64,000 nucleotides of DNA from a virus: positions 62,001 to 126,000 of IMG/VR virus record IMGVR_UViG_3300037485_001282; one strand, written 5' to 3'. The notes below the pieces were generated by a model, which was not told where the DNA came from, made no database searches, and worked only from the letters and a program-made list of their open reading frames with translations. The translations under genes were made by a program, and so were the position numbers. Shown piece by piece: positions 1 through 64,000 of the stretch; positions within the stretch are counted from its first letter, which is position 1, and each line of letters begins with the position of its first letter.

Positions 1-142
1 CTTCTCTAACCCCGAGTTCAAATAAATTTAGTTTATCGTTTCTACGTGGCTCGAAGTATCTCTCATAGAATGGAGTGTATGAGTGTCCGTTTTTGGATTG
101 TTTGTCTGTTCCATGCTTAATCGCTAATTCTTCTAAGTTCAT
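1..142 (-). CDS. Partial class I methyltransferase-like protein (N-terminus only)
   Basis: Only the first 47 residues are inside the window; the gene runs off the left edge. The protein begins MNLEELAIKHGTDK and continues with SYTPFYERYF and then NLFELGVRE, the start of a glycine-rich SAM-binding motif I. That arrangement is typical of phage and polysaccharide-cluster methyltransferases that act on sugars. The ATG overlaps the stop of the upstream gene (ATGA), so it is translationally coupled at the end of the sugar-modification operon. Substrate unknown. The family call rests on a short segment and is inference. Confidence 0.6.
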   Translation of the reverse strand, partial: MNLEELAIKHGTDKQSKNGHSYTPFYERYFEPRRNDKLNLFELGVRE

Positions 143-759
143 TTTTCCTCGTATCTCTGCCTTGGATAAGCGTGTAAGTGTCTCTCAAATACTGAAATTC
201 CACAATCATGAGCCGAAAAGTTCTTCCCGTTACTATTAGATCCTATCCAAAACTCATTCTTGTGTCTTTCAGTAAATGGAGAAAAAGTTTCTTTAATTGG
301 CTTTAAGTTCCTTAAGTAGCTTGAATTGGCCCACCAGAAGTTCCCAGAGTAGTGTCTAACAGGTTCTAATCTAAAATCCACACCATAAGTATCATAAGTA
401 TCTAAAGCGACTAGAGCGTCTCTAAATCGCTCACAATTGAAATAAAACATATATTCTCGCCAGTCTCTAATATTAGGATTCTCGTTAGTTACTCCCTTAG
501 TATGCATATAGAGAATCTTACCATTATCAACTTTAGATAGTTCCTCAATTCGACTTAAAGTTCCGTATTCGCCTTCATTGTTTCCATTTTTAATTATAGT
601 AACTTTTTTTAGATTACAATAAGGAACTTGATCGCCCTCATAGCATAAATTAATAGAGTCACAAAAATTAAAAAACTCGGAGCCTTTATTAAAATAATAA
701 TCTAATATTTCCTGGAAGTTATTAACTGAGTAACAATGGATGAAACAATTTACGCTCAT
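139..759 (-). CDS. Putative glycosyltransferase-like protein, 206 aa
   Basis: I cannot name a substrate. The segment ILYMHTKGVT (about residues 82-91) followed by RDWREYMFYF, and YSGNFWWANSSYL further on, resemble short glycosyltransferase-like proteins found in bacterial and phage polysaccharide clusters. No signal peptide or membrane segment is seen. It overlaps both neighbours by ATGA-type junctions, inside a run of methyltransferase, glycosyltransferase and nucleotide-sugar genes. A role in building or modifying a glycan (virion, DNA or host surface) is inferred from context. It could instead be an uncharacterised domain with no transferase activity. Confidence 0.6.
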   Translation of the reverse strand: MSVNCFIHCYSVNNFQEILDYYFNKGSEFFNFCDSINLCYEGDQVPYCNLKKVTIIKNGNNEGEYGTLSRIEELSKVDNGKILYMHTKGVTNENPNIRDWREYMFYFNCERFRDALVALDTYDTYGVDFRLEPVRHYSGNFWWANSSYLRNLKPIKETFSPFTERHKNEFWIGSNSNGKNFSAHDCGISVFERHLHAYPRQRYEEK

Positions 760-1472
760 AGTAACGCAACACCCATATTGACTACTTTATCTCTGTTTTC
801 TGTGTTCCATTCTTCAAAGTCCCATTTGGGTGTCTTTATATCATTAAAGAAACGACGAACTTCCCTAAGTCTATAATCCCAAATATCATCTAAGATAATT
901 AAAGTATTTTTATTAGAAACTAATTTAGAATAGTTCCAATCAAATCCAACCCCATCGTAACTATGGTCGCCGTCAATATAGATCATGTCATAGCCTTTAA
1001 GTGGCTTTATTGACTGAAGATATTTAGAGTTCTTTTCAAAAATTTGCTCGTTAGTTAATTCTAGGAAACCACTGTCTTTAGTTTCTTGATCGGTTTCTTT
1101 CCAATCATCATAGATTGTCTTATGTGGCATCCAAATGTGCTTAGAAACTCTTTTGGACTTGGGAAAATTGTTTTGAATCCCATCGTATCCACCTTGTTTA
1201 ATGTCGAATGAATCAACGTGACCTATTGGAGAATCCTCACCGTATATTTCATCCAGACTAAATCCCATTTGATCTGAAGTTCCAAAATGCCACGATCCAA
1301 TTTCTAAAATATTTTCAGGTTTCAACATTCTAATAAGTGTCTTTACGCCACTTCTAGTATTAATTGAACACCCACCGAATTTTTCATGAATTAAAGTATT
1401 TGGGTACTCAACATCTGGGCGATGCTGAAAGTTACTTTTAAAATTATCTTTAATAAAATCTATTAAGCTCAT
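756..1472 (-). CDS. Class I SAM-dependent methyltransferase
   Basis: A Rossmann-type methyltransferase of 238 aa. Motif I is NILEIGSWHFGTSD (about residues 53-66). The acidic motif DMIYIDGDHSYDG (about 161-173) is the form seen in the Methyltransf_24-type family, where the aspartates and histidine often bind a metal, and ILDDIWD follows. Such enzymes commonly O-methylate sugars in polysaccharide clusters. It sits between a glycosyltransferase-like gene and a nucleotide-sugar enzyme with 4-nt overlaps, so a sugar substrate is the likeliest reading. The exact acceptor is unknown. Confidence 0.75.
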   Translation of the reverse strand: MSLIDFIKDNFKSNFQHRPDVEYPNTLIHEKFGGCSINTRSGVKTLIRMLKPENILEIGSWHFGTSDQMGFSLDEIYGEDSPIGHVDSFDIKQGGYDGIQNNFPKSKRVSKHIWMPHKTIYDDWKETDQETKDSGFLELTNEQIFEKNSKYLQSIKPLKGYDMIYIDGDHSYDGVGFDWNYSKLVSNKNTLIILDDIWDYRLREVRRFFNDIKTPKWDFEEWNTENRDKVVNMGVALL

Positions 1473-2842
1473 AAAGTTCCTTTAAAGTTACTCAAAAAGT
1501 AATTAAGATCCTCTGGAGTTCCTAGACCCCATACCTTTTCGACATCAAAGATCTTTATTTTCTTAGATTCCTGAATTGCCTCATTATAAACTGGGGCAAC
1601 GTAGAATTCATTATTAACTCTAATGTTCTTAGCGATCATATTTTCGGCGTATCTAACATAATCATTTCCTTTAGCCCAATAATAGATACCAACAGTTGCT
1701 CTATCAGAAATTACGATCTTTTCAGCCAATTCAGTGACATAATTTTCTTCATCGACTTTAACGTAACTCCATTTTGGCGAAGTATTTTTAAAAGTTAATA
1801 TGCTACCATCGCATTTTCCTGTAGTGATCGAATACATAAACTCCGAACTACTCCATTCCATAAATTGGTCACAGTTGGCGATTAATAGTGGCTCATCTGT
1901 ATTGATAACATCTTTTGCTAGAAGAGTAGTACATGCTGCGCCTTCTGTAAGTTTATCTACACATATAATATTACAGTTTGGGGTGATGACGTTTAACATA
2001 CTCTTAAGATTGAACTTCTGAAAATCTTCGGTTCTTACTAGGTAAGTAAATTTTGCTTCTATATTTAAATTCTCAGTAACTACTTGTATCATAGGTTTAC
2101 CGTGAACTTCAATAAGTGGCTTGGGGAACGTATATCCTGCTTTTGAGAATCTACTTCCAGCGCCTGCCATTGGGATTAAAATATTCATTTTTGTTCCTTT
2201 CCATTTCTGTTTTATTGGATTTTTGAGTTTAATTATTGAAGAGTAAATATTTTCCATATTTACTTCGCTTGGGTTCTTAACAATTACTACATTTGCCCCA
2301 GATGCTTGCGCTGCTGTTATTCCAACATGCGAATCTTCGACTATTAGAGTTTCGAATGGACTAAGTGAGCAACTAAGCATAGCCTTAATATACATGGAGG
2401 GATTGGGCTTAGGGTGCTTTACGTCTTCGTTTGAGATATAATCATCTACCCACTCCATAAGCCCTAGATGAAGTAAAAACATCTTAATTGTTTGCTTTAT
2501 TGAATTAGAGCAAACCATTATCTTAATACCATCTTCTTTAAGTTTCTTAAATAGTTCTATAATTCTAACATTAGGGACTACTGAAGTTTTAATAGCATCA
2601 AATGTCTTTTGTTGCTTTAATTTCCATATTTTTTCATGAAGTTCCTTTGGCAACCCTCGTTCAGCGGTAAGTAACTCTAGTTTCTTATTAGTAGGCAATC
2701 CATCAAATTTCTTGTGGTGATCGTCTAGACTAATAACATATTTAATATCAATTTCAGCAAGAGCTAAGTTCAGTGCCAAATAATGGGTTTCTTTGGATTC
2801 TACCAAAACTCCATCTAAATCAAAACATACTAACTTGATCAT
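1469..2842 (-). CDS. Fused HAD-family phosphatase and sugar-1-phosphate nucleotidyltransferase
   Basis: Two enzymes in one 457-aa chain. Residues 1 to about 215 are a HAD hydrolase of the beta-phosphoglucomutase type: catalytic FDLDGV (D8, D10), VCSNS, KHPKPNP and IVEDSHVG. From residue 219 there is a nucleotidyltransferase with MNILIPMAGAGSRF and FPKPLIEVHGKPM, the signature of sugar-1-phosphate NTP transferases. The ATG for residue 219 (at 2188) is preceded by AAAGGAACAAAA, this phage's usual ribosome site, so a free transferase may also be made. Phosphatase plus nucleotidyltransferase are two steps of a nucleotide-sugar pathway such as that of NDP-heptose; the kinase step may be the gene at 4181-5266. 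Confidence 0.8.
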   Translation of the reverse strand: MIKLVCFDLDGVLVESKETHYLALNLALAEIDIKYVISLDDHHKKFDGLPTNKKLELLTAERGLPKELHEKIWKLKQQKTFDAIKTSVVPNVRIIELFKKLKEDGIKIMVCSNSIKQTIKMFLLHLGLMEWVDDYISNEDVKHPKPNPSMYIKAMLSCSLSPFETLIVEDSHVGITAAQASGANVVIVKNPSEVNMENIYSSIIKLKNPIKQKWKGTKMNILIPMAGAGSRFSKAGYTFPKPLIEVHGKPMIQVVTENLNIEAKFTYLVRTEDFQKFNLKSMLNVITPNCNIICVDKLTEGAACTTLLAKDVINTDEPLLIANCDQFMEWSSSEFMYSITTGKCDGSILTFKNTSPKWSYVKVDEENYVTELAEKIVISDRATVGIYYWAKGNDYVRYAENMIAKNIRVNNEFYVAPVYNEAIQESKKIKIFDVEKVWGLGTPEDLNYFLSNFKGTL

Positions 2843-3519
2843 TATATTCCTTTGAGTCTATTTAAAGTTTCTTCGTCAGTAAGTTCATCAAAGGTTCTTC
2901 CCTTTGGCTTCATTAACTGAACAGTCGATAATTCATTTATAGAAAAATGGTTATGCTCTCTATATCGTCTAGACCATTCCACGTCTTCTCCTTGCTCCCA
3001 CACCAATCCTTCGTTTAGTGGATAGTTAACCATTATATGTTTTTTTGCTACCCAATATGCTCCAGATATGTATTGATATTTGGAAAGATTTGTTACGTTA
3101 TATGGCAATAGACAATACTGTTTATTAACTCCGATTCTCGATGCGTCTTCGTGACATAATAACCAATCTCTAAATCGTTCTCCACCATATCCTAATACTT
3201 TGGTCATACAAACCTGGAAATTATTACCATAATTGAGAAACCCATTATACCAATCTGGAAGAAACTTAATGTAATCGTGGAGATAAACTATGTTTTCATA
3301 TTTAGCTAAAGAGGTTATTGTGTTTTTCTTTCTAGTTATCCACATTGGAACTATATTTTCATTAAAAGGAACTATATTGGTGTTTTTTCTATTGAGTTCA
3401 CACTTTCCAACTATTATAATTTCGTAGTTTGGTATATTTAGAAACTCAATAGAATCTATTATTTGTGAGATTAGCCCATCGTTCCCACCACAGGTAATTA
3501 TTCCGAAGGTAAAATCCAT
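2842..3519 (-). CDS. GT-A type glycosyltransferase-like protein
   Basis: A 225-aa protein beginning MDFTFGIITCGGNDG, then IDSIEFLNIPNYEIIIVGKC. That is the usual opening of a family 2 (GT-A) transferase nucleotide-binding fold. The segment ENIVYLHDYIKFLPDWYNGF (about 75-94) takes the place of the metal-binding DxD region, and GAYWVAKK with EQGEDVEWSRR (about 176-186) fits the catalytic ED region. It starts on the base where its upstream neighbour stops, so it is operonic with the other sugar genes. Donor and acceptor are unknown. Confidence 0.7.
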   Translation of the reverse strand: MDFTFGIITCGGNDGLISQIIDSIEFLNIPNYEIIIVGKCELNRKNTNIVPFNENIVPMWITRKKNTITSLAKYENIVYLHDYIKFLPDWYNGFLNYGNNFQVCMTKVLGYGGERFRDWLLCHEDASRIGVNKQYCLLPYNVTNLSKYQYISGAYWVAKKHIMVNYPLNEGLVWEQGEDVEWSRRYREHNHFSINELSTVQLMKPKGRTFDELTDEETLNRLKGI

Positions 3520-4172
3520 TAGTTTGCCTTTTCTTCTAAAAATTCTCTAATACATTCATATCCATAATCGGTTGGGTGAAAGTCTCCATCTTTAAAAACT
3601 CTAGTCATATCATAACGATCTTTAAATTCAAAAAGATTAATTGAATTGTTTGGGTATTTTTCTTGCAAGTCGCTGTAACATAAATGATTATCGAATTTAC
3701 CTCTAGTTATCTCGGTTCCAAAGTGACACCAGAATACAAATTTAACATTTTTTATATTACTAACATACCAATCCAGCCACATTTTATAAAACTCATTTTG
3801 AATATCAACTATTATAGGATCTTTTAGATGCTTTTTTAGGACATACCAATTTTCTTCATTATTAAATGCGGAAACAAATAAATTATGATCCATTCTTTTA
3901 CTAAAATCTTTAGTTTCTAAATTTCTTTTCATCCATTCCCATAACGTGTTGAACGCTATAGATCTAAGTGGAAACAAGAAAATATTTTTGTATCTTCCAC
4001 TATATTCATTGCAGATATTAATGAATGTATGATGAAATATGGGCATGCTATTATTTCCTACTATAGAACCATAGTCCCATTTTTGACTATTGCTCCAATT
4101 AGGAAATGGTCTATTATCTCCTTGCTTTAAGAAGGTAATATGTGAACATCCGACTATAGTGTTTTTTTCCAT
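3519..4172 (-). CDS. Unknown protein, possibly SGNH-hydrolase-like
   Basis: A 217-aa protein that I do not recognise with confidence. Near the N-terminus it has IVGCSHI (Ser10), and near the C-terminus FKDGDFHPTDYGY, a D-x-H-P arrangement. Together these are reminiscent of blocks I and V of SGNH/GDSL esterases and acyltransferases. The middle is rich in aromatic residues and has no clear domain. If the assignment is right it could add or remove an acetyl-type group on the glycan made by its neighbours. The alternative is a hypothetical protein that merely shares these short motifs. Confidence 0.45.
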   Translation of the reverse strand: MEKNTIVGCSHITFLKQGDNRPFPNWSNSQKWDYGSIVGNNSMPIFHHTFINICNEYSGRYKNIFLFPLRSIAFNTLWEWMKRNLETKDFSKRMDHNLFVSAFNNEENWYVLKKHLKDPIIVDIQNEFYKMWLDWYVSNIKNVKFVFWCHFGTEITRGKFDNHLCYSDLQEKYPNNSINLFEFKDRYDMTRVFKDGDFHPTDYGYECIREFLEEKAN

Positions 4173-4180
4173 AATTTCCT

Positions 4181-5266
4181 TTAATAATCTAAATAAGGCT
4201 CAATTGCGATCATTCCGTTTTGTTTGACATGTAAATCTCTATCTTCTTTTGTATTGAATAGATATAGAATAAATCCACCAAACCCACCGCCGCAGTATTT
4301 AGAAGCAATTCCAAAATCTTCTACTTTGTTCATTCCCTCTAATAACTGAACAGAATAAGAAGTATCTATTGCTTTCGCTAAAGTATCTATAGATTTTGAC
4401 ATACACGCTTCTCTAGCCAAAGCGCCTGCCTTTAATATTAAATTAAAGTCTCGTTTATTATCCACAAATTCGTATGTCTTGTGGGTATTACCAGACCATA
4501 GTAAAGCCATTTTACCATATAGCCAATCTGGATTAATTTTAAAATCTAATATCGGAGTATTGCCGCTTCGCCAAACACACAATCCTGTTTCTTTTATTAC
4601 TGCTGGATCTTGCCAACCAACACCAAGATCAAGTTCGGATTTTACCGAATCTTTCCCAGTAAGGTAAGCATAAGCCGCGCTACCACCCAATCCGCTTCCT
4701 ATAGGATATATCCAGTCAGTTAAACTTACTAGTGGCTGAATCGCGCAATTTACAATATAGCCACCATTAACAGAAAATTTTGGAACGTCAAGCCACCCAC
4801 CAGCAAAATCTACGCGCAATGGTGATTCTTTTGGTGATTTAATCCAATTCAATATATCCGTGGTTGATACTTTTTCAACGTTTAGTGTCTTTTCCAGACA
4901 GACATATTGGCATCCCCAACTAGATTTCAAGCAAATATCGATTTTTTTATCTTTAAATTTATCGTCTTCGGTAGATATTAGAAAATTTGGTTTAAGATTA
5001 TTAAAATGATTAATAAAATCTAAACCATCTTCATCACAAGAATCACCAACGACAACTTTATCTATTAAAAAAATAGATTCAAGCAATCGTTTCTTGTGTT
5101 CGGTTGGAATTGAAGATTTTCTTTTTTTGTGCTTTAGTAATACATCATCGTTGGCAAATGAAACTATTAAATAGTTTCCGTATTTTTTGGCTTGACTAAA
5201 AAACTCAATATGTCCGCCATGTAAAATATCAAAGCACCCAGAAACCATTACTTTCTTATCTTCCAT
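4181..5266 (-). CDS. Fused cytidylyltransferase-fold and GHMP sugar kinase
   Basis: A 361-aa bifunctional enzyme. Residues 5-140 are a nucleotidyltransferase of the RfaE-C/TagD type: GCFDILHGGHIEFF with the HxGH motif, then SSIPTEHKKRLLES. From about residue 147 a GHMP kinase follows: LRVDFAGGWLDVP, the P-loop-like GSGLGGSAAY, and CGGGFGGFILY near the C-terminus. The FAGGW form is typical of HddA (heptose 7-phosphate kinase) and fucokinase-like enzymes. Kinase plus nucleotidyltransferase here, and phosphatase plus nucleotidyltransferase at 1469-2842, look like a condensed nucleotide-sugar pathway. The sugar is not determined. It probably opens the cassette: a possible -10 (TATAAT, minus strand) lies at 5285-5290. 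Confidence 0.8.
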   Translation of the reverse strand: MEDKKVMVSGCFDILHGGHIEFFSQAKKYGNYLIVSFANDDVLLKHKKRKSSIPTEHKKRLLESIFLIDKVVVGDSCDEDGLDFINHFNNLKPNFLISTEDDKFKDKKIDICLKSSWGCQYVCLEKTLNVEKVSTTDILNWIKSPKESPLRVDFAGGWLDVPKFSVNGGYIVNCAIQPLVSLTDWIYPIGSGLGGSAAYAYLTGKDSVKSELDLGVGWQDPAVIKETGLCVWRSGNTPILDFKINPDWLYGKMALLWSGNTHKTYEFVDNKRDFNLILKAGALAREACMSKSIDTLAKAIDTSYSVQLLEGMNKVEDFGIASKYCGGGFGGFILYLFNTKEDRDLHVKQNGMIAIEPYLDY

Positions 5267-5290
5267 GAAAACCCTCTAGATACAATTATA

Positions 5291-6346
5291 CTAAATTATC
5301 GATAATTTTTCTTTAATTTCCAGTTTAGCTAGAGAGAATTTCCCATCATATACGTTTTCTTTAACGTAATCCATTGGGATGTAATCGTGGTCTTTAAAAC
5401 TATTTATTAAAAGCTGATTCGCGTCTTTAATATTTCCAAGTTTTTTTGGAATTATAAAACATTTTTCTCCCATTTTTAATAAAACTTTTATTAATTTTCT
5501 TCCAGCAGCGTCACTAAAGTAACTATCAACGCACCAAATTCTATGTTTATATTTAGAACACAAATCCATTATATAAGATTCACCTAAAGTGGCACCACAG
5601 GTCGCTATTCCGTTTCTGAAAGCACAAGCGTCAAGAGTTCCTTCACAGATTACTGTCTCTGTGTTCGCTGTTGTTCTCCACTGACCCCATAGTTCCTTAG
5701 ATTCCATCTGTATATTATTCTTTTTATCGGAAAGAAATAGATACTTTGCTGGATTTTCTCTACCCAACATAGCAAATAGTCTTCCTTGGATGTGTATTAC
5801 GAATTTCTTGGATTGGTCGAAGAAAGGAATACCGATATATCCTCTCAGTGGCCCATGTAGAAAAATACTGAAATCATTTGAAATTTCAGAAGGGATCTTT
5901 CTATTGTTGAGATACTCTAAAGCCTTATGTCGTAATATCTCAAGTTTCCCAGATTGGGTTTCCACTATATTAAACGAGTTATCTTTAATATATTGTCTCA
6001 ATTTATTATCGAGTTCCTCTAAGTTTATTTCTTTCTTTTTGGAATTCGATTTTCTTTTCTTAAAAGCATCGCCAGTTCGAATAGAATCTAGTATTGACGC
6101 TCTAAGTTCGTCATATTCTTGGGGGAAATTATCTTTTATAAAGGCTTCAAATGATGTACTATAGCCACAATTATGACATTTTACATTAAAGAAAGTTGAA
6201 TATTCTCTAATATATAATCTTGTTTTATAATCGCTGCATATTGGACACTTAGCCTTATATAAAAAAACAGATGACGAGTTCACTTTGACAGCCGAAATTC
6301 CAATTTTATTTAGAATTGACTGCACAACATACGAAGGTAATTTCAT
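5291..6346 (-). CDS. 61: DNA primase, T4 gp61-like
   Basis: The primase makes RNA primers for lagging-strand synthesis and works with the gp41 helicase. The 351-aa length is close to T4 gp61. An N-terminal zinc ribbon is formed by C34, C37, C57 and C60 (CPIC and CHNC). A TOPRIM motif, VICEGTLDACAF, lies near residue 230, and the second TOPRIM acidic stretch WCVDSYFSDAAGR follows. It lies just after regA in the minus-strand replication operon. Confidence 0.93.
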   Translation of the reverse strand: MKLPSYVVQSILNKIGISAVKVNSSSVFLYKAKCPICSDYKTRLYIREYSTFFNVKCHNCGYSTSFEAFIKDNFPQEYDELRASILDSIRTGDAFKKRKSNSKKKEINLEELDNKLRQYIKDNSFNIVETQSGKLEILRHKALEYLNNRKIPSEISNDFSIFLHGPLRGYIGIPFFDQSKKFVIHIQGRLFAMLGRENPAKYLFLSDKKNNIQMESKELWGQWRTTANTETVICEGTLDACAFRNGIATCGATLGESYIMDLCSKYKHRIWCVDSYFSDAAGRKLIKVLLKMGEKCFIIPKKLGNIKDANQLLINSFKDHDYIPMDYVKENVYDGKFSLAKLEIKEKLSII

Positions 6347-6354
6347 TTTGCCTC

Positions 6355-6750
6355 TTAACTTTTGCGCTTGTCTTTTCTAAAAAACTTATGTTCTATTTTA
6401 TAGTTTTTTCTTTCATGAAACGGAATTATATCTATTTGTTTTCGTAAGATTCCATTAAGCGCATCTGGATTAATTACTTTTATTAAATTCCATTTCTGGA
6501 GAAAATATGCTATTGTCTTTCTTCTAACAAAATCTAAACTAGAAATATCTGATTTTTTCCCGTGTATCTGGAAAAGTTCCTTGAAATGAACAATATAAAA
6601 TCGAGTTACTCCATTATCATCCTTAGTTGTGTATAGATAGCAACTAGGATACAATATTTTCTCTTTAACTTTTAATATTCCTATTCTTTCCAACGTTTCA
6701 TGTACGATTGCCTCATCGACTATTAGTTTTACTTCAATTCCGTGTTCCAT
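6355..6750 (-). CDS. regA: RegA translational repressor
   Basis: An RNA-binding protein that in T4 blocks ribosome binding on early mRNAs, including those for clamp-loader genes. The 131-aa chain matches the T4 RegA pattern: ILYPSCYLYTT, RFYIVHFKELFQIHGK, then DFVRRKTIAYFLQKW and a basic C-terminus. I chose the ATG at 6750, with GGGGGC a few bases upstream. An earlier in-frame TTG at 6762 lies deeper inside gene 62 and is less likely. The start overlaps the end of gene 62, as expected for coupled expression. Confidence 0.9.
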   Translation of the reverse strand: MEHGIEVKLIVDEAIVHETLERIGILKVKEKILYPSCYLYTTKDDNGVTRFYIVHFKELFQIHGKKSDISSLDFVRRKTIAYFLQKWNLIKVINPDALNGILRKQIDIIPFHERKNYKIEHKFFRKDKRKS

Positions 6751-7159
6751 CTTTGCCCCCAAATTCTTGCATTATTGAATTGGCCCAATCTTCGCCTTTT
6801 AATGAGATATACTCAATTGCTTCTTTCCTAGAGCATTCAAAATACCTTTCGATACATTCAATATATTCGTTTGTTTCTTTTTTTGGTCCTACAAACTTAA
6901 CAAATTTTCTATTTTCTGGAATAATATCTACTAACAATTTATACATTTGTTTTTTATCTAATATTCCCTGATATTGGTTTAAAATATTACAATCATTAAC
7001 GCAGTCTCTATCCATTGATAGAAATTTAAGAACTATATAATTATTAAAATCTTTTAAGTTACTTTCATCTTCCAAAAGATCCCCAGATTTATTAATTCTA
7101 ATATCATCTAATATTAGAAATAAATTGGATTTCTTTTGTTTTTCTTTAGTTGTCTTCAT
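6734..7159 (-). CDS. 62: Clamp loader small subunit, gp62-like
   Basis: The 141-aa partner of gp44 in loading the gp45 clamp. It is shorter than T4 gp62 but has the recognisable pattern of marine T4-like gp62: FNNYIVLKFLSMDRD, ILDKKQMYKLL, IIPENRKFVKFV, and CSRKEAIEYISL near the end. It is next to regA, as in T4. The gene order differs from T4 because an unrelated gene (7168-8067) separates it from 44. Confidence 0.85.
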   Translation of the reverse strand: MKTTKEKQKKSNLFLILDDIRINKSGDLLEDESNLKDFNNYIVLKFLSMDRDCVNDCNILNQYQGILDKKQMYKLLVDIIPENRKFVKFVGPKKETNEYIECIERYFECSRKEAIEYISLKGEDWANSIMQEFGGKDGTRN

Positions 7160-7167
7160 AGGTGGTG

Positions 7168-8067
7168 TTATTGTTTTGTGGTATTTGAAAGTAAACTATT
7201 AGCCCGTTTTGCCATATTACTTATCTCATCGGATGAAATATCATTATCTTGAATTGTTAGATCAACCTTAGTATCTTTATGTCTAAAATTTTCAATCTGT
7301 TTCTGTAAATCTTCATCATTATATTCTTCGGATATTCCACTTGGATCCCTTTGATTTATAGCGGCTAATTCAGCTTGATCTAATTCATATACGGACCCTA
7401 ATCTTTCCATTTTCGGTGGTTCTGGTTTTACTTGATTCCCAGCCATAGTTGCCATCATCTTAGCCATCATTTCCATAAACATTTGTGGATTGGCTGCCAT
7501 TTGAGAAAACGCTTCTGGCGTCACGTTTTGATTGGTTTGATCATTTCCTAAAAGTTTTCTGTCTGCCGCAGATAATGGCCCAATATCCTTTTTATCTACT
7601 TTAGTAACATAATCCTCTGGAAGCGTTGGTGGAACGTGACTATATTCTACGGCACTTTCTGTCCCATACTGATCCCTTGCCATTAAGTTATCTCTTGATA
7701 TTGGTTGTTGTCCTGGAAGGCTTTCTCTTGGGCCTGGGATATAGTTCCACACTAATCCTGGTTTACTAAGAATTGGTAAAATTTGGGTTAAATTGGTTGC
7801 TCTTGTTGCCGCCGCAATTACTTGAATCAATCCTCTCGAACCTGGATTAGTTGCTGTAAGCGTTCTCCAAAAAAGACCCTTCGCTGTTGCAATATCTGGG
7901 GCATTAACTATAGAGAACGTCTTTAGTCCCAGTGGCATACCCAATGCCTTTGCGTTTAACTCGTTACCAGGGGAACTATCATTATCATCTTTAGCTTGCT
8001 TTGAAGATGACATACTTTTAGTATCTACTACTATAAGCCAATAGTTTCTTAAGTTGTTTAAATCCAT
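7168..8067 (-). CDS. Unknown protein inside the clamp-loader operon, 299 aa
   Basis: I do not recognise this protein. It starts MDLNNLRNYWLIVVDTKSM, then has a Ser/Asp-rich linker, a GMPLGLKTFSIVNAPDIATA segment, and a Met-rich helix (about residues 192-212, with MEMMAKMMATMAG), ending in a charged tail. The ATG at 8067 is preceded by GAAGGAAATAAAA, a strong ribosome site. The reading frame stays open upstream to a GTG at 8280 overlapping gene 44, which would add 71 residues, but that start has no good ribosome site. Its position between genes 44 and 62 suggests co-expression with replication proteins. Function unknown. Confidence 0.7.
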   Translation of the reverse strand: MDLNNLRNYWLIVVDTKSMSSSKQAKDDNDSSPGNELNAKALGMPLGLKTFSIVNAPDIATAKGLFWRTLTATNPGSRGLIQVIAAATRATNLTQILPILSKPGLVWNYIPGPRESLPGQQPISRDNLMARDQYGTESAVEYSHVPPTLPEDYVTKVDKKDIGPLSAADRKLLGNDQTNQNVTPEAFSQMAANPQMFMEMMAKMMATMAGNQVKPEPPKMERLGSVYELDQAELAAINQRDPSGISEEYNDEDLQKQIENFRHKDTKVDLTIQDNDISSDEISNMAKRANSLLSNTTKQ

Positions 8068-8246
8068 TTTTATTTCCTTCGGTTGTTGAATATCTACTTT
8101 TTTTAACTCGGCGTTTTTTGTTTTAATCTCTTCTTTAATTACGTTACTTTTATTAGAGTCAGAAACATTCCATAGAATTTTTACTTCTATTTTTTGTTTT
8201 TTTCTAGTAAAAATTCCTTTTAGCCATTTTAGCAAAGCAATCTCTT

Positions 8247-9137
8247 TTACCCAATTTCGGTCATAACTGCGTCTAAGCACGCCATGAAGTTTATTTCTGG
8301 GTCTATTATTATACTATGTCGGTAAAGATATTCAGCGACGATTCCCCGAATTGTAATAAATTTAGTATCTGATAGAGTTTCTGAATTATCGAACAATATT
8401 TTATATAATTCAACATAGTCCAACTTACCAACTATACTAGATCTTATTGAATTCCATTGTTTAGTTTTTACTAATTCCATAAAATTTTCTTGAATCCCGT
8501 TACTGGAAACAGTAAAATCAAAAACACCATTTAAACAGTTTCTTTCCATTTCATTTATTGTTTTTCTAATATCTGGATGAAACTTCTTAACTAGAGAAAC
8601 CAGTCCATTAATATCTTTAATTTTTATATTCTCTTGCTTAAGAATATCCATACACCGTTTACAAACTAATTTGGGTGATGAATCGGTAAACCGAAACATC
8701 TGAGTTCTTGATTTAATGGCATCCATTACTTTATTAATATAGTTACAAGTAAAGATAAATCTACACGATTCTGTAAATTCTTCAATAACATTTCTAAGTG
8801 TCGCGTGTGAATTAATAGACATGAAATCAAATTCATCTAATATAACTACTTTTAAATTATCACCAAATGATGACGTGGAACAAAAGTTAGCCACTTTTCC
8901 ACGTATAACATCTACCGATGTTTCAGAAGAAGCACAAATATATAGAATATCTTCGGTAATCTTTTTAGATAAAATTTTAGCTATTGTGGTTTTACCCAAC
9001 CCAGAAGTACCATAAAATAACAAATGAGGTATTGATTTCTTTTCAATAAAAGAATTAAAAATATTCTTATCCTCTTCAGATAAGATACAATCATTTATCT
9101 CTTGTGGTCGATACTTTTCTACAAAAGGAATTGACAT
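8247..9137 (-). CDS. 44: Clamp loader large subunit, gp44-like AAA+ ATPase
   Basis: The ATPase that opens the gp45 clamp and loads it on primer-template DNA. The 296-aa chain has the AAA+ motifs in order: YGTSGLGKTT (Walker A, residues 42-51), VVILDEFDFM (Walker B, about residue 97), the sensor 1 region FIFTCNYINKV, and the arginine finger in IKSRTQMFRF. Residues CKRC near 173 are a small extra feature. It lies just downstream of 45 in the operon. Confidence 0.95.
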   Translation of the reverse strand: MSIPFVEKYRPQEINDCILSEEDKNIFNSFIEKKSIPHLLFYGTSGLGKTTIAKILSKKITEDILYICASSETSVDVIRGKVANFCSTSSFGDNLKVVILDEFDFMSINSHATLRNVIEEFTESCRFIFTCNYINKVMDAIKSRTQMFRFTDSSPKLVCKRCMDILKQENIKIKDINGLVSLVKKFHPDIRKTINEMERNCLNGVFDFTVSSNGIQENFMELVKTKQWNSIRSSIVGKLDYVELYKILFDNSETLSDTKFITIRGIVAEYLYRHSIIIDPEINFMACLDAVMTEIG

Positions 9138-9145
9138 GGTTATCC

Positions 9146-9895
9146 TTAAATCGTTGTTTTAATGTAAAAATTGGTTGTGTATAATGGATGAATTCCATCA
9201 ATGTGAATCATATCTTTACAAATACCAATAATAAATTTATCGAAACTAGAAGAAGCCAATATAGGTAAAATATGCTGTTTATTTACGACTAACTTAAAGT
9301 CCTCGGTTGGTTTTGATGATACTATTTTTTGGTTAAATGAGTTTGCTTTTATGTCCTTTTCAGTGACTACTAAAGTAGTAATTTCCGAATTGGTGCTCCC
9401 TTTTAAAACTATGAACTCATTATTTAATAATGGTATCGCTTTAATAAAAGGCTTGTAGTTTTCGGGAGCGAAATCAAATTTTTGAATATATTTAAGCGGA
9501 GCACTAAGACACTCTGGGGCTTTTCGTATTGTCTTTAGGTTAGAAGAATAGAATTCATATTCAGATTCACTTACTCTAATTATTAACTTTTCTGGAGATA
9601 TTAACAACTCAAACCCAGTTTTAAATAATGAAAGAAAAGAAACCAGTTCATCTGAGTTATAAACACCAAATTTAAATTCTTGAGAAGACTCACATTTATC
9701 CAAGTATTCACCATTGAATGTTACTATGCTTATAATAGATTTAGATTCATTAACGGCTGAGATCTTTAAACTCTTATCTTCAGTAAAATGAAATGCAAAT
9801 TGATTACATCCTATCTTCTGCAAGTCTCTTAGAGACAGATAGAGAGCCTCGGCTTTTATGTCATCGAAATTACCTGAAAATAAAAATTCGCTCAT
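9146..9895 (-). CDS. 45: Sliding clamp, gp45-like
   Basis: The processivity clamp for gp43, which in T4 also activates late transcription through gp55 and gp33. The 249-aa chain is slightly longer than T4 gp45. I identify it by its place directly before gene 44 and by its alternating beta-rich clamp pattern (FKLVVNKQHILPILASSSFD in the second domain, and repeated short hydrophobic strands). There is no diagnostic catalytic motif, so context carries much of the weight. Its start overlaps the stop of the upstream small membrane protein by 4 nt. Confidence 0.87.
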   Translation of the reverse strand: MSEFLFSGNFDDIKAEALYLSLRDLQKIGCNQFAFHFTEDKSLKISAVNESKSIISIVTFNGEYLDKCESSQEFKFGVYNSDELVSFLSLFKTGFELLISPEKLIIRVSESEYEFYSSNLKTIRKAPECLSAPLKYIQKFDFAPENYKPFIKAIPLLNNEFIVLKGSTNSEITTLVVTEKDIKANSFNQKIVSSKPTEDFKLVVNKQHILPILASSSFDKFIIGICKDMIHIDGIHPLYTTNFYIKTTI

Positions 9896-10206
9896 TTACT
9901 TCCCCTCAACTTAGCAATTGCGTCCAATTCTTTTTGAGTTAATCCATCTTTACCCAAAGCATCTACTATTTTTTCGTTTATTTTTGACTGTGTTTTAAGA
10001 GTTACTATATCAACTACGGTTGTGCATATTAACCAAACAACCGTTAGTATTGTTAGGTTCAATAATATAGTAGATATATTGTCTCTACCAAACCACATTA
10101 GAAATATTACTACACCAACAGTAACTAATAGTTTCCTAGATAGCCACTTTGGCTGCTCTATTTTCTTTAGGCTATTGAGTGCTTCTTGTAAAGAGTTAAG
10201 ATCCAT
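9892..10206 (-). CDS. Small membrane protein with two transmembrane segments
   Basis: A 104-aa hypothetical protein. Residues about 26-42 (LLVTVGVVIFLMWFG) and 48-66 (ILLNLTILTVVWLICTTVV) are strongly hydrophobic, so two membrane passes with a short loop are likely. The C-terminus is a charged cytoplasmic-type tail. Two-pass proteins of this size include phage holins. Its place beside the clamp gene and the next unknown membrane protein does not prove a lysis role. Function not assigned. Confidence 0.65.
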   Translation of the reverse strand: MDLNSLQEALNSLKKIEQPKWLSRKLLVTVGVVIFLMWFGRDNISTILLNLTILTVVWLICTTVVDIVTLKTQSKINEKIVDALGKDGLTQKELDAIAKLRGSK

Positions 10207-10220
10207 GATATTTTTCCTTA

Positions 10221-10853
10221 TTAAAACTTAAATGAAGTGGAAATGAAAAACAAATTTCTTTCCGAGAAGTTATCTTGAAAGGTAAAGACTTTACCATAAC
10301 CAAGACCAACGTGACTTAATATTTTGTAATCCGAATTAACAAACGGATAAACAGAAAGACCAATTCCTGTTGCCTTTTGTGATAACAGTAAATCTGGAGC
10401 AACATATTCCCCTATCCTAAAGGGAGAGAATCTAACACCATAGTCGAAATTATTTGTGTCTTCTCTTATCTTCGGGCCACAGATATATCCAGCGTACAGC
10501 CCAACATCTAAATCGACATCAACAAGATATTTAGTTTTGTGTAGAGAAATATCATAAACTGGGGACAACTTTCCGTTTTCGTCTTTCATTAAAATATTAT
10601 TAGTTCCGTCACTGTTTTTATCGAAATATACGTTGTTGTCTTTTATTAATAAACTTAAAGTATCGCCAGAATCTAAATGAGTAGCGGTTAGTTTATTATC
10701 TTGCTCTTTGTCCCCAGTTCTGATAAGTTCGAACTTTGTTTTTGTTGGTATGCTATCATACTTCTGGTGCTTTTTAATTGCTTTAGAACCAATAACAATT
10801 AAAAAAACAATAACCAGAAGTATCATACCGATTACTACGAGATTTATCTTCAT
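10221..10853 (-). CDS. N-terminally anchored protein with beta-barrel-like C-terminus
   Basis: Unrecognised 210-aa protein. Residues 4-23 (LVVIGMILLVIVFLIVIGSK) form one transmembrane anchor or uncleaved signal. The C-terminal half alternates aromatic and glycine-containing strands (VGLYAGYICG, YGVRFSPFRIGEY, HVGLGYGKVF) and ends in ...FISTSFKF, with the terminal Phe typical of outer-membrane beta structures. An envelope location is inferred. It is adjacent to the two-pass membrane protein at 9892-10206, so they may act together. The ribosome site is AAGGAACTAT before the ATG. Confidence 0.6.
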   Translation of the reverse strand: MKINLVVIGMILLVIVFLIVIGSKAIKKHQKYDSIPTKTKFELIRTGDKEQDNKLTATHLDSGDTLSLLIKDNNVYFDKNSDGTNNILMKDENGKLSPVYDISLHKTKYLVDVDLDVGLYAGYICGPKIREDTNNFDYGVRFSPFRIGEYVAPDLLLSQKATGIGLSVYPFVNSDYKILSHVGLGYGKVFTFQDNFSERNLFFISTSFKF

Positions 10854-10899
10854 ATAGTTCCTTAATAAATAAACCCAAGATAGTATTGGGTACTAAAAA

Positions 10900-11856
10900 T
10901 CACTTCGCGTCATCAAAAAGATCATCAATATTAGTAAAATCTATTCCCTCGGGATCCTCGACTGTGTGTGAATTGTCAGCGTCAGTCTGCTCAATCACAT
11001 CAGCAATTCCCTCTGGCTCATCCTTTTCCATGGTTGGTTCGGAGGCATACGTCTTACCTTCAACTGGTCTCTCTGATTGTTCGTTTTGATTTTCCTTTGG
11101 TTTACTTCCACCACCAGTTAATAATGATGTAAGTTTATCTGTTGTTGCGATTTTTTCCTTTATTATACTCTTAATATCTACTATCTGTGAGTGGATTCTT
11201 TCCAACTCTTCTGATTTGGTGGATATTGGGGTTGATTCTCTGGAAAAGAAACAACCTTCGTAATTTGCGTTATCGCCTTTCATCTTAATAACAACATTAA
11301 AATTGAAACCTTCGTTAACATCATAGAAATTAACGCCCTGAACAAACGCTTCCTTCAGTTTTTCCTGAACCTGAATACCATATTCCCAAGTCAATACTTG
11401 TCCTGTTTGGTTTTGATCACCTGCCCGTGGATCAGATACTACCAATACATTCGTGATGTATCGGAACTTGGATCCAAAGTTTCTAGCTTTGGCTTCATCA
11501 GAAGGACCAGCAATATTTTTATTTACCTTATCCCAATATTTTCTAGATTCTAAGCAAAGGGGGCACTTAGCTTCTTTATTGAAATACCAGGGACATACAG
11601 CATAACCCTTCTTACCAGAAGCGGTTTTTGGCATATGGGCCTTGAACTCAAAGTATGGTTCATCTAATCCTTCATTGACGAAGATATTTGGTAGAATTCG
11701 AACGATGAAATTTTCCTTTTGCTTTCCTTTGGGGACAGAAGGGCTGAATTTCTTCGAGGTGTCGGTCTGAGTCTTATCTGACTCAGTTTTGTCAGATTGG
11801 GATCTCATCTTTTGGGCGATTTCTTCGAATCGCGCTTTGGTGCTTTTAAAAGGCAT
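10900..11856 (-). CDS. 32: Single-stranded DNA-binding protein, gp32-like
   Basis: Coats single-stranded DNA in replication and recombination. The 318-aa protein has the gp32 layout: a basic N-terminal cooperativity region, a core with zinc ligands H74, C88, C98 and C101 (HMPKT, VCPWYF, KCPLC), aromatic DNA-binding strands (FRYITNVLVVSDP), and an acidic C-terminal tail ending DIDDLFDDAK, which in T4 binds partner proteins. It has its own promoter at 11892-11919, so it can be expressed more strongly than its neighbours. Confidence 0.95.
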   Translation of the reverse strand: MPFKSTKARFEEIAQKMRSQSDKTESDKTQTDTSKKFSPSVPKGKQKENFIVRILPNIFVNEGLDEPYFEFKAHMPKTASGKKGYAVCPWYFNKEAKCPLCLESRKYWDKVNKNIAGPSDEAKARNFGSKFRYITNVLVVSDPRAGDQNQTGQVLTWEYGIQVQEKLKEAFVQGVNFYDVNEGFNFNVVIKMKGDNANYEGCFFSRESTPISTKSEELERIHSQIVDIKSIIKEKIATTDKLTSLLTGGGSKPKENQNEQSERPVEGKTYASEPTMEKDEPEGIADVIEQTDADNSHTVEDPEGIDFTNIDDLFDDAK

Positions 11857-11891
11857 GTTTATTCTCCTTAAGAATATGTTTGTATGGCACT

Positions 11892-11919
11892 ATTATATTT
11901 TTGTTTTTTTGGATTTCAA
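11892..11919 (-). promoter_or_regulatory. Sigma70-like promoter for gene 32
   Basis: Reading the minus strand, TTGAAA (11914-11919) and TATAAT (11892-11897) are separated by 16 bp. The -10 overlaps the last codons of the upstream HTH gene. Transcripts would start about 30 nt before the gene 32 ATG, which has AAGGAGAATAAAC in front of it. Confidence 0.65.
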
Positions 11920-12189
11920 CTTAAATCTTATGTCGCCGTATTTCGATTTCGCATCGTCAGAAAGTTCTTTTCTAAGTTTTTTATTAAGTTTATTAACTGC
12001 TTCTTTCTCAGTCATTCCGAAAAGATCTTTAATGGCTACTACACTATCCCATATATTAATATGTTTTTCGTGAACCATTCTTTCTATTATTATATTATAT
12101 ATTCTTTTAACTTCAAGGTGCGCTTTATTCGGGGAAATATTTAGGATTTTTCCCAATTGGTCATAGGTTAATTCGTTTTTAATTTGCAT
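11893..12189 (-). CDS. Small protein with sigma region 4-like helix-turn-helix
   Basis: A 98-aa protein. Residues about 7-36 (LTYDQLGKILNISPNKAHLE) match the pattern of a sigma-70 region 4 helix-turn-helix: LTxxxLGxxLxxSxxxxxxxxxxxxxxL. The rest is a charged helical region (MTEKEAVNKLNKKLRKEL) with a lysine-rich end. It may bind DNA or RNA polymerase, and its location next to gene 32 hints at control of replication or middle genes. It is not gp55, which is at 23179-23649. Function inferred only from the motif. Confidence 0.55.
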   Translation of the reverse strand: MQIKNELTYDQLGKILNISPNKAHLEVKRIYNIIIERMVHEKHINIWDSVVAIKDLFGMTEKEAVNKLNKKLRKELSDDAKSKYGDIRFKLKSKKTKI

Positions 12190-12208
12190 ATAATTTTTCC
12201 TTTTAAAT

Positions 12209-13618
12209 TTATAAACTATCTGTCAAGTCGTCCGAATCAGTCCCGCCTACATGTGGTTCTTTACTTTTAGTTGTATTTTCTTTTGGCTGACTTGATGGTC
12301 TCTGTATTAGGCTTGAATTATTACCAGCATTAATATCGTATAGTCTCATGTGTGGGTAATCGACTCCGATAGTAAATCCAGTTCCATTTTTAGAGAATCT
12401 AGATTTGGCAATGTTAAACCATACTTGATTAAGTTCTTCCATTTCTTTTGTTCTGGAAACCATAATCATCACATCTGCGGTCATTGGAATACCTAACGAG
12501 TCTGATGTTTTTTCTAATCCAATTTCAGCATCAGCATAACCACCTCTATTAACTTGGACAGCACTAAAAATTGGAATATTTAATTTTACTGCTACTGCTC
12601 TAAGTTCTTCGGCAACTGTTTTAAGTTTTCCATAAGTATTGTCCGAAAATCCCTTTCCGTTAGGGATCATTAACCCAATATAGTCTAATGCAATAAACTT
12701 TGGTTTGAATCCATTCTTTTTAACTTCAAGGTCTCTAACTAAAGATAATATTTGATTAGCATTGATCGTTGCTGGGGGATATTCCTTAATTATTAGTTGA
12801 CCAAATGGTTTCCCCTCTTCTTCAGCTAATTTCTTTCTTTCGAGAATACTCATCATTAGTCGCTCTGGATTTACATTAATATCATCCATTGCTGTGTCTG
12901 AAATATTAGCATCAATTCTAGAAGAAAGCATATCTTCGTTTATTTCTAATGATATATACAGCCCGTTTAAACCACTTTCAACATATGATTTGGTTATATG
13001 TCCCAATATTAAAGTTTTACCGACATTAGTTGCCGCGCCAAATATATTTAACGTCTTATTTCTAAACCCACCCCCAACACTTTCATCTAAAGAATAAAGA
13101 CCAGTTTTTAGGATAATATCTGGACTTTTTAATCTGTCCATTCTTTCCTTAATGTCATTAAAATAATCAGTCCCTAGTGTTTCGTCGAAGGAAACATGAG
13201 AAGCATCAATAATTTTCTTAATGGCTTCTTGCTTTTTTCCTTGATCCATTAAATCAACGCAATCTATTAAAGCTAATTCGATACGTTTAGTTTGGATATA
13301 GTCTTTTGTTATCTCAGAAAGCCAGTCATAATAATCTTCTCTATCGAATTTTATTATGCCAACATTATTTAAAAGTTCAAGACAATGAGATAGATATTCT
13401 GGTTTCTTTTCGCAAATCTGAGGAACCGCAATATCACAAAGAATGGCTAACGTTGGTCTCTTAGAATATTTTAGATAATAAAATCTAATTGCCTTGAAAA
13501 TCATATTCATAGGCACTTCTGAGAAAAATCTAGGATCCATCTTATCTACAAATCTCGATAGATAATCATCGAAAGTTATAAGACCTTTTAATATATAAAG
13601 TTCTGTTTTATCTGACAT
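12209..13618 (-). CDS. 41: Replicative DNA helicase, gp41-like (DnaB family)
   Basis: Hexameric helicase that unwinds the fork and works with gp61. The 469-aa length is close to T4 gp41. The RecA-like ATPase domain has GAATNVGKT (Walker A, residues 194-202), GLYISLEINEDMLSSR (motif 1a), FIALDYIGLM (Walker B) and FSAVQVNRGGY (motif 3). The N-terminal helical domain is the gp41 type. Relatives of gp41 are sometimes fractured by split inteins, but this copy is intact. Confidence 0.95.
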   Translation of the reverse strand: MSDKTELYILKGLITFDDYLSRFVDKMDPRFFSEVPMNMIFKAIRFYYLKYSKRPTLAILCDIAVPQICEKKPEYLSHCLELLNNVGIIKFDREDYYDWLSEITKDYIQTKRIELALIDCVDLMDQGKKQEAIKKIIDASHVSFDETLGTDYFNDIKERMDRLKSPDIILKTGLYSLDESVGGGFRNKTLNIFGAATNVGKTLILGHITKSYVESGLNGLYISLEINEDMLSSRIDANISDTAMDDINVNPERLMMSILERKKLAEEEGKPFGQLIIKEYPPATINANQILSLVRDLEVKKNGFKPKFIALDYIGLMIPNGKGFSDNTYGKLKTVAEELRAVAVKLNIPIFSAVQVNRGGYADAEIGLEKTSDSLGIPMTADVMIMVSRTKEMEELNQVWFNIAKSRFSKNGTGFTIGVDYPHMRLYDINAGNNSSLIQRPSSQPKENTTKSKEPHVGGTDSDDLTDSL

Positions 13619-13628
13619 GTGTTACGGC

Positions 13629-14816
13629 TCACTTATCTGATTCTGCTGAGTCGTTAGTTTCTTCGGTGTCAGAAAGAGAAGCAATTGCCTCATCTATATC
13701 CAAAACGTTACTAAAAGCATATTTATTCTTTGCCTTTTCGTCCATTTCATTGATTATTGGTGCCCAGATTTCTTCGTTCGCTGCCAGATAAATTTGCTTC
13801 TCGAAGAAATTCTTATTTAAATGCTTAACTATCATTCCACGGGAAGATTTTTCAAAAAATCCGAAATTTAGCGCATCGTCAAGCAATCCATACCACTTAT
13901 GTAACCCAAACTTAAAGTGAACTAAAATTTCTCTGCAAGTTCCTTCGGGAACTATTCTATTCTTAGTAGTGGTTGCTTTTATAATAAAGTGAGTAGGAAT
14001 TTTTTCTGTTTCGCCGCTTGCTTGCTTAATTTCTTCTCTTCGCATAAACTTCTTCAAGTTAATAATAGTAGAGCAACAGTAGTTGAATCCTTCACCACCA
14101 GAGAAAACTTCGACAGGTGGGCAATTTGGATTAGCCCCTGGTTGATCATATGTGTGGTTAGTTATTAACATAGCAGCATTATTATATGCAACGCAATTAG
14201 TAAGAACTCTACTTGCTGCTTTTAGTTGCTTGGCTCGAAGACCCATATCCTGAGCAGTCTTTCCTTCGATAGCATCTGCCATTTCCTTCTCGGTACTTAA
14301 GTTACCGAGTGAATCGACAACAATAAACAATTTCTGATCTGGATCAATCTTATGCATTTCAGTTAAAGTATTAACTACTTGTGTCTTAAAGTCATTTACT
14401 GTATTGATTGACTTAAAAGTTACTTCATCAACATTAACACCAAGTCTAGTTAAAAAGTCTCTATCCAGAGAAGATTCAGAGTCAAACACGAAGACCATAT
14501 AGTTTTGCTTCTGTGCCTCTCTCATACAATTAGCACAAATAAAAGATTTACCAACTCCTTTTTTACCAGCCAACCCAGTTATTCGACCATGTGGAATACC
14601 TTTAAAGTAACTTCCAGAAACTAAACCATTAAGCGAATATGATCCAGTTGATATATATTCACTAATTATAGTTAGTTTGGATTCGGAAAAAATCTCAAAT
14701 CCTTGCTTCTTCCCCATAGCAGTCATAAACTTCGCTATGAGTCCTTTCTTTGATGGATTTTCCGAAGATTTACTTACTTCGGTTTCTTCTGTCACTTCTT
14801 TTATTTTTTTAGCCAC
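13629..14816 (-). CDS. uvsX: UvsX recombinase (RecA-like)
   Basis: Strand-exchange protein for recombination-dependent replication, loaded by UvsY onto gp32-coated DNA. The 395-aa protein has GLAGKKGVGKS (Walker A ending at about residue 91), LFIVVDSLGNLSTEKE (Walker B), and MLITNHTYDQPGANP in the L2 region. The C-terminus is acidic (LSDTEETNDSAESDK). The start is GTG at 14816 with AAGGAG eight bases upstream. It is the promoter-proximal gene of this minus-strand block. Confidence 0.95.
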   Translation of the reverse strand: MAKKIKEVTEETEVSKSSENPSKKGLIAKFMTAMGKKQGFEIFSESKLTIISEYISTGSYSLNGLVSGSYFKGIPHGRITGLAGKKGVGKSFICANCMREAQKQNYMVFVFDSESSLDRDFLTRLGVNVDEVTFKSINTVNDFKTQVVNTLTEMHKIDPDQKLFIVVDSLGNLSTEKEMADAIEGKTAQDMGLRAKQLKAASRVLTNCVAYNNAAMLITNHTYDQPGANPNCPPVEVFSGGEGFNYCCSTIINLKKFMRREEIKQASGETEKIPTHFIIKATTTKNRIVPEGTCREILVHFKFGLHKWYGLLDDALNFGFFEKSSRGMIVKHLNKNFFEKQIYLAANEEIWAPIINEMDEKAKNKYAFSNVLDIDEAIASLSDTEETNDSAESDK

Positions 14817-14838
14817 GGTTATTCTCCTTGATGACCTA

Positions 14839-14844
14839 ATTATA
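14839..14844 (-). promoter_or_regulatory. -10 box upstream of uvsX
   Basis: TATAAT on the minus strand, about 23 nt before the uvsX GTG. The -35 region is weak (TTTGGA at 16 bp spacing). It is back-to-back with the plus-strand late promoter at 14882-14889, so this is the divergence point between early replication genes and late genes. Confidence 0.5.
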
Positions 14845-14881
14845 TCATATTTTTTTCAATTCCAAATACTTTGTTTAAAAT

Positions 14882-14889
14882 TATAAATA
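14882..14889 (+). promoter_or_regulatory. T4-type late promoter TATAAATA
   Basis: An exact match to the T4 late-promoter -10 motif, recognised by gp55-loaded RNA polymerase. It lies 22 nt before the ATG of the gene at 14912, which has GGAGAA as its ribosome site. Confidence 0.75.
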
Positions 14890-14911
14890 CCATTATTAAC
14901 GGAGAAACAAA

Positions 14912-15601
14912 ATGACACAAGAACAAATTAATGAGAGTTTAGCCAATGATATACTTCAATACGAAGAACTTAAAGAAGGTATCTTCAGTAAAATGGGAGA
15001 AATAGGCGCTGGTATCGGTGGAATATTCAGTAACATAAAGAAAAACTTTAAAGATGGACGTAGAGATAAAGTTATAAACAACTTTAAAAATGAAATGACT
15101 AAGGCAATGCAAGCCGATGATTCGAAAGTAAAAAGCTCAATCGAAACATTAAACCAAGCCTTAAATAAAAGAACAGCCGATCTTGAAAAAGTTAAACAAA
15201 ATATTCTAAAAAAATCAGCAAATGATCCACAACTCCAACAAGCACTAAAAGCAGCAATGGACCAAAATACTCAAGATATTAAAAAATTCCAAAATTCTTT
15301 AGCAACTTTCCAAAAAGCAATTACTCCACCAGCACCACAAGCAACTAAAGCACCACAAACTGCTCCAACTCAAGCACCTAAAGCAAAACCAGCTCCTAAA
15401 AACTCTGCTAAAAAGAAACCCCAAGCACCTAAAGTTCCTCCAGTTGCTCCTACTCAACCCCCAGCCGCTCCAGCACCTAAAGCACCTAAAAAATCCACTA
15501 AAAAGAAACCTAAGCCACTCCCAGAAAATAAAAAGCAAATCCTAGAAAATAGTAAGTTGATGCTAGTTTCGGTAAATAAACTCTTAAAGGATCACAAATG
15601 A
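14912..15601 (+). CDS. Lysine/proline/alanine-rich late protein, possibly packaged in the head
   Basis: An unrecognised 229-aa protein. Residues 1-25 form a helix ending EELKEGIF; L-x-E is the consensus after which T4-type prohead protease cuts. Then comes GEIGAGIGGIFSNIKKNF, a helical region, and from about 138 a long Pro/Ala/Lys tract (repeats of KAP, PKAP, KKKPK) of low complexity. Expression from a TATAAATA promoter makes it a late protein. A basic, DNA-associated internal head protein is one reading; a linker-rich structural protein is another. The next gene overlaps by ATGA. Confidence 0.6.
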   Translation: MTQEQINESLANDILQYEELKEGIFSKMGEIGAGIGGIFSNIKKNFKDGRRDKVINNFKNEMTKAMQADDSKVKSSIETLNQALNKRTADLEKVKQNILKKSANDPQLQQALKAAMDQNTQDIKKFQNSLATFQKAITPPAPQATKAPQTAPTQAPKAKPAPKNSAKKKPQAPKVPPVAPTQPPAAPAPKAPKKSTKKKPKPLPENKKQILENSKLMLVSVNKLLKDHK

Positions 15602-16050
15602 ACCCAGAAGAAAAACAAAAGTTTCTTAAAGAATCTAAAAAGATCCTCAAAGCAACTTCTAAGTTAATCGAAAATAAATTTAAAGGAACTCAAAGTTCCG
15701 ATGAAGTTCCTCCTGGTAGAAAGTCACCTAAAGTTTATGGCGATTTCACTATAAATGATGCAATACAGATAATAACTCAAATCAGAAACAAACAAGGAAA
15801 CCCCAAGGCTATAGAGAAAATTTTATATAATATTATGGACTTCTCAGTAAACGGCAACGGTAAGGTTGAGGCGCAACTGCTTAGAACAGAACTAGTTAAT
15901 ACAATAACTGAGTTTAATGCTAATTATTCTTACGCAATTTCTAAATTAACCGAATATATCAAATCAGAGGAATCTTCGAGAGATCTTGATAGCCCAGTAA
16001 CAAAAACAGATAAACGAAGATTTAAAATACCGTCTGGGCCAAGTAAATAA
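15598..16050 (+). CDS. Unknown late protein, 150 aa
   Basis: No family is recognised. The N-terminal 28 residues (FLKESKKILKATSKLIENK) are a lysine-rich helix similar in style to the C-terminal helix of the protein before it (ILENSKLMLVSVNKLLKDHK). The middle (INDAIQIITQIRNKQGNPKAIE) is helical, and the tail is basic. Its ATG overlaps the preceding stop, so the two proteins are co-translated and may work together. Confidence 0.55.
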   Translation: MNPEEKQKFLKESKKILKATSKLIENKFKGTQSSDEVPPGRKSPKVYGDFTINDAIQIITQIRNKQGNPKAIEKILYNIMDFSVNGNGKVEAQLLRTELVNTITEFNANYSYAISKLTEYIKSEESSRDLDSPVTKTDKRRFKIPSGPSK

Positions 16051-16094
16051 AATTCGGGTTATTCGAGCATATGTAATTTTATTTCAGTAGCTTA

Positions 16095-16102
16095 TATAAA
16101 TA
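16095..16102 (+). promoter_or_regulatory. T4-type late promoter TATAAATA upstream of the tRNA leader
   Basis: An exact TATAAATA. A transcript from here would start near 16108 and carry about 32 nt before the leader-peptide ATG, so the leader and tRNA operon could be read late as well as from the adjacent sigma70-like promoter. Confidence 0.6.
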
Positions 16103-16105
16103 ATA

Positions 16106-16133
16106 TTGACTTTTTTCAAAAACAGGATATAAT
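16106..16133 (+). promoter_or_regulatory. Sigma70-like promoter of the tRNA leader
   Basis: TTGACT (16106-16111) and TATAAT (16128-16133) with a 16-bp spacer. The start point should fall at about 16136-16141, so the leader-peptide AUG would sit at or within a few bases of the 5' end of the RNA, giving a nearly leaderless message. Confidence 0.75.
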
Positions 16134-16140
16134 AGAAAAC

Positions 16141-16209
16141 ATGAACCAAGTACTATCATTATCATCGTCCAGTTATCTCAGTTCCTATCTCGGAACGGGG
16201 CGAGGGTAA
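16141..16209 (+). CDS. Leader peptide of 22 residues made almost entirely of Leu, Ser and Tyr
   Basis: A short ORF that I propose is a regulatory leader peptide. Residues 5-17 read LSLSSSSYLSSYL, thirteen in a row from only three amino acids. Those are exactly the three amino acids carried by the six tRNAs encoded just downstream. Codons 5-17 are CTA TCA TTA TCA TCG TCC, then AGT TAT CTC AGT TCC TAT CTC. Every anticodon of the cluster has a matching codon: CTA for UAG, TCA for UGA, TCG for CGA, TCC for GGA, AGT for GCU, TAT for GUA. Four different Ser codons occur side by side at 8-11. The stop (16207-16209) lies inside the antiterminator region. No strong ribosome site is seen; initiation may be leaderless. 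Role is inference from the pattern. Confidence 0.75.
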   Translation: MNQVLSLSSSSYLSSYLGTGRG

Positions 16210-16250
16210 TATTGTAGTTTTCTACAGTAAACTCCAAAGCCCCGAATCGA
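16190..16250 (+). promoter_or_regulatory. Predicted antiterminator of the tRNA operon
   Basis: 16196-16201 (CGGGGC) can pair with 16239-16244 (GCCCCG), the left arm of the terminator. The pairing extends with 16190-16193 to 16247-16250 and 16202-16204 to 16232-16234. It encloses a separate hairpin, 16210-16217 with 16222-16229 (TTTT loop). A competing upstream hairpin, GTTCC (16181-16185) with GGAAC (16192-16196), would sequester part of the left strand. This is the 1:2, 2:3, 3:4 logic of amino-acid operon attenuators: stalling on Leu/Ser/Tyr codons would favour the antiterminator. Pairings were worked out by eye. Confidence 0.65.
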
Positions 16251-16267
16251 AAGACTCGGGGCTTTTT
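16236..16267 (+). terminator. Rho-independent terminator (attenuator) before the tRNA genes
   Basis: A perfect 10-bp stem, 16236-16245 with 16256-16265 (AAAGCCCCGA and its complement), a 10-nt loop and a TTTTT run. It lies between the promoter and the first tRNA, so by default it would cut off tRNA expression. That position, not at the end of a gene, is what marks it as an attenuator. Confidence 0.85.
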
Positions 16268-16297
16268 CTTTGACAAATATATAGGTTAAAATTATAT

Positions 16298-16379
16298 GGG
16301 GATGTGGCGTAATGCAGCCGCGCAAGTCTTAGGAACTTGTACCTTCCATGGTGTGTGGATTCAAGTTCCACCATCCCCA
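16298..16379 (+). tRNA. tRNA-Leu (anticodon TAG)
   Basis: Acceptor stem GGGGATG pairs with CATCCCC. The anticodon stem CAAGT/ACTTG encloses loop CTTAGGA, with anticodon TAG at 16330-16332. There is a long variable arm (about 15 nt, ACC/GGT stem), and T-arm GTGGA/TCCAC with loop TTCAAGT. CCA is not encoded. The D-loop lacks the usual GG pair (TAATGCA). It would read CTA and by wobble other CTN codons. A class II tRNA. Confidence 0.88.
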
Positions 16380-16383
16380 CTAC

Positions 16384-16465
16384 GAGTATGTCCCATAGCG
16401 GCAATTGGGAGGCGCTGTAAACGCCTTGGATTTATCCTTCGAAGGTTCGATTCCTTCCATACTCA
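16384..16465 (+). tRNA. tRNA-Tyr (anticodon GTA)
   Basis: Acceptor GAGTATG/CATACTC, D-stem CCCA/TGGG, anticodon stem AGGCG/CGCCT with loop CTGTAAA and anticodon GTA at 16417-16419. It has a long variable arm of about 14 nt, and T-arm GAAGG/CCTTC with loop TTCGATT. Bacterial tRNA-Tyr is class II, and this one is. Only 4 nt separate it from tRNA-Leu, so the two must be processed from one transcript. Confidence 0.93.
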
Positions 16466-16470
16466 TTTTT

Positions 16471-16554
16471 GGATCGTTAAATCATCGGGGATGATCTTTG
16501 CTTGGAAAGCAAATGGAGGATAAAAACCTTGAGTTTCGACTACTCAGCGATCCG
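16471..16554 (+). tRNA. tRNA-Ser (anticodon GGA)
   Basis: Acceptor GGATCGT/GCGATCC (one T-G pair) with discriminator G, as in serine tRNAs. Anticodon stem TTTGC/GCAAA, loop TTGGAAA, anticodon GGA at 16504-16506. Long variable arm, T-arm TGAGT/ACTCA with loop TTCGACT. Reads TCC and TCT. Confidence 0.92.
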
Positions 16555-16560
16555 TTATCT

Positions 16561-16641
16561 GGAAAACAAAGCAGTCAGGGATTGCCGTCGCCTCGAAAGC
16601 GAATGGACCTTCGGGTTGCGTTTCGAGTACGCTGTTTTCCG
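16561..16641 (+). tRNA. tRNA-Ser (anticodon CGA)
   Basis: Acceptor GGAAAAC/GTTTTCC with discriminator G. Anticodon loop CTCGAAA with anticodon CGA at 16594-16596; the outer anticodon-stem pair is a mismatch. Variable arm with GGACC-TTCG-GGTT hairpin; T-loop TTCGAGT. Reads TCG, a rare codon in this AT-rich genome, which makes its presence notable. Confidence 0.9.
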
Positions 16642-16644
16642 TTT

Positions 16645-16728
16645 GGAATATCAACTCTACAAGGTAGAGCCTTCTTTGCTAAAGAAGTGGTGCCTAATAA
16701 GCATTTGGGGCAGTACCAAGATATTCCG
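16645..16728 (+). tRNA. tRNA-Ser (anticodon GCT), with an atypical T-loop
   Basis: Acceptor GGAATAT/ATATTCC with discriminator G, D-stem CTCT/AGAG, anticodon stem CTTCT/AGAAG with loop TTGCTAA and anticodon GCT at 16678-16680. Long variable arm. The T-stem TTTGG/CCAAG forms, but the T-loop is GGCAGTA rather than TTCRANY, so the universal T54-T55 are missing. Either it is functional with an altered elbow or it is decaying. Reads AGC and AGT. Confidence 0.83.
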
Positions 16729-16733
16729 TATTT

Positions 16734-16820
16734 GGCAAGTTAACCAGTCAGGCGATTGGCGCTGTTTTGAAAGCAGAGGGTTCCCGAATAGGGAATGGGT
16801 TTCGATTACTCAGCTTGCCG
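16734..16820 (+). tRNA. tRNA-Ser (anticodon TGA)
   Basis: Acceptor GGCAAGT/GCTTGCC (one T-G pair) with discriminator G. D-stem CCA/TGG; anticodon loop TTTGAAA with anticodon TGA at 16768-16770. Variable arm built on TTCCC/GGGAA; T-arm TGGGT/ACTCA with loop TTCGATT. Reads TCA. With the other three it completes a full set of serine decoders. It ends 6 nt before the convergent polymerase gene. Confidence 0.9.
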
Positions 16821-16826
16821 TTATTT

Positions 16827-17816
16827 TTAACCCCAATTAAAATGGGCTTCTATTTCACTTTCATTTAACTTAGGAACTTCCCAGTTAAGTAAGTTAAAGA
16901 ACTTTGAGAGTGGATTAAAGAAGGCTTTTTCGAATTGATGTTCTCTATCGACATATTCTTCAATATTCAATTCATTAATCCACTTTTCTTTATATGAGAT
17001 TACGTTACTATTCCAGTCTCTACCTGTTTTGGTGTGGATAAGTTTAATCTTATCGCCTTCATATATCAAATCATATTTAGTTCTTAAATCCTCGTTCTCT
17101 AATAGAACATCATTATAGAGAATACTTCCTCTAATGTGAATAGGGGTTCTGTGGAACTTTCCTTTCTCATTGAAACTATCTAGGTACTTTTTAAGATTAT
17201 TTGCTGTACTTGGAAAGGCAATATCGTCAATATCAGCAACTAAAAATTTGCTTCTAACATCTTTTAATTTACTTATAATCAACTCTCTATTAGTAGTTTT
17301 AAGCATCTCAAACAAGCAGTCTTTCATATGCTTCTTAGCTAATTTAGGAGTTGAGGATCTTACGAGTTCAATTCCAGTTGCTTTAAGTTTATCGACAGCC
17401 ATCTTAGATTCACCATCATAAACTACCCACATTATATACTTCTTTTTCTCTAGGAAAAAGGATCTTCTAGAAACTTTTTCAACTTTAAAGGAAATCTTAT
17501 TTTCCTTGCAGTTATAGCGACTTAAAGATAACGCATCCATCGAACGGTTAATAATATTCGATACAAAGGGAACTATTTCGTCGTTAATAAATTTAATGAC
17601 TGGTTCTATTTTTTCTGGGTCGGTATTATTCCGATCAGGTATATGAAGAGAATCCAGGATTTTACCTATATCGACATAAAGCGAATTATGTACTAAGATA
17701 CCATTAGCGAAAAAGGTATTTGGTGCGTCTTCCATACCTATGTCATAAACTTCTTGTTCGACTGTCCCGTCCGAAACAAGTTCGATTGATTCTATTTCAT
17801 CTATATAATAATTCAT
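16827..17816 (-). CDS. 43: DNA polymerase gp43, C-terminal half, preceded by intein C-part
   Basis: The second piece of a fractured family B polymerase. From the ATG at 17816 (GAGGAA just upstream), the first 44 residues are the C-terminal part of a split intein: VYDIGMEDAPNTFFANGILVHN, blocks F and G with the terminal His-Asn. Splicing would join the N-extein at Ser (SLYVDIGKIL), rebuilding the catalytic motif YADTDSLYVD. The remaining 285 residues are the palm and thumb (KKKYIMWVVYDG), ending near AHFNWG. An earlier start four residues upstream is possible. Confidence 0.93.
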   Translation of the reverse strand: MNYYIDEIESIELVSDGTVEQEVYDIGMEDAPNTFFANGILVHNSLYVDIGKILDSLHIPDRNNTDPEKIEPVIKFINDEIVPFVSNIINRSMDALSLSRYNCKENKISFKVEKVSRRSFFLEKKKYIMWVVYDGESKMAVDKLKATGIELVRSSTPKLAKKHMKDCLFEMLKTTNRELIISKLKDVRSKFLVADIDDIAFPSTANNLKKYLDSFNEKGKFHRTPIHIRGSILYNDVLLENEDLRTKYDLIYEGDKIKLIHTKTGRDWNSNVISYKEKWINELNIEEYVDREHQFEKAFFNPLSKFFNLLNWEVPKLNESEIEAHFNWG

Positions 17817-17817
17817 T

Positions 17818-19467
17818 TTATTCCTCATTCCAAATAAATTTTATGTGTCCGCAGTCCCATACTCTTCTATAGTTATTATTAATCATATTAGAAAATTCTG
17901 TTAACGTTTCATCATAAATTGGTAATATTTTTTTTAAATTCTCTTTATAACATTTAAATCTACTTACATATATTTCTTCATCTTTAACATAAAAATAGTT
18001 TGGAGAAGATAACCCACTATGTTTAAATCCAATATTTTCAAAATTTTTGCCATCAGATAATCTAAAATCGCACACAAATAGAACCTCTCTTGGGGTGAAT
18101 TTTTCTTTAAAATAATCAAACAATATTTTTTCGCTTTTGAAAATGCTTATGTTATTTAAATTACAATATCTTGTTATCTCCCACTGGTGTTTGGTGTTTG
18201 AGCAAATACCCATTACTGATATTATCGCGTTGTTATAAAATAACCCAATTTTTATTTTTGATAATTTTACTCCATTTAAATTATTATGGGTACAAAAATT
18301 ATTAAATTCTTTATCTGAAATTTCTTTAACTACACATTCGCTCGCGTCTATAATGTTGCTGATTTTATTTAATTTATTCTTTATTATCGATTTCCAAATC
18401 TCCCTCTTCACAACATTTTTCCACTCAAATTCGAACATATGCAATAATTCTATATTTTTTTCTTTACATAATATTGTTTTATTTGCATGATAATTTTTCT
18501 CTTTTTCAGTTTCTTCTTTATTGAACGAATGCCAATAATTACCATTGAATTCAATAGCCAGATTTTTATTTGGAACAAAAATATCAATTTCTTTCGGGGG
18601 TATAATATATCGCACATTTTCTACTATCGATTCATCGAGTTCCTTGATAAAATCACATACCTCTTTTTCTTGATGTGATCTAATTTGGCTGCAATATGGA
18701 CAACCATAGCCAGATTTATGATCATTTGGCGTTTGCCAAAATGACCCATGCTCTTTACATTTTATTTCTACTTTTTCTTTAGCTGATCGGTAAACGACAA
18801 AACTATAATCATAAAGATCGCCATGTGATTTTTTAAAATCAACTATAGTTTCTTCTTGTGTTTTAAATGATCTTATGCTATTAAATTCGTTAGCGCATTT
18901 AGGGCAGCCATGTCCTAATAAGTGAATAGATGGTAATTGAAAGAATACACCGTGCTTTTTGCAGTGTATTTCTAATTTTTTGTCTTCCGTAAAGTTATTT
19001 ACGTAAGAATATAAGTTATTGTGTTTTTTATTAAGTAACTCATCCCATTTCTCGAACGAATAACTCAGCGCCTTACTAATGTTTTCTCTTTTGCATATTG
19101 GACAACCTATTCCCCTAAAATGAGGAGCAGGGGCTTGCCAAAAAGAGCCATGCTTTTTACATATTATTTCTACTTTTTCCGAACAAGATACATATTTTAC
19201 TTTTGAGTAGTCATATTTGTATTTGTGTTTTTCGTTAGATTTTTCTATAAACATTTCGTTGGTGAATGTTCTTTTAAGGGCATATGATTCTCTTCTACAA
19301 ATTGGGCACCCTAGGGTTCTACTAATATCTGCGTTTCTTTTTTTAAATTTTATACTGTGTTTATTACAAAACAGTTCTATTATTTTCTTGTCGTGGTCTA
19401 AAATTTTAATTACACTCACATGCGGCAAATGTTTTTCCACTCTAATTTTTATCTGATCAATGTTCAT
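17818..19467 (-). CDS. Homing-type endonuclease (Vsr-like) lodged in the fractured polymerase
   Basis: A 549-aa protein between the two polymerase genes. Residues 1 to about 265 contain four tandem zinc-binding repeats of the form C-x2-H(G) then GCPxC (CKKHGSFWQAP, GCPICKRE and similar). A nuclease domain follows: EIDIFVPNKNLAIEFNGNYWHS (D, E and H as in Vsr-like EDxHD enzymes) and LLHMFEFEWKN. A C-terminal domain shares WEITRYC and FVCDFRLSDGKNFENIGF with the protein at 48031-49824. Such genes sit between split-intein halves in environmental T4-like phages and probably mobilise the insertion. It has its own late promoter and AAGGA ribosome site. Confidence 0.88.
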   Translation of the reverse strand: MNIDQIKIRVEKHLPHVSVIKILDHDKKIIELFCNKHSIKFKKRNADISRTLGCPICRRESYALKRTFTNEMFIEKSNEKHKYKYDYSKVKYVSCSEKVEIICKKHGSFWQAPAPHFRGIGCPICKRENISKALSYSFEKWDELLNKKHNNLYSYVNNFTEDKKLEIHCKKHGVFFQLPSIHLLGHGCPKCANEFNSIRSFKTQEETIVDFKKSHGDLYDYSFVVYRSAKEKVEIKCKEHGSFWQTPNDHKSGYGCPYCSQIRSHQEKEVCDFIKELDESIVENVRYIIPPKEIDIFVPNKNLAIEFNGNYWHSFNKEETEKEKNYHANKTILCKEKNIELLHMFEFEWKNVVKREIWKSIIKNKLNKISNIIDASECVVKEISDKEFNNFCTHNNLNGVKLSKIKIGLFYNNAIISVMGICSNTKHQWEITRYCNLNNISIFKSEKILFDYFKEKFTPREVLFVCDFRLSDGKNFENIGFKHSGLSSPNYFYVKDEEIYVSRFKCYKENLKKILPIYDETLTEFSNMINNNYRRVWDCGHIKFIWNEE

Positions 19468-19485
19468 AAGGTATATCCTTAATCA

Positions 19486-19493
19486 TATTTATA
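19486..19493 (-). promoter_or_regulatory. Late promoter TATAAATA for the nested endonuclease
   Basis: TATAAATA on the minus strand in the 39-nt gap between the polymerase N-part and the endonuclease. It is one of only two minus-strand copies noticed, and is placed so that the endonuclease is made late, independent of early polymerase mRNA. Confidence 0.65.
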
Positions 19494-19506
19494 TAAATTT
19501 TAACAT

Positions 19507-21642
19507 TTATATGACTATAATTTTATCTCCAATTTTTAGGTTATGTGATTCTTTGTTTACCATGTTACTATTGGCGTCAATAGTAATTAACGGATGATCA
19601 GATGTAACTGTAATTGTTTTTCCTGATTTCGTTTTTATCTTATATAATTTCTTTTTTGTCAGATGCTTTTCTATATATTTGACTTTGCCAGAAATTACAT
19701 TTGATATGGTCGAATCAAACATAGGTAAAAGTAAGTTATTAGGGAAAACGAATTCTCTTCCATCATAATTTTTCTTGAAATTGATTGGTTCTTCTGTTTT
19801 TAATTCGGAAAAAATATCTTCTATTGCTATGTTTCTATTTTTACCTAAGTCATTGATAACCATGGACTTAGCCACGGAATCGGTATCTGCGTATATACAA
19901 ACATCATTAACGTTAATTGCGTTGTGTCTTTTCGCTAATTCCGTATCTTTAAATTTAGTTAAAAAATAGTTCTGAACCGTATCATTTACTGTTTTCGTTA
20001 TAGATTGTCCAGTTAAAGTCACCGCCATAGCATTATCTAGGTCATAAAATCTTGAATAAGGTGTCGATAAAAACCCATAAACAGAGTTCAAAAGCAGTTT
20101 GTAGTTGATTTGACGAGCATCGTGGGCGCTATATTCTGCTTTATTATTGTTTCTTTCTGCTTCTAACATTAACTCTTTATAATATTTTCTTTTATCAAAC
20201 CATTCAGAAATAAACGAAGGAACAATACCTTTAACATCTTGGCGATAGATAGCCCCATTGCCAGCCAAGCAGAAATTCTTTGCTTTAATTAACTTTGCTA
20301 GTTCCCTTATAGAAGTTTCTATGCCACTAAAAGTTACTAAATAGTCATCTATATCTTTACCAGCGATTAACTTACGTAAATCTGGAACATATTGACCATC
20401 GACTCTTCCTATTTTAGTTTCTGGGCTAATGTTCCAACCCATCATAATAGAAGGATACAATGAAGTAGCATCGAAAGATACCGTCCATTCATGTAGTCCC
20501 TTTATAGGATCTTTAACGTAACCACCTGGAAACTTTTTAGGTTCTATGTCTCGTTTCACATCTGGAAGAACAATATTTTTCTTTGATAGTTCCGATAAGA
20601 AGGCACCATCAAGGACTCTAACAGTTTTCTGATAGAACTCGAAAGGAACTCGGCAACCATAGCAGAAACTGAAGAGAATATTTAGGAACTTCTTTTTTGC
20701 TTCTAGTTTCTTTAGGAGTCTAACGTCATGGACATTATACTCTACATATTTCTGCCAGTCGTTATTATAGAGATCAACTAGAGTTCCTGTGTATTCTAGT
20801 TTACGTTCCCCTAGTTCCTCTTCAGCAATAGAATCTAATTTCCAGCTTGGTCTAGCGGAAAAGGTATATGTTTTAAATACTTCTAACATATCAATACAAG
20901 AGATGCCAGCAATTGAATAAGTTTTCTTAATTTTTCCATTTTTCAAAGTAGTTTCTATTTCTTTAACTACTCCAATGGGACTTAAGTCACTTGCAGCGTC
21001 TTCGTGGAAGATTTTGTTAATTCTATTTACTATGTAGGGAATATCGAAAAAGTTACTATTCCAGCCACTAAGGAAATCTGGGTGACTGTTTCTAACAAAG
21101 GTCATGAATTGGTTTAGTAATTCATTTTCATTTGATATGATAGTTTTTTCGTATTTCTCGTTTGCTTCATCTAGGAAACTTGTATTAAAGTCTCTTTCAG
21201 CAAATATAAAGTATTTTTGCTGTTTAGTTGACCAAACAGTAATAATAGTTATTGGGAAGTTAGCATCTTCTGGTTTAGGGAATCCTTTTTCAGAATGCAC
21301 CTCAATATCCAATAACCATATATCGAAGTCAGGAATGGTTAGTTCCTGACCTAGATAGTGGCTAACTATAAACTTAGTTTCTAGTGGAATGTCTGATTCA
21401 AACAGTTCCATTCCACTTGCTTTAAGTCTTTCGATTTTCTTTTTATATGCGTAGATGGTATCTGTTTCTATTTTTCTTGCTGGATCACCGAAAATAGTTT
21501 TATATTCTGGATTCTTTAAGAGTTTATCTTTCAAGAAAAAGAATAGAGGAGCGGGAAGACGCTTATGAACTTTATGTCCATCTTCATATTCCCACAGATT
21601 TATTTCTGACTTTCGGTAATCAACAAAAATATTAGAATACAT
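19507..21642 (-). CDS. 43: DNA polymerase gp43, N-terminal half, fused to intein N-part
   Basis: First piece of the family B replicative polymerase. Residues 1-588 carry the 3'-5' exonuclease (LLDIEVHSEKG with D112 and E114; WNSNFFDIPYIV; YNVHDVRLLKKLE), motif A (SFDATSLYPSIM) and motif B (INYKLLLNSVYGF), stopping inside motif C at YADTD. Residues 589-711 are the split-intein N-part: Ser1 as nucleophile, block B at VTSDHPLIT (TxxH), and a tail LKIGDKIIVI. Trans-splicing with 16827-17816 would give about 873 residues, near T4 gp43. Confidence 0.94.
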   Translation of the reverse strand: MYSNIFVDYRKSEINLWEYEDGHKVHKRLPAPLFFFLKDKLLKNPEYKTIFGDPARKIETDTIYAYKKKIERLKASGMELFESDIPLETKFIVSHYLGQELTIPDFDIWLLDIEVHSEKGFPKPEDANFPITIITVWSTKQQKYFIFAERDFNTSFLDEANEKYEKTIISNENELLNQFMTFVRNSHPDFLSGWNSNFFDIPYIVNRINKIFHEDAASDLSPIGVVKEIETTLKNGKIKKTYSIAGISCIDMLEVFKTYTFSARPSWKLDSIAEEELGERKLEYTGTLVDLYNNDWQKYVEYNVHDVRLLKKLEAKKKFLNILFSFCYGCRVPFEFYQKTVRVLDGAFLSELSKKNIVLPDVKRDIEPKKFPGGYVKDPIKGLHEWTVSFDATSLYPSIMMGWNISPETKIGRVDGQYVPDLRKLIAGKDIDDYLVTFSGIETSIRELAKLIKAKNFCLAGNGAIYRQDVKGIVPSFISEWFDKRKYYKELMLEAERNNNKAEYSAHDARQINYKLLLNSVYGFLSTPYSRFYDLDNAMAVTLTGQSITKTVNDTVQNYFLTKFKDTELAKRHNAINVNDVCIYADTDSVAKSMVINDLGKNRNIAIEDIFSELKTEEPINFKKNYDGREFVFPNNLLLPMFDSTISNVISGKVKYIEKHLTKKKLYKIKTKSGKTITVTSDHPLITIDANSNMVNKESHNLKIGDKIIVI

Positions 21643-21965
21643 CAGGCATCCTTATTTTCTACTATGTCGAAATTAGCTGCTGATGGATTAGCTTCCATCC
21701 ACTTAGCAAAATCTAATGGATCAACTCCAATTTGCAATAGAACATCTCTAGCAAATAAACGAGAGTCACCATATAAAGAAGCATTAAGATTCTTTAAGAA
21801 AGAATTGGCATGTTCAAAGTGAATATGCGTTCTCTTTTCGGTAACGTCATCTTGATAGAACTCGGTTCTATTAGTTGAGATCTTTCCATTATCCATGATT
21901 TCGATCTGGATACGGAATTGCACCTTGGGCTTGGGTGGCTTTTTTTCTTTAGGTTCTTTTGGCAT
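21642..21965 (-). CDS. Small basic protein, unknown
   Basis: A 107-aa protein of unknown function. The first 15 residues are lysine/proline-rich (MPKEPKEKKPPKPKVQ). The rest has FRIQIEIMDNGKIS and HFEHANSFLKNLNASLYGDS. The ATG at 21965 has a full AAGGAGG ribosome site six bases upstream, the strongest in the area, implying high expression. The frame is open 11 codons further up, but without a better site. It overlaps the polymerase start by one base. Confidence 0.6.
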   Translation of the reverse strand: MPKEPKEKKPPKPKVQFRIQIEIMDNGKISTNRTEFYQDDVTEKRTHIHFEHANSFLKNLNASLYGDSRLFARDVLLQIGVDPLDFAKWMEANPSAANFDIVENKDA

Positions 21966-22032
21966 TATGTGCCTCCTTGTGGGGAGCAATAATACCATAA
22001 CTTTTTCATTTGTAAATAGGCAGTTTTTAAAT

Positions 22033-23121
22033 CTATTTTATTTTGAATGTTTTCTCGTATAATCCGTAGTTTTCTGGATTTTCCATCCAGCGTTTATTAA
22101 GTTCGGTTTTTCCTGCTTCGAGACTATTATTCTTAAAGTTCAAATCTTTTTCGAACTTTTTAAGAGCCTGATACCACTCATCTACTCTGTTTTCAACGGA
22201 AACTACTCCGTTAATTAAATCATACGGCCCAATGCCCTTTCCTATTGATGAACATAGACAAGGGAGACCCATTGCAGAAAATTCTAATAGTTTTAAATCA
22301 GACTTAGCGTAATTGAAAATATGGTCTTTAATGGGTATTATTCCAACATCAGCGTTTATTTCATCCATTTTTTGTGGATAGTCATAAAAATCTTCCCATT
22401 CATGGAACTCAACCTTACCTAAAAGTTCTGGTGGCATTGTTCCCATAAATACCCATTCAAATTCGTTAATAGTTTTATAAATTAAAGGCAAAAGAAACTC
22501 CATATCCCCGCCTTTTGCTATATGACTTGAGGATCCAGACCAAAATATACGCATTTTTTTACTTGTATTAAATTTATTTCGCTTTCCACAACCGTACCAA
22601 AGATGCTTTGGTAAAAAATTAGGAATAACTACTGAATTTTTTACATTATGCTTTTCTTCATAATAGTCTTTTAAAAACTGGGTACTAAAAGTAACTACAT
22701 CCGACATATTAAATAAATCTATTAAGTTATTTTTTCTGGTTTGAGTGTAGTATCTATAAGCCTCTATGTTACAAGGCTCTATCTCATGAACCAAGTCATC
22801 TAGATCAAAAGTTATTCTAGTTTTAAAGTTGTTTTTAGTGATTAGTTTCTTGTATTCGTAGATATAGGATTTTTGGCGATGAGTTGTTTGTCGCTGAAAT
22901 CTTAGCCAATCCATATTAGAAATATATGTTATATCAAAATTAAATCCGAATAAAAAGGGACTAACAAAGTTAGATTTAGAAATTAAATAAGAAAACGGAA
23001 TAAAGGTTCTATAAAAACCGCACCCAGCCGTATCGCTTGGGAAATTTAATACACAAGTATGTGGTGGTTTAGGTGATTTAAAAAGTTTTTGTAGATCTGT
23101 TTTAGCTTGGTCTGATGGCAT
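22033..23121 (-). CDS. GT-B type glycosyltransferase
   Basis: A 362-aa protein with glycosyltransferase family 4-like features: an N-terminal FPSDTAGCGFYRTFIPFSYL; VTFSTQFLKDYYEE and VVIPNFLP at the domain junction; then MRIFWSGSSSHIAKGGD and the C-terminal LLEFSAMGLPCLCSSIGKG, the nucleotide-sugar binding EFxAxGxP region. It is separate from the sugar cassette at 1-5266 but could use a nucleotide sugar made there. Acceptor unknown. Confidence 0.75.
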   Translation of the reverse strand: MPSDQAKTDLQKLFKSPKPPHTCVLNFPSDTAGCGFYRTFIPFSYLISKSNFVSPFLFGFNFDITYISNMDWLRFQRQTTHRQKSYIYEYKKLITKNNFKTRITFDLDDLVHEIEPCNIEAYRYYTQTRKNNLIDLFNMSDVVTFSTQFLKDYYEEKHNVKNSVVIPNFLPKHLWYGCGKRNKFNTSKKMRIFWSGSSSHIAKGGDMEFLLPLIYKTINEFEWVFMGTMPPELLGKVEFHEWEDFYDYPQKMDEINADVGIIPIKDHIFNYAKSDLKLLEFSAMGLPCLCSSIGKGIGPYDLINGVVSVENRVDEWYQALKKFEKDLNFKNNSLEAGKTELNKRWMENPENYGLYEKTFKIK

Positions 23122-23178
23122 TTTGTTCCTTTAAAAGTTTTTGTAAAATGGGTATAATAATTATTAAGTGAGGAAAAT

Positions 23179-23649
23179 ATGAAAAAAGCAAAGTCTCCGA
23201 GAATTTTTAATTCGATTAGAAAAAGTCGATCTTCTTCAACCCCAGATAGATATTATATCGATAAAAATGAATATTTGAGGGAGTTACTTAAATTCAAGAA
23301 AACTGGGAAATCTTCTGAACGATTGGGTGAATTATTTAAACTACATGTAGATAAGATGGGAACATCTTTTGCTTTTAAGAACTATACCTACTTAGATGAG
23401 ATGAAATCAGATGCTTTAATCTTTCTTTTAAAATATGCTAATAGATTCGATCCCGAGTTTATATCTGACAAAGTTCAAGGAACTACTTGCTTTTCATATT
23501 GTTCTACTATAATATACAGAGCTTTCATTCAGACGATAAACCGAGAACAAAAATACGCCAATTTAAAAAATGATATTATTCAGAATCAAGATCATTTAAA
23601 TGGTAGTGCGCCAAAGGCAAGTATTTTTGATGAGATGACATTAGATTAA
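23179..23649 (+). CDS. 55: Late sigma factor gp55
   Basis: Directs RNA polymerase to TATAAATA late promoters. The 156-aa protein has the gp55 pattern: YYIDKNEYLRELLKFKKTGK, a basic helix, DEMKSDALIFLLKYANRFDPE (region 2-like) and FSYCSTIIYRAFIQTINRE. It stands first in a plus-strand 55-47-46 group, as in T4. The start has GAGGAAAAT ahead of it, and a TATAAT at 23153-23158 is a probable -10. Confidence 0.9.
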   Translation: MKKAKSPRIFNSIRKSRSSSTPDRYYIDKNEYLRELLKFKKTGKSSERLGELFKLHVDKMGTSFAFKNYTYLDEMKSDALIFLLKYANRFDPEFISDKVQGTTCFSYCSTIIYRAFIQTINREQKYANLKNDIIQNQDHLNGSAPKASIFDEMTLD

Positions 23650-23660
23650 AGGATTTTATA

Positions 23661-24773
23661 ATGACATATAAGTTAGGAATCTTAAGTGACTTCCATTTAG
23701 GATATAAAAATAACAGTGAAAACTACCTAACTATTATGGAAAATTATTTTCTGAAGACGCTTCCCTCGATACTTAAAGAAAATAAAATAAGTGATGTTCG
23801 ATTATTGGGGGATATATTTGATAATAGAAACACGATTAATGTAAGAACATTAAATATTGCTTTAAATATATTTAGATGGTATCAAACTAATTTACCACAC
23901 GTTAAGTGGTCAATAGTTGTTGGAAATCACGATATTTACTATCATAATCGTTTAGATGTTAACTCTCTAGAGGTTTTTAGAGAGTTAAATAATATTAATA
24001 TAATTGATAAATTGACTATTGAAAAAATAGGAAATAAATCTATTGTTAGCGTTCCTTGGATTATAGATGGAGCAGAAGCGGATATTAAGTTTAAGGAGCT
24101 AACAAACGGTACTAATATCTATGATCTGTGTTTAGGGCATTTCGATATTCAAGGATGTGAAATGCAAAGAGGACACGTATCTGAACATGGAATCCCCAAA
24201 GGAACATTTAAGAGTTTCAAAAAATTATTTTCTGGACATTTTCATATTAGAAACACAGGTAAAGATGATAAGATTACCTTTTGTGGTTGTCCCTATCAAT
24301 TAACTTGGGGTGATTATGATAATACTAAAGGTTTCCATATTTACGATATAGATACTAATGAGACCACATTTATAGAAAATACAGATTCTCCTCAGTTTAT
24401 TAAAATTACGGTCGAAGACTTTATTAGTAAAAACGTAGAGAAGATAAAAAAAGTAACTGGAAATTTTGTTAAGTTAATTATAGAAAAGCAAATAAAAGAA
24501 AGTGATACTATAAAGTTAATTCAGAGAATAGAGTCACTAAAGCCACTAAAATTAGATATAGAAAATAATACTTTAATATCTCTTGCTGAATCAGAAGAAG
24601 CAACTAAACTTGTAGAAAAATATAAAGATACTAATTTAATGTCTGGGGATTCTAATCTTTTCATGACTGATTACGTCGAAAATATTTTAGAAGTTAACGA
24701 TAAGGACATTAAGAAAGAATATTTAATTTCAATTCTTAATGATTTCTACCAAAAAGTAATAAAGGAAAAATAA
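23661..24773 (+). CDS. 47: Recombination nuclease subunit gp47 (Mre11-like)
   Basis: The nuclease half of the gp46/gp47 complex that resects DNA ends. The metallophosphoesterase motifs are in order: LSDFHLGY (D10, H12), LLGDIFDNRN, VVGNHDIYYHN and SGHFHIRN. The 370-aa length is a little above T4 gp47. Its stop (24771-24773) directly abuts the gene 46 N-part ATG at 24774. Confidence 0.95.
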   Translation: MTYKLGILSDFHLGYKNNSENYLTIMENYFLKTLPSILKENKISDVRLLGDIFDNRNTINVRTLNIALNIFRWYQTNLPHVKWSIVVGNHDIYYHNRLDVNSLEVFRELNNINIIDKLTIEKIGNKSIVSVPWIIDGAEADIKFKELTNGTNIYDLCLGHFDIQGCEMQRGHVSEHGIPKGTFKSFKKLFSGHFHIRNTGKDDKITFCGCPYQLTWGDYDNTKGFHIYDIDTNETTFIENTDSPQFIKITVEDFISKNVEKIKKVTGNFVKLIIEKQIKESDTIKLIQRIESLKPLKLDIENNTLISLAESEEATKLVEKYKDTNLMSGDSNLFMTDYVENILEVNDKDIKKEYLISILNDFYQKVIKEK

Positions 24774-25013
24774 ATGGCTAATTTAGAATTTAAAGACATT
24801 ACCGTTAAGAACTTCATGAGTTTCGGTAATGTTGAGACTACTCTTGACTATAAGACTGGGCTTAATCTAGTTACTGGGAAAATAGAAGGCACTAATGCGG
24901 CAAATGGGGCAGGTAAATGTTTAAAAAAATCTACGGAAATTTTAGTAGATTTTGAAGATGATGCGACCAAAAAAGCATTTGAAAATTATATTCTAAGTTC
25001 CGAATATAAATAG
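24774..25013 (+). CDS. 46: gp46 N-terminal fragment with an ultra-short split-intein N-part
   Basis: Residues 1-48 are the beginning of gp46 (Rad50-like ATPase), ending in NAANGAGK, the Walker A loop broken between its Lys and Ser. Residues 49-79 (Cys1, then LKKSTEILVDFED and on to SSEYK) are a 31-residue intein N-part holding only block A. Block B lies on the other fragment, so this is the atypical, N-terminal split position. Without trans-splicing there is no ATPase. The last codons overlap the late promoter of the next gene. Confidence 0.92.
   Translation: MANLEFKDITVKNFMSFGNVETTLDYKTGLNLVTGKIEGTNAANGAGKCLKKSTEILVDFEDDATKKAFENYILSSEYK
25005..25012 (+). promoter_or_regulatory. Late promoter TATAAATA overlapping the intein N-part stop
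   Basis: The motif covers the final Tyr-Lys codons and the first bases of the stop codon of the gp46 N-fragment. It is placed to drive the nested endonuclease at 25032, which has AGGAG seven bases before its ATG. Confidence 0.65.
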
Positions 25014-25031
25014 TGGTATAGGAGATTCCCG

Positions 25032-26045
25032 ATGCCATTATCGAAAAAACAACAAACGGTTAAAAAAGAAAATTCAAAACGAGGGCCAACTTTTAGTCCG
25101 TTTTCTAAAGAATTCTATATGCATTATAAAGGCATGACCTTGGAAGAGGCAACTAAAGAAGCCAAAACAAAAAGACCATGTAATGTTGAATATTGGATTA
25201 AAAAAGGATTCAGTGTTGATGCCTCAATATTAAAAGTAAAAGATCATCAGAAAAAAACATCTATTATAAGAGTTGAAAAAGTTAATAATGGTGAACTTAT
25301 ATATTTTGGGCCAAATCAGACAGAATATTGGAAAAATAGAGGGTTTACCGACGAAGAAGCAATATTAAAAGTTTCAGAAAGACAATCTACTTTTTCTAAG
25401 GTAAAATTAATAGAAAAATTGGGAGAAGAAAGGGGATTGGCGAGATGGAAAGAGAGACAGATTAAGTGGCAAAAAACACTGGGGGAGAAATCTAAAGAAG
25501 AAATATCTGAAATTAATAGAAAGAAATTAGTTACGCTGTCTAATATGCAAGAAAAATATGGTGAAGTGTTGGGTGAAGAAAAATATAATATCTGGAAAAA
25601 CAGTCATAACATGTTTTCCTCAAAAGAAGCAACTGAGTTTTTCAAAAAAATAACTGATTATATAGTTGATAATTTTCAAGTAAATAGAAAACAAATATAT
25701 TTTGAGGACAATGATAATAATGAAATGTTCCTAAAAGACAACGACGGAAAACATTTTTTATATGATTATTGCGTTCGAGATTTATTTTTAATAATAGAAT
25801 ACCATGGAATAAAATTTCACCCAAATAAAGATAAACTATCCGAAGAAGAGTGGGCCGAGTGGAAATGTCTTTTTTCAGAAAATACAGCAGAATATGTTTA
25901 TTCAAGAGATCAATATAAGAAAAAATTGGCTATGGACTGTGGATTTTCTTTTTTCGAAGTTTTCTCAGACGATCCAGACAAATTTAACAGAGTAATAGAA
26001 TTTATAAGGAAACATCATGAAGACAACAATAGGCACGATAAATGA
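25032..26045 (+). CDS. Putative homing-type endonuclease lodged in fractured gene 46
   Basis: A 337-aa protein between the two gp46 fragments. The N-terminal half has repeated modules: EYWIKKGFSVDASILKV and EYWKNRGFTDEEAILKV, then KLGEERGLARWKE and KYGEVLGEEKYNIWKN, probably DNA-binding. The C-terminal half has FLYDYCVRDLFLIIEYHG followed by FHPN and later FFEVFSDD. That fits a Vsr-like or PD-(D/E)XK fold, but it is not obviously homologous to the endonuclease in gene 43. Its end overlaps the next gene by 29 nt. Confidence 0.78.
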   Translation: MPLSKKQQTVKKENSKRGPTFSPFSKEFYMHYKGMTLEEATKEAKTKRPCNVEYWIKKGFSVDASILKVKDHQKKTSIIRVEKVNNGELIYFGPNQTEYWKNRGFTDEEAILKVSERQSTFSKVKLIEKLGEERGLARWKERQIKWQKTLGEKSKEEISEINRKKLVTLSNMQEKYGEVLGEEKYNIWKNSHNMFSSKEATEFFKKITDYIVDNFQVNRKQIYFEDNDNNEMFLKDNDGKHFLYDYCVRDLFLIIEYHGIKFHPNKDKLSEEEWAEWKCLFSENTAEYVYSRDQYKKKLAMDCGFSFFEVFSDDPDKFNRVIEFIRKHHEDNNRHDK

Positions 26046-28041
26046 TTTCTACGAAAAATTTCCAGAATATAAAGGGAAAATTTCAGTAAAAACCCCATAT
26101 GGATTTAAGAAAATCTTAGAAGCGAAGATTACTGATTACTCAGTTCCTATGGAATTAGTCACTGAATCAGGTAAGCAAATAGTAGGTTCTAAAAAGCATC
26201 TAGTAAAAAACGCAGATGACCAATGGGTTACTTTAAGCGACTATAAAATTGATGATTTAATTAAAACTGAAAGCGGAATTGAAAAAATTACGTCACTCAA
26301 GTCGCTCCAAGTTGCTGAGTATCTTTATGATATTCAAGTAGCTGAAGTTGAGCAATATTACTCAAATGGAATATTAAGTCACAATAGTTGCTTATTATCC
26401 GATGCGACCTCGTTTGCTTTATATGGTAAAGTAATGCGAGGAGCTAAAGTTACTAAGGATCTTATAGTAAATAAGTTTAATAAAAAAGACTGCGTAGTTA
26501 AGTTAAATTTACTTATCGATGGGGAACCTTATAAAATTGTTCGTTCAATTAAACCAACGGAACTTAAAGTTTATTTTGGTGAATCGCAAGAAGAAATGAA
26601 ATTCGATTCAATGGCGCATACTCAAGAGTGGCTAGAAAAGAAACTTGGTATTTCTCATTTATGCTTTAATAATATAATCGTTCTTAACGTTGCTTCTTCA
26701 GTTCCTTTCTTAGATATGGACGCTGCTAAAAAGAGAGAAGTAATAGAAAATGTTCTTCAATTAAATTCTTATTCTAAAATGGCAAATATGGCTAAAGATT
26801 TTTACTTAGATCTAAAGACAAATATAAAAGTCTATGATACCGAATACAAATCATCTTTAAGAGACTTGGAAACTGCTAAAGGAACTCAGGAGAAACTATT
26901 AAAGGAACAAATGGAATTCGATAGTAGAAAAAAAGTTGCTACCGATAGAATTAAAAATCAAATCGAAGCTACTTCTAAGGAACTTGAAGAAACTAAGGTA
27001 AAGATAGTAAATAAAGATTACAATGAGAAAATAACGGAACTCCAAGGAACTAGAGATAAATTAATTTCGGAAATTAATAACTGCCAGAATAAAATAAACT
27101 TAAGTAAATCTGATTTAGATAATAGTAACGCTGCTATTAAGAGATTAGTCGAGAAACCATATTGTCCAACTTGTCATACTCCTACCGATAATCCACTTAT
27201 AGTTGACTTTTTAAATTCTCTAAAAGACAAAGTATCTAAAAATACTTCAATTATAGAAGAACAGAATAACCTAAAGGAAACTAATAGAACTAAAGTTACT
27301 AAGATAGAAGAAACTATAAGTAAAGCGAAGACAATAATTAACGATCAGATACGTTTAAAGCAGCGAGTAGGAATATTAACTTCTCAACTTGAATCTTTTA
27401 ATAAGGAACTCACAACAGAAAATTCTAGAGAGTTTTCAGTTAATGTTATATCAAACGATGATATTAAGTTATTAGAAGAAAAGGTTAAGCAGAAAGAGAA
27501 AATATTAGATACCGCTAATACTGATTTCAAGCACTATGAAGTTATTAGAAACATATTGGGAGAAGAGGGTCTTAGAAAATTCGTAGTTTCTAAAATTCTT
27601 CCATTATTTAATACCAAGTTAAATGAGTATTTAAAGATTCTTGGATCTGAATATACGGTTGCTTTTAATATGAACTTAGAAGAAAAGATAATGAACTGCA
27701 TTAAAGAAGAAAGACCATATTCTTCATTTTCTAGTGGAGAAAAGAAGCGAATAGATCTCAGTGTATTATTGTCACTAATGGATATTTCTAGATTGCAGAA
27801 CTCGGTAGATACTAATATTTTAGTTCTTGATGAAGTTCTAGATACTAGTATGTGTTCCGATGGTGTTGAAAATTTCTTAGAACATCTTAAAGAAGGATTT
27901 AAACAAGCTTATCCAGATAAGTGCGTTTATGTAATTTCTCATAGAAAAGAAATTTCGAACGATGTCTTTGATAGAAAAATTTCGTTAATTAAGAGAAAAG
28001 GATTTACTGAAATCGAATCAATTACTGAATTTTCTCGCTAG
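26017..28041 (+). CDS. 46: gp46 C-terminal fragment, preceded by a 123-residue intein C-part
   Basis: Residues 1-123 are the intein C-part: block B around GKQIVGSKKHLVKN, block F YLYDIQVAEVEQYY, and the terminal NGILSHN. The C-extein starts with Ser (SCLLSDATSFALYG), finishing the Walker A loop. Then come coiled coils with a zinc hook CPTC (C383, C386), the ABC signature SSGEKKRIDLS and Walker B NILVLDEVLDT. Spliced gp46 would be about 599 residues. The ATG has AAGGAAACATC before it, inside the endonuclease gene. Confidence 0.94.
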   Translation: MKTTIGTINDFYEKFPEYKGKISVKTPYGFKKILEAKITDYSVPMELVTESGKQIVGSKKHLVKNADDQWVTLSDYKIDDLIKTESGIEKITSLKSLQVAEYLYDIQVAEVEQYYSNGILSHNSCLLSDATSFALYGKVMRGAKVTKDLIVNKFNKKDCVVKLNLLIDGEPYKIVRSIKPTELKVYFGESQEEMKFDSMAHTQEWLEKKLGISHLCFNNIIVLNVASSVPFLDMDAAKKREVIENVLQLNSYSKMANMAKDFYLDLKTNIKVYDTEYKSSLRDLETAKGTQEKLLKEQMEFDSRKKVATDRIKNQIEATSKELEETKVKIVNKDYNEKITELQGTRDKLISEINNCQNKINLSKSDLDNSNAAIKRLVEKPYCPTCHTPTDNPLIVDFLNSLKDKVSKNTSIIEEQNNLKETNRTKVTKIEETISKAKTIINDQIRLKQRVGILTSQLESFNKELTTENSREFSVNVISNDDIKLLEEKVKQKEKILDTANTDFKHYEVIRNILGEEGLRKFVVSKILPLFNTKLNEYLKILGSEYTVAFNMNLEEKIMNCIKEERPYSSFSSGEKKRIDLSVLLSLMDISRLQNSVDTNILVLDEVLDTSMCSDGVENFLEHLKEGFKQAYPDKCVYVISHRKEISNDVFDRKISLIKRKGFTEIESITEFSR

Positions 28042-30259
28042 ATTGAAGTTTCCTAAGAAGGCTTAATATTTTTTCTGAATTATAATAATGAGTAGTACCG
28101 TAGAATTGATTTAAAATTTCTTTATTTTCTATCGGTTTGTTGTTTATCATAAAATCTTTTATTACCAAATATGGTCCATCGTAATATTGCGAGAGGACCA
28201 TTTTTGTTCCTTCTCTGAATTTATTAATTAGATCATAGTCAATTTCAATATCATTTGAGTTGAAATCTAATTTCTTTGTATAGTAAATCATTAAACTTTT
28301 AAAACTATTTAAAACTTCAGCGTATTGGCGTAATAAACCAATCTTATCTGAATTTTTAGCAATTAATTTATCTAAAATTTGAACTCGTCTAAAAATTCTA
28401 TTGATACTCCAATACTTTCTTCTCGTTTCGTCCTTTAAGTTTTCTTTCAATAAACTAACCATTTGGTCCATTTCTTCGTCGATACTAACCGCATAAGAAT
28501 CAGCCATTATAGATAATCGTTTGTTTGAACCACCTGCTTTTGTTTTTCTTTCTGATGGATCTTTTCTTCTCATTTCTTTTTGTTTGAATGAAATTATTCC
28601 ATAACTTTCATTATTTTCGTCTGTTAACTGAAGAATAAACTGATTTACTTTCTTCGGTCTTCCCATTACACTCTTGCCAGTTCTCTTGGCTTGTCTCTTT
28701 TTATAAATTTCATAATCAGAATCATCATTTATATCCAATACAGACGCTTTGATGTTACGTGAACGCATGTATTCGGATATTAAAGTACTAAAAACTCTAA
28801 TCTTACCCTTATCCTGCGCTATAGACACTAGAGTAGAATCTTCGTGTCCATGTGCGTACATGTCAATAATAGTAAAAATAAACTTTATTAACTTATCGTT
28901 GCTTGTAAATTCTATGGATTGAAAATATGATTTCATATTATCCATCAATAACGAGGAATCACAAATAATTGCTTCACCAGTTGGCGATGGTTTAAAAATT
29001 TCGTCCCATTTCAATGCCGAAAAATCTAAACCAGATTGCTCAAATATCCATTTTAAATTACTTCTATTTTCTTCATTGAAAACAAAAGTAGCTACATCGG
29101 TTCTATTGGATGCTTTTAGTGAAAAATTATAAACTTTCGAAGTTTTAACTCCGTTTCTTGAAAGTGCTTCAAATTCAATTAACTTAATTTCAGCATCTTT
29201 CTTAATTTTACCAGCCAATTCAGGATCGAAAGCACCTAAGTCACCTGTGGAAGAAATTTTCAAATCAATAATATCAATTTCGCCATTATTAGCTAAATGT
29301 TCTAAATATTCTCTGGATTCAATGATCTCTGGAATATTTACTAATTGTTCCAAGTATGTTTCAATCATAGAAAAAAGATCGCTAAACTCTGGTCTTGAGT
29401 GATCGTTTAAAATAGTTCTAATATCATCTAGTAACTCTGGAGTGTGGCTTAACTTTAATGAAACTTTAATGTCATCTTTGCTATCTGTTACTTTAAAGGA
29501 TACTTCGTTACTTTCATTTAACTTACTAGGGACTACAACGAAACTAAAAAGAGCAGAGATTCCACCTTGTCCCCTTAGTGATCCTTTAGTTTCAGTAACT
29601 ACTATTTCTGGATTATTTAGTGACTCTCTTTTACTAGCAGCGTTAACTCTAATATACTGTCTAGCAGAACCTTCGGTCTTTTCCTCTGTAGGTAAATGAT
29701 GAGATGCTCTGAACATTTTAGCATAGTAATATACTTTGTTACCATTAATTTCATCTTCGCCTTCAGTAGTAAACTTCTGAGGATCCTCTGAATTTTTATT
29801 AACATTGAAATCTTTTAAAACTTTATTCTTAATGTCATTTATTTTCTCCGTAATTCCCAATTTCTCATAGTACTTTTCTGATTGAGTTTCACTATAAAAT
29901 AATTTATGCTCAAATGTGTCACTCTTAGGTTTAATTTCCTTAGTGGAAGATGTTCTTTTTTGAAGGTCGATCTGTTTAGTTAGAAATATTGCATTTTGGT
30001 CACTAATTTTACTATCGTAAACTACTATTTCCTTTGCTTCGTTATTACATACATAAGTTAATCCATTAAGAATATCATTAGATGATGTTTCCTCAGATAC
30101 AAAGAAATCAGCTATACATATAGGAAACACTAGTTCACTAGCGCCACCCATAAAGTTCCTATGAGTTTTAAGTAATTCCTCATTTTCAAAAATTTTAGTT
30201 TTACTTAAATGGTAAATCTCGTTAATCTTAGTTAAGAAAGTATCTCTGTAATTTTTCAT
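28022..30259 (-). CDS. Large unknown protein, 745 aa
   Basis: Not recognised. A mostly acidic, soluble protein with no signal or membrane segment. Notable pieces are GSLRGQGGISALFSFVVVP (about 227-245), GKSVMGRPKKVNQF (about 535-548, resembling an AT-hook core) and ISFKQKEMRRKDPSERKTKAGGSNKR, both basic, with a helical C-terminus (residues 610-745). The basic patches suggest nucleic-acid contact. It converges on gene 46 with a 20-nt overlap and stands alone. Function unknown. Confidence 0.6.
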   Translation of the reverse strand: MKNYRDTFLTKINEIYHLSKTKIFENEELLKTHRNFMGGASELVFPICIADFFVSEETSSNDILNGLTYVCNNEAKEIVVYDSKISDQNAIFLTKQIDLQKRTSSTKEIKPKSDTFEHKLFYSETQSEKYYEKLGITEKINDIKNKVLKDFNVNKNSEDPQKFTTEGEDEINGNKVYYYAKMFRASHHLPTEEKTEGSARQYIRVNAASKRESLNNPEIVVTETKGSLRGQGGISALFSFVVVPSKLNESNEVSFKVTDSKDDIKVSLKLSHTPELLDDIRTILNDHSRPEFSDLFSMIETYLEQLVNIPEIIESREYLEHLANNGEIDIIDLKISSTGDLGAFDPELAGKIKKDAEIKLIEFEALSRNGVKTSKVYNFSLKASNRTDVATFVFNEENRSNLKWIFEQSGLDFSALKWDEIFKPSPTGEAIICDSSLLMDNMKSYFQSIEFTSNDKLIKFIFTIIDMYAHGHEDSTLVSIAQDKGKIRVFSTLISEYMRSRNIKASVLDINDDSDYEIYKKRQAKRTGKSVMGRPKKVNQFILQLTDENNESYGIISFKQKEMRRKDPSERKTKAGGSNKRLSIMADSYAVSIDEEMDQMVSLLKENLKDETRRKYWSINRIFRRVQILDKLIAKNSDKIGLLRQYAEVLNSFKSLMIYYTKKLDFNSNDIEIDYDLINKFREGTKMVLSQYYDGPYLVIKDFMINNKPIENKEILNQFYGTTHYYNSEKILSLLRKLQSSEKIQ

Positions 30260-30332
30260 GAGCTATAGTTCCTTGTCTTATTTATCATTTTAGTAACTAT
30301 GTATTTTACCCATTATCCATTCTCAACCACTC

Positions 30333-30474
30333 AGTTACTTTAGTTACTTTAGTTAATTTTAATTTCATAAACTTATGATTGTAAATATGTAGTTACTTTA
30401 GTTACTATTAGTTACTCTGTAGTATGTTTAATTTTGGTTTCTTCTAATAGTAACTGAGCTACTATTAAGTAACT
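30333..30474. repeat. Cluster of AGTTACT heptamers with an inverted pair
   Basis: AGTTACT occurs at 30333, 30342, 30391, 30400 and 30410, mostly 9-10 nt apart, plus AGTTAAT at 30351. The complement AGTAACT is at 30449 and 30468. A perfect 8-bp inverted repeat, TAATAGTA (30446-30453) and TACTATTA (30460-30467), lies between the last two. The phased direct repeats look like protein-binding iterons (a replication origin or regulator site). No gene is present. Confidence 0.55.
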
Positions 30475-30539
30475 ATACACTTTTCCTAAGTTGCTTTGCG
30501 AAATTTCATTATATATTATCTTTATGTAGTTGACTTGTT

Positions 30540-30725
30540 CTGCGTCTTATAACCATTAAAGATATTAGGTTATAGTCTGAGCTTGGTTGTGCTTACATTA
30601 CTGTAAGACAATATAGGAGGTTATTAGCCTAACTCTTCAGTTCACTAGGAAAGTCGATCCCGTGCCTATACCTTTGAATCCTTTTCTCTAAAGGAACTCC
30701 CTTTTCTGGGCTTAAAAATATTCAC
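30540..30725. other. Structured non-coding part of the 30260-30762 intergenic region
   Basis: No gene of useful length lies in 30260-30762. This right-hand half has several hairpin-capable stretches: TATAACC/GGTTATA around 30549-30575, CTTACA-TTAC-TGTAAG at about 30591-30606, and pyrimidine/purine runs further on. It is less AT-rich than its surroundings. It could be an untranslated structured RNA or part of a replication origin with the adjacent repeats. I could not fit it to a tRNA. Confidence 0.35.
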
Positions 30726-30762
30726 TAAACTTTATACTCCCTAGTGACTAAGAGTTTTATTT

Positions 30763-31857
30763 TTAATCTACACCAATCTCAATAGGTAAATTTGAATTAT
30801 ATTTTTTATTAACATCAGTAAAAATTAAGGCTAACCATTTCCTTTCAGGTCCATAGAAAGAAGCGGTTGTAGTTCTAAAATAAGGAAATCTATTTCTCCA
30901 CTTTTTGAATAATTTAGTTCCTTGAGTCAAATATGCTTTTTGGTTAACTTCATTTAATAAATTCTTTTGTCCGTCTGATAAATGGAAACAATCAGCATCT
31001 ATAGCAAAATTTTTATATCCTTGATTTATACAATTTAAGCAAATATCAGCACCATAGAAGTGATAATGATCGAAAGTTACTTCATCAAATAAAATATTTA
31101 AATTAGAACTACAAGCCAATACACATTCATCTAGTGTCTGAACCTCTTTATATGCTCCATTATTTTGGCGCATTATCTGAGCATAAGAAATTTCTTTTCC
31201 ATTATATGTAGTAGCCGTATTAGACAAATAGATAGCACCAGATTCAGTAAATACACCCATGTTGCTTTTACTAGTTCCAGCTATCCCAAGAAATCCTATC
31301 TTCATTCCAGTAGTTTCAAATTTAATAAAGTGACTATAAATTTTCTGAAGCCAATTAGTAGGAACTATTAGATCCTGATGGCAAAATAATAGATACTCAG
31401 AGTTACTTAAGGATCTACCGAAGTTAAGCATCTCAGCGGAACTATTAAATTCATTATTAAAATTAAAAATACTGATTATCTCAAAAGTTACGTTAGTCTC
31501 TTGGTTTCTTAAAGAATTTAAAAAGCCAATATATTGTTCCTTATTGTTGATAGGAACTATAATTGAAAATTTGGTTCTATTAAGTTTCTTAAGATACTTA
31601 GATTTGCTAAAAGGAACTGAAATATCGATAGCATTTAGTTCATCTAAAGCAACTTGAAGTATCTTAGAATTTTCTTCGTTATTATTCATTTTATTAATTT
31701 CATTTATTATATTCTCGTTTTTTATAATTTCTTTTAAACCATTATAATATGCAAGTTCAAAATTTCCAGTTATTTTTTCCCCAGGTCGAATAAAGTGCTT
31801 TTTCCCCTGATGAATTACAGAGATTCCTCGTTTTGTGATGTTTTTAAATATTGGCAT
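30763..31857 (-). CDS. Glycosyltransferase family 2-like protein with an N-terminal extension
   Basis: A 364-aa protein. The first 90 residues (ITKRGISVIHQGKKHFIRPG) form a small beta-rich extension. From about residue 96, FSIIVPINNKEQYIGFLNSL opens a GT-A fold. NSEYLLFCHQDLIVPTNWLQ has HQD at the DxD position, and FDHYHFYGADICLNC is the acceptor-side region. A tail of about 60 residues follows. It is the third transferase-type locus in the window. Target glycan unknown. Confidence 0.72.
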   Translation of the reverse strand: MPIFKNITKRGISVIHQGKKHFIRPGEKITGNFELAYYNGLKEIIKNENIINEINKMNNNEENSKILQVALDELNAIDISVPFSKSKYLKKLNRTKFSIIVPINNKEQYIGFLNSLRNQETNVTFEIISIFNFNNEFNSSAEMLNFGRSLSNSEYLLFCHQDLIVPTNWLQKIYSHFIKFETTGMKIGFLGIAGTSKSNMGVFTESGAIYLSNTATTYNGKEISYAQIMRQNNGAYKEVQTLDECVLACSSNLNILFDEVTFDHYHFYGADICLNCINQGYKNFAIDADCFHLSDGQKNLLNEVNQKAYLTQGTKLFKKWRNRFPYFRTTTASFYGPERKWLALIFTDVNKKYNSNLPIEIGVD

Positions 31858-31877
31858 TTTATTTCTAGAAAAATAGT

Positions 31878-33317
31878 TTAGATCGGAATTTCAAAAATCT
31901 TAAAAGGAAATTCGTTCTTCTTATAGTAGCTTATTCGATGCCATAAATGCTTTTCGGATAGATTTAGGTTCTCAGTTATATCATATAATTGAAGTTTATT
32001 TTTAGTAATATGCATTCTTAAACCACGACCAACCGATTGAAGAGTCTGGATTTTTGATTTTCCAGCAGCCCCGAAGATTACCACATGAAGCCTATTAATA
32101 GAAATTCCAGTAGAGAAAACACCAGTAGTGGCTACAGTAATTATTCCGCTTTCTTCATTCATCTTATGTCGAATACCAGATCTTAGATCCTTTTCAGTAT
32201 CTCCACATATAAAGTTGCATTTACACCCAGATTCTTCTAAGATTTTTAAAAGAGTTTTACCGTGATCTACTCTTCTCACTAAAATTAAAATATTTTCGTT
32301 TTTATTTGCGTGTTTCTTCGCTATGTTACAAATAGCCAAGTTTCTTTTCTTATCATCTATCAAAAATTGCTTCTGATCAGCATACTCTTTTACATTAATA
32401 GCATCTAGTATCTCGTTCTTATACAGGAATTTAACTATAGAAATGTTAATATCCGAGATTTGCTTTAATTTGATTAGATCCTTAGCAAATACTTGGTCAA
32501 CTACTGGACCCAAAGCACCCTCAACTGACCAATAGTTACATTTATGGTCTGGCATAGTTCCTGTAGTTCCTATTTTGTACTCAGCGTTAATTGAATACTC
32601 AGAAACTTTTTTAATTTCATCCGATTTAACTCCATGACACTCATCAACAAACAAAGCAAAGCACTGTTCAAGTAAATCTTTTTTATCGTATATTGATTGC
32701 CAAGTACTTATAGTTACTTGAGTCTTAAAGTTCTTCTCTTTCCCATAAAAATTACCTAATATTTCCTCTTTCATCCCATAAGAAACTAAATCTTCCCTCA
32801 TCTGGGAAATTAAGTCAATCGTAGGGACTATAAGAATTATTTTCTTTCCAGGATTCTTATGAACTAGGTAGTTTATCATAAGGAAAATAGAAAGTGACTT
32901 ACCAGATCCTGTACAATGTTCTAAAATGGCTCTCCTCTTATAAAGAGCCTTCAAAGAACCTCTGATTTGATACTCTCTCGGTATCATCTCTGGATTAATG
33001 TTACTCTCAGTTATATCATTAAATTCCTTTATAAAAGAAACTTGATCTACTTTAGGAGCTATTAATTTAGGATCTATTTTAGGTTTATCTTCTTCATCTT
33101 TAAAGTAATTGATGATCTTTTGAAGATGACCCAGTTCAAATAGACCATTCCGCTTAACAAAAAGAATATTACCATCCCATTGCCCAGCTTTGTACTTCGG
33201 CATAAACTGATAATTTTCAGCCTTAATGGAAAATCTTCTAATAATGCCACTCATTATTAAAGCATCATCAGATAATATTCGACCGTGAGTATTATTAACT
33301 TTTAAAATTTCTATCAT
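31878..33317 (-). CDS. uvsW: UvsW helicase
   Basis: A superfamily 2 RNA/DNA helicase that in T4 unwinds R-loops and branched DNA and switches replication to the recombination mode. The 479-aa protein has an N-terminal gp-type domain, REYQIRGSLKAL (Q-like motif), EHCTGSGKS (Walker A), LFVDECHGVKS (DECH box), GTTGTMPD (motif III), and ATTGVFSTGISINR with QSVGRGLR (motifs V and VI). It is next to the uvsY-like genes as in T4. Confidence 0.93.
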   Translation of the reverse strand: MIEILKVNNTHGRILSDDALIMSGIIRRFSIKAENYQFMPKYKAGQWDGNILFVKRNGLFELGHLQKIINYFKDEEDKPKIDPKLIAPKVDQVSFIKEFNDITESNINPEMIPREYQIRGSLKALYKRRAILEHCTGSGKSLSIFLMINYLVHKNPGKKIILIVPTIDLISQMREDLVSYGMKEEILGNFYGKEKNFKTQVTISTWQSIYDKKDLLEQCFALFVDECHGVKSDEIKKVSEYSINAEYKIGTTGTMPDHKCNYWSVEGALGPVVDQVFAKDLIKLKQISDINISIVKFLYKNEILDAINVKEYADQKQFLIDDKKRNLAICNIAKKHANKNENILILVRRVDHGKTLLKILEESGCKCNFICGDTEKDLRSGIRHKMNEESGIITVATTGVFSTGISINRLHVVIFGAAGKSKIQTLQSVGRGLRMHITKNKLQLYDITENLNLSEKHLWHRISYYKKNEFPFKIFEIPI

Positions 33318-33763
33318 TTCATTCCCAGCGTAAGTTTATGGTATTCACGCAGTTCCTTTAAACTATATATAGTCTTATGCAACGAATCGTACTTTTTAGT
33401 TAATAAATTAACTACGTCTTCCTGATAGTCAAAAGCAGTTTTAATCTTTACCCAGTTTTCATTTTTATAAACATATTGCTCTAAATCTCCTTTTTTAAGC
33501 GCCATTCCATTTTTAAACTTTAGATCATGAGTTATGTTACCTTTAATTTCTTCTTTTTTTAACGTTAGCGCCTTTAAAAGTAACTTCTCGGTACTCAATA
33601 AACATAGACACTCACCTATTTCCTTAAAGTTCCTTAGATACTCTGATTTTAGATCCATCTCGTTAATAGGATGGTCATACATAGCAATATACTCCTGAGA
33701 TTTTAACTCGAAGTATGCGTCAATTTCATCTAAAGTTGATTCAGTAACTTGTAATAGACTCAT
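33314..33763 (-). CDS. UvsY-like recombination mediator, copy B
   Basis: A 149-aa helical protein directly before uvsW, the T4 position of uvsY, whose product loads UvsX on gp32-coated DNA. The C-terminal half reads NWVKIKTAFDYQEDVVNLLTK and later DSLHKTIYSLKELREY. It matches its neighbour at 33760-34233, so the two are paralogues. I start it at ATG 33763, which forms an ATGA overlap with the preceding stop, rather than at a TTG two codons earlier. Confidence 0.65.
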   Translation of the reverse strand: MSLLQVTESTLDEIDAYFELKSQEYIAMYDHPINEMDLKSEYLRNFKEIGECLCLLSTEKLLLKALTLKKEEIKGNITHDLKFKNGMALKKGDLEQYVYKNENWVKIKTAFDYQEDVVNLLTKKYDSLHKTIYSLKELREYHKLTLGMK

Positions 33764-34233
33764 TTCCAAACCCGATCAAAGTTCTGTAAGTAACTAACTA
33801 CCTTCAGTTTACTAGCAAGAGAATCAAGTAACTTATCAAAGTATTCACAAATTATTTCTTGGTAATCTTTGAAAATTTTTATTTTCTGATAGTTTATGTT
33901 GGTGTAGATCCATTCCTTTATTTCATATTCGCTACTAAATGTTCTACTAACTTCTTTTCCGTCTGGTCTAGTAACTATTACTCTCCCTTCCTTTGCCTTC
34001 GTGTATAGCGAAGTATAAAGTTTCTGGGTTTCTCTGGTTATTTTAACTAAAGCAGTTTTCGCTTTCATCCACTCAGATCTAACTGAATGGAGTTTATATA
34101 TCGTAGCGACATATTCTCCGCTGATTTCATTTTGGTCGATTATGAATAGACTCTCATATTTACTATGAAGGGCTTCTATTTTTTCCTCGAAAAACTTTTG
34201 TATTTCCTCAAATGATTTACTTGATAAATTCAT
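33760..34233 (-). CDS. uvsY: UvsY-like recombination mediator, copy A
   Basis: A 157-aa protein with the helical UvsY layout: an N-terminal helix, a KTALVKITRETQKLYTSLYTK helix, a short loop, then NYQKIKIFKDYQEIICEYFDK and a C-terminal LKVVSYLQNFDRVWK. The C-terminus lines up with that of the next gene. The glycine/basic loop EGRVIVTRPDGKEVSR recalls the DNA-binding loop of T4 UvsY (the loop around its YYSG stretch). Which copy is the true mediator cannot be told from sequence. Confidence 0.65.
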   Translation of the reverse strand: MNLSSKSFEEIQKFFEEKIEALHSKYESLFIIDQNEISGEYVATIYKLHSVRSEWMKAKTALVKITRETQKLYTSLYTKAKEGRVIVTRPDGKEVSRTFSSEYEIKEWIYTNINYQKIKIFKDYQEIICEYFDKLLDSLASKLKVVSYLQNFDRVWK

Positions 34234-34249
34234 TAAGATTTCCTATAAT
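34221..34249 (+). promoter_or_regulatory. Sigma70-like promoter divergent from uvsY-like genes
   Basis: TTGATA (34221-34226), a 17-bp spacer and TATAAT (34244-34249) drive the gene at 34277. The -35 lies inside the start region of the minus-strand uvsY-like gene. Confidence 0.7.
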
Positions 34250-34276
34250 ATGATTATATCAATTATGGGGGAATTT

Positions 34277-34636
34277 ATGTCAAATATAAACTTAAAGCTA
34301 GAAGAAGAGATTTTTAAAGTTGAGAAAGAAAAGGTTGACCCTTTAGAGAAGAATAAAATAATGGAGATACTTAATCTTTTAAAAAACATTGATCATGACC
34401 TTAAACCGATATTAAACATCATTCAAAGGTTTATAGATGAATCGGATGATCAGACACTGAACACTCTAATGATTATTAAATTATTAAAATTCTACGGGAT
34501 TAATAATAAGGACATTCTGACTGTCAGACAAAAAATGCTTCTGGTTGACAGGGAATTAGTAAAGGTTCCATATTTGAAGAAGAATCAAGTCGAATGTATT
34601 AATATTTTATTAAAATCCTTTAATTTTGACTTTTAA
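34277..34636 (+). CDS. Unknown early protein, 119 aa
   Basis: An unrecognised, mostly helical, charged protein (KLEEEIFKVEKEKVDPLEKN, ILNIIQRFIDESDDQTLNTL). I place the start at ATG 34277, preceded by GGGGGAATTT. The frame opens 9 codons earlier, but a transcript from the promoter at 34221-34249 would begin near 34256, after that start. No motif is diagnostic. Confidence 0.6.
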   Translation: MSNINLKLEEEIFKVEKEKVDPLEKNKIMEILNLLKNIDHDLKPILNIIQRFIDESDDQTLNTLMIIKLLKFYGINNKDILTVRQKMLLVDRELVKVPYLKKNQVECINILLKSFNFDF

Positions 34637-34647
34637 GTACTAATTTT

Positions 34648-34655
34648 TATAAATA
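34648..34655 (+). promoter_or_regulatory. Late promoter TATAAATA
   Basis: An exact motif 27 nt before the ATG at 34682; an earlier TTG at 34661 would be almost leaderless and is less likely. Confidence 0.7.
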
Positions 34656-34681
34656 TATAATTGAAAGTTAATGAGAGGTCT

Positions 34682-35521
34682 ATGGAAAAATTCAAAGATT
34701 TTTACGCCACCAATGATGATAAATCACTTTTTAAAAAAATTGATGTGGTGCTATTTTTGGGTGATTATGATCCTATTACTAAAGACGAATACAGTAGAAT
34801 AAAACAATTCATATCTGAAGTAGTTAGAAGCCCAACACATATTTCAAAATTTTCCGAAAAAGTTGACGTTGGGTTGTTAATAAACTGTGAAAAGATAGAC
34901 GCTAAACTAGAAACCAGAAACAATAATGATTTAAACTTTGAAGAAAAAAACTATATAACAACTAAAATATTCGGTTTAAAGTGTTATCCAGTCAATTTAG
35001 ACAAGTTGTTTATTTCTAGTCTTTTAGAAACAGATGATAGCGGGGATACCGAAAAGTATATTTCGGAAATTACAGATCAATTAAAAAAATATTTTCATAA
35101 ACAAAACATACTTATAGTATTAAGTCACACAGATAGAAACTTTGAAGAGGTATTGTTCAGAATAAAAGAAATAGTTTCTTCAGATAACATCAATATTGAC
35201 TTTTTGATTTTTAACCATAAACCAGAGATTAATGAGCTAGGTCTTCCATTTGATGGAAAACTAATTAAGTCTGTGGTTTTGTTGGACTATGAAAAACCAA
35301 ATCCAGAAGACTTAAAGGCATTTTCAGCTAAAAATGGACTATTAGATTACGTTGACGAAATACGAAAAATACATTTTAAATCACTAGGTAATAATTATTC
35401 TTTAATTTTTGAGTTGCTTTTCCCTGACTTGCAGTTTTATGTAAACGAAAAAAGTGATACTAAAGAATCTAATTGTAAATTTTTAATGGATTTACTACGC
35501 AATATGTATCTGAAAAAGTGA
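34682..35521 (+). CDS. Late protein resembling a degenerate nucleotidyltransferase fold
   Basis: A 279-aa protein starting MEKFKDFYATNDD. Residues about 16-30 (VVLFLGDYDPITKDEYSRI) look like the GxFxPxTxGHxxLI entry of the cytidylyltransferase-like proteins common in T4-like phages, but the HxGH histidines are replaced. Later strands (ILIVLSHTDRNFEEVLFRI, IDFLIFNH) fit an alpha/beta fold. If the relationship is real, the protein has lost catalysis and may be structural. AGAGG lies 3 nt before the ATG. Confidence 0.5.
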   Translation: MEKFKDFYATNDDKSLFKKIDVVLFLGDYDPITKDEYSRIKQFISEVVRSPTHISKFSEKVDVGLLINCEKIDAKLETRNNNDLNFEEKNYITTKIFGLKCYPVNLDKLFISSLLETDDSGDTEKYISEITDQLKKYFHKQNILIVLSHTDRNFEEVLFRIKEIVSSDNINIDFLIFNHKPEINELGLPFDGKLIKSVVLLDYEKPNPEDLKAFSAKNGLLDYVDEIRKIHFKSLGNNYSLIFELLFPDLQFYVNEKSDTKESNCKFLMDLLRNMYLKK

Positions 35522-35528
35522 TTAACTT

Positions 35529-35536
35529 TATAAATA
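35529..35536 (+). promoter_or_regulatory. Late promoter TATAAATA
   Basis: An exact motif 22 nt before the ATG at 35559, opening a long run of late genes. Confidence 0.75.
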
Positions 35537-35558
35537 ACTATTAATTCAGGAGATGCCA

Positions 35559-37091
35559 ATGAAATGCCCCTTTTGCGGTTCCAATAAATTAGAAGAGACT
35601 GCTAACTTTAATGAGTTTTCTTGTAAACTATGTAATTGTGAGTTTAGAGACGAGAAACCAGGATACACGACATTCGAGGAAGGGAAATACGAAAACTTCT
35701 GCGAAAATGTTGCTGACTGTGTACTACAAGAAGCATCTGGCGGCATAACTCACGTTATAAACGCTATAGCAAAAGAAGCATCTCAGGCTGGAATCGAATA
35801 TATTGACATTCCTATTGAAAGACTTCAGGATCTTTATGAGTCGGTTAAAAATGAATCTAGTTTGGGCATCATAGATTCGTTCGACCTCAAGTATATTAAA
35901 GAAGGAATGGATAAGTTTATCGTATTGGGTGAGAATATCCTTAAGAGAACCGATTTAGAAATCAATATGGAAAGATTTTCTTACTTGAAGGAAAACCAAT
36001 TATCCACTATTTCAGTTAAGCCACTTGGTCCTGTGGGCGGCGGAAAAAGAAAAGAAGTTATTGCTGGTGCTGTTGAAGAAGAAATAACTCCTGAAGTTAA
36101 TATAGTCGATGATGAAACAATAGAAGCAATAGCAGATGATAGTTTAGATGAATTAAAATCAATGTATAGCGATTCTCCAGAAGGAACCTTTGATTTCGAG
36201 ATACAATATATCATTGAAGTTGCCAAAAAATATTGGCCAGAGATCGAAACATATTCTCCCGAAACTTTAGACAAAATAAAGACAGTTTTAGACCAAAAAG
36301 CAAATGCTGGATCAAGTCAAGATTTCACAGAAAATGAAGGTGACATTGATACATCTAACATGCATAATTGGGTGTCTATAATTGGTGATGTTGCGATGGA
36401 AGTAGAAGACAAAATTAGAAATCCAGACCATCAAATGACAGCAGATGAAGCAAGAGGTTTAATAAGACAAGAAGCTATTAAGATGGGGGTCAGTGAGAAT
36501 AAGGTTGACGAGCAGTTTATTGATAGAGTTATTAAGTACATTAAATCTAGATCATATGAAGAGTTTGGTCCTGGTGAACTTGACTGGTTAGATGACCGAA
36601 GTATAAAAGAAACCCCAAATTATTCTGGAGACACAGACTTATCTCATTTATCATCAGTTGGGTCAGACGAAGATCCTAATTCACCAGAAGCCCAAGGAAT
36701 AGAAGACGATTCTGAGTTTTACGATGATAAGATTGGTGGAGTTAGTGATTTTGCTTCTGATATTAAAGAACCAAAGAATCCAATTGATATTGATTCGGCT
36801 ATTACTATTATCAAATCAGAGGGACTACAAGACGATTTGGAGATTTATAAGCGTCTATTGGAACTAGTAGGTAATATTAGTGGCGAAGAAGCAGATAAAG
36901 TATTAGATACTGTTAGAGGTATTTCTGTTGGAGTTCGAGAAGATAGTCTAACTGGAACTGGAATTGGAGACGGAACCAACGATATTGGCGCTAATCCAGA
37001 TGAGTTAGATATAGATGAATCCAATTTAATGGAAGCAGTCGAACATATAGTTTCTAAAGCAACTAAGGTAGAAGAACTAAGGGATCTATGA
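35559..37091 (+). CDS. Unknown late protein with an N-terminal zinc ribbon, 510 aa
   Basis: The N-terminus has CPFC and CKLC (C3, C6, C22, C25), a zinc ribbon. The rest is acidic and mainly helical, with DDETIEAIADDSLDELK (about 185-201), a region rich in Asp/Ser, and a C-terminus LMEAVEHIVSKATKVEELRDL. I chose the ATG at 35559 because AGGAG ends 6 nt before it; an ATG two codons earlier touches the ribosome site. Late expression suggests a virion or assembly role. It overlaps the next gene by ATGA. Confidence 0.6.
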   Translation: MKCPFCGSNKLEETANFNEFSCKLCNCEFRDEKPGYTTFEEGKYENFCENVADCVLQEASGGITHVINAIAKEASQAGIEYIDIPIERLQDLYESVKNESSLGIIDSFDLKYIKEGMDKFIVLGENILKRTDLEINMERFSYLKENQLSTISVKPLGPVGGGKRKEVIAGAVEEEITPEVNIVDDETIEAIADDSLDELKSMYSDSPEGTFDFEIQYIIEVAKKYWPEIETYSPETLDKIKTVLDQKANAGSSQDFTENEGDIDTSNMHNWVSIIGDVAMEVEDKIRNPDHQMTADEARGLIRQEAIKMGVSENKVDEQFIDRVIKYIKSRSYEEFGPGELDWLDDRSIKETPNYSGDTDLSHLSSVGSDEDPNSPEAQGIEDDSEFYDDKIGGVSDFASDIKEPKNPIDIDSAITIIKSEGLQDDLEIYKRLLELVGNISGEEADKVLDTVRGISVGVREDSLTGTGIGDGTNDIGANPDELDIDESNLMEAVEHIVSKATKVEELRDL

Positions 37092-38629
37092 AAAGAGTCG
37101 ATGAAGCGGATAAAAATGATAAAGAGACTATAGGCGGTCCCGCTGGTTCTGTAGTGGGACGAGGAGCATCTGCTGTTGGTGGTGCTTTAAAAACAGTTGG
37201 AACAGCTTTTAAAAAAGATATATTTAAGAATGCTGGTGAAATAGAGAGCGTTGTTGATGCTGTATGGGATAGATTATCACAAGACCCAGAGTTTATGCGT
37301 AAGCATGGTAGAATTAAAGGTAAATTTGATAAAGCTAAAGATATTAAAGAAGTTATTTTGATAATTAAAAATGACCAACGTGGATCTGTTGATTTTTTGG
37401 TTTCAACAATACAGCATTCTTATGGAAAATTTACTAAAAATAAAATAGAAACAGCTAGAGGTTGGCTCCGAAGTTATTTAAAGGCCGATGGACCTGGATT
37501 TAATCAACTCAGTAAACAAGAACAAGATAATATAAACCAAACAATAGAAAATGTATTAAAAGCAGCATTTCCAGCGGAATATGTGCCACCAAAAAATACA
37601 AACCAACCACAAAAAAAATCTAAAAAAGCTACACAGCCAAAACAAAATCAGCCAGCGCCAGTAATAAATAAGCCAGCAAAGCCAATACCAGAGGAACGCA
37701 ACATGACATTTAAATCATTTTTCGAATCAGAAAATATCAAGGAAGAAGAAGATATTCAGAAACTTGATGCTGAAGTAAATAAAGACAAAGAAAAACTAGC
37801 GGATACTCAGGTAAAGAAAGCCCAAGCGATTCAAAAAGTTACTAAGGATAATATCGCAAAGAGTACCAATAAAAAGGAAGAAAATCCTTTAGCTGAAGGT
37901 GTATATGCTGGAGCCGATGGTATCAATAAAAAGATTCCATTTACTCAAGACCCACTCCTAAAGAAAGCAGAAGACTCCAAAGAAAAAGAAGATCCTATTA
38001 AAGATGCTGGTGAAGAAAGACGTAAGAAACTCGAAAGAATAACGAAGGAATTACAAGAATTGGCAAATGAAGTTTCTTCAGATGTAAACTCAAATATTAA
38101 CGAAGAACCACCATTAAGTGTATTAGCCGCTAAAGAGAAATTTGCTTTAGATGAAGCGGCACATCAATGGGAACAAATGCAATGTGCAATGGGTGAATGC
38201 GGAGTCGAGAATCAACTTCCAGTAGAAATAACTGCCCAAAGTATGATTGATTCTGGTGAGTTTAATAATGCTGGGTTAGAACAAAGCGAAACTACAGCAC
38301 AAGTAGCTGATAGAGCAAGTATTTACGGATTTATTAAGAGTAATAATCTAACAGGAATCCCAAGAGACCAATCATTGAATATCCTTTTAGGTCAATTCGG
38401 AAACTCATCCACAGAACTTTCACAAATTTTAAGTGACGCTATCTTATCTGATGGCGAACCTTCCGATATTGATAACTCTTATGGTTACACAGATTCACTC
38501 AGACAAATCAGTTCCCCAGAAGTACAACCTGCTCCAGTTGATTGGGATGACTCCGAAAGAAGCCACCTTAATAGACTCCAGGATACTTGGAAGGACATGG
38601 AAGCTAAATTTAACTTAAAAGATCTTTGA
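37088..38629 (+). CDS. Unknown late protein with a likely internal start, 513 aa
   Basis: The N-terminal 40 residues are Gly/Ala-rich (GGPAGSVVGRGASAVGGAL). A helical domain follows (to about 160), then a Pro/Lys/Gln linker (residues 165-205). At residue 206 is MTFKSFFESENIKEE, which resembles the short N-terminal tags of T4-like head proteins. Its ATG at 37703 has GAGGAA seven nt upstream, so a 308-residue product may also be made. The rest is Lys/Glu-rich and helical, with a Cys-containing segment MQCAMGECGVE. Function unknown. Confidence 0.6.
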   Translation: MKRVDEADKNDKETIGGPAGSVVGRGASAVGGALKTVGTAFKKDIFKNAGEIESVVDAVWDRLSQDPEFMRKHGRIKGKFDKAKDIKEVILIIKNDQRGSVDFLVSTIQHSYGKFTKNKIETARGWLRSYLKADGPGFNQLSKQEQDNINQTIENVLKAAFPAEYVPPKNTNQPQKKSKKATQPKQNQPAPVINKPAKPIPEERNMTFKSFFESENIKEEEDIQKLDAEVNKDKEKLADTQVKKAQAIQKVTKDNIAKSTNKKEENPLAEGVYAGADGINKKIPFTQDPLLKKAEDSKEKEDPIKDAGEERRKKLERITKELQELANEVSSDVNSNINEEPPLSVLAAKEKFALDEAAHQWEQMQCAMGECGVENQLPVEITAQSMIDSGEFNNAGLEQSETTAQVADRASIYGFIKSNNLTGIPRDQSLNILLGQFGNSSTELSQILSDAILSDGEPSDIDNSYGYTDSLRQISSPEVQPAPVDWDDSERSHLNRLQDTWKDMEAKFNLKDL

Positions 38630-38663
38630 GTTCCCGATATAATAGGGACTCAAAGGAACTAAA

Positions 38664-39266
38664 ATGGATCTAGATTTAGAAGAAGCACCTGAAAGTCCCT
38701 ATAATAAGGAACCTAAGCCAAGAGTAAATTCTAAGAAAAAAGGCAATAGATGGGAACTTCAGTTAACGAAGATCCTTGGAGAAATCTTTGGAGATGAGTT
38801 CCGAAGAGTTCCTATGTCTGGTGCCTTTTGTGGTGGAATAAATAGATTTAGAAACCAATCAGTAAATCAAGATGCTAAAAATGCTCTAACAGGTGACTTA
38901 ATAGTTCCTACTTGGTTCCCTTTCTCAGTCGAAGCAAAGAACTATGAAGATTCTCCTAAGATGCATAATCTGTTATCTATAGGAGATAAAGATTTAGATA
39001 AGTGGATCGAACAGGCAAAAGAAGAATCTAAAATGTCCAAAAGAGACTGGATAGTTATTTTTAATATAACATCTAAACGAAGAAGCTTTGTCGCTGTAGA
39101 TTATAAAAAGTTCCTAGAAGTTACTAAAAGTTCCTTGAGTTCCTCTATAGTTTATAAAGATACTATAATATTTGATATGGAAGATTTTCTAAATAAAATG
39201 GCTATATATTACTTTCCAGAAAATTGGCGCGAAATAAGAGACTCCAATAAAATTAAAAATATTTAA
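38664..39266 (+). CDS. Putative PD-(D/E)XK nuclease (resolvase-like)
   Basis: A 200-aa protein. KKKGNRWELQL (Glu), then GDLIVPTWFPFSVEAKNYE gives the G-D and E-x-K of a PD-(D/E)XK nuclease, of the type seen in phage Holliday-junction resolvase-like proteins. MSGAFCGG sits between them. DKWIEQAKEESK is the helix after the active site. It could process recombination or packaging intermediates. An inverted repeat (GAGT-CCC arms, 38628-38650) flanks a TATAAT at 38638-38643 upstream. The ribosome site is AAAGGAACT. Confidence 0.7.
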   Translation: MDLDLEEAPESPYNKEPKPRVNSKKKGNRWELQLTKILGEIFGDEFRRVPMSGAFCGGINRFRNQSVNQDAKNALTGDLIVPTWFPFSVEAKNYEDSPKMHNLLSIGDKDLDKWIEQAKEESKMSKRDWIVIFNITSKRRSFVAVDYKKFLEVTKSSLSSSIVYKDTIIFDMEDFLNKMAIYYFPENWREIRDSNKIKNI

Positions 39267-39272
39267 CTCTAT

Positions 39273-39280
39273 TATAAATA
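39273..39280 (+). promoter_or_regulatory. Late promoter TATAAATA
   Basis: An exact motif 20 nt before the ATG at 39301; GGAG is the ribosome site. Confidence 0.75.
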
Positions 39281-39300
39281 ATAGTCACTAGGAGCAAAAA

Positions 39301-39942
39301 ATGATTATAAATGATGTTGATTTAAATAAAGCATATGCGCTAATTGAAGCTGCTGAATACGGCACTAAAAAGGTTGAAGTTAAGAAAGACGAAGGAGCTA
39401 AAGATGCTCCTAAGAAATTCGAAGCAGATGCAACTGTTAAGGCTGAGAAAAATAAGAGAGACGAAAAAGCATCTAAAGCTCCTCAGAAGTTCGAAGGAAA
39501 TAAAGATACTGCTGGTGACAAGAAGAACGAAAAAGATAAAGAAGGCGCAAAAGATGCTCCTAAGAAATACGAAACAGTTAAAGAATTTCAACAAAGACTC
39601 AAGGAATCCCTTGGGCTTTTAGATAATCTAAAAAAAACAAGTGAAATAACTGAGACTGCTTTAGTTCCACCAGATAATGGTTCACAAGCTGGACCATATA
39701 AATTTAGAGGAACTTCAGCAAAACCATTTATTAATGCTGTTTTGAGTTATTCATATGAAGGAGCCGAGCCATGTATGGTAGTTGCTAACGTTGCTACTAA
39801 AGAAGGAATGGCTACTTATAAATATAGAGTGTCTTTAAATGAGTTTGTAGAGTATATAAATGGAATTGATTCTGGTGCATTAAATATTGGAAAAGTAATG
39901 GCTGACATCAAAGATAAATTAATTTCCAAAGATTTAGTATAA
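39301..39942 (+). CDS. Repeat-containing late protein, 213 aa
   Basis: The N-terminal half carries three degenerate repeats built on AKDAPKKFE (also KAPQKFE and AKDAPKKYE), in a highly charged Lys/Glu/Asp context. After FQQRLKESLGLLDNL comes a folded domain (GPYKFRGTSAKPFINAVLSY to the end). The repeats and the RLKESLGL segment are shared with the next gene, so the two are related. It is late, probably abundant, and possibly head-associated (KESLGL and IEAAE are near L-x-E cleavage-like sites). No known family. Confidence 0.6.
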   Translation: MIINDVDLNKAYALIEAAEYGTKKVEVKKDEGAKDAPKKFEADATVKAEKNKRDEKASKAPQKFEGNKDTAGDKKNEKDKEGAKDAPKKYETVKEFQQRLKESLGLLDNLKKTSEITETALVPPDNGSQAGPYKFRGTSAKPFINAVLSYSYEGAEPCMVVANVATKEGMATYKYRVSLNEFVEYINGIDSGALNIGKVMADIKDKLISKDLV

Positions 39943-39945
39943 ATA
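39938..39945 (+). promoter_or_regulatory. Late promoter TATAAATA overlapping a stop codon
   Basis: An exact motif spanning the stop of the preceding gene and 23 nt before the ATG at 39968. Confidence 0.7.
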
Positions 39946-39967
39946 AATAACGAAGAAGGAATAACCC

Positions 39968-40426
39968 ATGGAAAAAGCAAAAACCCTCGTTGATATTATC
40001 AAAGAACGCCAAGCCCTTAAAGAATCCGAAACGATTAAAGGCGCTACAAATTCTGGTAAATCAACCCTCAAAGACGAAGAAGGTGGTTCCAAGCCAGCAG
40101 AAGGCGCAACTGTTAAACCAGTTACCGCTGGAGATGGCGTAAAGGACGCACCAAAAGATTTCACCCCAAAGAATGGTGACATCGGCAACACCAAATCAGT
40201 TGCCCGTGAAGAAGGCGCTAAAGCAGGCGTAAAGGAAACTGGAGAAGGCGATAAGAACATCGGCAATAAAGCCGCTGTCGAAGGAGCCAAGCCAGTTGAT
40301 CGTAAAGAAGGCGCTGGGGGTGCCCCAAAGGAATTCTTAGCTGATTTCCGTAAGCAAGTCCGTTCAGCCCTCGGTCTCCCTTTAGATTCCGAAAAGAACC
40401 AAGGCAACAAGGGTCTCAACAAGTAA
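39968..40426 (+). CDS. Highly expressed-type repeat protein, 152 aa
   Basis: It starts MEKAKTLVDIIKERQALKESE, where ALKE/S fits the prohead protease site. Next is a Gly/Lys/Ala-rich, apparently unfolded region with VKDAPKDF and GGAPKEF repeats, ending FRKQVRSALGLPLD, all shared with the previous protein. Codon choice (GGC, GCC, ACC, CGT) is much more GC-rich than the genome average and like that of the major capsid gene, a sign of strong expression. It has its own late promoter and terminator. A packaged or scaffold-type head protein is my inference. Confidence 0.6.
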   Translation: MEKAKTLVDIIKERQALKESETIKGATNSGKSTLKDEEGGSKPAEGATVKPVTAGDGVKDAPKDFTPKNGDIGNTKSVAREEGAKAGVKETGEGDKNIGNKAAVEGAKPVDRKEGAGGAPKEFLADFRKQVRSALGLPLDSEKNQGNKGLNK

Positions 40427-40456
40427 TTTTATAAAAATTGATTTAAAGATTTTTTC

Positions 40457-40493
40457 ACCAACGTCAGTTATTTTAATTGACGTTGGTTTTTTG
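40457..40493 (+). terminator. Rho-independent terminator after the repeat-protein genes
   Basis: ACCAACGTCA (40457-40466) pairs with TGACGTTGGT (40478-40487), extended by three more pairs inward, followed by TTTTTT. Its right arm contains the -35 of the next promoter. Confidence 0.88.
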
Positions 40494-40504
40494 TTTGTTA
40501 TAAT
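40477..40504 (+). promoter_or_regulatory. Promoter for rnh, overlapping terminator and a palindrome
   Basis: TTGACG (40477-40482), a 16-bp spacer and TATAAT (40499-40504). The -35 is inside the terminator stem. An inverted repeat TAATGGTC (40501-40508) and GACCATTA (40519-40526) runs from the -10 to the start codon of rnh and may be an operator. Confidence 0.65.
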
Positions 40505-40525
40505 GGTCCTCTTCAGGAGACCATT

Positions 40526-41413
40526 ATGAAGAATCTTTTAATAGATATTAGTCCACTTGCTTACAGAACTCTTTTCGCAAATAAAGAAGATTTTAAGATG
40601 CTTGGGGAAAATATTTTAAGACATAATTTACTAGGATCAATTTTTTACTATATTGATAGATTTAAGCCTAATAAAGTTTTTGTTTGCTTCGAATGTGACG
40701 GAAAGAATTGGCGTAAAGAAAAATTCGACTTCTATAAAGCACAACGAAAAGAAGCAAGAGAAAAACAAGATGTTAACTGGGATGAGTTCTATTCGTTCAC
40801 TTCTAGTTTCTATAATGAACTAAAAGAAAATTTTCCTTTCTACGTCCTCAAACACAATAAACTAGAAGCAGATGATATTGTTTCTATTCTAGTAAAGAAG
40901 TTTCTAGGTAACGATAATATAATGATTACCAACGACGGTGACTATAAGCAACTATTAAAGTACCCTGGAGTTAAATTTTTCGATTCTATGAAAGGGGTAT
41001 TTAATGAATGCGACTCACCTAATAAATTCCTAGAAACTAAAATAATAATGGGCGATAGATCAGATAATATCCCACCAATTAGACCAAGATTCGGTGAGAA
41101 AACCGCTGAGAAACTTATAGAATCTGAAGAAATTTATAAGATGCTTAAAGAAGTAGATCCAGATGGAAGCCCATGTGAACTAAAAAGAAACTATGATCGT
41201 AATAAGTTACTAATTGATCTAGAAAATACCCCAAGAGACTTAGTTGAAAGCCTAGAAAATATGGTAGATGAATACCAGCCACCATCAAGTAAATATATGG
41301 TTACTTATTTTAGAACTAAGCGACTCGTAGAACATCTTGGAAATATTTCGAAAATAAGACAAAACTTAGAATCTTTGGTCAGCGAAGAAGCTCAGTTAGA
41401 TTTTGCTTTTTAG
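40526..41413 (+). CDS. rnh: RNase H / 5'-3' exonuclease, T4 rnh-like
   Basis: Removes RNA primers and flap DNA on the lagging strand. The 295-aa length is near T4 RNase H. FEN-family acidic clusters are LLIDISPLAYRTLF, VCFECDGKNWRKEK, LEADDIVSILVKKF, ITNDGDYKQLLKYPG, and MGDRSDNIPPIRPRFGEKTA (the helix-hairpin-helix region). It is the only replication gene within the late block and has its own sigma70-like promoter. Its end overlaps the convergent gene 4 by 35 nt. Confidence 0.92.
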   Translation: MKNLLIDISPLAYRTLFANKEDFKMLGENILRHNLLGSIFYYIDRFKPNKVFVCFECDGKNWRKEKFDFYKAQRKEAREKQDVNWDEFYSFTSSFYNELKENFPFYVLKHNKLEADDIVSILVKKFLGNDNIMITNDGDYKQLLKYPGVKFFDSMKGVFNECDSPNKFLETKIIMGDRSDNIPPIRPRFGEKTAEKLIESEEIYKMLKEVDPDGSPCELKRNYDRNKLLIDLENTPRDLVESLENMVDEYQPPSSKYMVTYFRTKRLVEHLGNISKIRQNLESLVSEEAQLDFAF

Positions 41414-41885
41414 CTTCTTTAAAAGATGATCCCTCTAAGTAAATAATCTTAAAATTCCATTTATGTGCCTTACAATAAGCCCTTGCGGCTTCCCATTTGG
41501 CGCTATTGAGAATCCATCGCTCCTGTTGCTCCCTAAGAGTCTTCCGTCGTTTCTTCTCAGTTACGATGGGTGGCTCCGTTTCGTGCTTTGGCTTAATCTC
41601 TATTAACTCAATCCTAGTCCCCGAAGAATCCCTTATCTTACATAGGAAATCTGGATGATATTTCCAGATAGTTCCTGTTAAGGGATTTAAATAGGGAATC
41701 TCTGGTTTCTCCGAAATCCACTCAAGAACATTGGGGGAATTATCAAGGAACTGGGCCATTTTAAATTCCCAATTGCTACGCAGGAAAGGAAGCGTCTTTC
41801 CTTTATATTTCTCTTTGTTTTTAGGAGAGTAGAATCCCTGGTGTAATTTTGATTTTTTATTTGGAGAAAATCTTAGGTTTGACAT
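41379..41885 (-). CDS. 4: Head completion protein, gp4-like
   Basis: A 168-aa protein matching T4 gp4 (gp50/65 group), needed to finish DNA-filled heads before tail joining. SNWEFKMAQFLDNSPNVLEWISE, IPYLNPLTGTIWKYHPDF and ELIEIKPKHETEPP give a TnsA-like nuclease fold (E, D, E-x-K). ILNSAKWEAARAYCKAHKWNFKI closes it. It is the only minus-strand gene in this late region. The TATAAATA at 41891-41898 places the start point at its ATG, so the mRNA may be leaderless. Confidence 0.88.
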   Translation of the reverse strand: MSNLRFSPNKKSKLHQGFYSPKNKEKYKGKTLPFLRSNWEFKMAQFLDNSPNVLEWISEKPEIPYLNPLTGTIWKYHPDFLCKIRDSSGTRIELIEIKPKHETEPPIVTEKKRRKTLREQQERWILNSAKWEAARAYCKAHKWNFKIIYLEGSSFKEAKKQNLTELLR

Positions 41886-41890
41886 ATATT

Positions 41891-41898
41891 TATTTATA
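41891..41898 (-). promoter_or_regulatory. Late promoter TATAAATA for gene 4
   Basis: A minus-strand TATAAATA only 5 nt before the gene 4 ATG. It is back-to-back with the plus-strand copy at 41902-41909. Confidence 0.65.
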
Positions 41899-41901
41899 AA
41901 T

Positions 41902-41909
41902 TATAAATA
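41902..41909 (+). promoter_or_regulatory. Late promoter TATAAATA for the gene at 41916
   Basis: TATAAATA only 6 nt before the ATG, so the message should be leaderless or nearly so. It forms a divergent pair with the gene 4 promoter in 19 bp. Confidence 0.65.
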
Positions 41910-41915
41910 GAAGAC

Positions 41916-42614
41916 ATGCGTTCTATCGGAGCAAATGTCTCTTTTAACTTACGTGACCCTAGTGTTCTTACGAACATTAGGGTTTCTTCGTTTATAAATT
42001 CAGCCAACAATGCCAAGGTTGAATTAGATAATAAAAAATATACTAATAATATCTCAGAGGAAATAAGGTCTGGGGAGTTTATTTCTTTTAAACTGAACTC
42101 ACCATTAAAGGAAATTGACCCAACTATAGTAAATACGAGTAGCAAGCAAAATAACTATAACGAAAAGAAACTTATTAATAGATTTGGCATATTTGTTAAA
42201 AGCGAACCTAGAAATAAACAAATTCACTACATTGAACTTAAATTTTACTTAATGAATCAGAAAGACGAAAATAAAAAACTAATAACTCAATCCGAGGGAC
42301 TTAACTTCATAGTTAATCAATATATTCCATTTATGTTCAAAACTATAGATGGACTTCAATATGTACTAGATTTCGAAAAATGGGATATTTTAGGGGAAGG
42401 TATATTAGAACTTAAAAACAACTTCCAATCGTATATGGATATTAATAAGTTACTTCAATCAAAGAACCCAATTCATAAGCACGTTCAAGGATTTTATAGA
42501 AAATTTAATATAAACGACATAAAGCAACTTAAAAAGGTAACTACTATTGACGAGATAAAAGATGAGATGAAAAATATATATGTTTATAATATAGCAGGAC
42601 ATAAAGGAAACTAA
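41916..42614 (+). CDS. Unknown protein upstream of the portal gene, 232 aa
   Basis: Not recognised. It begins MRSIGANVSFNLRDPSVLTN and is rich in beta-type segments (FGIFVKSEPRNKQIHYIELKFYL, IPFMFKTIDGLQYVLDFEKW), with a helical C-terminus. No signal, membrane segment or zinc motif. There is no ribosome site; the promoter position suggests leaderless translation. The place between gene 4 and gene 20 suggests a head or baseplate (gp53-like) structural role, but I see no proof. Confidence 0.6.
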   Translation: MRSIGANVSFNLRDPSVLTNIRVSSFINSANNAKVELDNKKYTNNISEEIRSGEFISFKLNSPLKEIDPTIVNTSSKQNNYNEKKLINRFGIFVKSEPRNKQIHYIELKFYLMNQKDENKKLITQSEGLNFIVNQYIPFMFKTIDGLQYVLDFEKWDILGEGILELKNNFQSYMDINKLLQSKNPIHKHVQGFYRKFNINDIKQLKKVTTIDEIKDEMKNIYVYNIAGHKGN

Positions 42615-42617
42615 AAA

Positions 42618-44192
42618 ATGGCTTTAAGAAACTTTTTTAATTTTGGAAGAAACACCAGAGGTAAGCAGGTCAGTGACGCTTTCTCCCCCAAAGAAAAGGA
42701 AAATCTTTTCAAGGTCCGTCAAGGAATATTTAATGCACTAGAAAATAATAATGATAACGCAAAAGGGAAAACTGAAAAAGTTGGAATCTCGGATATTCAA
42801 GATTTTTCTGGTATAGGCGATTTTGGCGGAATGATGAATGTTTACTCAAAGTACATTTATCAATCAGAAGCAAATAAACAGCAACGAGTAGAAATTTATA
42901 GAGAAATGTCTAAGTTCCCAGAAATTGCCTTTGCTATAGACGAATATGTAGATGAAGCAGTTAATTTCGATAGTGAAGGTTGTAAATTCTGTACTCTTAA
43001 AATCAATAACGAATATATCAAAAAAGACGAAGAAATGGCAAAAACCATTCAATCAGAGTGGGACCATCTTGTATATGAAATTATGAAAGCAGATGAACAA
43101 GTAGCTAATTGGTTCCGAGAATATCTTATTGATGGCGAAATTGCTTTCGAGAAAATCTTCGATAACGATGAACCAGAAAAGGGAATCACAAAAGTTAAAA
43201 AATTATTAACAACTAGAATCCATCCAATTTGGGAAGATATAGAAACAGACGAAATTCAGTTTTTTGCCTATAAAGGACAATCAGAGTTACTATCATTAAA
43301 TAGACAACAAATAGCCTACGCAAACTCTGGCTTATATAACTTCAACTCAACTGAAGATGATAAAATGGTTCTTAGTATCTTAGAAGCGTCTAAAATATCT
43401 TATAGACGCTTAAAGTTACTAGAAGATGCTTTAGTCATTTATAGAATCGTTAGAGCACCTGAACGTAGAGTATTTAATATAGCTTCTGGTAATCTCCCAA
43501 CACACAAAGCAGAATCATATCTAAAAAATCTAATGACAAAGTATCGTCAGAGAAAATATTATGATCCTAAAACTGGAGACGTTGGTGAAGGCTTAGATCC
43601 AATGGCTATGACGGAAGACTATTGGTTCCTTAAGTATCAAGACGGTAAAGGATCTACAGTAGAAACTTTAGCTGGTGGTGAATCTTTAGGAAAAATAGAA
43701 GACGTTGAATATTTCCTCAAGAAACTCTATAGGGGCTTGAAGATTCCTAAGAGTAGATGGGGTGAAGACGATAAGTTTCAAATTGGTGGTGGTGACGGTG
43801 AAATTACTAGAGAAGAAGGAAAATTTGCTAAAGAAGTAAAACGTTACTGCAAACGATTTATGAATGTTTTTAAAGATACATTTATTACTCACTTGGAACT
43901 AAAAGGAATTTGGGCACAGTTTGGTTTAGAGCGAAAAGATATTCAAGTAAATATGACCAATAATAATTTATTTGATAAATACTTTGAAGCAAAAATAGAA
44001 GAAATTAAATTTAAGAACTTTAGAAACTTCGATGGTCTAATAGACGACGAAGAAGCTATTTTCTCAACGGAAATGATAGTTAAGAAGTATCTTAATGTAT
44101 CTGATGAAGAATGGGATGAGCATATTCAGAAGAGAATGGCTGAGAAAATGGCTAAGGATATATTGAAGAAAGACGAAGAAACCGATAAATAA
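42618..44192 (+). CDS. 20: Portal protein gp20
   Basis: Forms the dodecameric portal vertex, start point of head assembly and DNA packaging. The 524-aa length equals T4 gp20. Conserved stretches include YREMSKFPEIAFAIDEYVDEA, DPKTGDVGEGLDPMAMTEDYW, GESLGKIEDVEYFLKKLYRGL, and IPKSRWGEDDKFQIGGG. It is followed by core and protease genes in T4 order. Confidence 0.95.
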   Translation: MALRNFFNFGRNTRGKQVSDAFSPKEKENLFKVRQGIFNALENNNDNAKGKTEKVGISDIQDFSGIGDFGGMMNVYSKYIYQSEANKQQRVEIYREMSKFPEIAFAIDEYVDEAVNFDSEGCKFCTLKINNEYIKKDEEMAKTIQSEWDHLVYEIMKADEQVANWFREYLIDGEIAFEKIFDNDEPEKGITKVKKLLTTRIHPIWEDIETDEIQFFAYKGQSELLSLNRQQIAYANSGLYNFNSTEDDKMVLSILEASKISYRRLKLLEDALVIYRIVRAPERRVFNIASGNLPTHKAESYLKNLMTKYRQRKYYDPKTGDVGEGLDPMAMTEDYWFLKYQDGKGSTVETLAGGESLGKIEDVEYFLKKLYRGLKIPKSRWGEDDKFQIGGGDGEITREEGKFAKEVKRYCKRFMNVFKDTFITHLELKGIWAQFGLERKDIQVNMTNNNLFDKYFEAKIEEIKFKNFRNFDGLIDDEEAIFSTEMIVKKYLNVSDEEWDEHIQKRMAEKMAKDILKKDEETDK

Positions 44193-44206
44193 GAAAGAGG
44201 CAATAC

Positions 44207-44626
44207 ATGAAAAATAAGTATAAAGAAAAGTTTAATGAAAGTAATGCTCTCATAAAAACCATTTCTGTTAAAACAGGAATACCAACAAATCAATTGGAAG
44301 GATTTTGGGATTTATCTGTTCAGAAAAACGAAAGTGGAAATAGAGACGAATTTTTTTGGAACAAGGTTATGGAAGACTTTCAGCGTTTAGTAGATCAAGT
44401 AGATATTCAGGAGGCAAAATATACCATGGACAATATTTCACAATACCAAGAACACGCTCACTCGTTTATCAATCATTTAATTGATGATAATCAAGTCGAG
44501 GCACAGAAAGCATTTGAACAAGTAGTTCAGGCTAAACTTTCTGGTATCATAGATGAAAAGAAAGAAAAGTTCTGTAAAGAAATTCTTTCTAAACAAGCAG
44601 AAAAAATTCAACGGGATTCCTTCTAA
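44207..44626 (+). CDS. Prohead core protein, gp68-like
   Basis: A 139-aa acidic, helical protein at the gp67/gp68 position between portal and protease. The C-terminus (DDNQVEAQKAFEQVVQAKLSGIIDEKKEKF) has the pattern of core proteins in marine T4-like phages (an Ala/Phe/Lys helix around KLSGIIDEKK). The N-terminal half (KTGIPTNQLEGFWDLSV) resembles the small domain seen at 52769-53446. Assignment is by position and weak similarity. Confidence 0.6.
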   Translation: MKNKYKEKFNESNALIKTISVKTGIPTNQLEGFWDLSVQKNESGNRDEFFWNKVMEDFQRLVDQVDIQEAKYTMDNISQYQEHAHSFINHLIDDNQVEAQKAFEQVVQAKLSGIIDEKKEKFCKEILSKQAEKIQRDSF

Positions 44627-44630
44627 AGTT

Positions 44631-44638
44631 TATAAATA
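44631..44638 (+). promoter_or_regulatory. Late promoter TATAAATA before gene 21
   Basis: An exact motif 17 nt before the ATG of gene 21; AAAGGAT is the ribosome site. Confidence 0.75.
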
Positions 44639-44655
44639 GATTTTAAAGGATTTTT

Positions 44656-45333
44656 ATGTTAAAACTTATAACAGAAGCATCGTCCCCTAATTACTTTGGT
44701 ATAAAAGATGTAATGATAGTTGAAAATACTACCATGGGCACTAAGGACATGTATATAACTGGTCCTTTTATGCAGAGTAAAGTAAAGAATCGAAATGGTA
44801 GAATCTACGATAAGAGAGTTTTAGAAGAAGCAGTTAAGAGATATGTTGCCGATAGAATGTCAGGCCCGAAACTAAGATCATATGGTGAACTTGGACACCC
44901 AGAAGGAGTAGAAATTAACCCAGAGCGGATTAGTCATATAACTACTGAGTTGACTTGGAATGGCGATGATGTAATTGGAAAGGCTAAATTAGTAGAAACT
45001 ACATATGGGAAAATTGCAATTTCTTTGTTAAGAGCAGATGGTCAGTTGGGTGTGTCTTCTAGAGGATTGGGTGAATTAGTAAAAGAAGTAGTTAACGCCT
45101 TTGAGTTAATCGCTGTAGATATTGTTATAGATCCTTCTGCTCCTGATGGGTTCGTCCAAGGTATTTTAGAGGGTAAAGAATACATAATCGAAGGTGGAAG
45201 CTATACGGAACATTCTATCAATAAAAGCGTTAGAGCGTTTGGAAAATTTGAAAAATCATTAACTACGTTACCTAAAAAAGACGTAAATTCCTATTATTTA
45301 AAGCAAATTGAGAATTTCCTTAAAGAAATTTGA
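44656..45333 (+). CDS. 21: Prohead core protease gp21
   Basis: A serine protease that matures the prohead by cutting after L/I-x-E. The 225-aa protein has YGELGHPEGVEINPERISH (catalytic His) and LRADGQLGVSSRGLGEL (catalytic Ser), as in T4 gp21. It begins MLKLITEASSPNYFG, with a self-cleavage-like ITE/A site. The neighbours, scaffold gp22 and capsid gp23, are its substrates. Confidence 0.95.
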   Translation: MLKLITEASSPNYFGIKDVMIVENTTMGTKDMYITGPFMQSKVKNRNGRIYDKRVLEEAVKRYVADRMSGPKLRSYGELGHPEGVEINPERISHITTELTWNGDDVIGKAKLVETTYGKIAISLLRADGQLGVSSRGLGELVKEVVNAFELIAVDIVIDPSAPDGFVQGILEGKEYIIEGGSYTEHSINKSVRAFGKFEKSLTTLPKKDVNSYYLKQIENFLKEI

Positions 45334-45342
45334 TCAACTCAT

Positions 45343-45350
45343 TATAAATA
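45343..45350 (+). promoter_or_regulatory. Late promoter TATAAATA before gene 22
   Basis: An exact motif 23 nt before the ATG at 45374. Confidence 0.75.
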
Positions 45351-45373
45351 ATATTCAATCAAAAGGATTAACC

Positions 45374-46432
45374 ATGAGCGACAAAAATATTGCAGATAAA
45401 TTACTCGAATCCACTGACGCTGAATTGCTCTCTCCAGAAACCAAAGAGAAAGTTAATAGCATGATTGAGGCGAAAGTAGAGGCTAGATTAGCCGAAGCAA
45501 CAAAACAGTTAAAAGACAAAGAAAAGAACCTCAAGGCTTGGTTAGAAGAACAAAATAGACAATTGAAAGAAAAAGAAGCTGCATTAGAAGAAGTCGCTGA
45601 ATCATTCGCAAAACAATGTGCAGATGAAATGATCCAAAAAGAAGCGATCATGTTTGAGTCTTTACAGGAACTAAAGCAAAGATCCGAAGAAATTGTCGCT
45701 GAATCTTGTGCTGAATTTAAAAAGAATATTTTAGAAACCACTCTTCAAGAATGCGGAGAATACAAATCAGCAATCGAAGAAGAAACAATAACACATATCT
45801 CGGAATACAAAAAATTGCAAGAGGCGGCTCTTGCTAAAGAAGTTGATAATGCTAAGGCAACTATAGTTGACCGTATGAGTAAGTATTTAGATACTAAAGT
45901 ACAAGACGCTATTCCAGCCAAAGTAATGGAAGCCGCTGTAGAAGTTGCTGCATATAGACCCTTGGTTGAAAGTATGATCAAGACTTTCGCACAAGGTTAT
46001 GTCAAATTTGATTCGACTGGTTATACAGCGATCAAAGAGGCAAAAGCAGAGGCATTAAAACTTTCGGAAAGCGTAACAGCTAAATCGAAAGATAACGTGA
46101 GGTTAGCAGCTAAGGTTAAAGAACTAGAAAGATCGCAGAAAATTCTTTCATTGTGTGAAAGTCTAACTGCAAAACAACGAGTCCAGGCCAAGATACTCTT
46201 AGAGAAAGTCGAAACTGATAATCTCGATGAAGCCTTCAATAAAATGAAGAAAAATCTAATCGAAGAGTCAGTGAGAGTTCAGCCCCAGGCTCAAAAAATT
46301 ACTGAATCTGCTAAAAAGCAATTGGAAAAAATCCAAGAATCAGTAATCGCTCCAGACGCACCAGAAGCTTCAGATGTGTCATCTGAAATCTCTTCATGGG
46401 CAAAAGATCTTAATAGAAATTACGAAAAATAA
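45374..46432 (+). CDS. 22: Prohead scaffold protein gp22
   Basis: The main scaffold around which gp23 assembles, later degraded by gp21. 352 aa, longer than T4 gp22. It is highly helical and Lys/Glu/Ala-rich with coiled coil (LKDKEKNLKAWLEEQNRQLKEK). The C-terminal half has RLAAKVKELERSQKILSLCES and LTAKQRVQAKILLEKV, typical of gp22. Start chosen at 45374 with AAAAGGATTAACC before it; the frame is open 22 codons earlier, inside the end of gene 21. Confidence 0.92.
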   Translation: MSDKNIADKLLESTDAELLSPETKEKVNSMIEAKVEARLAEATKQLKDKEKNLKAWLEEQNRQLKEKEAALEEVAESFAKQCADEMIQKEAIMFESLQELKQRSEEIVAESCAEFKKNILETTLQECGEYKSAIEEETITHISEYKKLQEAALAKEVDNAKATIVDRMSKYLDTKVQDAIPAKVMEAAVEVAAYRPLVESMIKTFAQGYVKFDSTGYTAIKEAKAEALKLSESVTAKSKDNVRLAAKVKELERSQKILSLCESLTAKQRVQAKILLEKVETDNLDEAFNKMKKNLIEESVRVQPQAQKITESAKKQLEKIQESVIAPDAPEASDVSSEISSWAKDLNRNYEK

Positions 46433-46441
46433 AATTTCTAT

Positions 46442-46449
46442 TATAAATA
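46442..46449 (+). promoter_or_regulatory. Late promoter TATAAATA before gene 23
   Basis: An exact motif 32 nt before the gene 23 ATG; two AAGGAAA stretches lie between. Confidence 0.78.
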
Positions 46450-46481
46450 GTATTTAACCTTAAAAGGAAAAAGGAAAAATC

Positions 46482-47894
46482 ATGAATCACAAGTTAGCAG
46501 AATCTTTAATCAAAAAGTGGAAACCCATGTTGGGCCACATTCGTTCTAGTCAGAAGCAAGCACACACTGCTGCTCTTCTCGAACAAGAACATCGTTATTT
46601 CAACAACAAGCTCAGCGAAGCTTATGGTGGAGCAACTGTATCTGGTCCTGGTGGGGCTGGTACTCTTGATTCAACCGCAAGTTGCGACGGCACCGCTGGT
46701 ATCGCTCGTTTCAAGCAAATCGCTATGCCTTTAGTTGCTCGCGTGTTCCCAGAACTCGTTACCAACGACTTGGTTGGCGTTCAACCAATGTTTACCCCAG
46801 TTGGTCTTGCTTATGCTCTTCGTTATCGTTATCAAACCACTGCTGGCGGCGCTACTGCTGGTCAGGAAGCTGGTTATAACACCGTTAACGCTCTCTTCTC
46901 AGGTTCAAGTCCTGCTTCAGCAACTGCTCTCCCCACCTCTGGTGATTTAGCAAGTGTAGCTGAATGGGCAACCCGTGTTGATAGTGGTAACATCCAAGGT
47001 GGCGATCAAGCACTTGGCAAGCGCGGTGGATATGATACATTCGTTGGTGAAAAACTTGGCGAATCTTATATTTGTAATGACAGCCCAGATGGCATTCGCT
47101 ACATGGGTCTCTCAGTTGAAGCTCAGGAAATCGTTGCTAAGACCCGTAAATTAGCAGCACGTTGGACTCATGAAGCCCAACAAGATCTCCAGAACATGCA
47201 TCAGATCGACGTTGCACAAGAACTCAGCGACTTGCTTGCTTATGAAGTTGCTGCTGAAATTGATGCCGAAGTCAAGAACAACATCATCGAACTCTCGAAG
47301 CTCGGTGGCGTATTTACTTGGAACTACGGCACCGCTGGTGCAGCTAATGGTTCCGCTGATGGTCGTTGGGAACAAGAAAAATTCCGTACCCTCTACACTG
47401 TATTGTTAAAAGCATCAAATGAAATTGCCGTTGCTACTCGTCGTGGCGCTGGTAACTTCGTCCTCGCATCCCCAGCCGTTGTTGCTGCTCTCGAAGCTCT
47501 CGAAGCTTTCGCCGCATCTTCAGTTGCTACACAGTTGACCACAGAAGTCTCTGGTGTTGCTAAGGTTGGTCAGATTGGTCGTTTCACTGTTTATCGTGAC
47601 CAATTCGCTCGCGTTGACTACGCTGTTGTTGGTTATAAAGGCCCAAGAGACAATGACGCTGGTTTAGTCTATTGTCCTTACGTCCCACTCATGTTCGTTA
47701 ATGCAGTTGGACAAGATAGTTTCAACCCCCGAATTGGCGTTTTGACCCGTTATGGCATCGCTAACAACCTTTTCGGTTCTGAGAATTACTATCGTTATAT
47801 TTTGATTCGTAACTTGGCAAATAGTTCACTCGCACCAAGTGTTCCTTCTTCAACTGGTTTTAGAACTGTAACAGATGGCACCAGCCCATTCTGA
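46482..47894 (+). CDS. 23: Major capsid protein gp23
   Basis: Forms the hexamers of the head. 470 aa. The HK97-fold hallmark regions are ARVFPELVTNDLVGVQPM, YALRYRYQT, ELSDLLAYEVAAEIDAEV and GPRDNDAGLVYCPYVPLMF. The first about 46 residues end in NNKLSEAYGG, where gp21 would cut after LSE. Codons are the most GC-rich in the window and strongly biased (GGT, GCT, CGT, ACC), as in a very abundant protein. It is flanked by a late promoter and a terminator. Confidence 0.97.
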   Translation: MNHKLAESLIKKWKPMLGHIRSSQKQAHTAALLEQEHRYFNNKLSEAYGGATVSGPGGAGTLDSTASCDGTAGIARFKQIAMPLVARVFPELVTNDLVGVQPMFTPVGLAYALRYRYQTTAGGATAGQEAGYNTVNALFSGSSPASATALPTSGDLASVAEWATRVDSGNIQGGDQALGKRGGYDTFVGEKLGESYICNDSPDGIRYMGLSVEAQEIVAKTRKLAARWTHEAQQDLQNMHQIDVAQELSDLLAYEVAAEIDAEVKNNIIELSKLGGVFTWNYGTAGAANGSADGRWEQEKFRTLYTVLLKASNEIAVATRRGAGNFVLASPAVVAALEALEAFAASSVATQLTTEVSGVAKVGQIGRFTVYRDQFARVDYAVVGYKGPRDNDAGLVYCPYVPLMFVNAVGQDSFNPRIGVLTRYGIANNLFGSENYYRYILIRNLANSSLAPSVPSSTGFRTVTDGTSPF

Positions 47895-47918
47895 TTAGTT
47901 TAATATTGTAGTGTTCAA

Positions 47919-47948
47919 AATAAGCCACCGCAAGGTGGCTTATTTTTT
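47919..47948 (+). terminator. Terminator of gene 23
   Basis: AATAAGCCACC (47919-47929) and GGTGGCTTATT (47934-47944) with a GCAA tetraloop, then a T run. An 11-bp perfect stem. Confidence 0.92.
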
Positions 47949-47983
47949 GTCTATTTTTATTTTAATCGTTAAAAATAAATCCA

Positions 47984-48011
47984 TTGACTTTCGTCTTTTT
48001 AGGTTTATAAT
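47984..48011 (+). promoter_or_regulatory. Sigma70-like promoter for the free-standing endonuclease
   Basis: TTGACT (47984-47989), a 16-bp spacer and TATAAT (48006-48011), the same -35 and spacing as the tRNA leader promoter. It lies between the gene 23 terminator and the ATG at 48031. Confidence 0.7.
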
Positions 48012-48030
48012 TTGGCTTAAGGAAAATTTT

Positions 48031-49824
48031 ATGCCAAGACCAAGATCTTCTTTTGATGACTTTAAATACCTTTATGAAGGAACTAAATACGAGGTAGATA
48101 CTTCAAAGCATTTTACCGTAAACACGTCAATCACAATAACTTGTGATAAAGGACATAAGTTCCGTTCAAGCGTGACTAAGGTAAAATCTTTGGGGAAAGA
48201 TCCAAAAATATGCCCCCATTGCATAAATGAATCTAAAAACAATGAAGTAAGAATATCTTTCACCGATATTAGTGATTTTTTTAAAGAAACTAACTGGGAA
48301 GTAGTCTATGAAAACGATTTTTATAGTAAATGGGAAGGACGAATTACTCTAAAATGCAAAAACGATGGGAACATTCAGTATATAAAATCTATAAAATATT
48401 GGAACGATAATCGCACAATACCATTATGCGATAGATGCAAGGAAATAAACACCGAAAAGAAGTTAGGTGTTTTCTTAGAGAAACTAGAAGAAAAAGTAAA
48501 TATCACTCATGAAAAAACAGAACTAAAGCCAGAATACACTGGGATTGATACTCTACCACCACAATTAAAGGAAAGATACTTAGCACAAACTCAGTGGAGA
48601 TTAATAGAATATATTAATACTAAAACTTTTGCTATTTTTCAATGCATCAAATGTGGCTTTATTAAAAAAGCACTACCATATAACTGTTTATTGGCGGTTA
48701 GAGATAGATGCGAGAATTGTATGAGAATTGAAATGAGAGATAATGTTTACAATAAAATGTATGAGCAGTGTAAAGAATCATTAATTTTACCAATAGAAAA
48801 CACACCATATGTTGCACCGAGAGACTATATTCGTTTTAAATGTGAAAAATGCAATCACGAATTCGAACAGAAATGGTATAACATAAACAGCGAATGTGGT
48901 AGAAACAAATTAAGTTGTCCTAACTGTTTTAAGAACATAAAGCGAAAAGAGGAAACTGAATTTGCTGATTATATTAGAGAATTGGTAGGGGCAGATAAAG
49001 TAACCCAAGATACTAAAAAAATAATTGCTCCATATGAACTAGATGTATATATCGAAGAACTTAAATTAGCATTTGAATACTGTGGAAACATATGGCACTC
49101 AGAATTGTATAGAGATGATCCAGATGTTCATAAAAAGAAACATGAACTTTGTGAAACGAATGGAATTAGATTAATAACTTTATTTGCCGATGAATGGAAA
49201 GATTCTAGGAACATCTGTGAGTCCAGAATTAAAAATCTGCTAGGTCTTCTAACAAATAAAATCCCAGCAAGAAAATGTGAAGTTAAAGAGGTAGATACTT
49301 CAGTAGCTTTAAGTTTCTGTGATGAAAATCACCTCCAAGGAAAAGGTCAGTGCCGAGAAGCATATGGTCTTTACTTTGAAGGTTCTTTAGTTTCTATAAT
49401 GACCTTTTCAGTTCCTTCTATTTCCAAATCTGGTTCAACTAGGAACTATGATTGGGAACTTAATAGGTTCTGTTCGAAACTAGATACCGTAGTTATTGGT
49501 GGTGCTAATAGGTTAATAGAAGCCTTTAAGGAAAAACACCAAGGACAGACTATAGTAACTTTTTGTGACTTAAGATGGGGAAACGGGAAAGTCTATGAGA
49601 ACATGGGATTTACTTTTGATTACAAGACAGATCCTAATTATTACTACGTAGGCGCTATAACTAACTGGAAGAGGAAGCACCGATTTAACTTTACTAGAGA
49701 GCGCCTTAGAGAGATCTTTAAAGTAACTGACGAGACTAAGACCGAGCGAATGATAGCAGAGGAAAATGAACTTTTTAGGATCTACGATTGTGGACATAAT
49801 AGATACTCGTTGAAAATAAGTTAA
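48031..49824 (+). CDS. Free-standing homing-type endonuclease (Vsr-like) after gene 23
   Basis: A 597-aa protein that interrupts the late block. The N-terminal half has four zinc-ribbon units (ITCDKGHKF to ICPHC; LKCKNDG to LCDRC; FQCIKCG to RCENC; FKCEKCNHEF to CPNC). The nuclease domain reads YELDVYIEELKLAFEYCGNIWHSELY with D, E and H as in EDxHD enzymes, then ITLFADEWKDS. The C-terminal domain (WELNRFCSKLDTVVIGGANRL, TFCDLRWGNGKVYENMGF) is shared with the endonuclease in gene 43. Start at 48031 with AAGGAAAATTTT; upstream in-frame codons lie in the terminator and promoter. Confidence 0.85.
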   Translation: MPRPRSSFDDFKYLYEGTKYEVDTSKHFTVNTSITITCDKGHKFRSSVTKVKSLGKDPKICPHCINESKNNEVRISFTDISDFFKETNWEVVYENDFYSKWEGRITLKCKNDGNIQYIKSIKYWNDNRTIPLCDRCKEINTEKKLGVFLEKLEEKVNITHEKTELKPEYTGIDTLPPQLKERYLAQTQWRLIEYINTKTFAIFQCIKCGFIKKALPYNCLLAVRDRCENCMRIEMRDNVYNKMYEQCKESLILPIENTPYVAPRDYIRFKCEKCNHEFEQKWYNINSECGRNKLSCPNCFKNIKRKEETEFADYIRELVGADKVTQDTKKIIAPYELDVYIEELKLAFEYCGNIWHSELYRDDPDVHKKKHELCETNGIRLITLFADEWKDSRNICESRIKNLLGLLTNKIPARKCEVKEVDTSVALSFCDENHLQGKGQCREAYGLYFEGSLVSIMTFSVPSISKSGSTRNYDWELNRFCSKLDTVVIGGANRLIEAFKEKHQGQTIVTFCDLRWGNGKVYENMGFTFDYKTDPNYYYVGAITNWKRKHRFNFTRERLREIFKVTDETKTERMIAEENELFRIYDCGHNRYSLKIS

Positions 49825-49837
49825 AAGAAGGTATAAT
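49811..49837 (+). promoter_or_regulatory. Possible promoter for the genes at 49858
   Basis: TATAAT at 49832-49837 with TTGAAA at 49811-49816 (15-bp spacer). It overlaps the end of the endonuclease gene and could restore transcription of the genes after it. Confidence 0.5.
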
Positions 49838-49857
49838 AGTTTTTTGAAAGGAACTCT

Positions 49858-50148
49858 ATGTCAGTTTTAATTAATAAAGTCAAATCGGAGAAGATAGCGA
49901 AGGGTCAGTTACTTTTTGAGCATCCAGCTACAAAGGTAAAGGAAAAGTCGCCTCAAGGAACTAAAAAGCCAGTTAAGAAGATACTGGAGCCAGAGACCGA
50001 GAAGGAACTTGAGCAGCTTTACGATACTATTTTGGGATTAGTAACTAATAGCGAATATTGGGCAACTGTATCTGACGTTGATTTAAAAGTCGCTTCTGAG
50101 TTAATTTTGGCTGAATATGAGAAGAGAGCAACTAAGGCTAAGGGGTGA
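49858..50148 (+). CDS. Unknown small protein, 96 aa
   Basis: A Lys/Glu-rich protein with a basic, disordered N-terminal half (HPATKVKEKSPQGTKKPVKK) and a helical C-terminus (YDTILGLVTNSEYWATVSDV). The ribosome site is AAAGGAACTCT. Not recognised. It stands 3 nt before the next small gene, suggesting co-translation. Confidence 0.55.
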   Translation: MSVLINKVKSEKIAKGQLLFEHPATKVKEKSPQGTKKPVKKILEPETEKELEQLYDTILGLVTNSEYWATVSDVDLKVASELILAEYEKRATKAKG

Positions 50149-50151
50149 TCC

Positions 50152-50427
50152 ATGGAATTAAATCCAGTACAGAAGATGGACTTTGTTAATCCTAATAATG
50201 AACGTGAGTTGCTAAATGCGTCTATAGCCAATGTAGAGGAAATGTTGGATGAATTGGCTACTGGATTACATTTAGCTGAGGATCGTCAATTAACTCTCAT
50301 TAAAACTGGAGATATTAAGTCTTCTATTTATGATGATACCAAAGAAGCTATTGAGGATCTTAAAAGAGAAATCCACGACAATAAGATTGAATTGAAGCGA
50401 CTAAGGGATCTTAGAGCTAAAATTTAA
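50152..50427 (+). CDS. Unknown small coiled-coil protein, 91 aa
   Basis: Almost entirely helical: ELLNASIANVEEMLDELATGL and a C-terminal heptad-like KEAIEDLKREIHDNKIELKRLRDL. GGGGTGATCC precedes the ATG. It has no known relative that I can name and lies just before the neck genes. Confidence 0.55.
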   Translation: MELNPVQKMDFVNPNNERELLNASIANVEEMLDELATGLHLAEDRQLTLIKTGDIKSSIYDDTKEAIEDLKREIHDNKIELKRLRDLRAKI

Positions 50428-50432
50428 ATTTC

Positions 50433-50440
50433 TATAAATA
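50433..50440 (+). promoter_or_regulatory. Late promoter TATAAATA
   Basis: An exact motif 15 nt before the ATG at 50456, opening the neck and tail-completion gene group. Confidence 0.75.
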
Positions 50441-50455
50441 ACAACTGGAGCAAAT

Positions 50456-51010
50456 ATGGCACTGGCAGTTTACAAACGAATTCGCCCAGACGCTTACCCA
50501 TTAAATATTGGTGGGCGTAGGGTTTATATTAAGGGTGGAGAAACGGTAGTAGTCGAACAGGCTCAGATGATGGGTGTGTCGGGCTTTGCTTTCGTTAGAT
50601 TATACAACGATGATAGACACTATGGGAAGCCAGAATCCTCCGTAACTGCTAATGTAAGAGTAAATAACTTAGAAAACCCACAAAATAGAAACTTTTCTTT
50701 TGAAATTCAGGAACTTAGGAACTTTAATACACAAGAAGTTCCTATTGAGTCTCTTAATAAAGCAACTTATGGTGTTCAAGAAGTTCCAGAAGTACCAAGA
50801 GTTGAGATAATTGAAGAGACTAATAAGGAACTAGGATTTTCTAAGGAAATAGTAGCACATTTGAAATCATTTGATAATAAGAAGTGGCTATCATTAAAGA
50901 AAGATGAAGTTATTAAGTTCTTTAAAGATGCTGGAGTTACTTTTGATCATATACCAAACGAAAAATGGGAACTTGTTAAATATTTGAAGACACTAATTAA
51001 GGAACTATAA
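50456..51010 (+). CDS. Unknown structural-type protein before the neck genes, 184 aa
   Basis: The N-terminal 70 residues are beta-rich (YPLNIGGRRVYIKGGETVVVEQ, GFAFVRLYNDDRHYG). The rest is helical with FSKEIVAHLKSFDNKKWLSL, a lysine/tryptophan helix-rich module repeated in part as NEKWELVKYLKTLIKEL. Its stop abuts gene 13. Position and late expression suggest a head-tail joining component, but no family is recognised. Confidence 0.6.
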   Translation: MALAVYKRIRPDAYPLNIGGRRVYIKGGETVVVEQAQMMGVSGFAFVRLYNDDRHYGKPESSVTANVRVNNLENPQNRNFSFEIQELRNFNTQEVPIESLNKATYGVQEVPEVPRVEIIEETNKELGFSKEIVAHLKSFDNKKWLSLKKDEVIKFFKDAGVTFDHIPNEKWELVKYLKTLIKEL

Positions 51011-51967
51011 ATGAAAGTCAGGACGAAGGAAGATTTAGCAATTTGGATTAGGCGATCATTAGGTGAGCCAACAGTGAATCTTCCCATTGCTCCTGAGCAA
51101 CTTGATGATTGCATAGATGAGGCTATAGAGTTCTTTACAGAGAGATGTACTGGTCATGGGTCCGAGGAAAGCTATATTGCTATATTGCCAGTGGTTAGGG
51201 CTATAGAGGCTGCTGGACTACCTTCTACAAACGCTAGAGTTAGTGGAAGTGCTCATGGGGTTGCTGAGATACTTTATCAAGCAGAATATCAACTACCAAG
51301 GAATGTTTTGGCTATTGGTGAGCCTTTAGATAATACTGCTACTACTCCAGCAATTAATGGACAATGGGTGACTGCTGGCGGTGGATATGCTTCTAATGAT
51401 CCAATGTTAAATTTTGCATTTGCTTCGGCAGAAACATTCAATTCCCCAACTCTTGGTGGAATTGCTGGATCCGCTATGGCTGCTGGGTTGTTTTTCCCTG
51501 GAACCGTCTGGGCTGATTTCTCTGGATTTAACTCATATGGTTCAAGAGGTGGTTCCCGTGGTCAAGGTGGTGGAGTTGATTTAGTTACATATGAACTTGG
51601 CTTAGAATATATGGAAATGATGAAGCAACGTTATACCATTCATATGTCCTGTCAGTTTATGGAAGCGCAGAGAAAAGTTAGAATTTCTCCTAGACCAAAT
51701 TGCTTTGGTATGTTAGTTATTCCTGTTTGGGTTCGTGTTGCTGATGCGGATCTTTATGATCATATTTGGATTCGTCGTTATGCAAGAGCATTAACTATGA
51801 GAAATATTGGTATGAATACTGGGTTCTTTACTGGCGCTAAATTTCCTGGTGGTGTTGAAATTAATTCTAAGAAATTCGAAGAAGAAGGCGAAAAAGAAAT
51901 CGAAAAATTAGAACAACAGATAAAAGACTTCGATTATGGAGAACCTGGATCTTTCAGAATAGGCTGA
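51011..51967 (+). CDS. 13: Neck protein gp13
   Basis: The head-completion and neck protein that, with gp14, prepares filled heads for tail attachment. 318 aa, close to T4 gp13. Opening TKEDLAIWIRRSLGEPTVNL and LDDCIDEAIEFFTERCT are characteristic, as are LGLEYMEMMKQRYTIHMSCQF and YDHIWIRRYARALTMRNIG. It contains a Gly-rich insert around residues 178-190. Followed by gene 14 as in T4. Confidence 0.92.
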   Translation: MKVRTKEDLAIWIRRSLGEPTVNLPIAPEQLDDCIDEAIEFFTERCTGHGSEESYIAILPVVRAIEAAGLPSTNARVSGSAHGVAEILYQAEYQLPRNVLAIGEPLDNTATTPAINGQWVTAGGGYASNDPMLNFAFASAETFNSPTLGGIAGSAMAAGLFFPGTVWADFSGFNSYGSRGGSRGQGGGVDLVTYELGLEYMEMMKQRYTIHMSCQFMEAQRKVRISPRPNCFGMLVIPVWVRVADADLYDHIWIRRYARALTMRNIGMNTGFFTGAKFPGGVEINSKKFEEEGEKEIEKLEQQIKDFDYGEPGSFRIG

Positions 51968-51985
51968 TTTTAGTTAGGGGAAATA

Positions 51986-52753
51986 ATGGCGGGACTAGAT
52001 AATCCACTTCAGTATAAGCAGTATTATAATCAGTTCTCTGGTCCTTGGAAGCAGAAGAATACTATAGAAATGTATGATAATGCATTGGCTCAGTATTTTG
52101 GTGTTTATGGTATTCCTATTGATTATTACCCAGTTGAAGTAAATTACAACAAAGATAGAATATTTGGCGAAGATACCGCTAAAAGATATATTCACAAGAG
52201 ACAGTTAACTTGTGTAGTTAAAGACGGTGCTTTTGAGGAAAATTTAGTTTATAATGGGTTCGGTGAAATAACTCAAGTAGAGTTTCAAATTTATATTCAT
52301 TTACCTACGTTTAGAAAATTAGTAAATAGAGATCCTCTTGCTAGTGATAACTTTTATTTACCTAATAGTAGCAATATAGGCTATGAAGTAGTACATGTTG
52401 ACTGGATGACGTTGGGGCTTGATGGAAATATTTTCGGGCAAAAAAGTACTTATATTTTAACCTGTAAATCCAGAGAATATTCTGAAGAACAATATGGTCT
52501 TCTTGACCAAAGTGGTAATTTAATTTCTAATGCTCCAGCAGATGCATATGTTCCAGATGGATCCTTAAGAATACAAGATAAATATAATGTTCCAATTCCA
52601 AAGACAACTCAAGCAACTAATTCTAATGATAAGAATGCGTCAGATAACAACGAAATAGCAAATATTACTGAAGGAATAGAAAATCAAACAACTGGTGTTA
52701 GAGAGGGTGGGTTAACATTTAAGAAAAATAAGATTTACTGGGGCGATTGGTGA
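51986..52753 (+). CDS. 14: Neck protein gp14
   Basis: Partner of gp13 in the neck. 255 aa, nearly the T4 length. ALAQYFGVYGIPIDYYPVEV and DRIFGEDTAKRYI near the start and VHVDWMTLGLDGNIFGQKSTY further on are typical. The C-terminus ends LTFKKNKIYWGDW. An Asn/Thr-rich linker (residues 205-235) precedes it. Confidence 0.9.
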   Translation: MAGLDNPLQYKQYYNQFSGPWKQKNTIEMYDNALAQYFGVYGIPIDYYPVEVNYNKDRIFGEDTAKRYIHKRQLTCVVKDGAFEENLVYNGFGEITQVEFQIYIHLPTFRKLVNRDPLASDNFYLPNSSNIGYEVVHVDWMTLGLDGNIFGQKSTYILTCKSREYSEEQYGLLDQSGNLISNAPADAYVPDGSLRIQDKYNVPIPKTTQATNSNDKNASDNNEIANITEGIENQTTGVREGGLTFKKNKIYWGDW

Positions 52754-52768
52754 ACTAAAGGAACTAAC

Positions 52769-53446
52769 ATGAAATCAGAGCTACTTATGCAAAAGAGAAT
52801 ACTAAGTCTATTTAAAGAATCTAACGCTCTTAAAGGCGGACTAGCTGATGGGAAAACAGTAAACGATATTGCCAAGAAGCATAATGTTCCTATCGAAGTT
52901 ATTTTGCATCAGGAGCAACTAGGTCTTAGTGTAGAGAAGGAACACGCTGATGATATATATCTTCGTGGAGAGATAGTAAGAGATCACCTATGGGAAGATC
53001 CTTATTATTATGATAAACTCAGTAAAGCAAAATTAGAAAGTACTTCTGTTTTAGATGAAATGCCTTATTTTCACGATGTTCCTAGTGAAAACCACGTATC
53101 CTTAGATTTACAAATAGAAAAATTTGATATAAAGGAACTAAAATTAGCTTTAACTCAGTTATTCATGGGAGAAAAGCCATTTGGTGATAACATTAAACAA
53201 CCAGAAGTTATAATAGATGACCCCGATAAGTTCAAAGAAATGTTACTTAACTTCACCGATGATATAACCGAACCAGCAAATCAGTTCTTAGTCCAATTTA
53301 TAAGAAAATATAACCCATTTAATATATCATCTAAGTTTAGACCAAATGTAACATTAAAGAATATAACAAAGTACGAAAAGCAATATGTAGTAAATTACGT
53401 TAACCAAGCTTATTCAGATGCTATGGAAAATAAACATGTTAGATAA
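52769..53446 (+). CDS. Virion-associated protein with a DUF5661-like N-terminus
   Basis: A 225-aa protein between genes 14 and 15. Residues about 20-95 (LADGKTVNDIAKKHNVPIEV, EHADDIYLRGEIVRDHLWEDPYYYDKL) match the small helical domain, DUF5661-like, found in many T4-like structural proteins. The C-terminal part (residues 130-225) is helical and unknown. AAAGGAACTAAC is the ribosome site. An accessory head-tail joining protein is likely, but its role is unproven. Confidence 0.65.
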   Translation: MKSELLMQKRILSLFKESNALKGGLADGKTVNDIAKKHNVPIEVILHQEQLGLSVEKEHADDIYLRGEIVRDHLWEDPYYYDKLSKAKLESTSVLDEMPYFHDVPSENHVSLDLQIEKFDIKELKLALTQLFMGEKPFGDNIKQPEVIIDDPDKFKEMLLNFTDDITEPANQFLVQFIRKYNPFNISSKFRPNVTLKNITKYEKQYVVNYVNQAYSDAMENKHVR

Positions 53447-53654
53447 TATCAATAAGATTATAGCTAGTTACGATGAAGAGATAAAGATCTGCAAAAGCGC
53501 CTTAAAGGAACTAAAAGAAACTGATTTTGCTGAAATGATTCTCTATAAGACGCAACTAAGTGAAAAAAGAATGATACTCCAGACGCTAAAGAATTTAGTT
53601 CACATCGATAGTTCCAGAGTAATTGATACCGAAAGAATATATAAGAAACCATGA
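53436..53654 (+). CDS. Small coiled-coil protein, 72 aa
   Basis: MLDNINKIIASYDEEIKICK then a long helix with KSALKELKE and LSEKRMILQTLKNLVH. It overlaps the gene before it by 11 nt and the gene after it by 4 nt, so it is read in a coupled series. I start it at the ATG at 53436, rather than an in-frame ATG six codons earlier. Function unknown. Confidence 0.55.
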   Translation: MLDNINKIIASYDEEIKICKSALKELKETDFAEMILYKTQLSEKRMILQTLKNLVHIDSSRVIDTERIYKKP

Positions 53655-55048
53655 AGAATTTCTACTTTTCAAATATACTTTATAACGGAATTTCCAGCTT
53701 TGCCGATATATTCAATGATATGTCAGTTTGGGTCTATGATGCTGACGGAAGAGCAACTAGATCCAAGAAAGTTCCTGTAATTATCGCGCCAAAGGAAAAA
53801 GTAGTTTCTGCGTTAATGAAAGGAAATTTCGGAACTGATTCGAGTAACCAAGGAGTTACTATTGAAAACTATCTCCCACAGATTTCGATTTTCTGGAATA
53901 ACCTTTCTTTAGATACTGAAAGAATGGCTGGTCAGAGAAACCAAAGAAGATTATATACAGAAGTATCAGATAGAAACGAAGATGGTTGCGACGAAAGTTA
54001 CGTTCATACAGATATTAAAACGGTTCCCTATAAAATGGGATTTGAAGTTACTTTATGGACTAAGTACGAATCAGATATGGCGCAGTTACTAGAAAATATT
54101 CTTCCATTTTTCCACCCAGAAGCTTATGTAAGTATATATGAAAAAGGAGTAGGACTAGAAAGGCAATGTAAAGTAACTAAGGAAAGTGAAAGTTTAAACT
54201 TCACCTATGATCTAAACCAACCAGATAGAAGAGTTCTCCAATCAACGCTAACTTTCTCAATGGAAATAAACTTCTATAAACCAGAAAACCCAATAGCTAA
54301 ACCAATCCAAAAAATGTACATGAATATCGCAGAACCTAAAGAAAATGGTAAAGCCCACGGTGAGAAACTAGTAGTAGAAGCAGCTTCAGAACCTGGAATG
54401 TGCTTCCATGACTTAGATTCAAAAACAAGATCATTCATTAAAGAATTTAACCTAGAAGATCAAATATATACCTCACAATTTTACCCAGACGTAAATGGCA
54501 TAGTTCCTCAACCAAAAGAGATTCTACCAACTCACCTTCCTAAAGAATTCATAGATACTCTCCTTAGAAGAGATCCTAATTACGGTTCCCAAGATATTAC
54601 CAACATAGTCACTACAGACAACGTTACTACCGATGAACTTCTAGTAACTAATATGAACGTAAAGAAATCTTCGATAATAAGTTCCTATGTAGTTACTCCT
54701 AATGGTTTCCCTATATTAACTTCAAGTATCTCAAGAGTTGATACTGGGAAATTTACTATAAAATTATCAGAAGTTCCTACAAGCAACTTGTATAAGATAG
54801 TTTATAGAATAGAACCTATAGGCGACTTAATAGTTAATATTCCAATAGGCTCTAATACAGTCACTATAGTTAATGAGAGAATTAAAGCTACTTCAATCCC
54901 CGTTGTGCAAATATATAATACTACAGAAGCCCCTAATATTGCTATTGAGGGGATCTTAAGTATCTCTGATGGGAGTTTTTCAATTAGATTATCAAGTACC
55001 CCAGCAGTTGATGGTTATAAAGTTACTTGGTCAGTGGAGGAACCTTGA
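53651..55048 (+). CDS. 15: Tail completion and sheath stabiliser gp15, with a C-terminal extension
   Basis: Caps the tail tube and sheath so the tail can join the head. Residues 1 to about 225 fit gp15: SFADIFNDMSVWVYDADGR, KKVPVIIAPKEKVVSAL, YLPQISIFWNNLSLDTERM, PYKMGFEVTLWTKYESDMAQ. The protein is 465 aa, against about 270 in T4. The extra C-terminal part (from about 325) contains two similar beta modules, GKFTIKLSEVPTSNLYKIVY and GSFSIRLSSTPAVDGYKVTW, probably Ig-like. Confidence 0.85.
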   Translation: MKNFYFSNILYNGISSFADIFNDMSVWVYDADGRATRSKKVPVIIAPKEKVVSALMKGNFGTDSSNQGVTIENYLPQISIFWNNLSLDTERMAGQRNQRRLYTEVSDRNEDGCDESYVHTDIKTVPYKMGFEVTLWTKYESDMAQLLENILPFFHPEAYVSIYEKGVGLERQCKVTKESESLNFTYDLNQPDRRVLQSTLTFSMEINFYKPENPIAKPIQKMYMNIAEPKENGKAHGEKLVVEAASEPGMCFHDLDSKTRSFIKEFNLEDQIYTSQFYPDVNGIVPQPKEILPTHLPKEFIDTLLRRDPNYGSQDITNIVTTDNVTTDELLVTNMNVKKSSIISSYVVTPNGFPILTSSISRVDTGKFTIKLSEVPTSNLYKIVYRIEPIGDLIVNIPIGSNTVTIVNERIKATSIPVVQIYNTTEAPNIAIEGILSISDGSFSIRLSSTPAVDGYKVTWSVEEP

Positions 55049-55572
55049 GTCAATTAGATGCTAGTATAAACGATATTCTTGACATTAAAGATACTATAGG
55101 AGACTTAGTTTCTGATAGCGAAACTGATACTAAAGTATCCGATGAAGAGAAACAGTTTAAAGAGAGAATGAAGAAAATAGAGCAACTTAAAGAAGAACTT
55201 AAGACAAAAAACTCTGTAGATGATGAAGAGTTTATTAAATCGTCACTTAAGAAAATAGTTAATCTTGGAGTTGTAGCTGCTGAGTCACTTGGAATGGAAC
55301 TCGAAGCACATCCTGATGGTAGAGGAACTGAATGTTTAGCTACTGTGCTTAATGCAGCAACTACGGCTGTTAAGGAACTCAATAATGTAAACACTGATAA
55401 AGAGAAGATTAAAATATCTAGAGAAACTTTGGATATGAAAAAGATTAGTAACCCAGGTAATCAAAAAATAACTCAAAACAATAACTTCTTTGGTAACCCA
55501 TCAGATTTACTAGATATGATGAAAAAAGGCGCTATGAAAACGGTAGATGCTCAAGTAGAAAAGATTAGTTAG
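55045..55572 (+). CDS. 16: Terminase small subunit gp16
   Basis: Recognises DNA for packaging and stimulates gp17. 175 aa. LDASINDILDIKDTIGDLV at the start, a coiled coil (FKERMKKIEQLKEELKTK), and DSLKKI-type helices through AATTAVKELNNVN. The C-terminus has NNNFFGNPSDLLDMMKK, typical of gp16. The start is TTG at 55045: GGAGGAACC lies directly upstream and it overlaps the gp15 stop (TTGA). No in-frame ATG is near. Confidence 0.85.
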   Translation: MSQLDASINDILDIKDTIGDLVSDSETDTKVSDEEKQFKERMKKIEQLKEELKTKNSVDDEEFIKSSLKKIVNLGVVAAESLGMELEAHPDGRGTECLATVLNAATTAVKELNNVNTDKEKIKISRETLDMKKISNPGNQKITQNNNFFGNPSDLLDMMKKGAMKTVDAQVEKIS

Positions 55573-55599
55573 ATTTAATAGTCAATAAAAGTAACTTAT

Positions 55600-55632
55600 A
55601 GGAACTACCAGTAACTTGGTAGTTCCTTTTTT
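55600..55632 (+). terminator. Terminator between genes 16 and 17
   Basis: An 11-bp stem, AGGAACTACCA (55600-55610) and TGGTAGTTCCT (55617-55627), loop GTAACT, then a T run. Confidence 0.9.
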
Positions 55633-55676
55633 ATTTGGAACTTAAAGTTAATTATAGTTCCTATAGTAACTTATAT

Positions 55677-55684
55677 TATAAATA
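55677..55684 (+). promoter_or_regulatory. Late promoter TATAAATA before gene 17
   Basis: An exact motif 17 nt before the gene 17 ATG, restarting transcription after the terminator. Confidence 0.75.
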
Positions 55685-55701
55685 AGAATAGGGAACCTGA
55701 A

Positions 55702-57336
55702 ATGCCAATTAGTTACAATGTTAAGGGAATGAAAAGACCAAACGAGGTGACTGAATATACTCCAGAAATGCTTCAGGAGTATGTTAAATGCGCCACCGAT
55801 ATTATTTATTTTGCGGAGAATTATTACTATATAACATCTACACATAACAATAAAGGAAAACAGTTAGTTGAATTATATGATTTCCAGAAGGATATTTTAC
55901 ATGGATTAGTTAACAACGATCATGTTATTCTTAATGCAGCTAGACAGGTTGGTAAATCTACGTGTTCTTGTATTTTTTTATTGTGGTATGCTTTATTTAA
56001 TAAAGATATTGAAATTGCGATATTGGCTAATAAACAAAGAACAGCAACCGAATTAATGGGTGACGTAAAAAATGCTTATTTGGAGTTACCTAATTGGCTA
56101 AAACCAGCGCCATTGAAATATGATGAACTAAACATTGAATTTGATAGTGGAACTAAAATTATTGCGGCAGCAACATCAAAAGACGCTATACGTGGTAGGT
56201 CCATATCAGCCCTACTAATTGATGAGTTCGCACATTTACCAACCAACATAGCCGAAGAGTTCTGGACTGCTGTTTTGCCAACAATTTCCAACGGTGGTAA
56301 GTGTATAGTTGTATCAACCCCCAACGGCGCTGGTGGATTATTCTACGATCTATGGAGAAAAGCAACACTTAAGATAGAAGATTGTGATTTTATTCCGTTT
56401 AAGGCGCGATGGGATGTAGTTCCTGGTAGAGACGAATCATGGAAGAAGAAAATGATGTCTTCTATGAACTCTATCGTTAAGTTTAATCAGGAATTTGAAT
56501 GTAACTTCTCAGGATCTTCCAATACACTTATAGAAGGAAATACGTTGGAACGTTTAGTTTCTCAAGTTCCTTTATTAGTGCCTGAAGAGGGATACAGTAT
56601 TTGGAAGGCACCTCAGAGGAATCGAATTTACTTAGCGTCTTGTGACGTTGCTAAAGGTGTTAATAGTGACTTCTCGGTAGTTGACATTTATGATGTTACT
56701 ACTTGGCATGTTAATGGAAGATATGATCAAGTTGCTCAGCTACGAACTAATTCACTTGCGTTACTTCCAGAGTTTAAACCCAAAGTAGTTCAGATTTGTC
56801 GTCAGTGGAATAATTGTGCTCTAATAATCGAGAATAATAACTTAGGCGATGTATTAGCTAAAGCGATTCATGAAGAAGATGAATACGAGAATCTTTATTA
56901 TGACTATGACCGAAAGGAAATAGGAGTAAATGCTAATGTTAAAACGAAACCATTAGCTTGTAGGCACTATAAAGAAGATTTAGAGACTAGCGTATTAACT
57001 ATAAGATCTACTGATACTATAAAGGAACTGGCAACATTCGAAGAAGTAATGAGTGGGGTATTTAAGGCGCGTAAAGGAAACGCTTTTCATGATGATACAG
57101 TAACTGTAGGATATTGGGCTGCTTATTGTTTGAGATCGAAGTGGTGGGAAGATCATTTGCATGATATTAGAAAAAATAGCAAAGTAGCTTTATTAGGAAG
57201 TGGATCTAAGAGTTCTCTGATAAATACTCAAGTTAAGGATCCTGACGAAGAAAGTATGAGTAGATTCATGAATATGTTTGACGACAACTTTGAAGACGAA
57301 TTAAAAGGATTTACTGCTGGTCTTGGGAAATTCTGA
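55702..57336 (+). CDS. 17: Terminase large subunit gp17
   Basis: The ATP-driven packaging motor and headful nuclease. 544 aa, shorter than T4. ATPase: AARQVGKST (Walker A, residues 80-88), ALLIDEFAHL (Walker B plus catalytic Glu, about 172-181), VVSTPNGAGG (coupling motif). Nuclease: SCDVAKGVNSDFSVVDIYD (first Asp), ALIIENNNLGD (Glu) and NAFHDDTVTVGYW (Asp pair). Confidence 0.96.
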   Translation: MPISYNVKGMKRPNEVTEYTPEMLQEYVKCATDIIYFAENYYYITSTHNNKGKQLVELYDFQKDILHGLVNNDHVILNAARQVGKSTCSCIFLLWYALFNKDIEIAILANKQRTATELMGDVKNAYLELPNWLKPAPLKYDELNIEFDSGTKIIAAATSKDAIRGRSISALLIDEFAHLPTNIAEEFWTAVLPTISNGGKCIVVSTPNGAGGLFYDLWRKATLKIEDCDFIPFKARWDVVPGRDESWKKKMMSSMNSIVKFNQEFECNFSGSSNTLIEGNTLERLVSQVPLLVPEEGYSIWKAPQRNRIYLASCDVAKGVNSDFSVVDIYDVTTWHVNGRYDQVAQLRTNSLALLPEFKPKVVQICRQWNNCALIIENNNLGDVLAKAIHEEDEYENLYYDYDRKEIGVNANVKTKPLACRHYKEDLETSVLTIRSTDTIKELATFEEVMSGVFKARKGNAFHDDTVTVGYWAAYCLRSKWWEDHLHDIRKNSKVALLGSGSKSSLINTQVKDPDEESMSRFMNMFDDNFEDELKGFTAGLGKF

Positions 57337-57346
57337 TTTTTAAAAT

Positions 57347-57354
57347 TATAAATA
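57347..57354 (+). promoter_or_regulatory. Late promoter TATAAATA, first of two before gene 18
   Basis: An exact motif 88 nt before the gene 18 ATG, just after the gene 17 stop. Confidence 0.68.
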
Positions 57355-57405
57355 AGATGAAAACCACACATTATAGCATAAAAATAAAAATATTTACTGC
57401 TCGCT

Positions 57406-57413
57406 TATAAATA
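57406..57413 (+). promoter_or_regulatory. Late promoter TATAAATA, second before gene 18
   Basis: An exact motif 29 nt before the ATG. Tandem late promoters fit the very high demand for sheath protein. Confidence 0.75.
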
Positions 57414-57442
57414 AACATAAGAGAAACTATAAGGAGCTTGGT

Positions 57443-59446
57443 ATGGCACTTTCACCTGGAATCGAATCGATTGAACGCGATATAACAGTAAGAATTCCAA
57501 CAGTAACATCAAGTGTTGGTGCGATTGTTATTGCTGCTGAGAAGGGTGCTATAAACAAGCCCCTTTTAATTAACGACGAAAAACAATATAGAGAAACTTT
57601 TGGTGAGCCTGATGATGTCAATTATCGTCACTGGTTTACTGGAGCAGCTTTCCTAAAATCGTCTGATCAACTTTGGGTTGTTCGTACTGAAGATAAGACA
57701 AAAATGGTTGCTGGTTTAACTATCGGAACTTCTGGTGGTCTTACTTCTTGTGGAACTCCTCTAATCAGTTCTTACCCAACACCAAAAGCATCCGAATACT
57801 TCCCATTAAGTTACGATAATGTCAGTGACGAGGAAGCAAAAGTTGGATCTGTTCCAGTATTCAATACTGGAAACGGCAAAGAAATTTTCCACATTTATGC
57901 TGTTGGTGCTGGTCCATATTACGAAGGAGTTGAAGTTGTTACAATCAACTCTCTCGACTATAAGACACTTTTAGAACTTAAAGAAGAATATGTTCAAGCC
58001 ACAACTACTCAACAAAAACAAGCAGTTGCTAAGAAATACTACACTGGAACTCCAGCAACTTCTGCTGATGCAATTTGGGCTGGTTCTACTGCCCCAGCAT
58101 CTGGCGATGCTTACTACGTTGACAGCGGCAACTATCTTGCTTGCTCATTAATTAAAGACGATGTTATTTCTTCCGAAGTTGTTGATAATCAAGTAGTTTG
58201 GTCAGTTGATACTGGTCTTTTGAATACTTATACTTCATTCTCATTCGGCCCACAAGCAAATTACGACTCAAACACCAGAGTATATAGTAATAGTGATGAG
58301 TTCGCAGTCATGGTATTTGATCCAAACGGCAATCTCGCTGAACAATATATTGTATCAAATGAAATCGATAAGTTAAATGACGCTGGTCAGAAAATGTTCG
58401 CTCCAGATGTAATCAATGAAAGCAGTAACTTCATTTATTTCTTCATCGGTGGGGATCCTTCTGAGGCTGGTGGAATTGAGCCAGTAACAACTGGTAAAGT
58501 TAACTTGGCTGGCGCTGACGCATTAACCACAGACTTGTCACAATTAAGTGGCGAGATCGAAGAACAATGGAGAGAATGGTTTGCTAATAAAGAAACCTAT
58601 CAAATCGACTTAACTTTCGATCCCGACTATCCAACTGTTCTCAAACAAGCATTGGACGATATTAGCAAAAATATTCGTAAAGACTGTTTTACCCTTTTGA
58701 ATGTTCCTGAAAGCGTAATGGTAAATACTTCTACTCATCGCCCAATCGCACAATATATTACTTCAATGAAGAACTATGTTGCAAATACTCTTAATATTGA
58801 TTCATCTTACTCAGCAATTTATGGACAATATTTCAAGATTTATGATAGATTCAATGAAAAGAACCGTTGGGTTCCTGTTACTGGATATGTCGCTGCTAAT
58901 ATAGCAACTTCGGATTTCAGTACTGCACAATGGAATGCTCCTGCTGGTTTTGCTAGAGGCGTAATTGACGGAATAGTTGATGTTGCAATTACTCCATCCC
59001 AAGCACAGCGCGATGTTATGTACTCAAATAAGATCAATGCTATTGTTAACTTTAATGGTCAAGGCATCGTTATTTGGGGACAAAAGACTATGCAAGGTCG
59101 CCCAAGTGCATTCGATAGAATCAATGTTCGTAGATTGTTCCTACACCTCGAAAGAAGTATCGAAAAGTTAGCTAGATATTTCATCTTCGAAATTAACGAC
59201 GAAACCACAAGATCAAGATTCCGTGGAATTGTTAATGGTTTCTTGGCAGAAATCAAATCTCGTAGAGGCGTAACTGATTTCTTAGTAGTTTGTGACTCAA
59301 CTAATAACGGTCCAGATGTTATTGATCGAAATGAATTTGTTGCTGAAATTTTAGTTAAGCCAAGCAGAGCAATCGAATTCGTTAGACTCGTATTTACTGC
59401 TGTTAGTACTGGGGTTAGTTTCTCAGAAGTAGTTGGTAGAGGTTGA
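57443..59446 (+). CDS. 18: Tail sheath protein gp18
   Basis: Contractile sheath subunit. 667 aa, like T4 gp18. It starts LSPGIESIERDITVRIPTV, with AIVIAAEKGAINKPLLINDE, the usual sheath N-terminal strand exchange region. The C-terminal core is QNRINAIVNF-like (NKINAIVNFNGQGIVIWGQKT), INVRRLFLHLERSIEKLARYF and SRFRGIVNGFLAEIKSRRG. Codon use is biased, as in other abundant proteins. Confidence 0.96.
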   Translation: MALSPGIESIERDITVRIPTVTSSVGAIVIAAEKGAINKPLLINDEKQYRETFGEPDDVNYRHWFTGAAFLKSSDQLWVVRTEDKTKMVAGLTIGTSGGLTSCGTPLISSYPTPKASEYFPLSYDNVSDEEAKVGSVPVFNTGNGKEIFHIYAVGAGPYYEGVEVVTINSLDYKTLLELKEEYVQATTTQQKQAVAKKYYTGTPATSADAIWAGSTAPASGDAYYVDSGNYLACSLIKDDVISSEVVDNQVVWSVDTGLLNTYTSFSFGPQANYDSNTRVYSNSDEFAVMVFDPNGNLAEQYIVSNEIDKLNDAGQKMFAPDVINESSNFIYFFIGGDPSEAGGIEPVTTGKVNLAGADALTTDLSQLSGEIEEQWREWFANKETYQIDLTFDPDYPTVLKQALDDISKNIRKDCFTLLNVPESVMVNTSTHRPIAQYITSMKNYVANTLNIDSSYSAIYGQYFKIYDRFNEKNRWVPVTGYVAANIATSDFSTAQWNAPAGFARGVIDGIVDVAITPSQAQRDVMYSNKINAIVNFNGQGIVIWGQKTMQGRPSAFDRINVRRLFLHLERSIEKLARYFIFEINDETTRSRFRGIVNGFLAEIKSRRGVTDFLVVCDSTNNGPDVIDRNEFVAEILVKPSRAIEFVRLVFTAVSTGVSFSEVVGRG

Positions 59447-59489
59447 ATTAGGTAGGTCAGATTAGATTAAATAAACACAGGAGAAAACC

Positions 59490-60152
59490 ATGCCATTCCC
59501 ATCAGACGTAGAATCAATGAATCTTTATAGTTTCCGTCAAACTATTAGAGATGTTAGTCGTCCTTATCTGTTTATGGTCGAGATGCCAAATATTGATACT
59601 AGTGCCGCTAAGTTAACCGCTTTTGCGAGAACTACATCATTACCAAAGTATTCTCTTTCTACAATTGATATTCCGTTTCAATCACAGAAACTTAAATTGG
59701 CTGGTCCAGCTAACATTGAAGGAACTTGGCAGGTTGAGTTTCTCTGTGACGAACTACATACTTTACGAAATAAATTCCTTAGTTGGGCTCAGATTGGGTT
59801 CGATATTCAAAGACTTCAAGCTGGTGCTCCGTCTTCTTATAAGTATGATTTAGCTAAAGTTGTTCAATTAGCTCGTAATGGCGCTAGAATTGCACAATAT
59901 CAGTTCGTTGGCCTATTCCCAACTTCAGTTGGTGAAATTCAATTATCACACGAAGAACAAGGTTACGCTAAGTTCCCAGTAGAATTCGCGTATGATTACT
60001 ATACTATCGATCAAGCAAATTCATTTGACGTTAACTCAAGTGCATTCCAAATTGGCGCTACTGGTATTGGTGCTACTACTGACTTGGCTGCATTGGCTGG
60101 CGCAACTAATATCAATGAAGTAACTGGTACTATTGGTAACAACGGGGGCTGA
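59490..60152 (+). CDS. 19: Tail tube protein gp19, main copy
   Basis: The inner tail tube subunit. 220 aa, longer than T4 gp19 because of an Ala/Thr/Gly-rich C-terminus. FRQTIRDVSRPYLFMVEMPNI near the start, WQVEFLCDELHTLRNKFLSW, and VGLFPTSVGEIQLSHEEQ with FAYDYYTID are tube-protein features. It directly follows gene 18. CAGGAGAAAACC is the ribosome site, and a strong terminator follows. Confidence 0.94.
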   Translation: MPFPSDVESMNLYSFRQTIRDVSRPYLFMVEMPNIDTSAAKLTAFARTTSLPKYSLSTIDIPFQSQKLKLAGPANIEGTWQVEFLCDELHTLRNKFLSWAQIGFDIQRLQAGAPSSYKYDLAKVVQLARNGARIAQYQFVGLFPTSVGEIQLSHEEQGYAKFPVEFAYDYYTIDQANSFDVNSSAFQIGATGIGATTDLAALAGATNINEVTGTIGNNGG

Positions 60153-60175
60153 GATTAATTTTTAAGATCGATTTA

Positions 60176-60215
60176 TTAGCCCTAGATCGAATTAAACGAT
60201 CTGGGGCTAATTTTT
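60176..60215 (+). terminator. Strong terminator between the two tail-tube genes
   Basis: A 14-bp stem, TTAGCCCTAGATCG (60176-60189) with CGATCTGGGGCTAA (60197-60210; one T-G pair), then TTTTT. The second tube gene starts only 10 nt later with no clear promoter of its own. Confidence 0.93.
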
Positions 60216-60224
60216 AAGGAAAAA

Positions 60225-60935
60225 ATGCCATTCCCATCTAATAATCTTTACAATAAAGATAACGACATGAATCTTCTTGATTTCAGGAAGATAATTAATG
60301 ACGTTTCTAGATCTTATTTGTTTATGTTGGAGATGCCGAACATCGATACCGATGCGAGAAAATTAACATCATTCGCTAGATCAACGACAATGCCTGGATA
60401 TAATATCGAAGAAACTTCTTTTAAATTTCAAACAGCTACAATAAAACTAGGCTATGGGGCTACTTTTAATGATTGGACCGTTGAATTTTTAAACGATCAA
60501 GTTTATTCTTTAAGAAGTAAATTTTTGGCTTGGATGTCGCAAATATATGATCCAGTTAGAGTTATGTCAATGTCAGCCAATTCCTATAAGTATGATGGTG
60601 TTAAAATTCATCAATTATCTAGAACTGGGAAAAAAGTTCAAACATGTCAATTTGTTGGGCTATTTCCTAAATCAATATCAGATATTAACTTAAAACACGA
60701 TGCGACTGAATTGCAGACATTTACGGTTAATTTCGCTTATGATTATTTTACTATTGATTCTGGAAACCCTCTGGAAGCGACAATAGACCTCGCTACAGGA
60801 AATACGGACGGAAATGGTATAGGATTGAGTGGGATCGTGGGAAGAGCGCCAGCAGCGGGAACTCCGCAAAATAACGTAGCTGGAGTATTTGATGTATATG
60901 GTGGAATGAAGAAAGCAAAATCCGCATTAATATAA
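60225..60935 (+). CDS. Second tail tube-like protein (gp19 paralogue)
   Basis: A 236-aa protein clearly related to the gene before it: DFRKIINDVSRSYLFMLEMPNI, WTVEFLNDQVYSLRSKFLAW, CQFVGLFPKSISDINLKHD and FAYDYFTID align with gp19. It has an extra N-terminal segment (FPSNNLYNKDNDMN) and a different C-terminus. Codon use is ordinary, not highly biased. Lying just behind a strong terminator, it is probably made at low level, so it may be a minor tube, tube-initiation or tail-tip variant. Confidence 0.85.
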   Translation: MPFPSNNLYNKDNDMNLLDFRKIINDVSRSYLFMLEMPNIDTDARKLTSFARSTTMPGYNIEETSFKFQTATIKLGYGATFNDWTVEFLNDQVYSLRSKFLAWMSQIYDPVRVMSMSANSYKYDGVKIHQLSRTGKKVQTCQFVGLFPKSISDINLKHDATELQTFTVNFAYDYFTIDSGNPLEATIDLATGNTDGNGIGLSGIVGRAPAAGTPQNNVAGVFDVYGGMKKAKSALI

Positions 60936-60950
60936 AAAATATCTTTTATA

Positions 60951-60980
60951 TTGTCAATAAAATTTAGTTTATGATATAAT
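60951..60980 (+). promoter_or_regulatory. Sigma70-like promoter of tnpB
   Basis: TTGTCA (60951-60956), an 18-bp spacer and TATAAT (60975-60980), 6 nt before the tnpB ATG, so the mRNA would be leaderless or nearly so. Confidence 0.65.
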
Positions 60981-60986
60981 ATTACC

Positions 60987-62117
60987 ATGAACCTGACCAT
61001 TAAATGTAAACTATTAGCTAACCAAGAACAACATCAGCAATTGCGGGACGTAATGATAGCATTTAATAATGCTTGTAACTGGGTTAGTGAAGTTTGTTTT
61101 AATAAAAAGATTTTTAATAAGTTCGGACTACATAAAGAAGTTTATTACGAAACAAGACAGCGTTTTAATCTTTCTAGTCAGATGGTTATTCGAGTAATAG
61201 GCAAAGTAGCGGATAGTTATAAAGATTTTAAAAAGCGAGAAACCCAGCACGAATTTAAAGATTTAGGGGCAATCGATTACGACGAAAGAAATTTCGGAGT
61301 CAAAAAAGATGGAATTTCTATTTCTATCTTAGGTGGAAGAACAATAATGGATTATCGTTCAAGAAAACCTCTCTCAGAATACAAAATTTGTAGCCAGTGC
61401 AAACTATCCTATGATAAGCCAAAGAACAAGTTTTATGTTTTGTTGTCGGTTGAAGAGATGGAACCAGTTCCAGATAAAGTTGAAAATTTTATTGGTGTTG
61501 ATATGGGAATTGTTAAGTTGGCAACTTGTTCTGATGGAGAAATTTTTACTGGTGAAGCAGTTGAGAATCATAGAGTTAAACTAACATTATTAAAGACGAA
61601 ATTGCAGAGTAAGGGAAGTAAGTCAGCGAAACGGCATTTAAAAAAGATTTCGAGAAAAGAAGGAAGGTTTAAGAGAGATGTAAATCATTGTATTAGCAAG
61701 AAGATAGTAAAGAAAGCAAAGGCACTTGGCGTCGGGGTAAAGATCGAAGATCTTTCTTTTGACAACAAAGAACCAGTTATGAAGTTTAACCAGAAACAGC
61801 GTGATAATAACGCTAAGATGGGTAAATGGGCTTTCGGTCAATTGACCAACTATCTTGGGTATAAGGGGAAAAGAGCAGGAGTTCCTGTTTTGTTTGTTAA
61901 TCCCGCTTATACTTCGCAAAAATGCAGCAAGTGTGGACATACTGAAGAAGATAACCGTCTGTCCCAATCTGAATTCTGTTGTATATCCTGTGGATACAAA
62001 GAAAACGCAGATATTAATGCTGCAATTAATATTTCTCGGGCTGCCGTCAACCAGCCTATTGTAGCCACTAGAAAAAGTGCGTTACAAGCCCCGCTATTAA
62101 TTGGTGTGGGTAGTTGA
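60987..62117 (+). CDS. tnpB: Solitary TnpB (IS200/IS605-type RNA-guided nuclease)
   Basis: A 376-aa TnpB. RuvC residues are present: D172 (IGVDMGIVKLA), E254 (VKIEDLSF), D342 (ENADINAAIN). The zinc ribbon has C313, C316, C332 and C335 (CSKCGHTEED, CISCGY); another CSQC lies at 135-138. No tnpA transposase is nearby. It interrupts the tail operon between the second tube gene and the gp26 gene. TnpB proteins of this family use an RNA transcribed from the 3' end of their gene to cut target DNA; here the gene end forms a hairpin with GTTGAC. Activity is inferred from intact residues. Confidence 0.93.
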   Translation: MNLTIKCKLLANQEQHQQLRDVMIAFNNACNWVSEVCFNKKIFNKFGLHKEVYYETRQRFNLSSQMVIRVIGKVADSYKDFKKRETQHEFKDLGAIDYDERNFGVKKDGISISILGGRTIMDYRSRKPLSEYKICSQCKLSYDKPKNKFYVLLSVEEMEPVPDKVENFIGVDMGIVKLATCSDGEIFTGEAVENHRVKLTLLKTKLQSKGSKSAKRHLKKISRKEGRFKRDVNHCISKKIVKKAKALGVGVKIEDLSFDNKEPVMKFNQKQRDNNAKMGKWAFGQLTNYLGYKGKRAGVPVLFVNPAYTSQKCSKCGHTEEDNRLSQSEFCCISCGYKENADINAAINISRAAVNQPIVATRKSALQAPLLIGVGS

Positions 62118-62118
62118 C
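62080..62118 (+). ncRNA. Possible 3' end of a TnpB guide RNA (right element end)
   Basis: 62089-62096 can pair with 62102-62110 (CCCCGCTA with one bulge), followed by TAGTTGAC, which includes the tnpB stop. This CAAGCCCC-hairpin-GTTGAC layout is common at right ends of IS200/IS605-type elements, where the guide segment begins immediately after. If so, the guide would start at about 62119. Structure drawn by eye. Confidence 0.5.
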
Positions 62119-62168
62119 GATCGAGATGCCAAAAGATTAAAGACAAAAACCAACAAGGAGACATTCAA

Positions 62169-62966
62169 ATGTCAGATCGACCAACTTTTTCAGCTAGTGA
62201 CTTAAAGAAACTATTAGCTACTAAATCTTCCCCAGAGAATGTAGTAAAACTATGCTACAGTCAAAGAGAAGTTTATATTAAGCCAATTAAGATTAAGGAT
62301 AAGAAAGAAATCTTAAAGTCCATTGAAACTAAGAATGAAGTAGTTATCAATAAAGCCTTTGATGATATTTTGGAAAAATTCGTAGAAGCCGTAGATGGTC
62401 AAGAGTTTACTATTGGTGAACTTACGACTCAGGAACGTCAGCAACTTTTAGTTCATATTAAAGTCGCCGCTTCGGGAACTAACGCTAATATTATGCACGA
62501 ATGTCCAGCATGTGGCGACGTTAATCAGAATATTAAATATGATTTATCAAAAATGTACGTGAAGAACTACGTGAAGCCAGAAACTGGAGAAGAGATAATT
62601 ATTTCCACTCTCTCAGGAACCATTAAGGTTAAATTAGGTCCAGTTACAAGAAATAAAGAAATTGAGATTGAAAACTATATTAAGCGAAACAAGATAACGC
62701 AAACAACCGAAAAGAACTTCGTCATGATGGCTGCTGCTATTAAATCAATTTCTATTGTTCAGGATGATATAGAGAATGAAGTTAGCATGAGTATGGCGGA
62801 ATTAATTGATATTTTCGATAGTTTACCAGAGAATGAACTTGAGAAAATAATGAATTATTTCAAGTCTTCTGACTTCGGAGCAAAAATGCCGTTTGATTTT
62901 AAGTGTCAAAAATGTGGACACGAATCAGAACAAGAGGTCAACGTTATAGCTTTTTTTATCAATTGA
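62169..62966 (+). CDS. 26: Baseplate hub assembly protein, gp26-like
   Basis: A 265-aa protein of the T4 gp26 baseplate family. It starts FSASDLKKLLATKSSPENVV. Two zinc ribbons are formed by CPAC (about residue 113) paired with CQKC at the C-terminus (KCQKCGHESEQEVNV), typical of the marine T4-like form. It follows the tube genes once the TnpB insertion is discounted. TGATG overlap with the next gene. Confidence 0.85.
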   Translation: MSDRPTFSASDLKKLLATKSSPENVVKLCYSQREVYIKPIKIKDKKEILKSIETKNEVVINKAFDDILEKFVEAVDGQEFTIGELTTQERQQLLVHIKVAASGTNANIMHECPACGDVNQNIKYDLSKMYVKNYVKPETGEEIIISTLSGTIKVKLGPVTRNKEIEIENYIKRNKITQTTEKNFVMMAAAIKSISIVQDDIENEVSMSMAELIDIFDSLPENELEKIMNYFKSSDFGAKMPFDFKCQKCGHESEQEVNVIAFFIN

Positions 62967-63244
62967 TGCTAATGAACTCCTGTTACCAGCAGGAGCTTAA
63001 TTATGAAATAGAGTTACTCTGTTGGGGTGATAAGTTATTTACTTACTCCGAAGTAGAAAATCTAGATACTCATGAGTTTGAAGTGTTTAGGACTATCTTT
63101 AAGGAAAAAGCAGAGTCAGAAGCTAAAGCCAAGCAAGAGTTCATTAAAAATACTTTTGAATTTGCTAGAAAATGCGTAGAAGTCATTTGTAAAACTATTT
63201 CAGGTGCGTTCGGAACAAAAACGACTTCTAATAAAGTTAATTGA
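62966..63244 (+). CDS. Small baseplate-hub region protein, possibly gp51-like
   Basis: A 92-aa protein starting MLMNSCYQQELNYEIELL, overlapping the gp26 stop by one base. It is helical, with FEVFRTIFKEKAESEAKAKQ and a C-terminal FARKCVEVICKTISGAF. T4-like phages usually have a short gene here that helps gp26 build the hub (gp51), and position supports that reading; sequence similarity is too weak to be sure. Confidence 0.5.
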   Translation: MLMNSCYQQELNYEIELLCWGDKLFTYSEVENLDTHEFEVFRTIFKEKAESEAKAKQEFIKNTFEFARKCVEVICKTISGAFGTKTTSNKVN

Positions 63245-63255
63245 TTTTTAATTTT

Positions 63256-63263
63256 TATAAATA
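63256..63263 (+). promoter_or_regulatory. Late promoter TATAAATA
   Basis: An exact motif only 9 nt before the ATG at 63273, again giving an almost leaderless late message. Confidence 0.65.
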
Positions 63264-63272
63264 AAGATAATT

Positions 63273-64000
63273 ATGGCTTCAAATTTCACCACAGATCAAC
63301 TTAAAAAGATGCTTCAAGAGAACCAAGCGAAATTGGATTCTCTTGACTCATCTGATATAGTTGCTTCTAAGGAACTAAAAAAGTCTATTGATAAGATCTC
63401 TAAGTTACTTTTAAGGACCGAGAAAGGTATCTTAAAGGAACTTAAAGAATCTAATAAAAAGAATCAAAAGAAAAAAGATGACTCAGTAGATATTAAACGT
63501 TTAGCCGAAGAAAATAAAAAGGATCTTAAGAATAGGTTTTCTGAGTTTTATCAGAGAAATCAATTAAATAGAAAAGCTATCAACGATTCATATATTAGAA
63601 AAATCGACGATATAAATCATAGATATAAAAAGGATCTTAGAAAAGCGTTTTCTACTTTAAATGAAAATTTGCACGCAGATATTTTAGTAAATCAGAAAGT
63701 TATTGAAAAATATCTTAATAGATTTGCTGACTATATGACCGAAAAAATAACGAAAGTATTTAATGTTGCTTTTAGTTATTTAAAAAACGCTACATTAAAC
63801 GCTTTTAGTAAAATTAAAGGATTAGTCACATCATTAGGAGATAAGTTAGGTTCTGTTATTAAAGGTACTTGGGAGAAACTTAAAGGAGCTATATTTCATC
63901 CAATTGATTCAGTTAAGACTATAATTAGTAACTCTTTAAGTTATGTTTGGCAAGGTATAAAGAAAATAGGATCATTAATAAAAGATGCTTTCGTGTTTGT
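63273..64000 (+). CDS. Start of a large tail or hub protein (runs off the window)
   Basis: The frame is open from the ATG at 63273 to the end of the window (242 codons, incomplete). It starts MASNFTTDQLKKMLQENQAK. A long, lysine-rich helical region with coiled-coil character follows (to about residue 130), then an amphipathic helical part with repeated KIKGLVTSLGDKLG-type and AIFHPIDSVKTIISNSL segments. The composition and place suit a tape-measure or tail-hub protein. Without the rest I cannot decide. Confidence 0.55.
   Translation, partial: MASNFTTDQLKKMLQENQAKLDSLDSSDIVASKELKKSIDKISKLLLRTEKGILKELKESNKKNQKKKDDSVDIKRLAEENKKDLKNRFSEFYQRNQLNRKAINDSYIRKIDDINHRYKKDLRKAFSTLNENLHADILVNQKVIEKYLNRFADYMTEKITKVFNVAFSYLKNATLNAFSKIKGLVTSLGDKLGSVIKGTWEKLKGAIFHPIDSVKTIISNSLSYVWQGIKKIGSLIKDAFVF

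Follow-up and report, generated by a model that had tools for sequence, protein, structure and literature searches.

A candidate leader-peptide attenuator at a phage tRNA operon and matching leaders at tRNA operons of other phages

We analyzed a window of 64,000 nucleotides, positions 62001–126000 of the 143,701-base IMG/VR record IMGVR_UViG_3300037485_001282, which comes from a T4-like phage with 33% G+C. The region upstream of a six-gene tRNA cluster in this window is very probably a ribosome-mediated transcription attenuator, in which tRNA synthesis would depend on a shortage of the very tRNAs encoded by the operon. Leaders of the same design precede tRNA operons in other phages, and a general phage device, in which the codons of each leader correspond to the tRNAs that follow in its operon, appears to be the best explanation of their sequences. 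The DNA displays covariation of leaders and clusters, a common geometry, mutually exclusive structures and a fixed spacing from promoter to ATG. The parts of the window locus are as follows.

16095–16102, + strand: T4-type late promoter box TATAAATA, from sequence; the motif also lies 5' of many genes of the window's phage
16106–16133, + strand: sigma70-type promoter TTGACT-16-TATAAT, score 11/12
16141–16209, + strand: leader ORF MNQVLSLSSSSYLSSYLGTGRG of 22 codons, ATG at 16141 and TAA at 16207–16209
16153–16191, + strand: putative sensor, 13 successive Leu/Ser/Tyr codons
16158–16210, + strand: protector stem (region 1:2) of 12 pairs with an inner hairpin, 16158–16170 with 16198–16210, from folding
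16196–16201, + strand: region 2 core CGGGGC, which forms the antiterminator by pairing with GCCCCG at 16239–16244
16210–16229, + strand: small hairpin inside the antiterminator loop, from folding
16237–16267, + strand: intrinsic terminator of about -18 kcal/mol with U-run, from folding
16262–16275, + strand: 14-mer CTTTTTCTTTGACA 3' of the terminator, identical in G014op2, G016 and G017op1 and near-identical in others
16298–16380, + strand: tRNA-Leu (UAG), ARAGORN
16384–16465, + strand: tRNA-Tyr (GUA), ARAGORN
16470–16555, + strand: tRNA-Ser (GGA), ARAGORN
16560–16642, + strand: tRNA-Ser (CGA), ARAGORN
16645–16728, + strand: tRNA-Ser (GCU)-like gene with the atypical T-loop GGCAGUA, missed by ARAGORN
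16734–16820, + strand: tRNA-Ser (UGA), ARAGORN

The sequence-only reading had described a good promoter, a 22-codon ORF with only Leu, Ser and Tyr at residues 5–17 between that promoter and a terminator, and a cluster made up of class II tRNAs. All three were confirmed. Codons 5–17 of the leader read CTA TCA TTA TCA TCG TCC AGT TAT CTC AGT TCC TAT CTC, and all six tRNAs (Leu, Tyr and four Ser) have a long variable arm. ARAGORN called 5/6 of them, missing the Ser-GCU gene because of its unusual T-loop; the acceptor and anticodon stems of this gene are perfect. The 13-residue run is the longest Leu/Ser/Tyr run in the six frames of the whole 143.7-kb genome, and 20 simulated second-order Markov genomes contained no run above 11.

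Folding supported the earlier proposal of a strong terminator with a mutually exclusive antiterminator. Simulated ribosome stalls at codons 5–15 gave rise to the antiterminator, whereas a ribosome placed anywhere from codon 16 to the stop codon abolished it; the end of the Leu/Ser/Tyr run approximately coincides with this switch point. The protector stem forms first (0.96 at 16215), and the later equilibrium favors the antiterminator. Since the antiterminator is favored at equilibrium in the untranslated leader before the 3' arm is synthesized, an off state would require kinetic trapping via the protector stem. The ribosome position-dependent, mutually exclusive antiterminator is a computed property, clear in the window and weaker in some related loci.

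Could the window leader be a product of chance, the ORF being a short reading frame without significance in pyrimidine-rich sequence and the terminator an ordinary one that happens to precede tRNA genes? The window taken alone does have some low-complexity bias. A leader codon readable by each of the six tRNAs is present, but by itself this coverage would not be very surprising by chance (P 0.13 under loose and 0.03 under strict rules), and the antiterminator pairing taken alone was equalled by 3–14% of controls. Stronger evidence comes from a joint switch statistic, defined as an antiterminator that is available at stalls on codons 8–12, is lost at the stop codon, and has its partner strand protected when the leader is untranslated. 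None of 400 dinucleotide shuffles attained this combination; among codon permutations 1% did so, and among random phage segments 0.25%. The window cluster had no homologue in the nearest sampled relatives by DNA polymerase and UvsX (49–74% polymerase identity), whose examined stretches contained no tRNA cluster; a tblastn search in phages with a related leader as query gave no match. Matches elsewhere to the exact leader 14-mer GGAACGGGGCGAGG were taken as chance, as were matches to the Ser anticodon-loop triple GGA-CGA-GCT, and locus L267, matched by two Ser anticodon-loop patterns, lacks these tRNAs. Readings of the feature as a tRNA remnant, or as an ordinary gene terminator with a chance ORF, were considered and rejected.

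Comparable loci in other phages were found through tRNA or terminator patterns, and leader composition was never used. An IMG/VR scan for consecutive Ser anticodon loops yielded locus L323 in phage G014; further loci came from a scan for U-run + TTGACA + T-loop that contained no leader information. Leader ORFs were then picked by their position near the terminator, which is a mild selection. At L323 the tRNAs are Ser (four), His, Thr (two) and Ile (two), and residues 4–16 of the leader MRRHSIHTISISTSSSDQAGLLVTQN are solely His, Ser, Ile and Thr; a terminator follows, with the 14 bases CTTTTTCTTTGACA on its 3' side as in the window. The other operon of G014, of which G015 is a relative, has the leader RGNMDNFVNWFGFNRAADKDGG and tRNAs for Phe, Leu, Gly, Asp, Trp, Ala, Lys, Asn, Val, Met and Arg, so that this genome contains two operons with complementary leaders. 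Phage G016 combines the leader MRFTQPTQITGGNSIQGWTDRGCMV with tRNAs for Ile, Gly, Thr, Ser, Asn and Gln, and phage G018 the leader MNYTVSNITSTRLGILRLIGTSPTQDPV with tRNAs for Thr, Gly, Ser, Leu, Arg, Met and Ile. In operon 1 of G017 the leader MNRVMSLSCFSYWASSLLAEIRGRA precedes tRNAs for Leu, Tyr, Ser, Phe, Ala, Cys and Trp, while the 47-residue leader of operon 2 is directed to amino acids mostly outside that set (the automatic detector scored operon 2 poorly because it cut the cluster at a gap; the remaining tRNAs were read from the neighboring sequence to complete the set).

In G023, a phage unrelated to that of the window, four tRNA operons have four different matching leaders. The leader IITNINITIVAGGDDT accompanies tRNAs for Met, Ala, Asn, Ile, Gly, Val, Thr and Asp; KKWFCF accompanies Phe, Trp, Cys and Lys; QQRHPR accompanies Pro, His, Arg and Gln; and SSLSSLLYLS (operon 4) accompanies Leu, Leu, Tyr, Ser and Ser, which makes it a second class II-only operon with a Leu/Ser/Tyr leader. 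ARAGORN misfolded the first tRNA of operon 4 as Gln, and its anticodon arm reads Leu-UAG. The promoters of G023 appear to be Bacteroidetes-like.

The device is not a general attribute of tRNA-rich phages, many of which are without it. No leader was found in the stretch read of T5-like beppo, Vibrio Chester, PA5oct, immuto, POP12, Ochrobactrum OC, J2-1, FENT2 and Lak-A2, all tRNA-rich, or in G022/L502 and the L443 group, in which the ORF is membrane-protein-like.

Cultured phages also carry such loci. Caulobacter phage CcrBL10 has two leader-preceded tRNA operons. In gp078 (MFALSHLSLSTKAASPASLSLALLATATKPSTKPTTSASHSTETL), 42/44 residues belong to the Pro/Thr/Lys/Leu/His/Ala/Ser set of its operon (P 1e-11) and 0/44 to the Val/Ile/Gln/Arg of the next operon; its stop codon lies further from the terminator than elsewhere, at about 92 nt. 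The second leader, MSKSYRQFVQIQVVRNFRAGRSRMDDGGTFI, precedes tRNAs for Tyr, Phe, Val, Ile, Gln and Arg. Homologues occur in phiCbK, BL57, CcrSC and the Brevundimonas phage Kikimora, with conservation of the operon C leader in all four. In Kikimora, an Asn tRNA in the operon goes with two Asn codons in the leader MMTYRQNVQNIRVVRFYRAGRSCMCDGLVGG; phiCbK is without this tRNA, yet one Asn is present in its leader. In Erythrobacter phage XM05 the leader MFTQTALHLLTQTPLYCQWQYSCSSL stands in front of tRNAs for Ser, Tyr, Leu, Thr, His, Gln, Cys and Trp, with a hairpin that has no U-run. Since gp078 of CcrBL10 and gp083 of phiCbK are annotated as hypothetical proteins, and the peptides are conserved within the phiCbK group, the ORFs might be thought to encode functional small proteins whose matching composition is incidental. 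We consider this very improbable: between groups the peptides share little except a composition that matches their own tRNA set, and the conserved residues are the cognate ones.

The correspondence between leaders and clusters was expressed as a matrix of 11 independent pairs from 6 phage genomes. Covariation of codon content with the tRNA set had been suggested as a check on the window's leader, and the outcome was clear, as each of the 11 leaders ranked its own cluster first. The observed diagonal was reached by 0/300,000 permutations, and the 4 × 4 diagonal of G023 was rank 1/24. The enrichment of the ORFs in operon-cognate codons is seen in the matrix, in the permutation tests and in CcrBL10. 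Counted per cluster, 104/111 distinct anticodons had a readable codon in their own leader. Within-genome complementarity of leaders was observed in G014, G017 and G023. Matching extends to isoacceptors, with 54 matched vs. 45.8 under synonymous randomization (P 0.0025; nine leaders, including the related G014/G015 pairs). The arrangement recurs, with different codons that match each time, among unrelated phages and between operons of a single genome. Judged on these sequences, a chance origin is already contradicted by the covariation, and we give it almost no weight. The leader-peptide attenuator matched to its own tRNAs, as first proposed for the window, is by the same covariation, across unrelated phages and within genomes, strongly supported.

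The loci also share a geometry. A short ORF between a promoter and an intrinsic terminator is present in the window and recurs in other loci. Stop codon and U-run lie 48–58 nt apart in nine loci, and in every one of these a sequence complementary to the terminator 5' arm is present near the ORF end; in the four G023 operons the interval is 51–57 nt. Overall, stop-to-terminator spacing is mostly 48–60 nt. Not every locus is equally convincing as a switch. The antiterminator duplex of G014op2 is weak (P 0.10), the terminator-arm complements of G023op2 and G023op4 are short, and at G015op2, G016 and G017op2 the antiterminator is lost only in part, or not at all, when the simulated ribosome sits at the stop codon. 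The 14-mer 3' of the window terminator ends in TTGACA (16270–16275), a perfect -35 hexamer that adjoins the terminator and is common to other loci, so the tRNAs could be made mainly from a promoter at this site and the leader be irrelevant. However, the best -10 (TATATG) overlaps the 5' end of tRNA-Leu, which would therefore be truncated, and in G014op2 the motif lies too few bases 5' of the tRNA to be its promoter. We regard this origin of the tRNAs as improbable.

The position of the upstream promoter suggests how the leader is translated. The -10 box and the leader ATG are separated by 6–7 nt in 9/9 loci with a recognizable sigma70-type promoter (7 nt in the window), namely the window, G016, G017op1, XM05 and operon C of CcrBL10, phiCbK, CcrSC, Kikimora and BL57, the last five being mutually related. 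With this spacing, the transcript is expected to start at, or within 1–2 bases of, the A of the AUG, and the leader is probably translated from a leaderless mRNA. Elsewhere in the window's phage, by contrast, a Shine-Dalgarno-like sequence is present at most genes. In C. crescentus, 375 leaderless mRNAs have been described, which are translated as efficiently as others (PMC4117421).

From the anatomy and the covariation we infer leader translation, termination with its relief, and a trigger, which could operate as follows. RNA polymerase would start at or beside the leader ATG, and a ribosome would initiate on the probably leaderless 5' end and trail the polymerase closely. When charged Leu, Ser and Tyr tRNAs are ample, the ribosome would reach the stop codon and cover CGGGGC (16196–16201), whereupon the terminator would form and the tRNA genes would stay off. 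If any cognate tRNA is scarce or uncharged, the ribosome would stall within codons 5–15, breaking the protector stem and leaving CGGGGC free for the terminator 5' arm; their pairing would create the antiterminator and the tRNAs would be made. The new tRNAs would relieve the stall, which amounts to negative feedback.

A stalled ribosome cannot distinguish an uncharged tRNA from a missing one, and the classic attenuators of the trp, his and leu operons respond to charging. The signal might accordingly be amino-acid supply during infection, with attenuation real, and not the loss of tRNA molecules. But a tRNA-gene output is no cure for amino-acid starvation, and the isoacceptor match beyond synonymous chance (P 0.0025) would be needless for a pure amino-acid sensor. 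A charging signal is in our view unlikely, although less so than the alternatives above; with tRNA as the product of the operon and a match at the level of isoacceptors, tRNA loss seems to fit better than starvation as the trigger.

Which loss the window operon may respond to is a separate question. The sequence-only reading had envisaged a circuit aimed at a defense that attacks class II tRNAs. In favor of a sensor specific to such nucleases, the operons in the window and G023 (operon 4) are class II-only, G017 has every class II tRNA in one operon, and Schlafens cleave type II tRNAs (PMC13245857). A class II shortage is plausible in view of cases in which phage tRNAs offset tRNA-cleaving defenses, with T5 tRNA-Tyr acting against retron-Eco7 and T6 tRNA-Tyr against Septu (PMC11555353, PMC13096335). 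As the specific aim of the circuit, however, such a defense is unlikely: sister operons of like design would sense other sets (His/Ser/Ile/Thr; Phe/Trp/Cys/Lys; Pro/His/Arg/Gln), and in G014 the class II tRNAs are distributed over both operons. A dedicated counter-defense sensor of this type is about as doubtful as a charging signal. More tentatively still than for the attenuator itself, yet with somewhat better prospects than either of these two narrower readings, one may imagine that phages of several host groups control their tRNA operons by sensors with leaderless leaders, that tRNAs lost together are grouped so that the absence of exactly those is the switch, that the leaders record the depleted tRNAs, and that the class II-only operons of the window and G023 point to a nuclease for tRNAs with long variable arms; we regard this only as possible.

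The working principle is that of the trp, his and leu attenuators. Why phages carry tRNA genes and how they control them is a question decades old, and the usual picture is of constitutive expression or expression set by promoter strength. The phage loci resemble the amino-acid operon attenuators of Enterobacteria (trp, his, leu, ilv, thr) in their promoter, short leader ORF of cognate codons, and protector, antiterminator and terminator hairpins with ribosome position deciding. They differ in that the output is tRNA genes instead of biosynthesis genes, the leader spans up to 14 amino acids with codons matched to isoacceptors, and its mRNA is probably leaderless. No Rfam leader family reached its gathering threshold (Phe_leader 26.4/55 bits, His_leader 20/49, Thr_leader 18.2/55); the sub-threshold Phe, His and Thr leader matches, like one to Yfr10, were rejected as terminator-driven. 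In the pheST attenuator of the E. coli PheRS operon a leader peptide likewise controls a translation-apparatus component for its own amino acid, but there the output is a synthetase, a single amino acid is sensed, and the operon is chromosomal. T-box riboswitches also sense tRNA charging and control transcription termination, whereas they read the tRNA directly by RNA pairing, with no translation; a T-box was rejected for the window, which gave no match to the covariance model RF00230.

The tRNA arrays of T5 and T6 are alike in that the phage replaces host tRNAs lost in infection, but these are described as expressed from strong promoters or through gene amplification and not under leader-ribosome control (PMC11555353, PMC13096335). 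In the full-text literature searched, which includes only a minority of preprints and subscription papers, no account of phage tRNA genes under the control of a leader peptide was found. As far as this literature extends, tRNA-gene output in phages, multi-amino-acid leaders, the presence of more than one complementary operon in a genome and a probably leaderless start have apparently not been described. Attenuation would thus be extended to tRNA-gene output, to the sensing of multiple amino acids and to apparently leaderless mRNAs. A switch at phage tRNA operons that reads the ribosome would allow phages to gauge tRNA supply and respond on demand, and if the leader codons are a record of the shortage met by each operon, the attacked tRNAs could be predictable from sequence. 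The same Rho-independent terminators are already annotated as predicted in the tRNA region of phiCbK (GenBank JX100813), but the record does not connect them with attenuation or with any leader peptide, and it carries no annotation for the leader ORF of operon C. The idea is directly testable because phiCbK, a standard laboratory phage of Caulobacter, has two such operons.

The serine tRNA genes of the window phage stand in the order GGA-CGA-GCU-UGA, and the same order was found again in another phage stretch (L338, 266-613). Partial orders were present as CGA-GCU-UGA in L323, the stretch that carries the H/S/I/T leader, and as CGA-GGA-GCU in Caulobacter phage CcrBL10 (L512, 5213-5490). These recurring orders suggest that Ser tRNA blocks have been inherited within phage tRNA arrays. 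One member of the block is atypical in its T-loop:

Window 16645-16728: tRNA-Ser(GCU)-like gene; acceptor and anticodon stems perfect, T-loop GGCAGUA

This gene could be a degenerate or a nuclease-resistant tRNA. By eye only, the protein encoded at L323 780-1520 (minus strand) is similar to tRNA-His guanylyltransferase (Thg1), and its genome also has a tRNA-His gene.

The 14-mer CTTTTTCTTTGACA follows the terminator in the window (16262-16275) and in L323, L434, and L473; these phages are unrelated, and their G+C ranges over 33-62%. A near-identical version, CTTTTTCTTTGAGA, is found in operon 2 of phage stretch L498. A promoter function of the 14-mer was ruled out in some loci because the tRNA is too close there. 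In many contigs (L387-L475), a terminator, its U-run, and ATTGACA recur ahead of a lone tRNA (Arg-GCG, Ala-UGC, Arg-UCU, or Met), possibly representing a tRNA promoter immediately 3' of the upstream gene's terminator. The 3' end of Rfam family Yfr10 (UUUUUUauUGacauuA) looks similar to this arrangement.

The leader peptide of Erythrobacter phage XM05 (L507, 154-260) matches its tRNAs, and the promoter is of the leaderless type. The hairpin downstream of the leader has no U-run; termination at this locus may be Rho-dependent or absent. A further leaderless start is possible in the T4-like window phage, since TATAAT lies 6 nt upstream of the ATG of this ORF:

Window 60987-62117, plus strand: transposase (PHROG 506)

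Downstream of the tRNA cluster, DNA polymerase B is apparently interrupted by a split intein:

Window 16827-21642, minus strand: DNA polymerase B, split in two ORFs
Window 19507-21642, minus strand: polN, whose C-terminal end is the intein N-part
Window 17818-19467: Hef-like homing endonuclease ORF between polN and polC
Window 16827-17828, minus strand: polC, starting with the intein C-part (..ILVHN/S, slash marking the junction)

Outside the window, the same phage carries a large ORF with very long Ser-rich low-complexity stretches (L042, genome positions 138191-140434).
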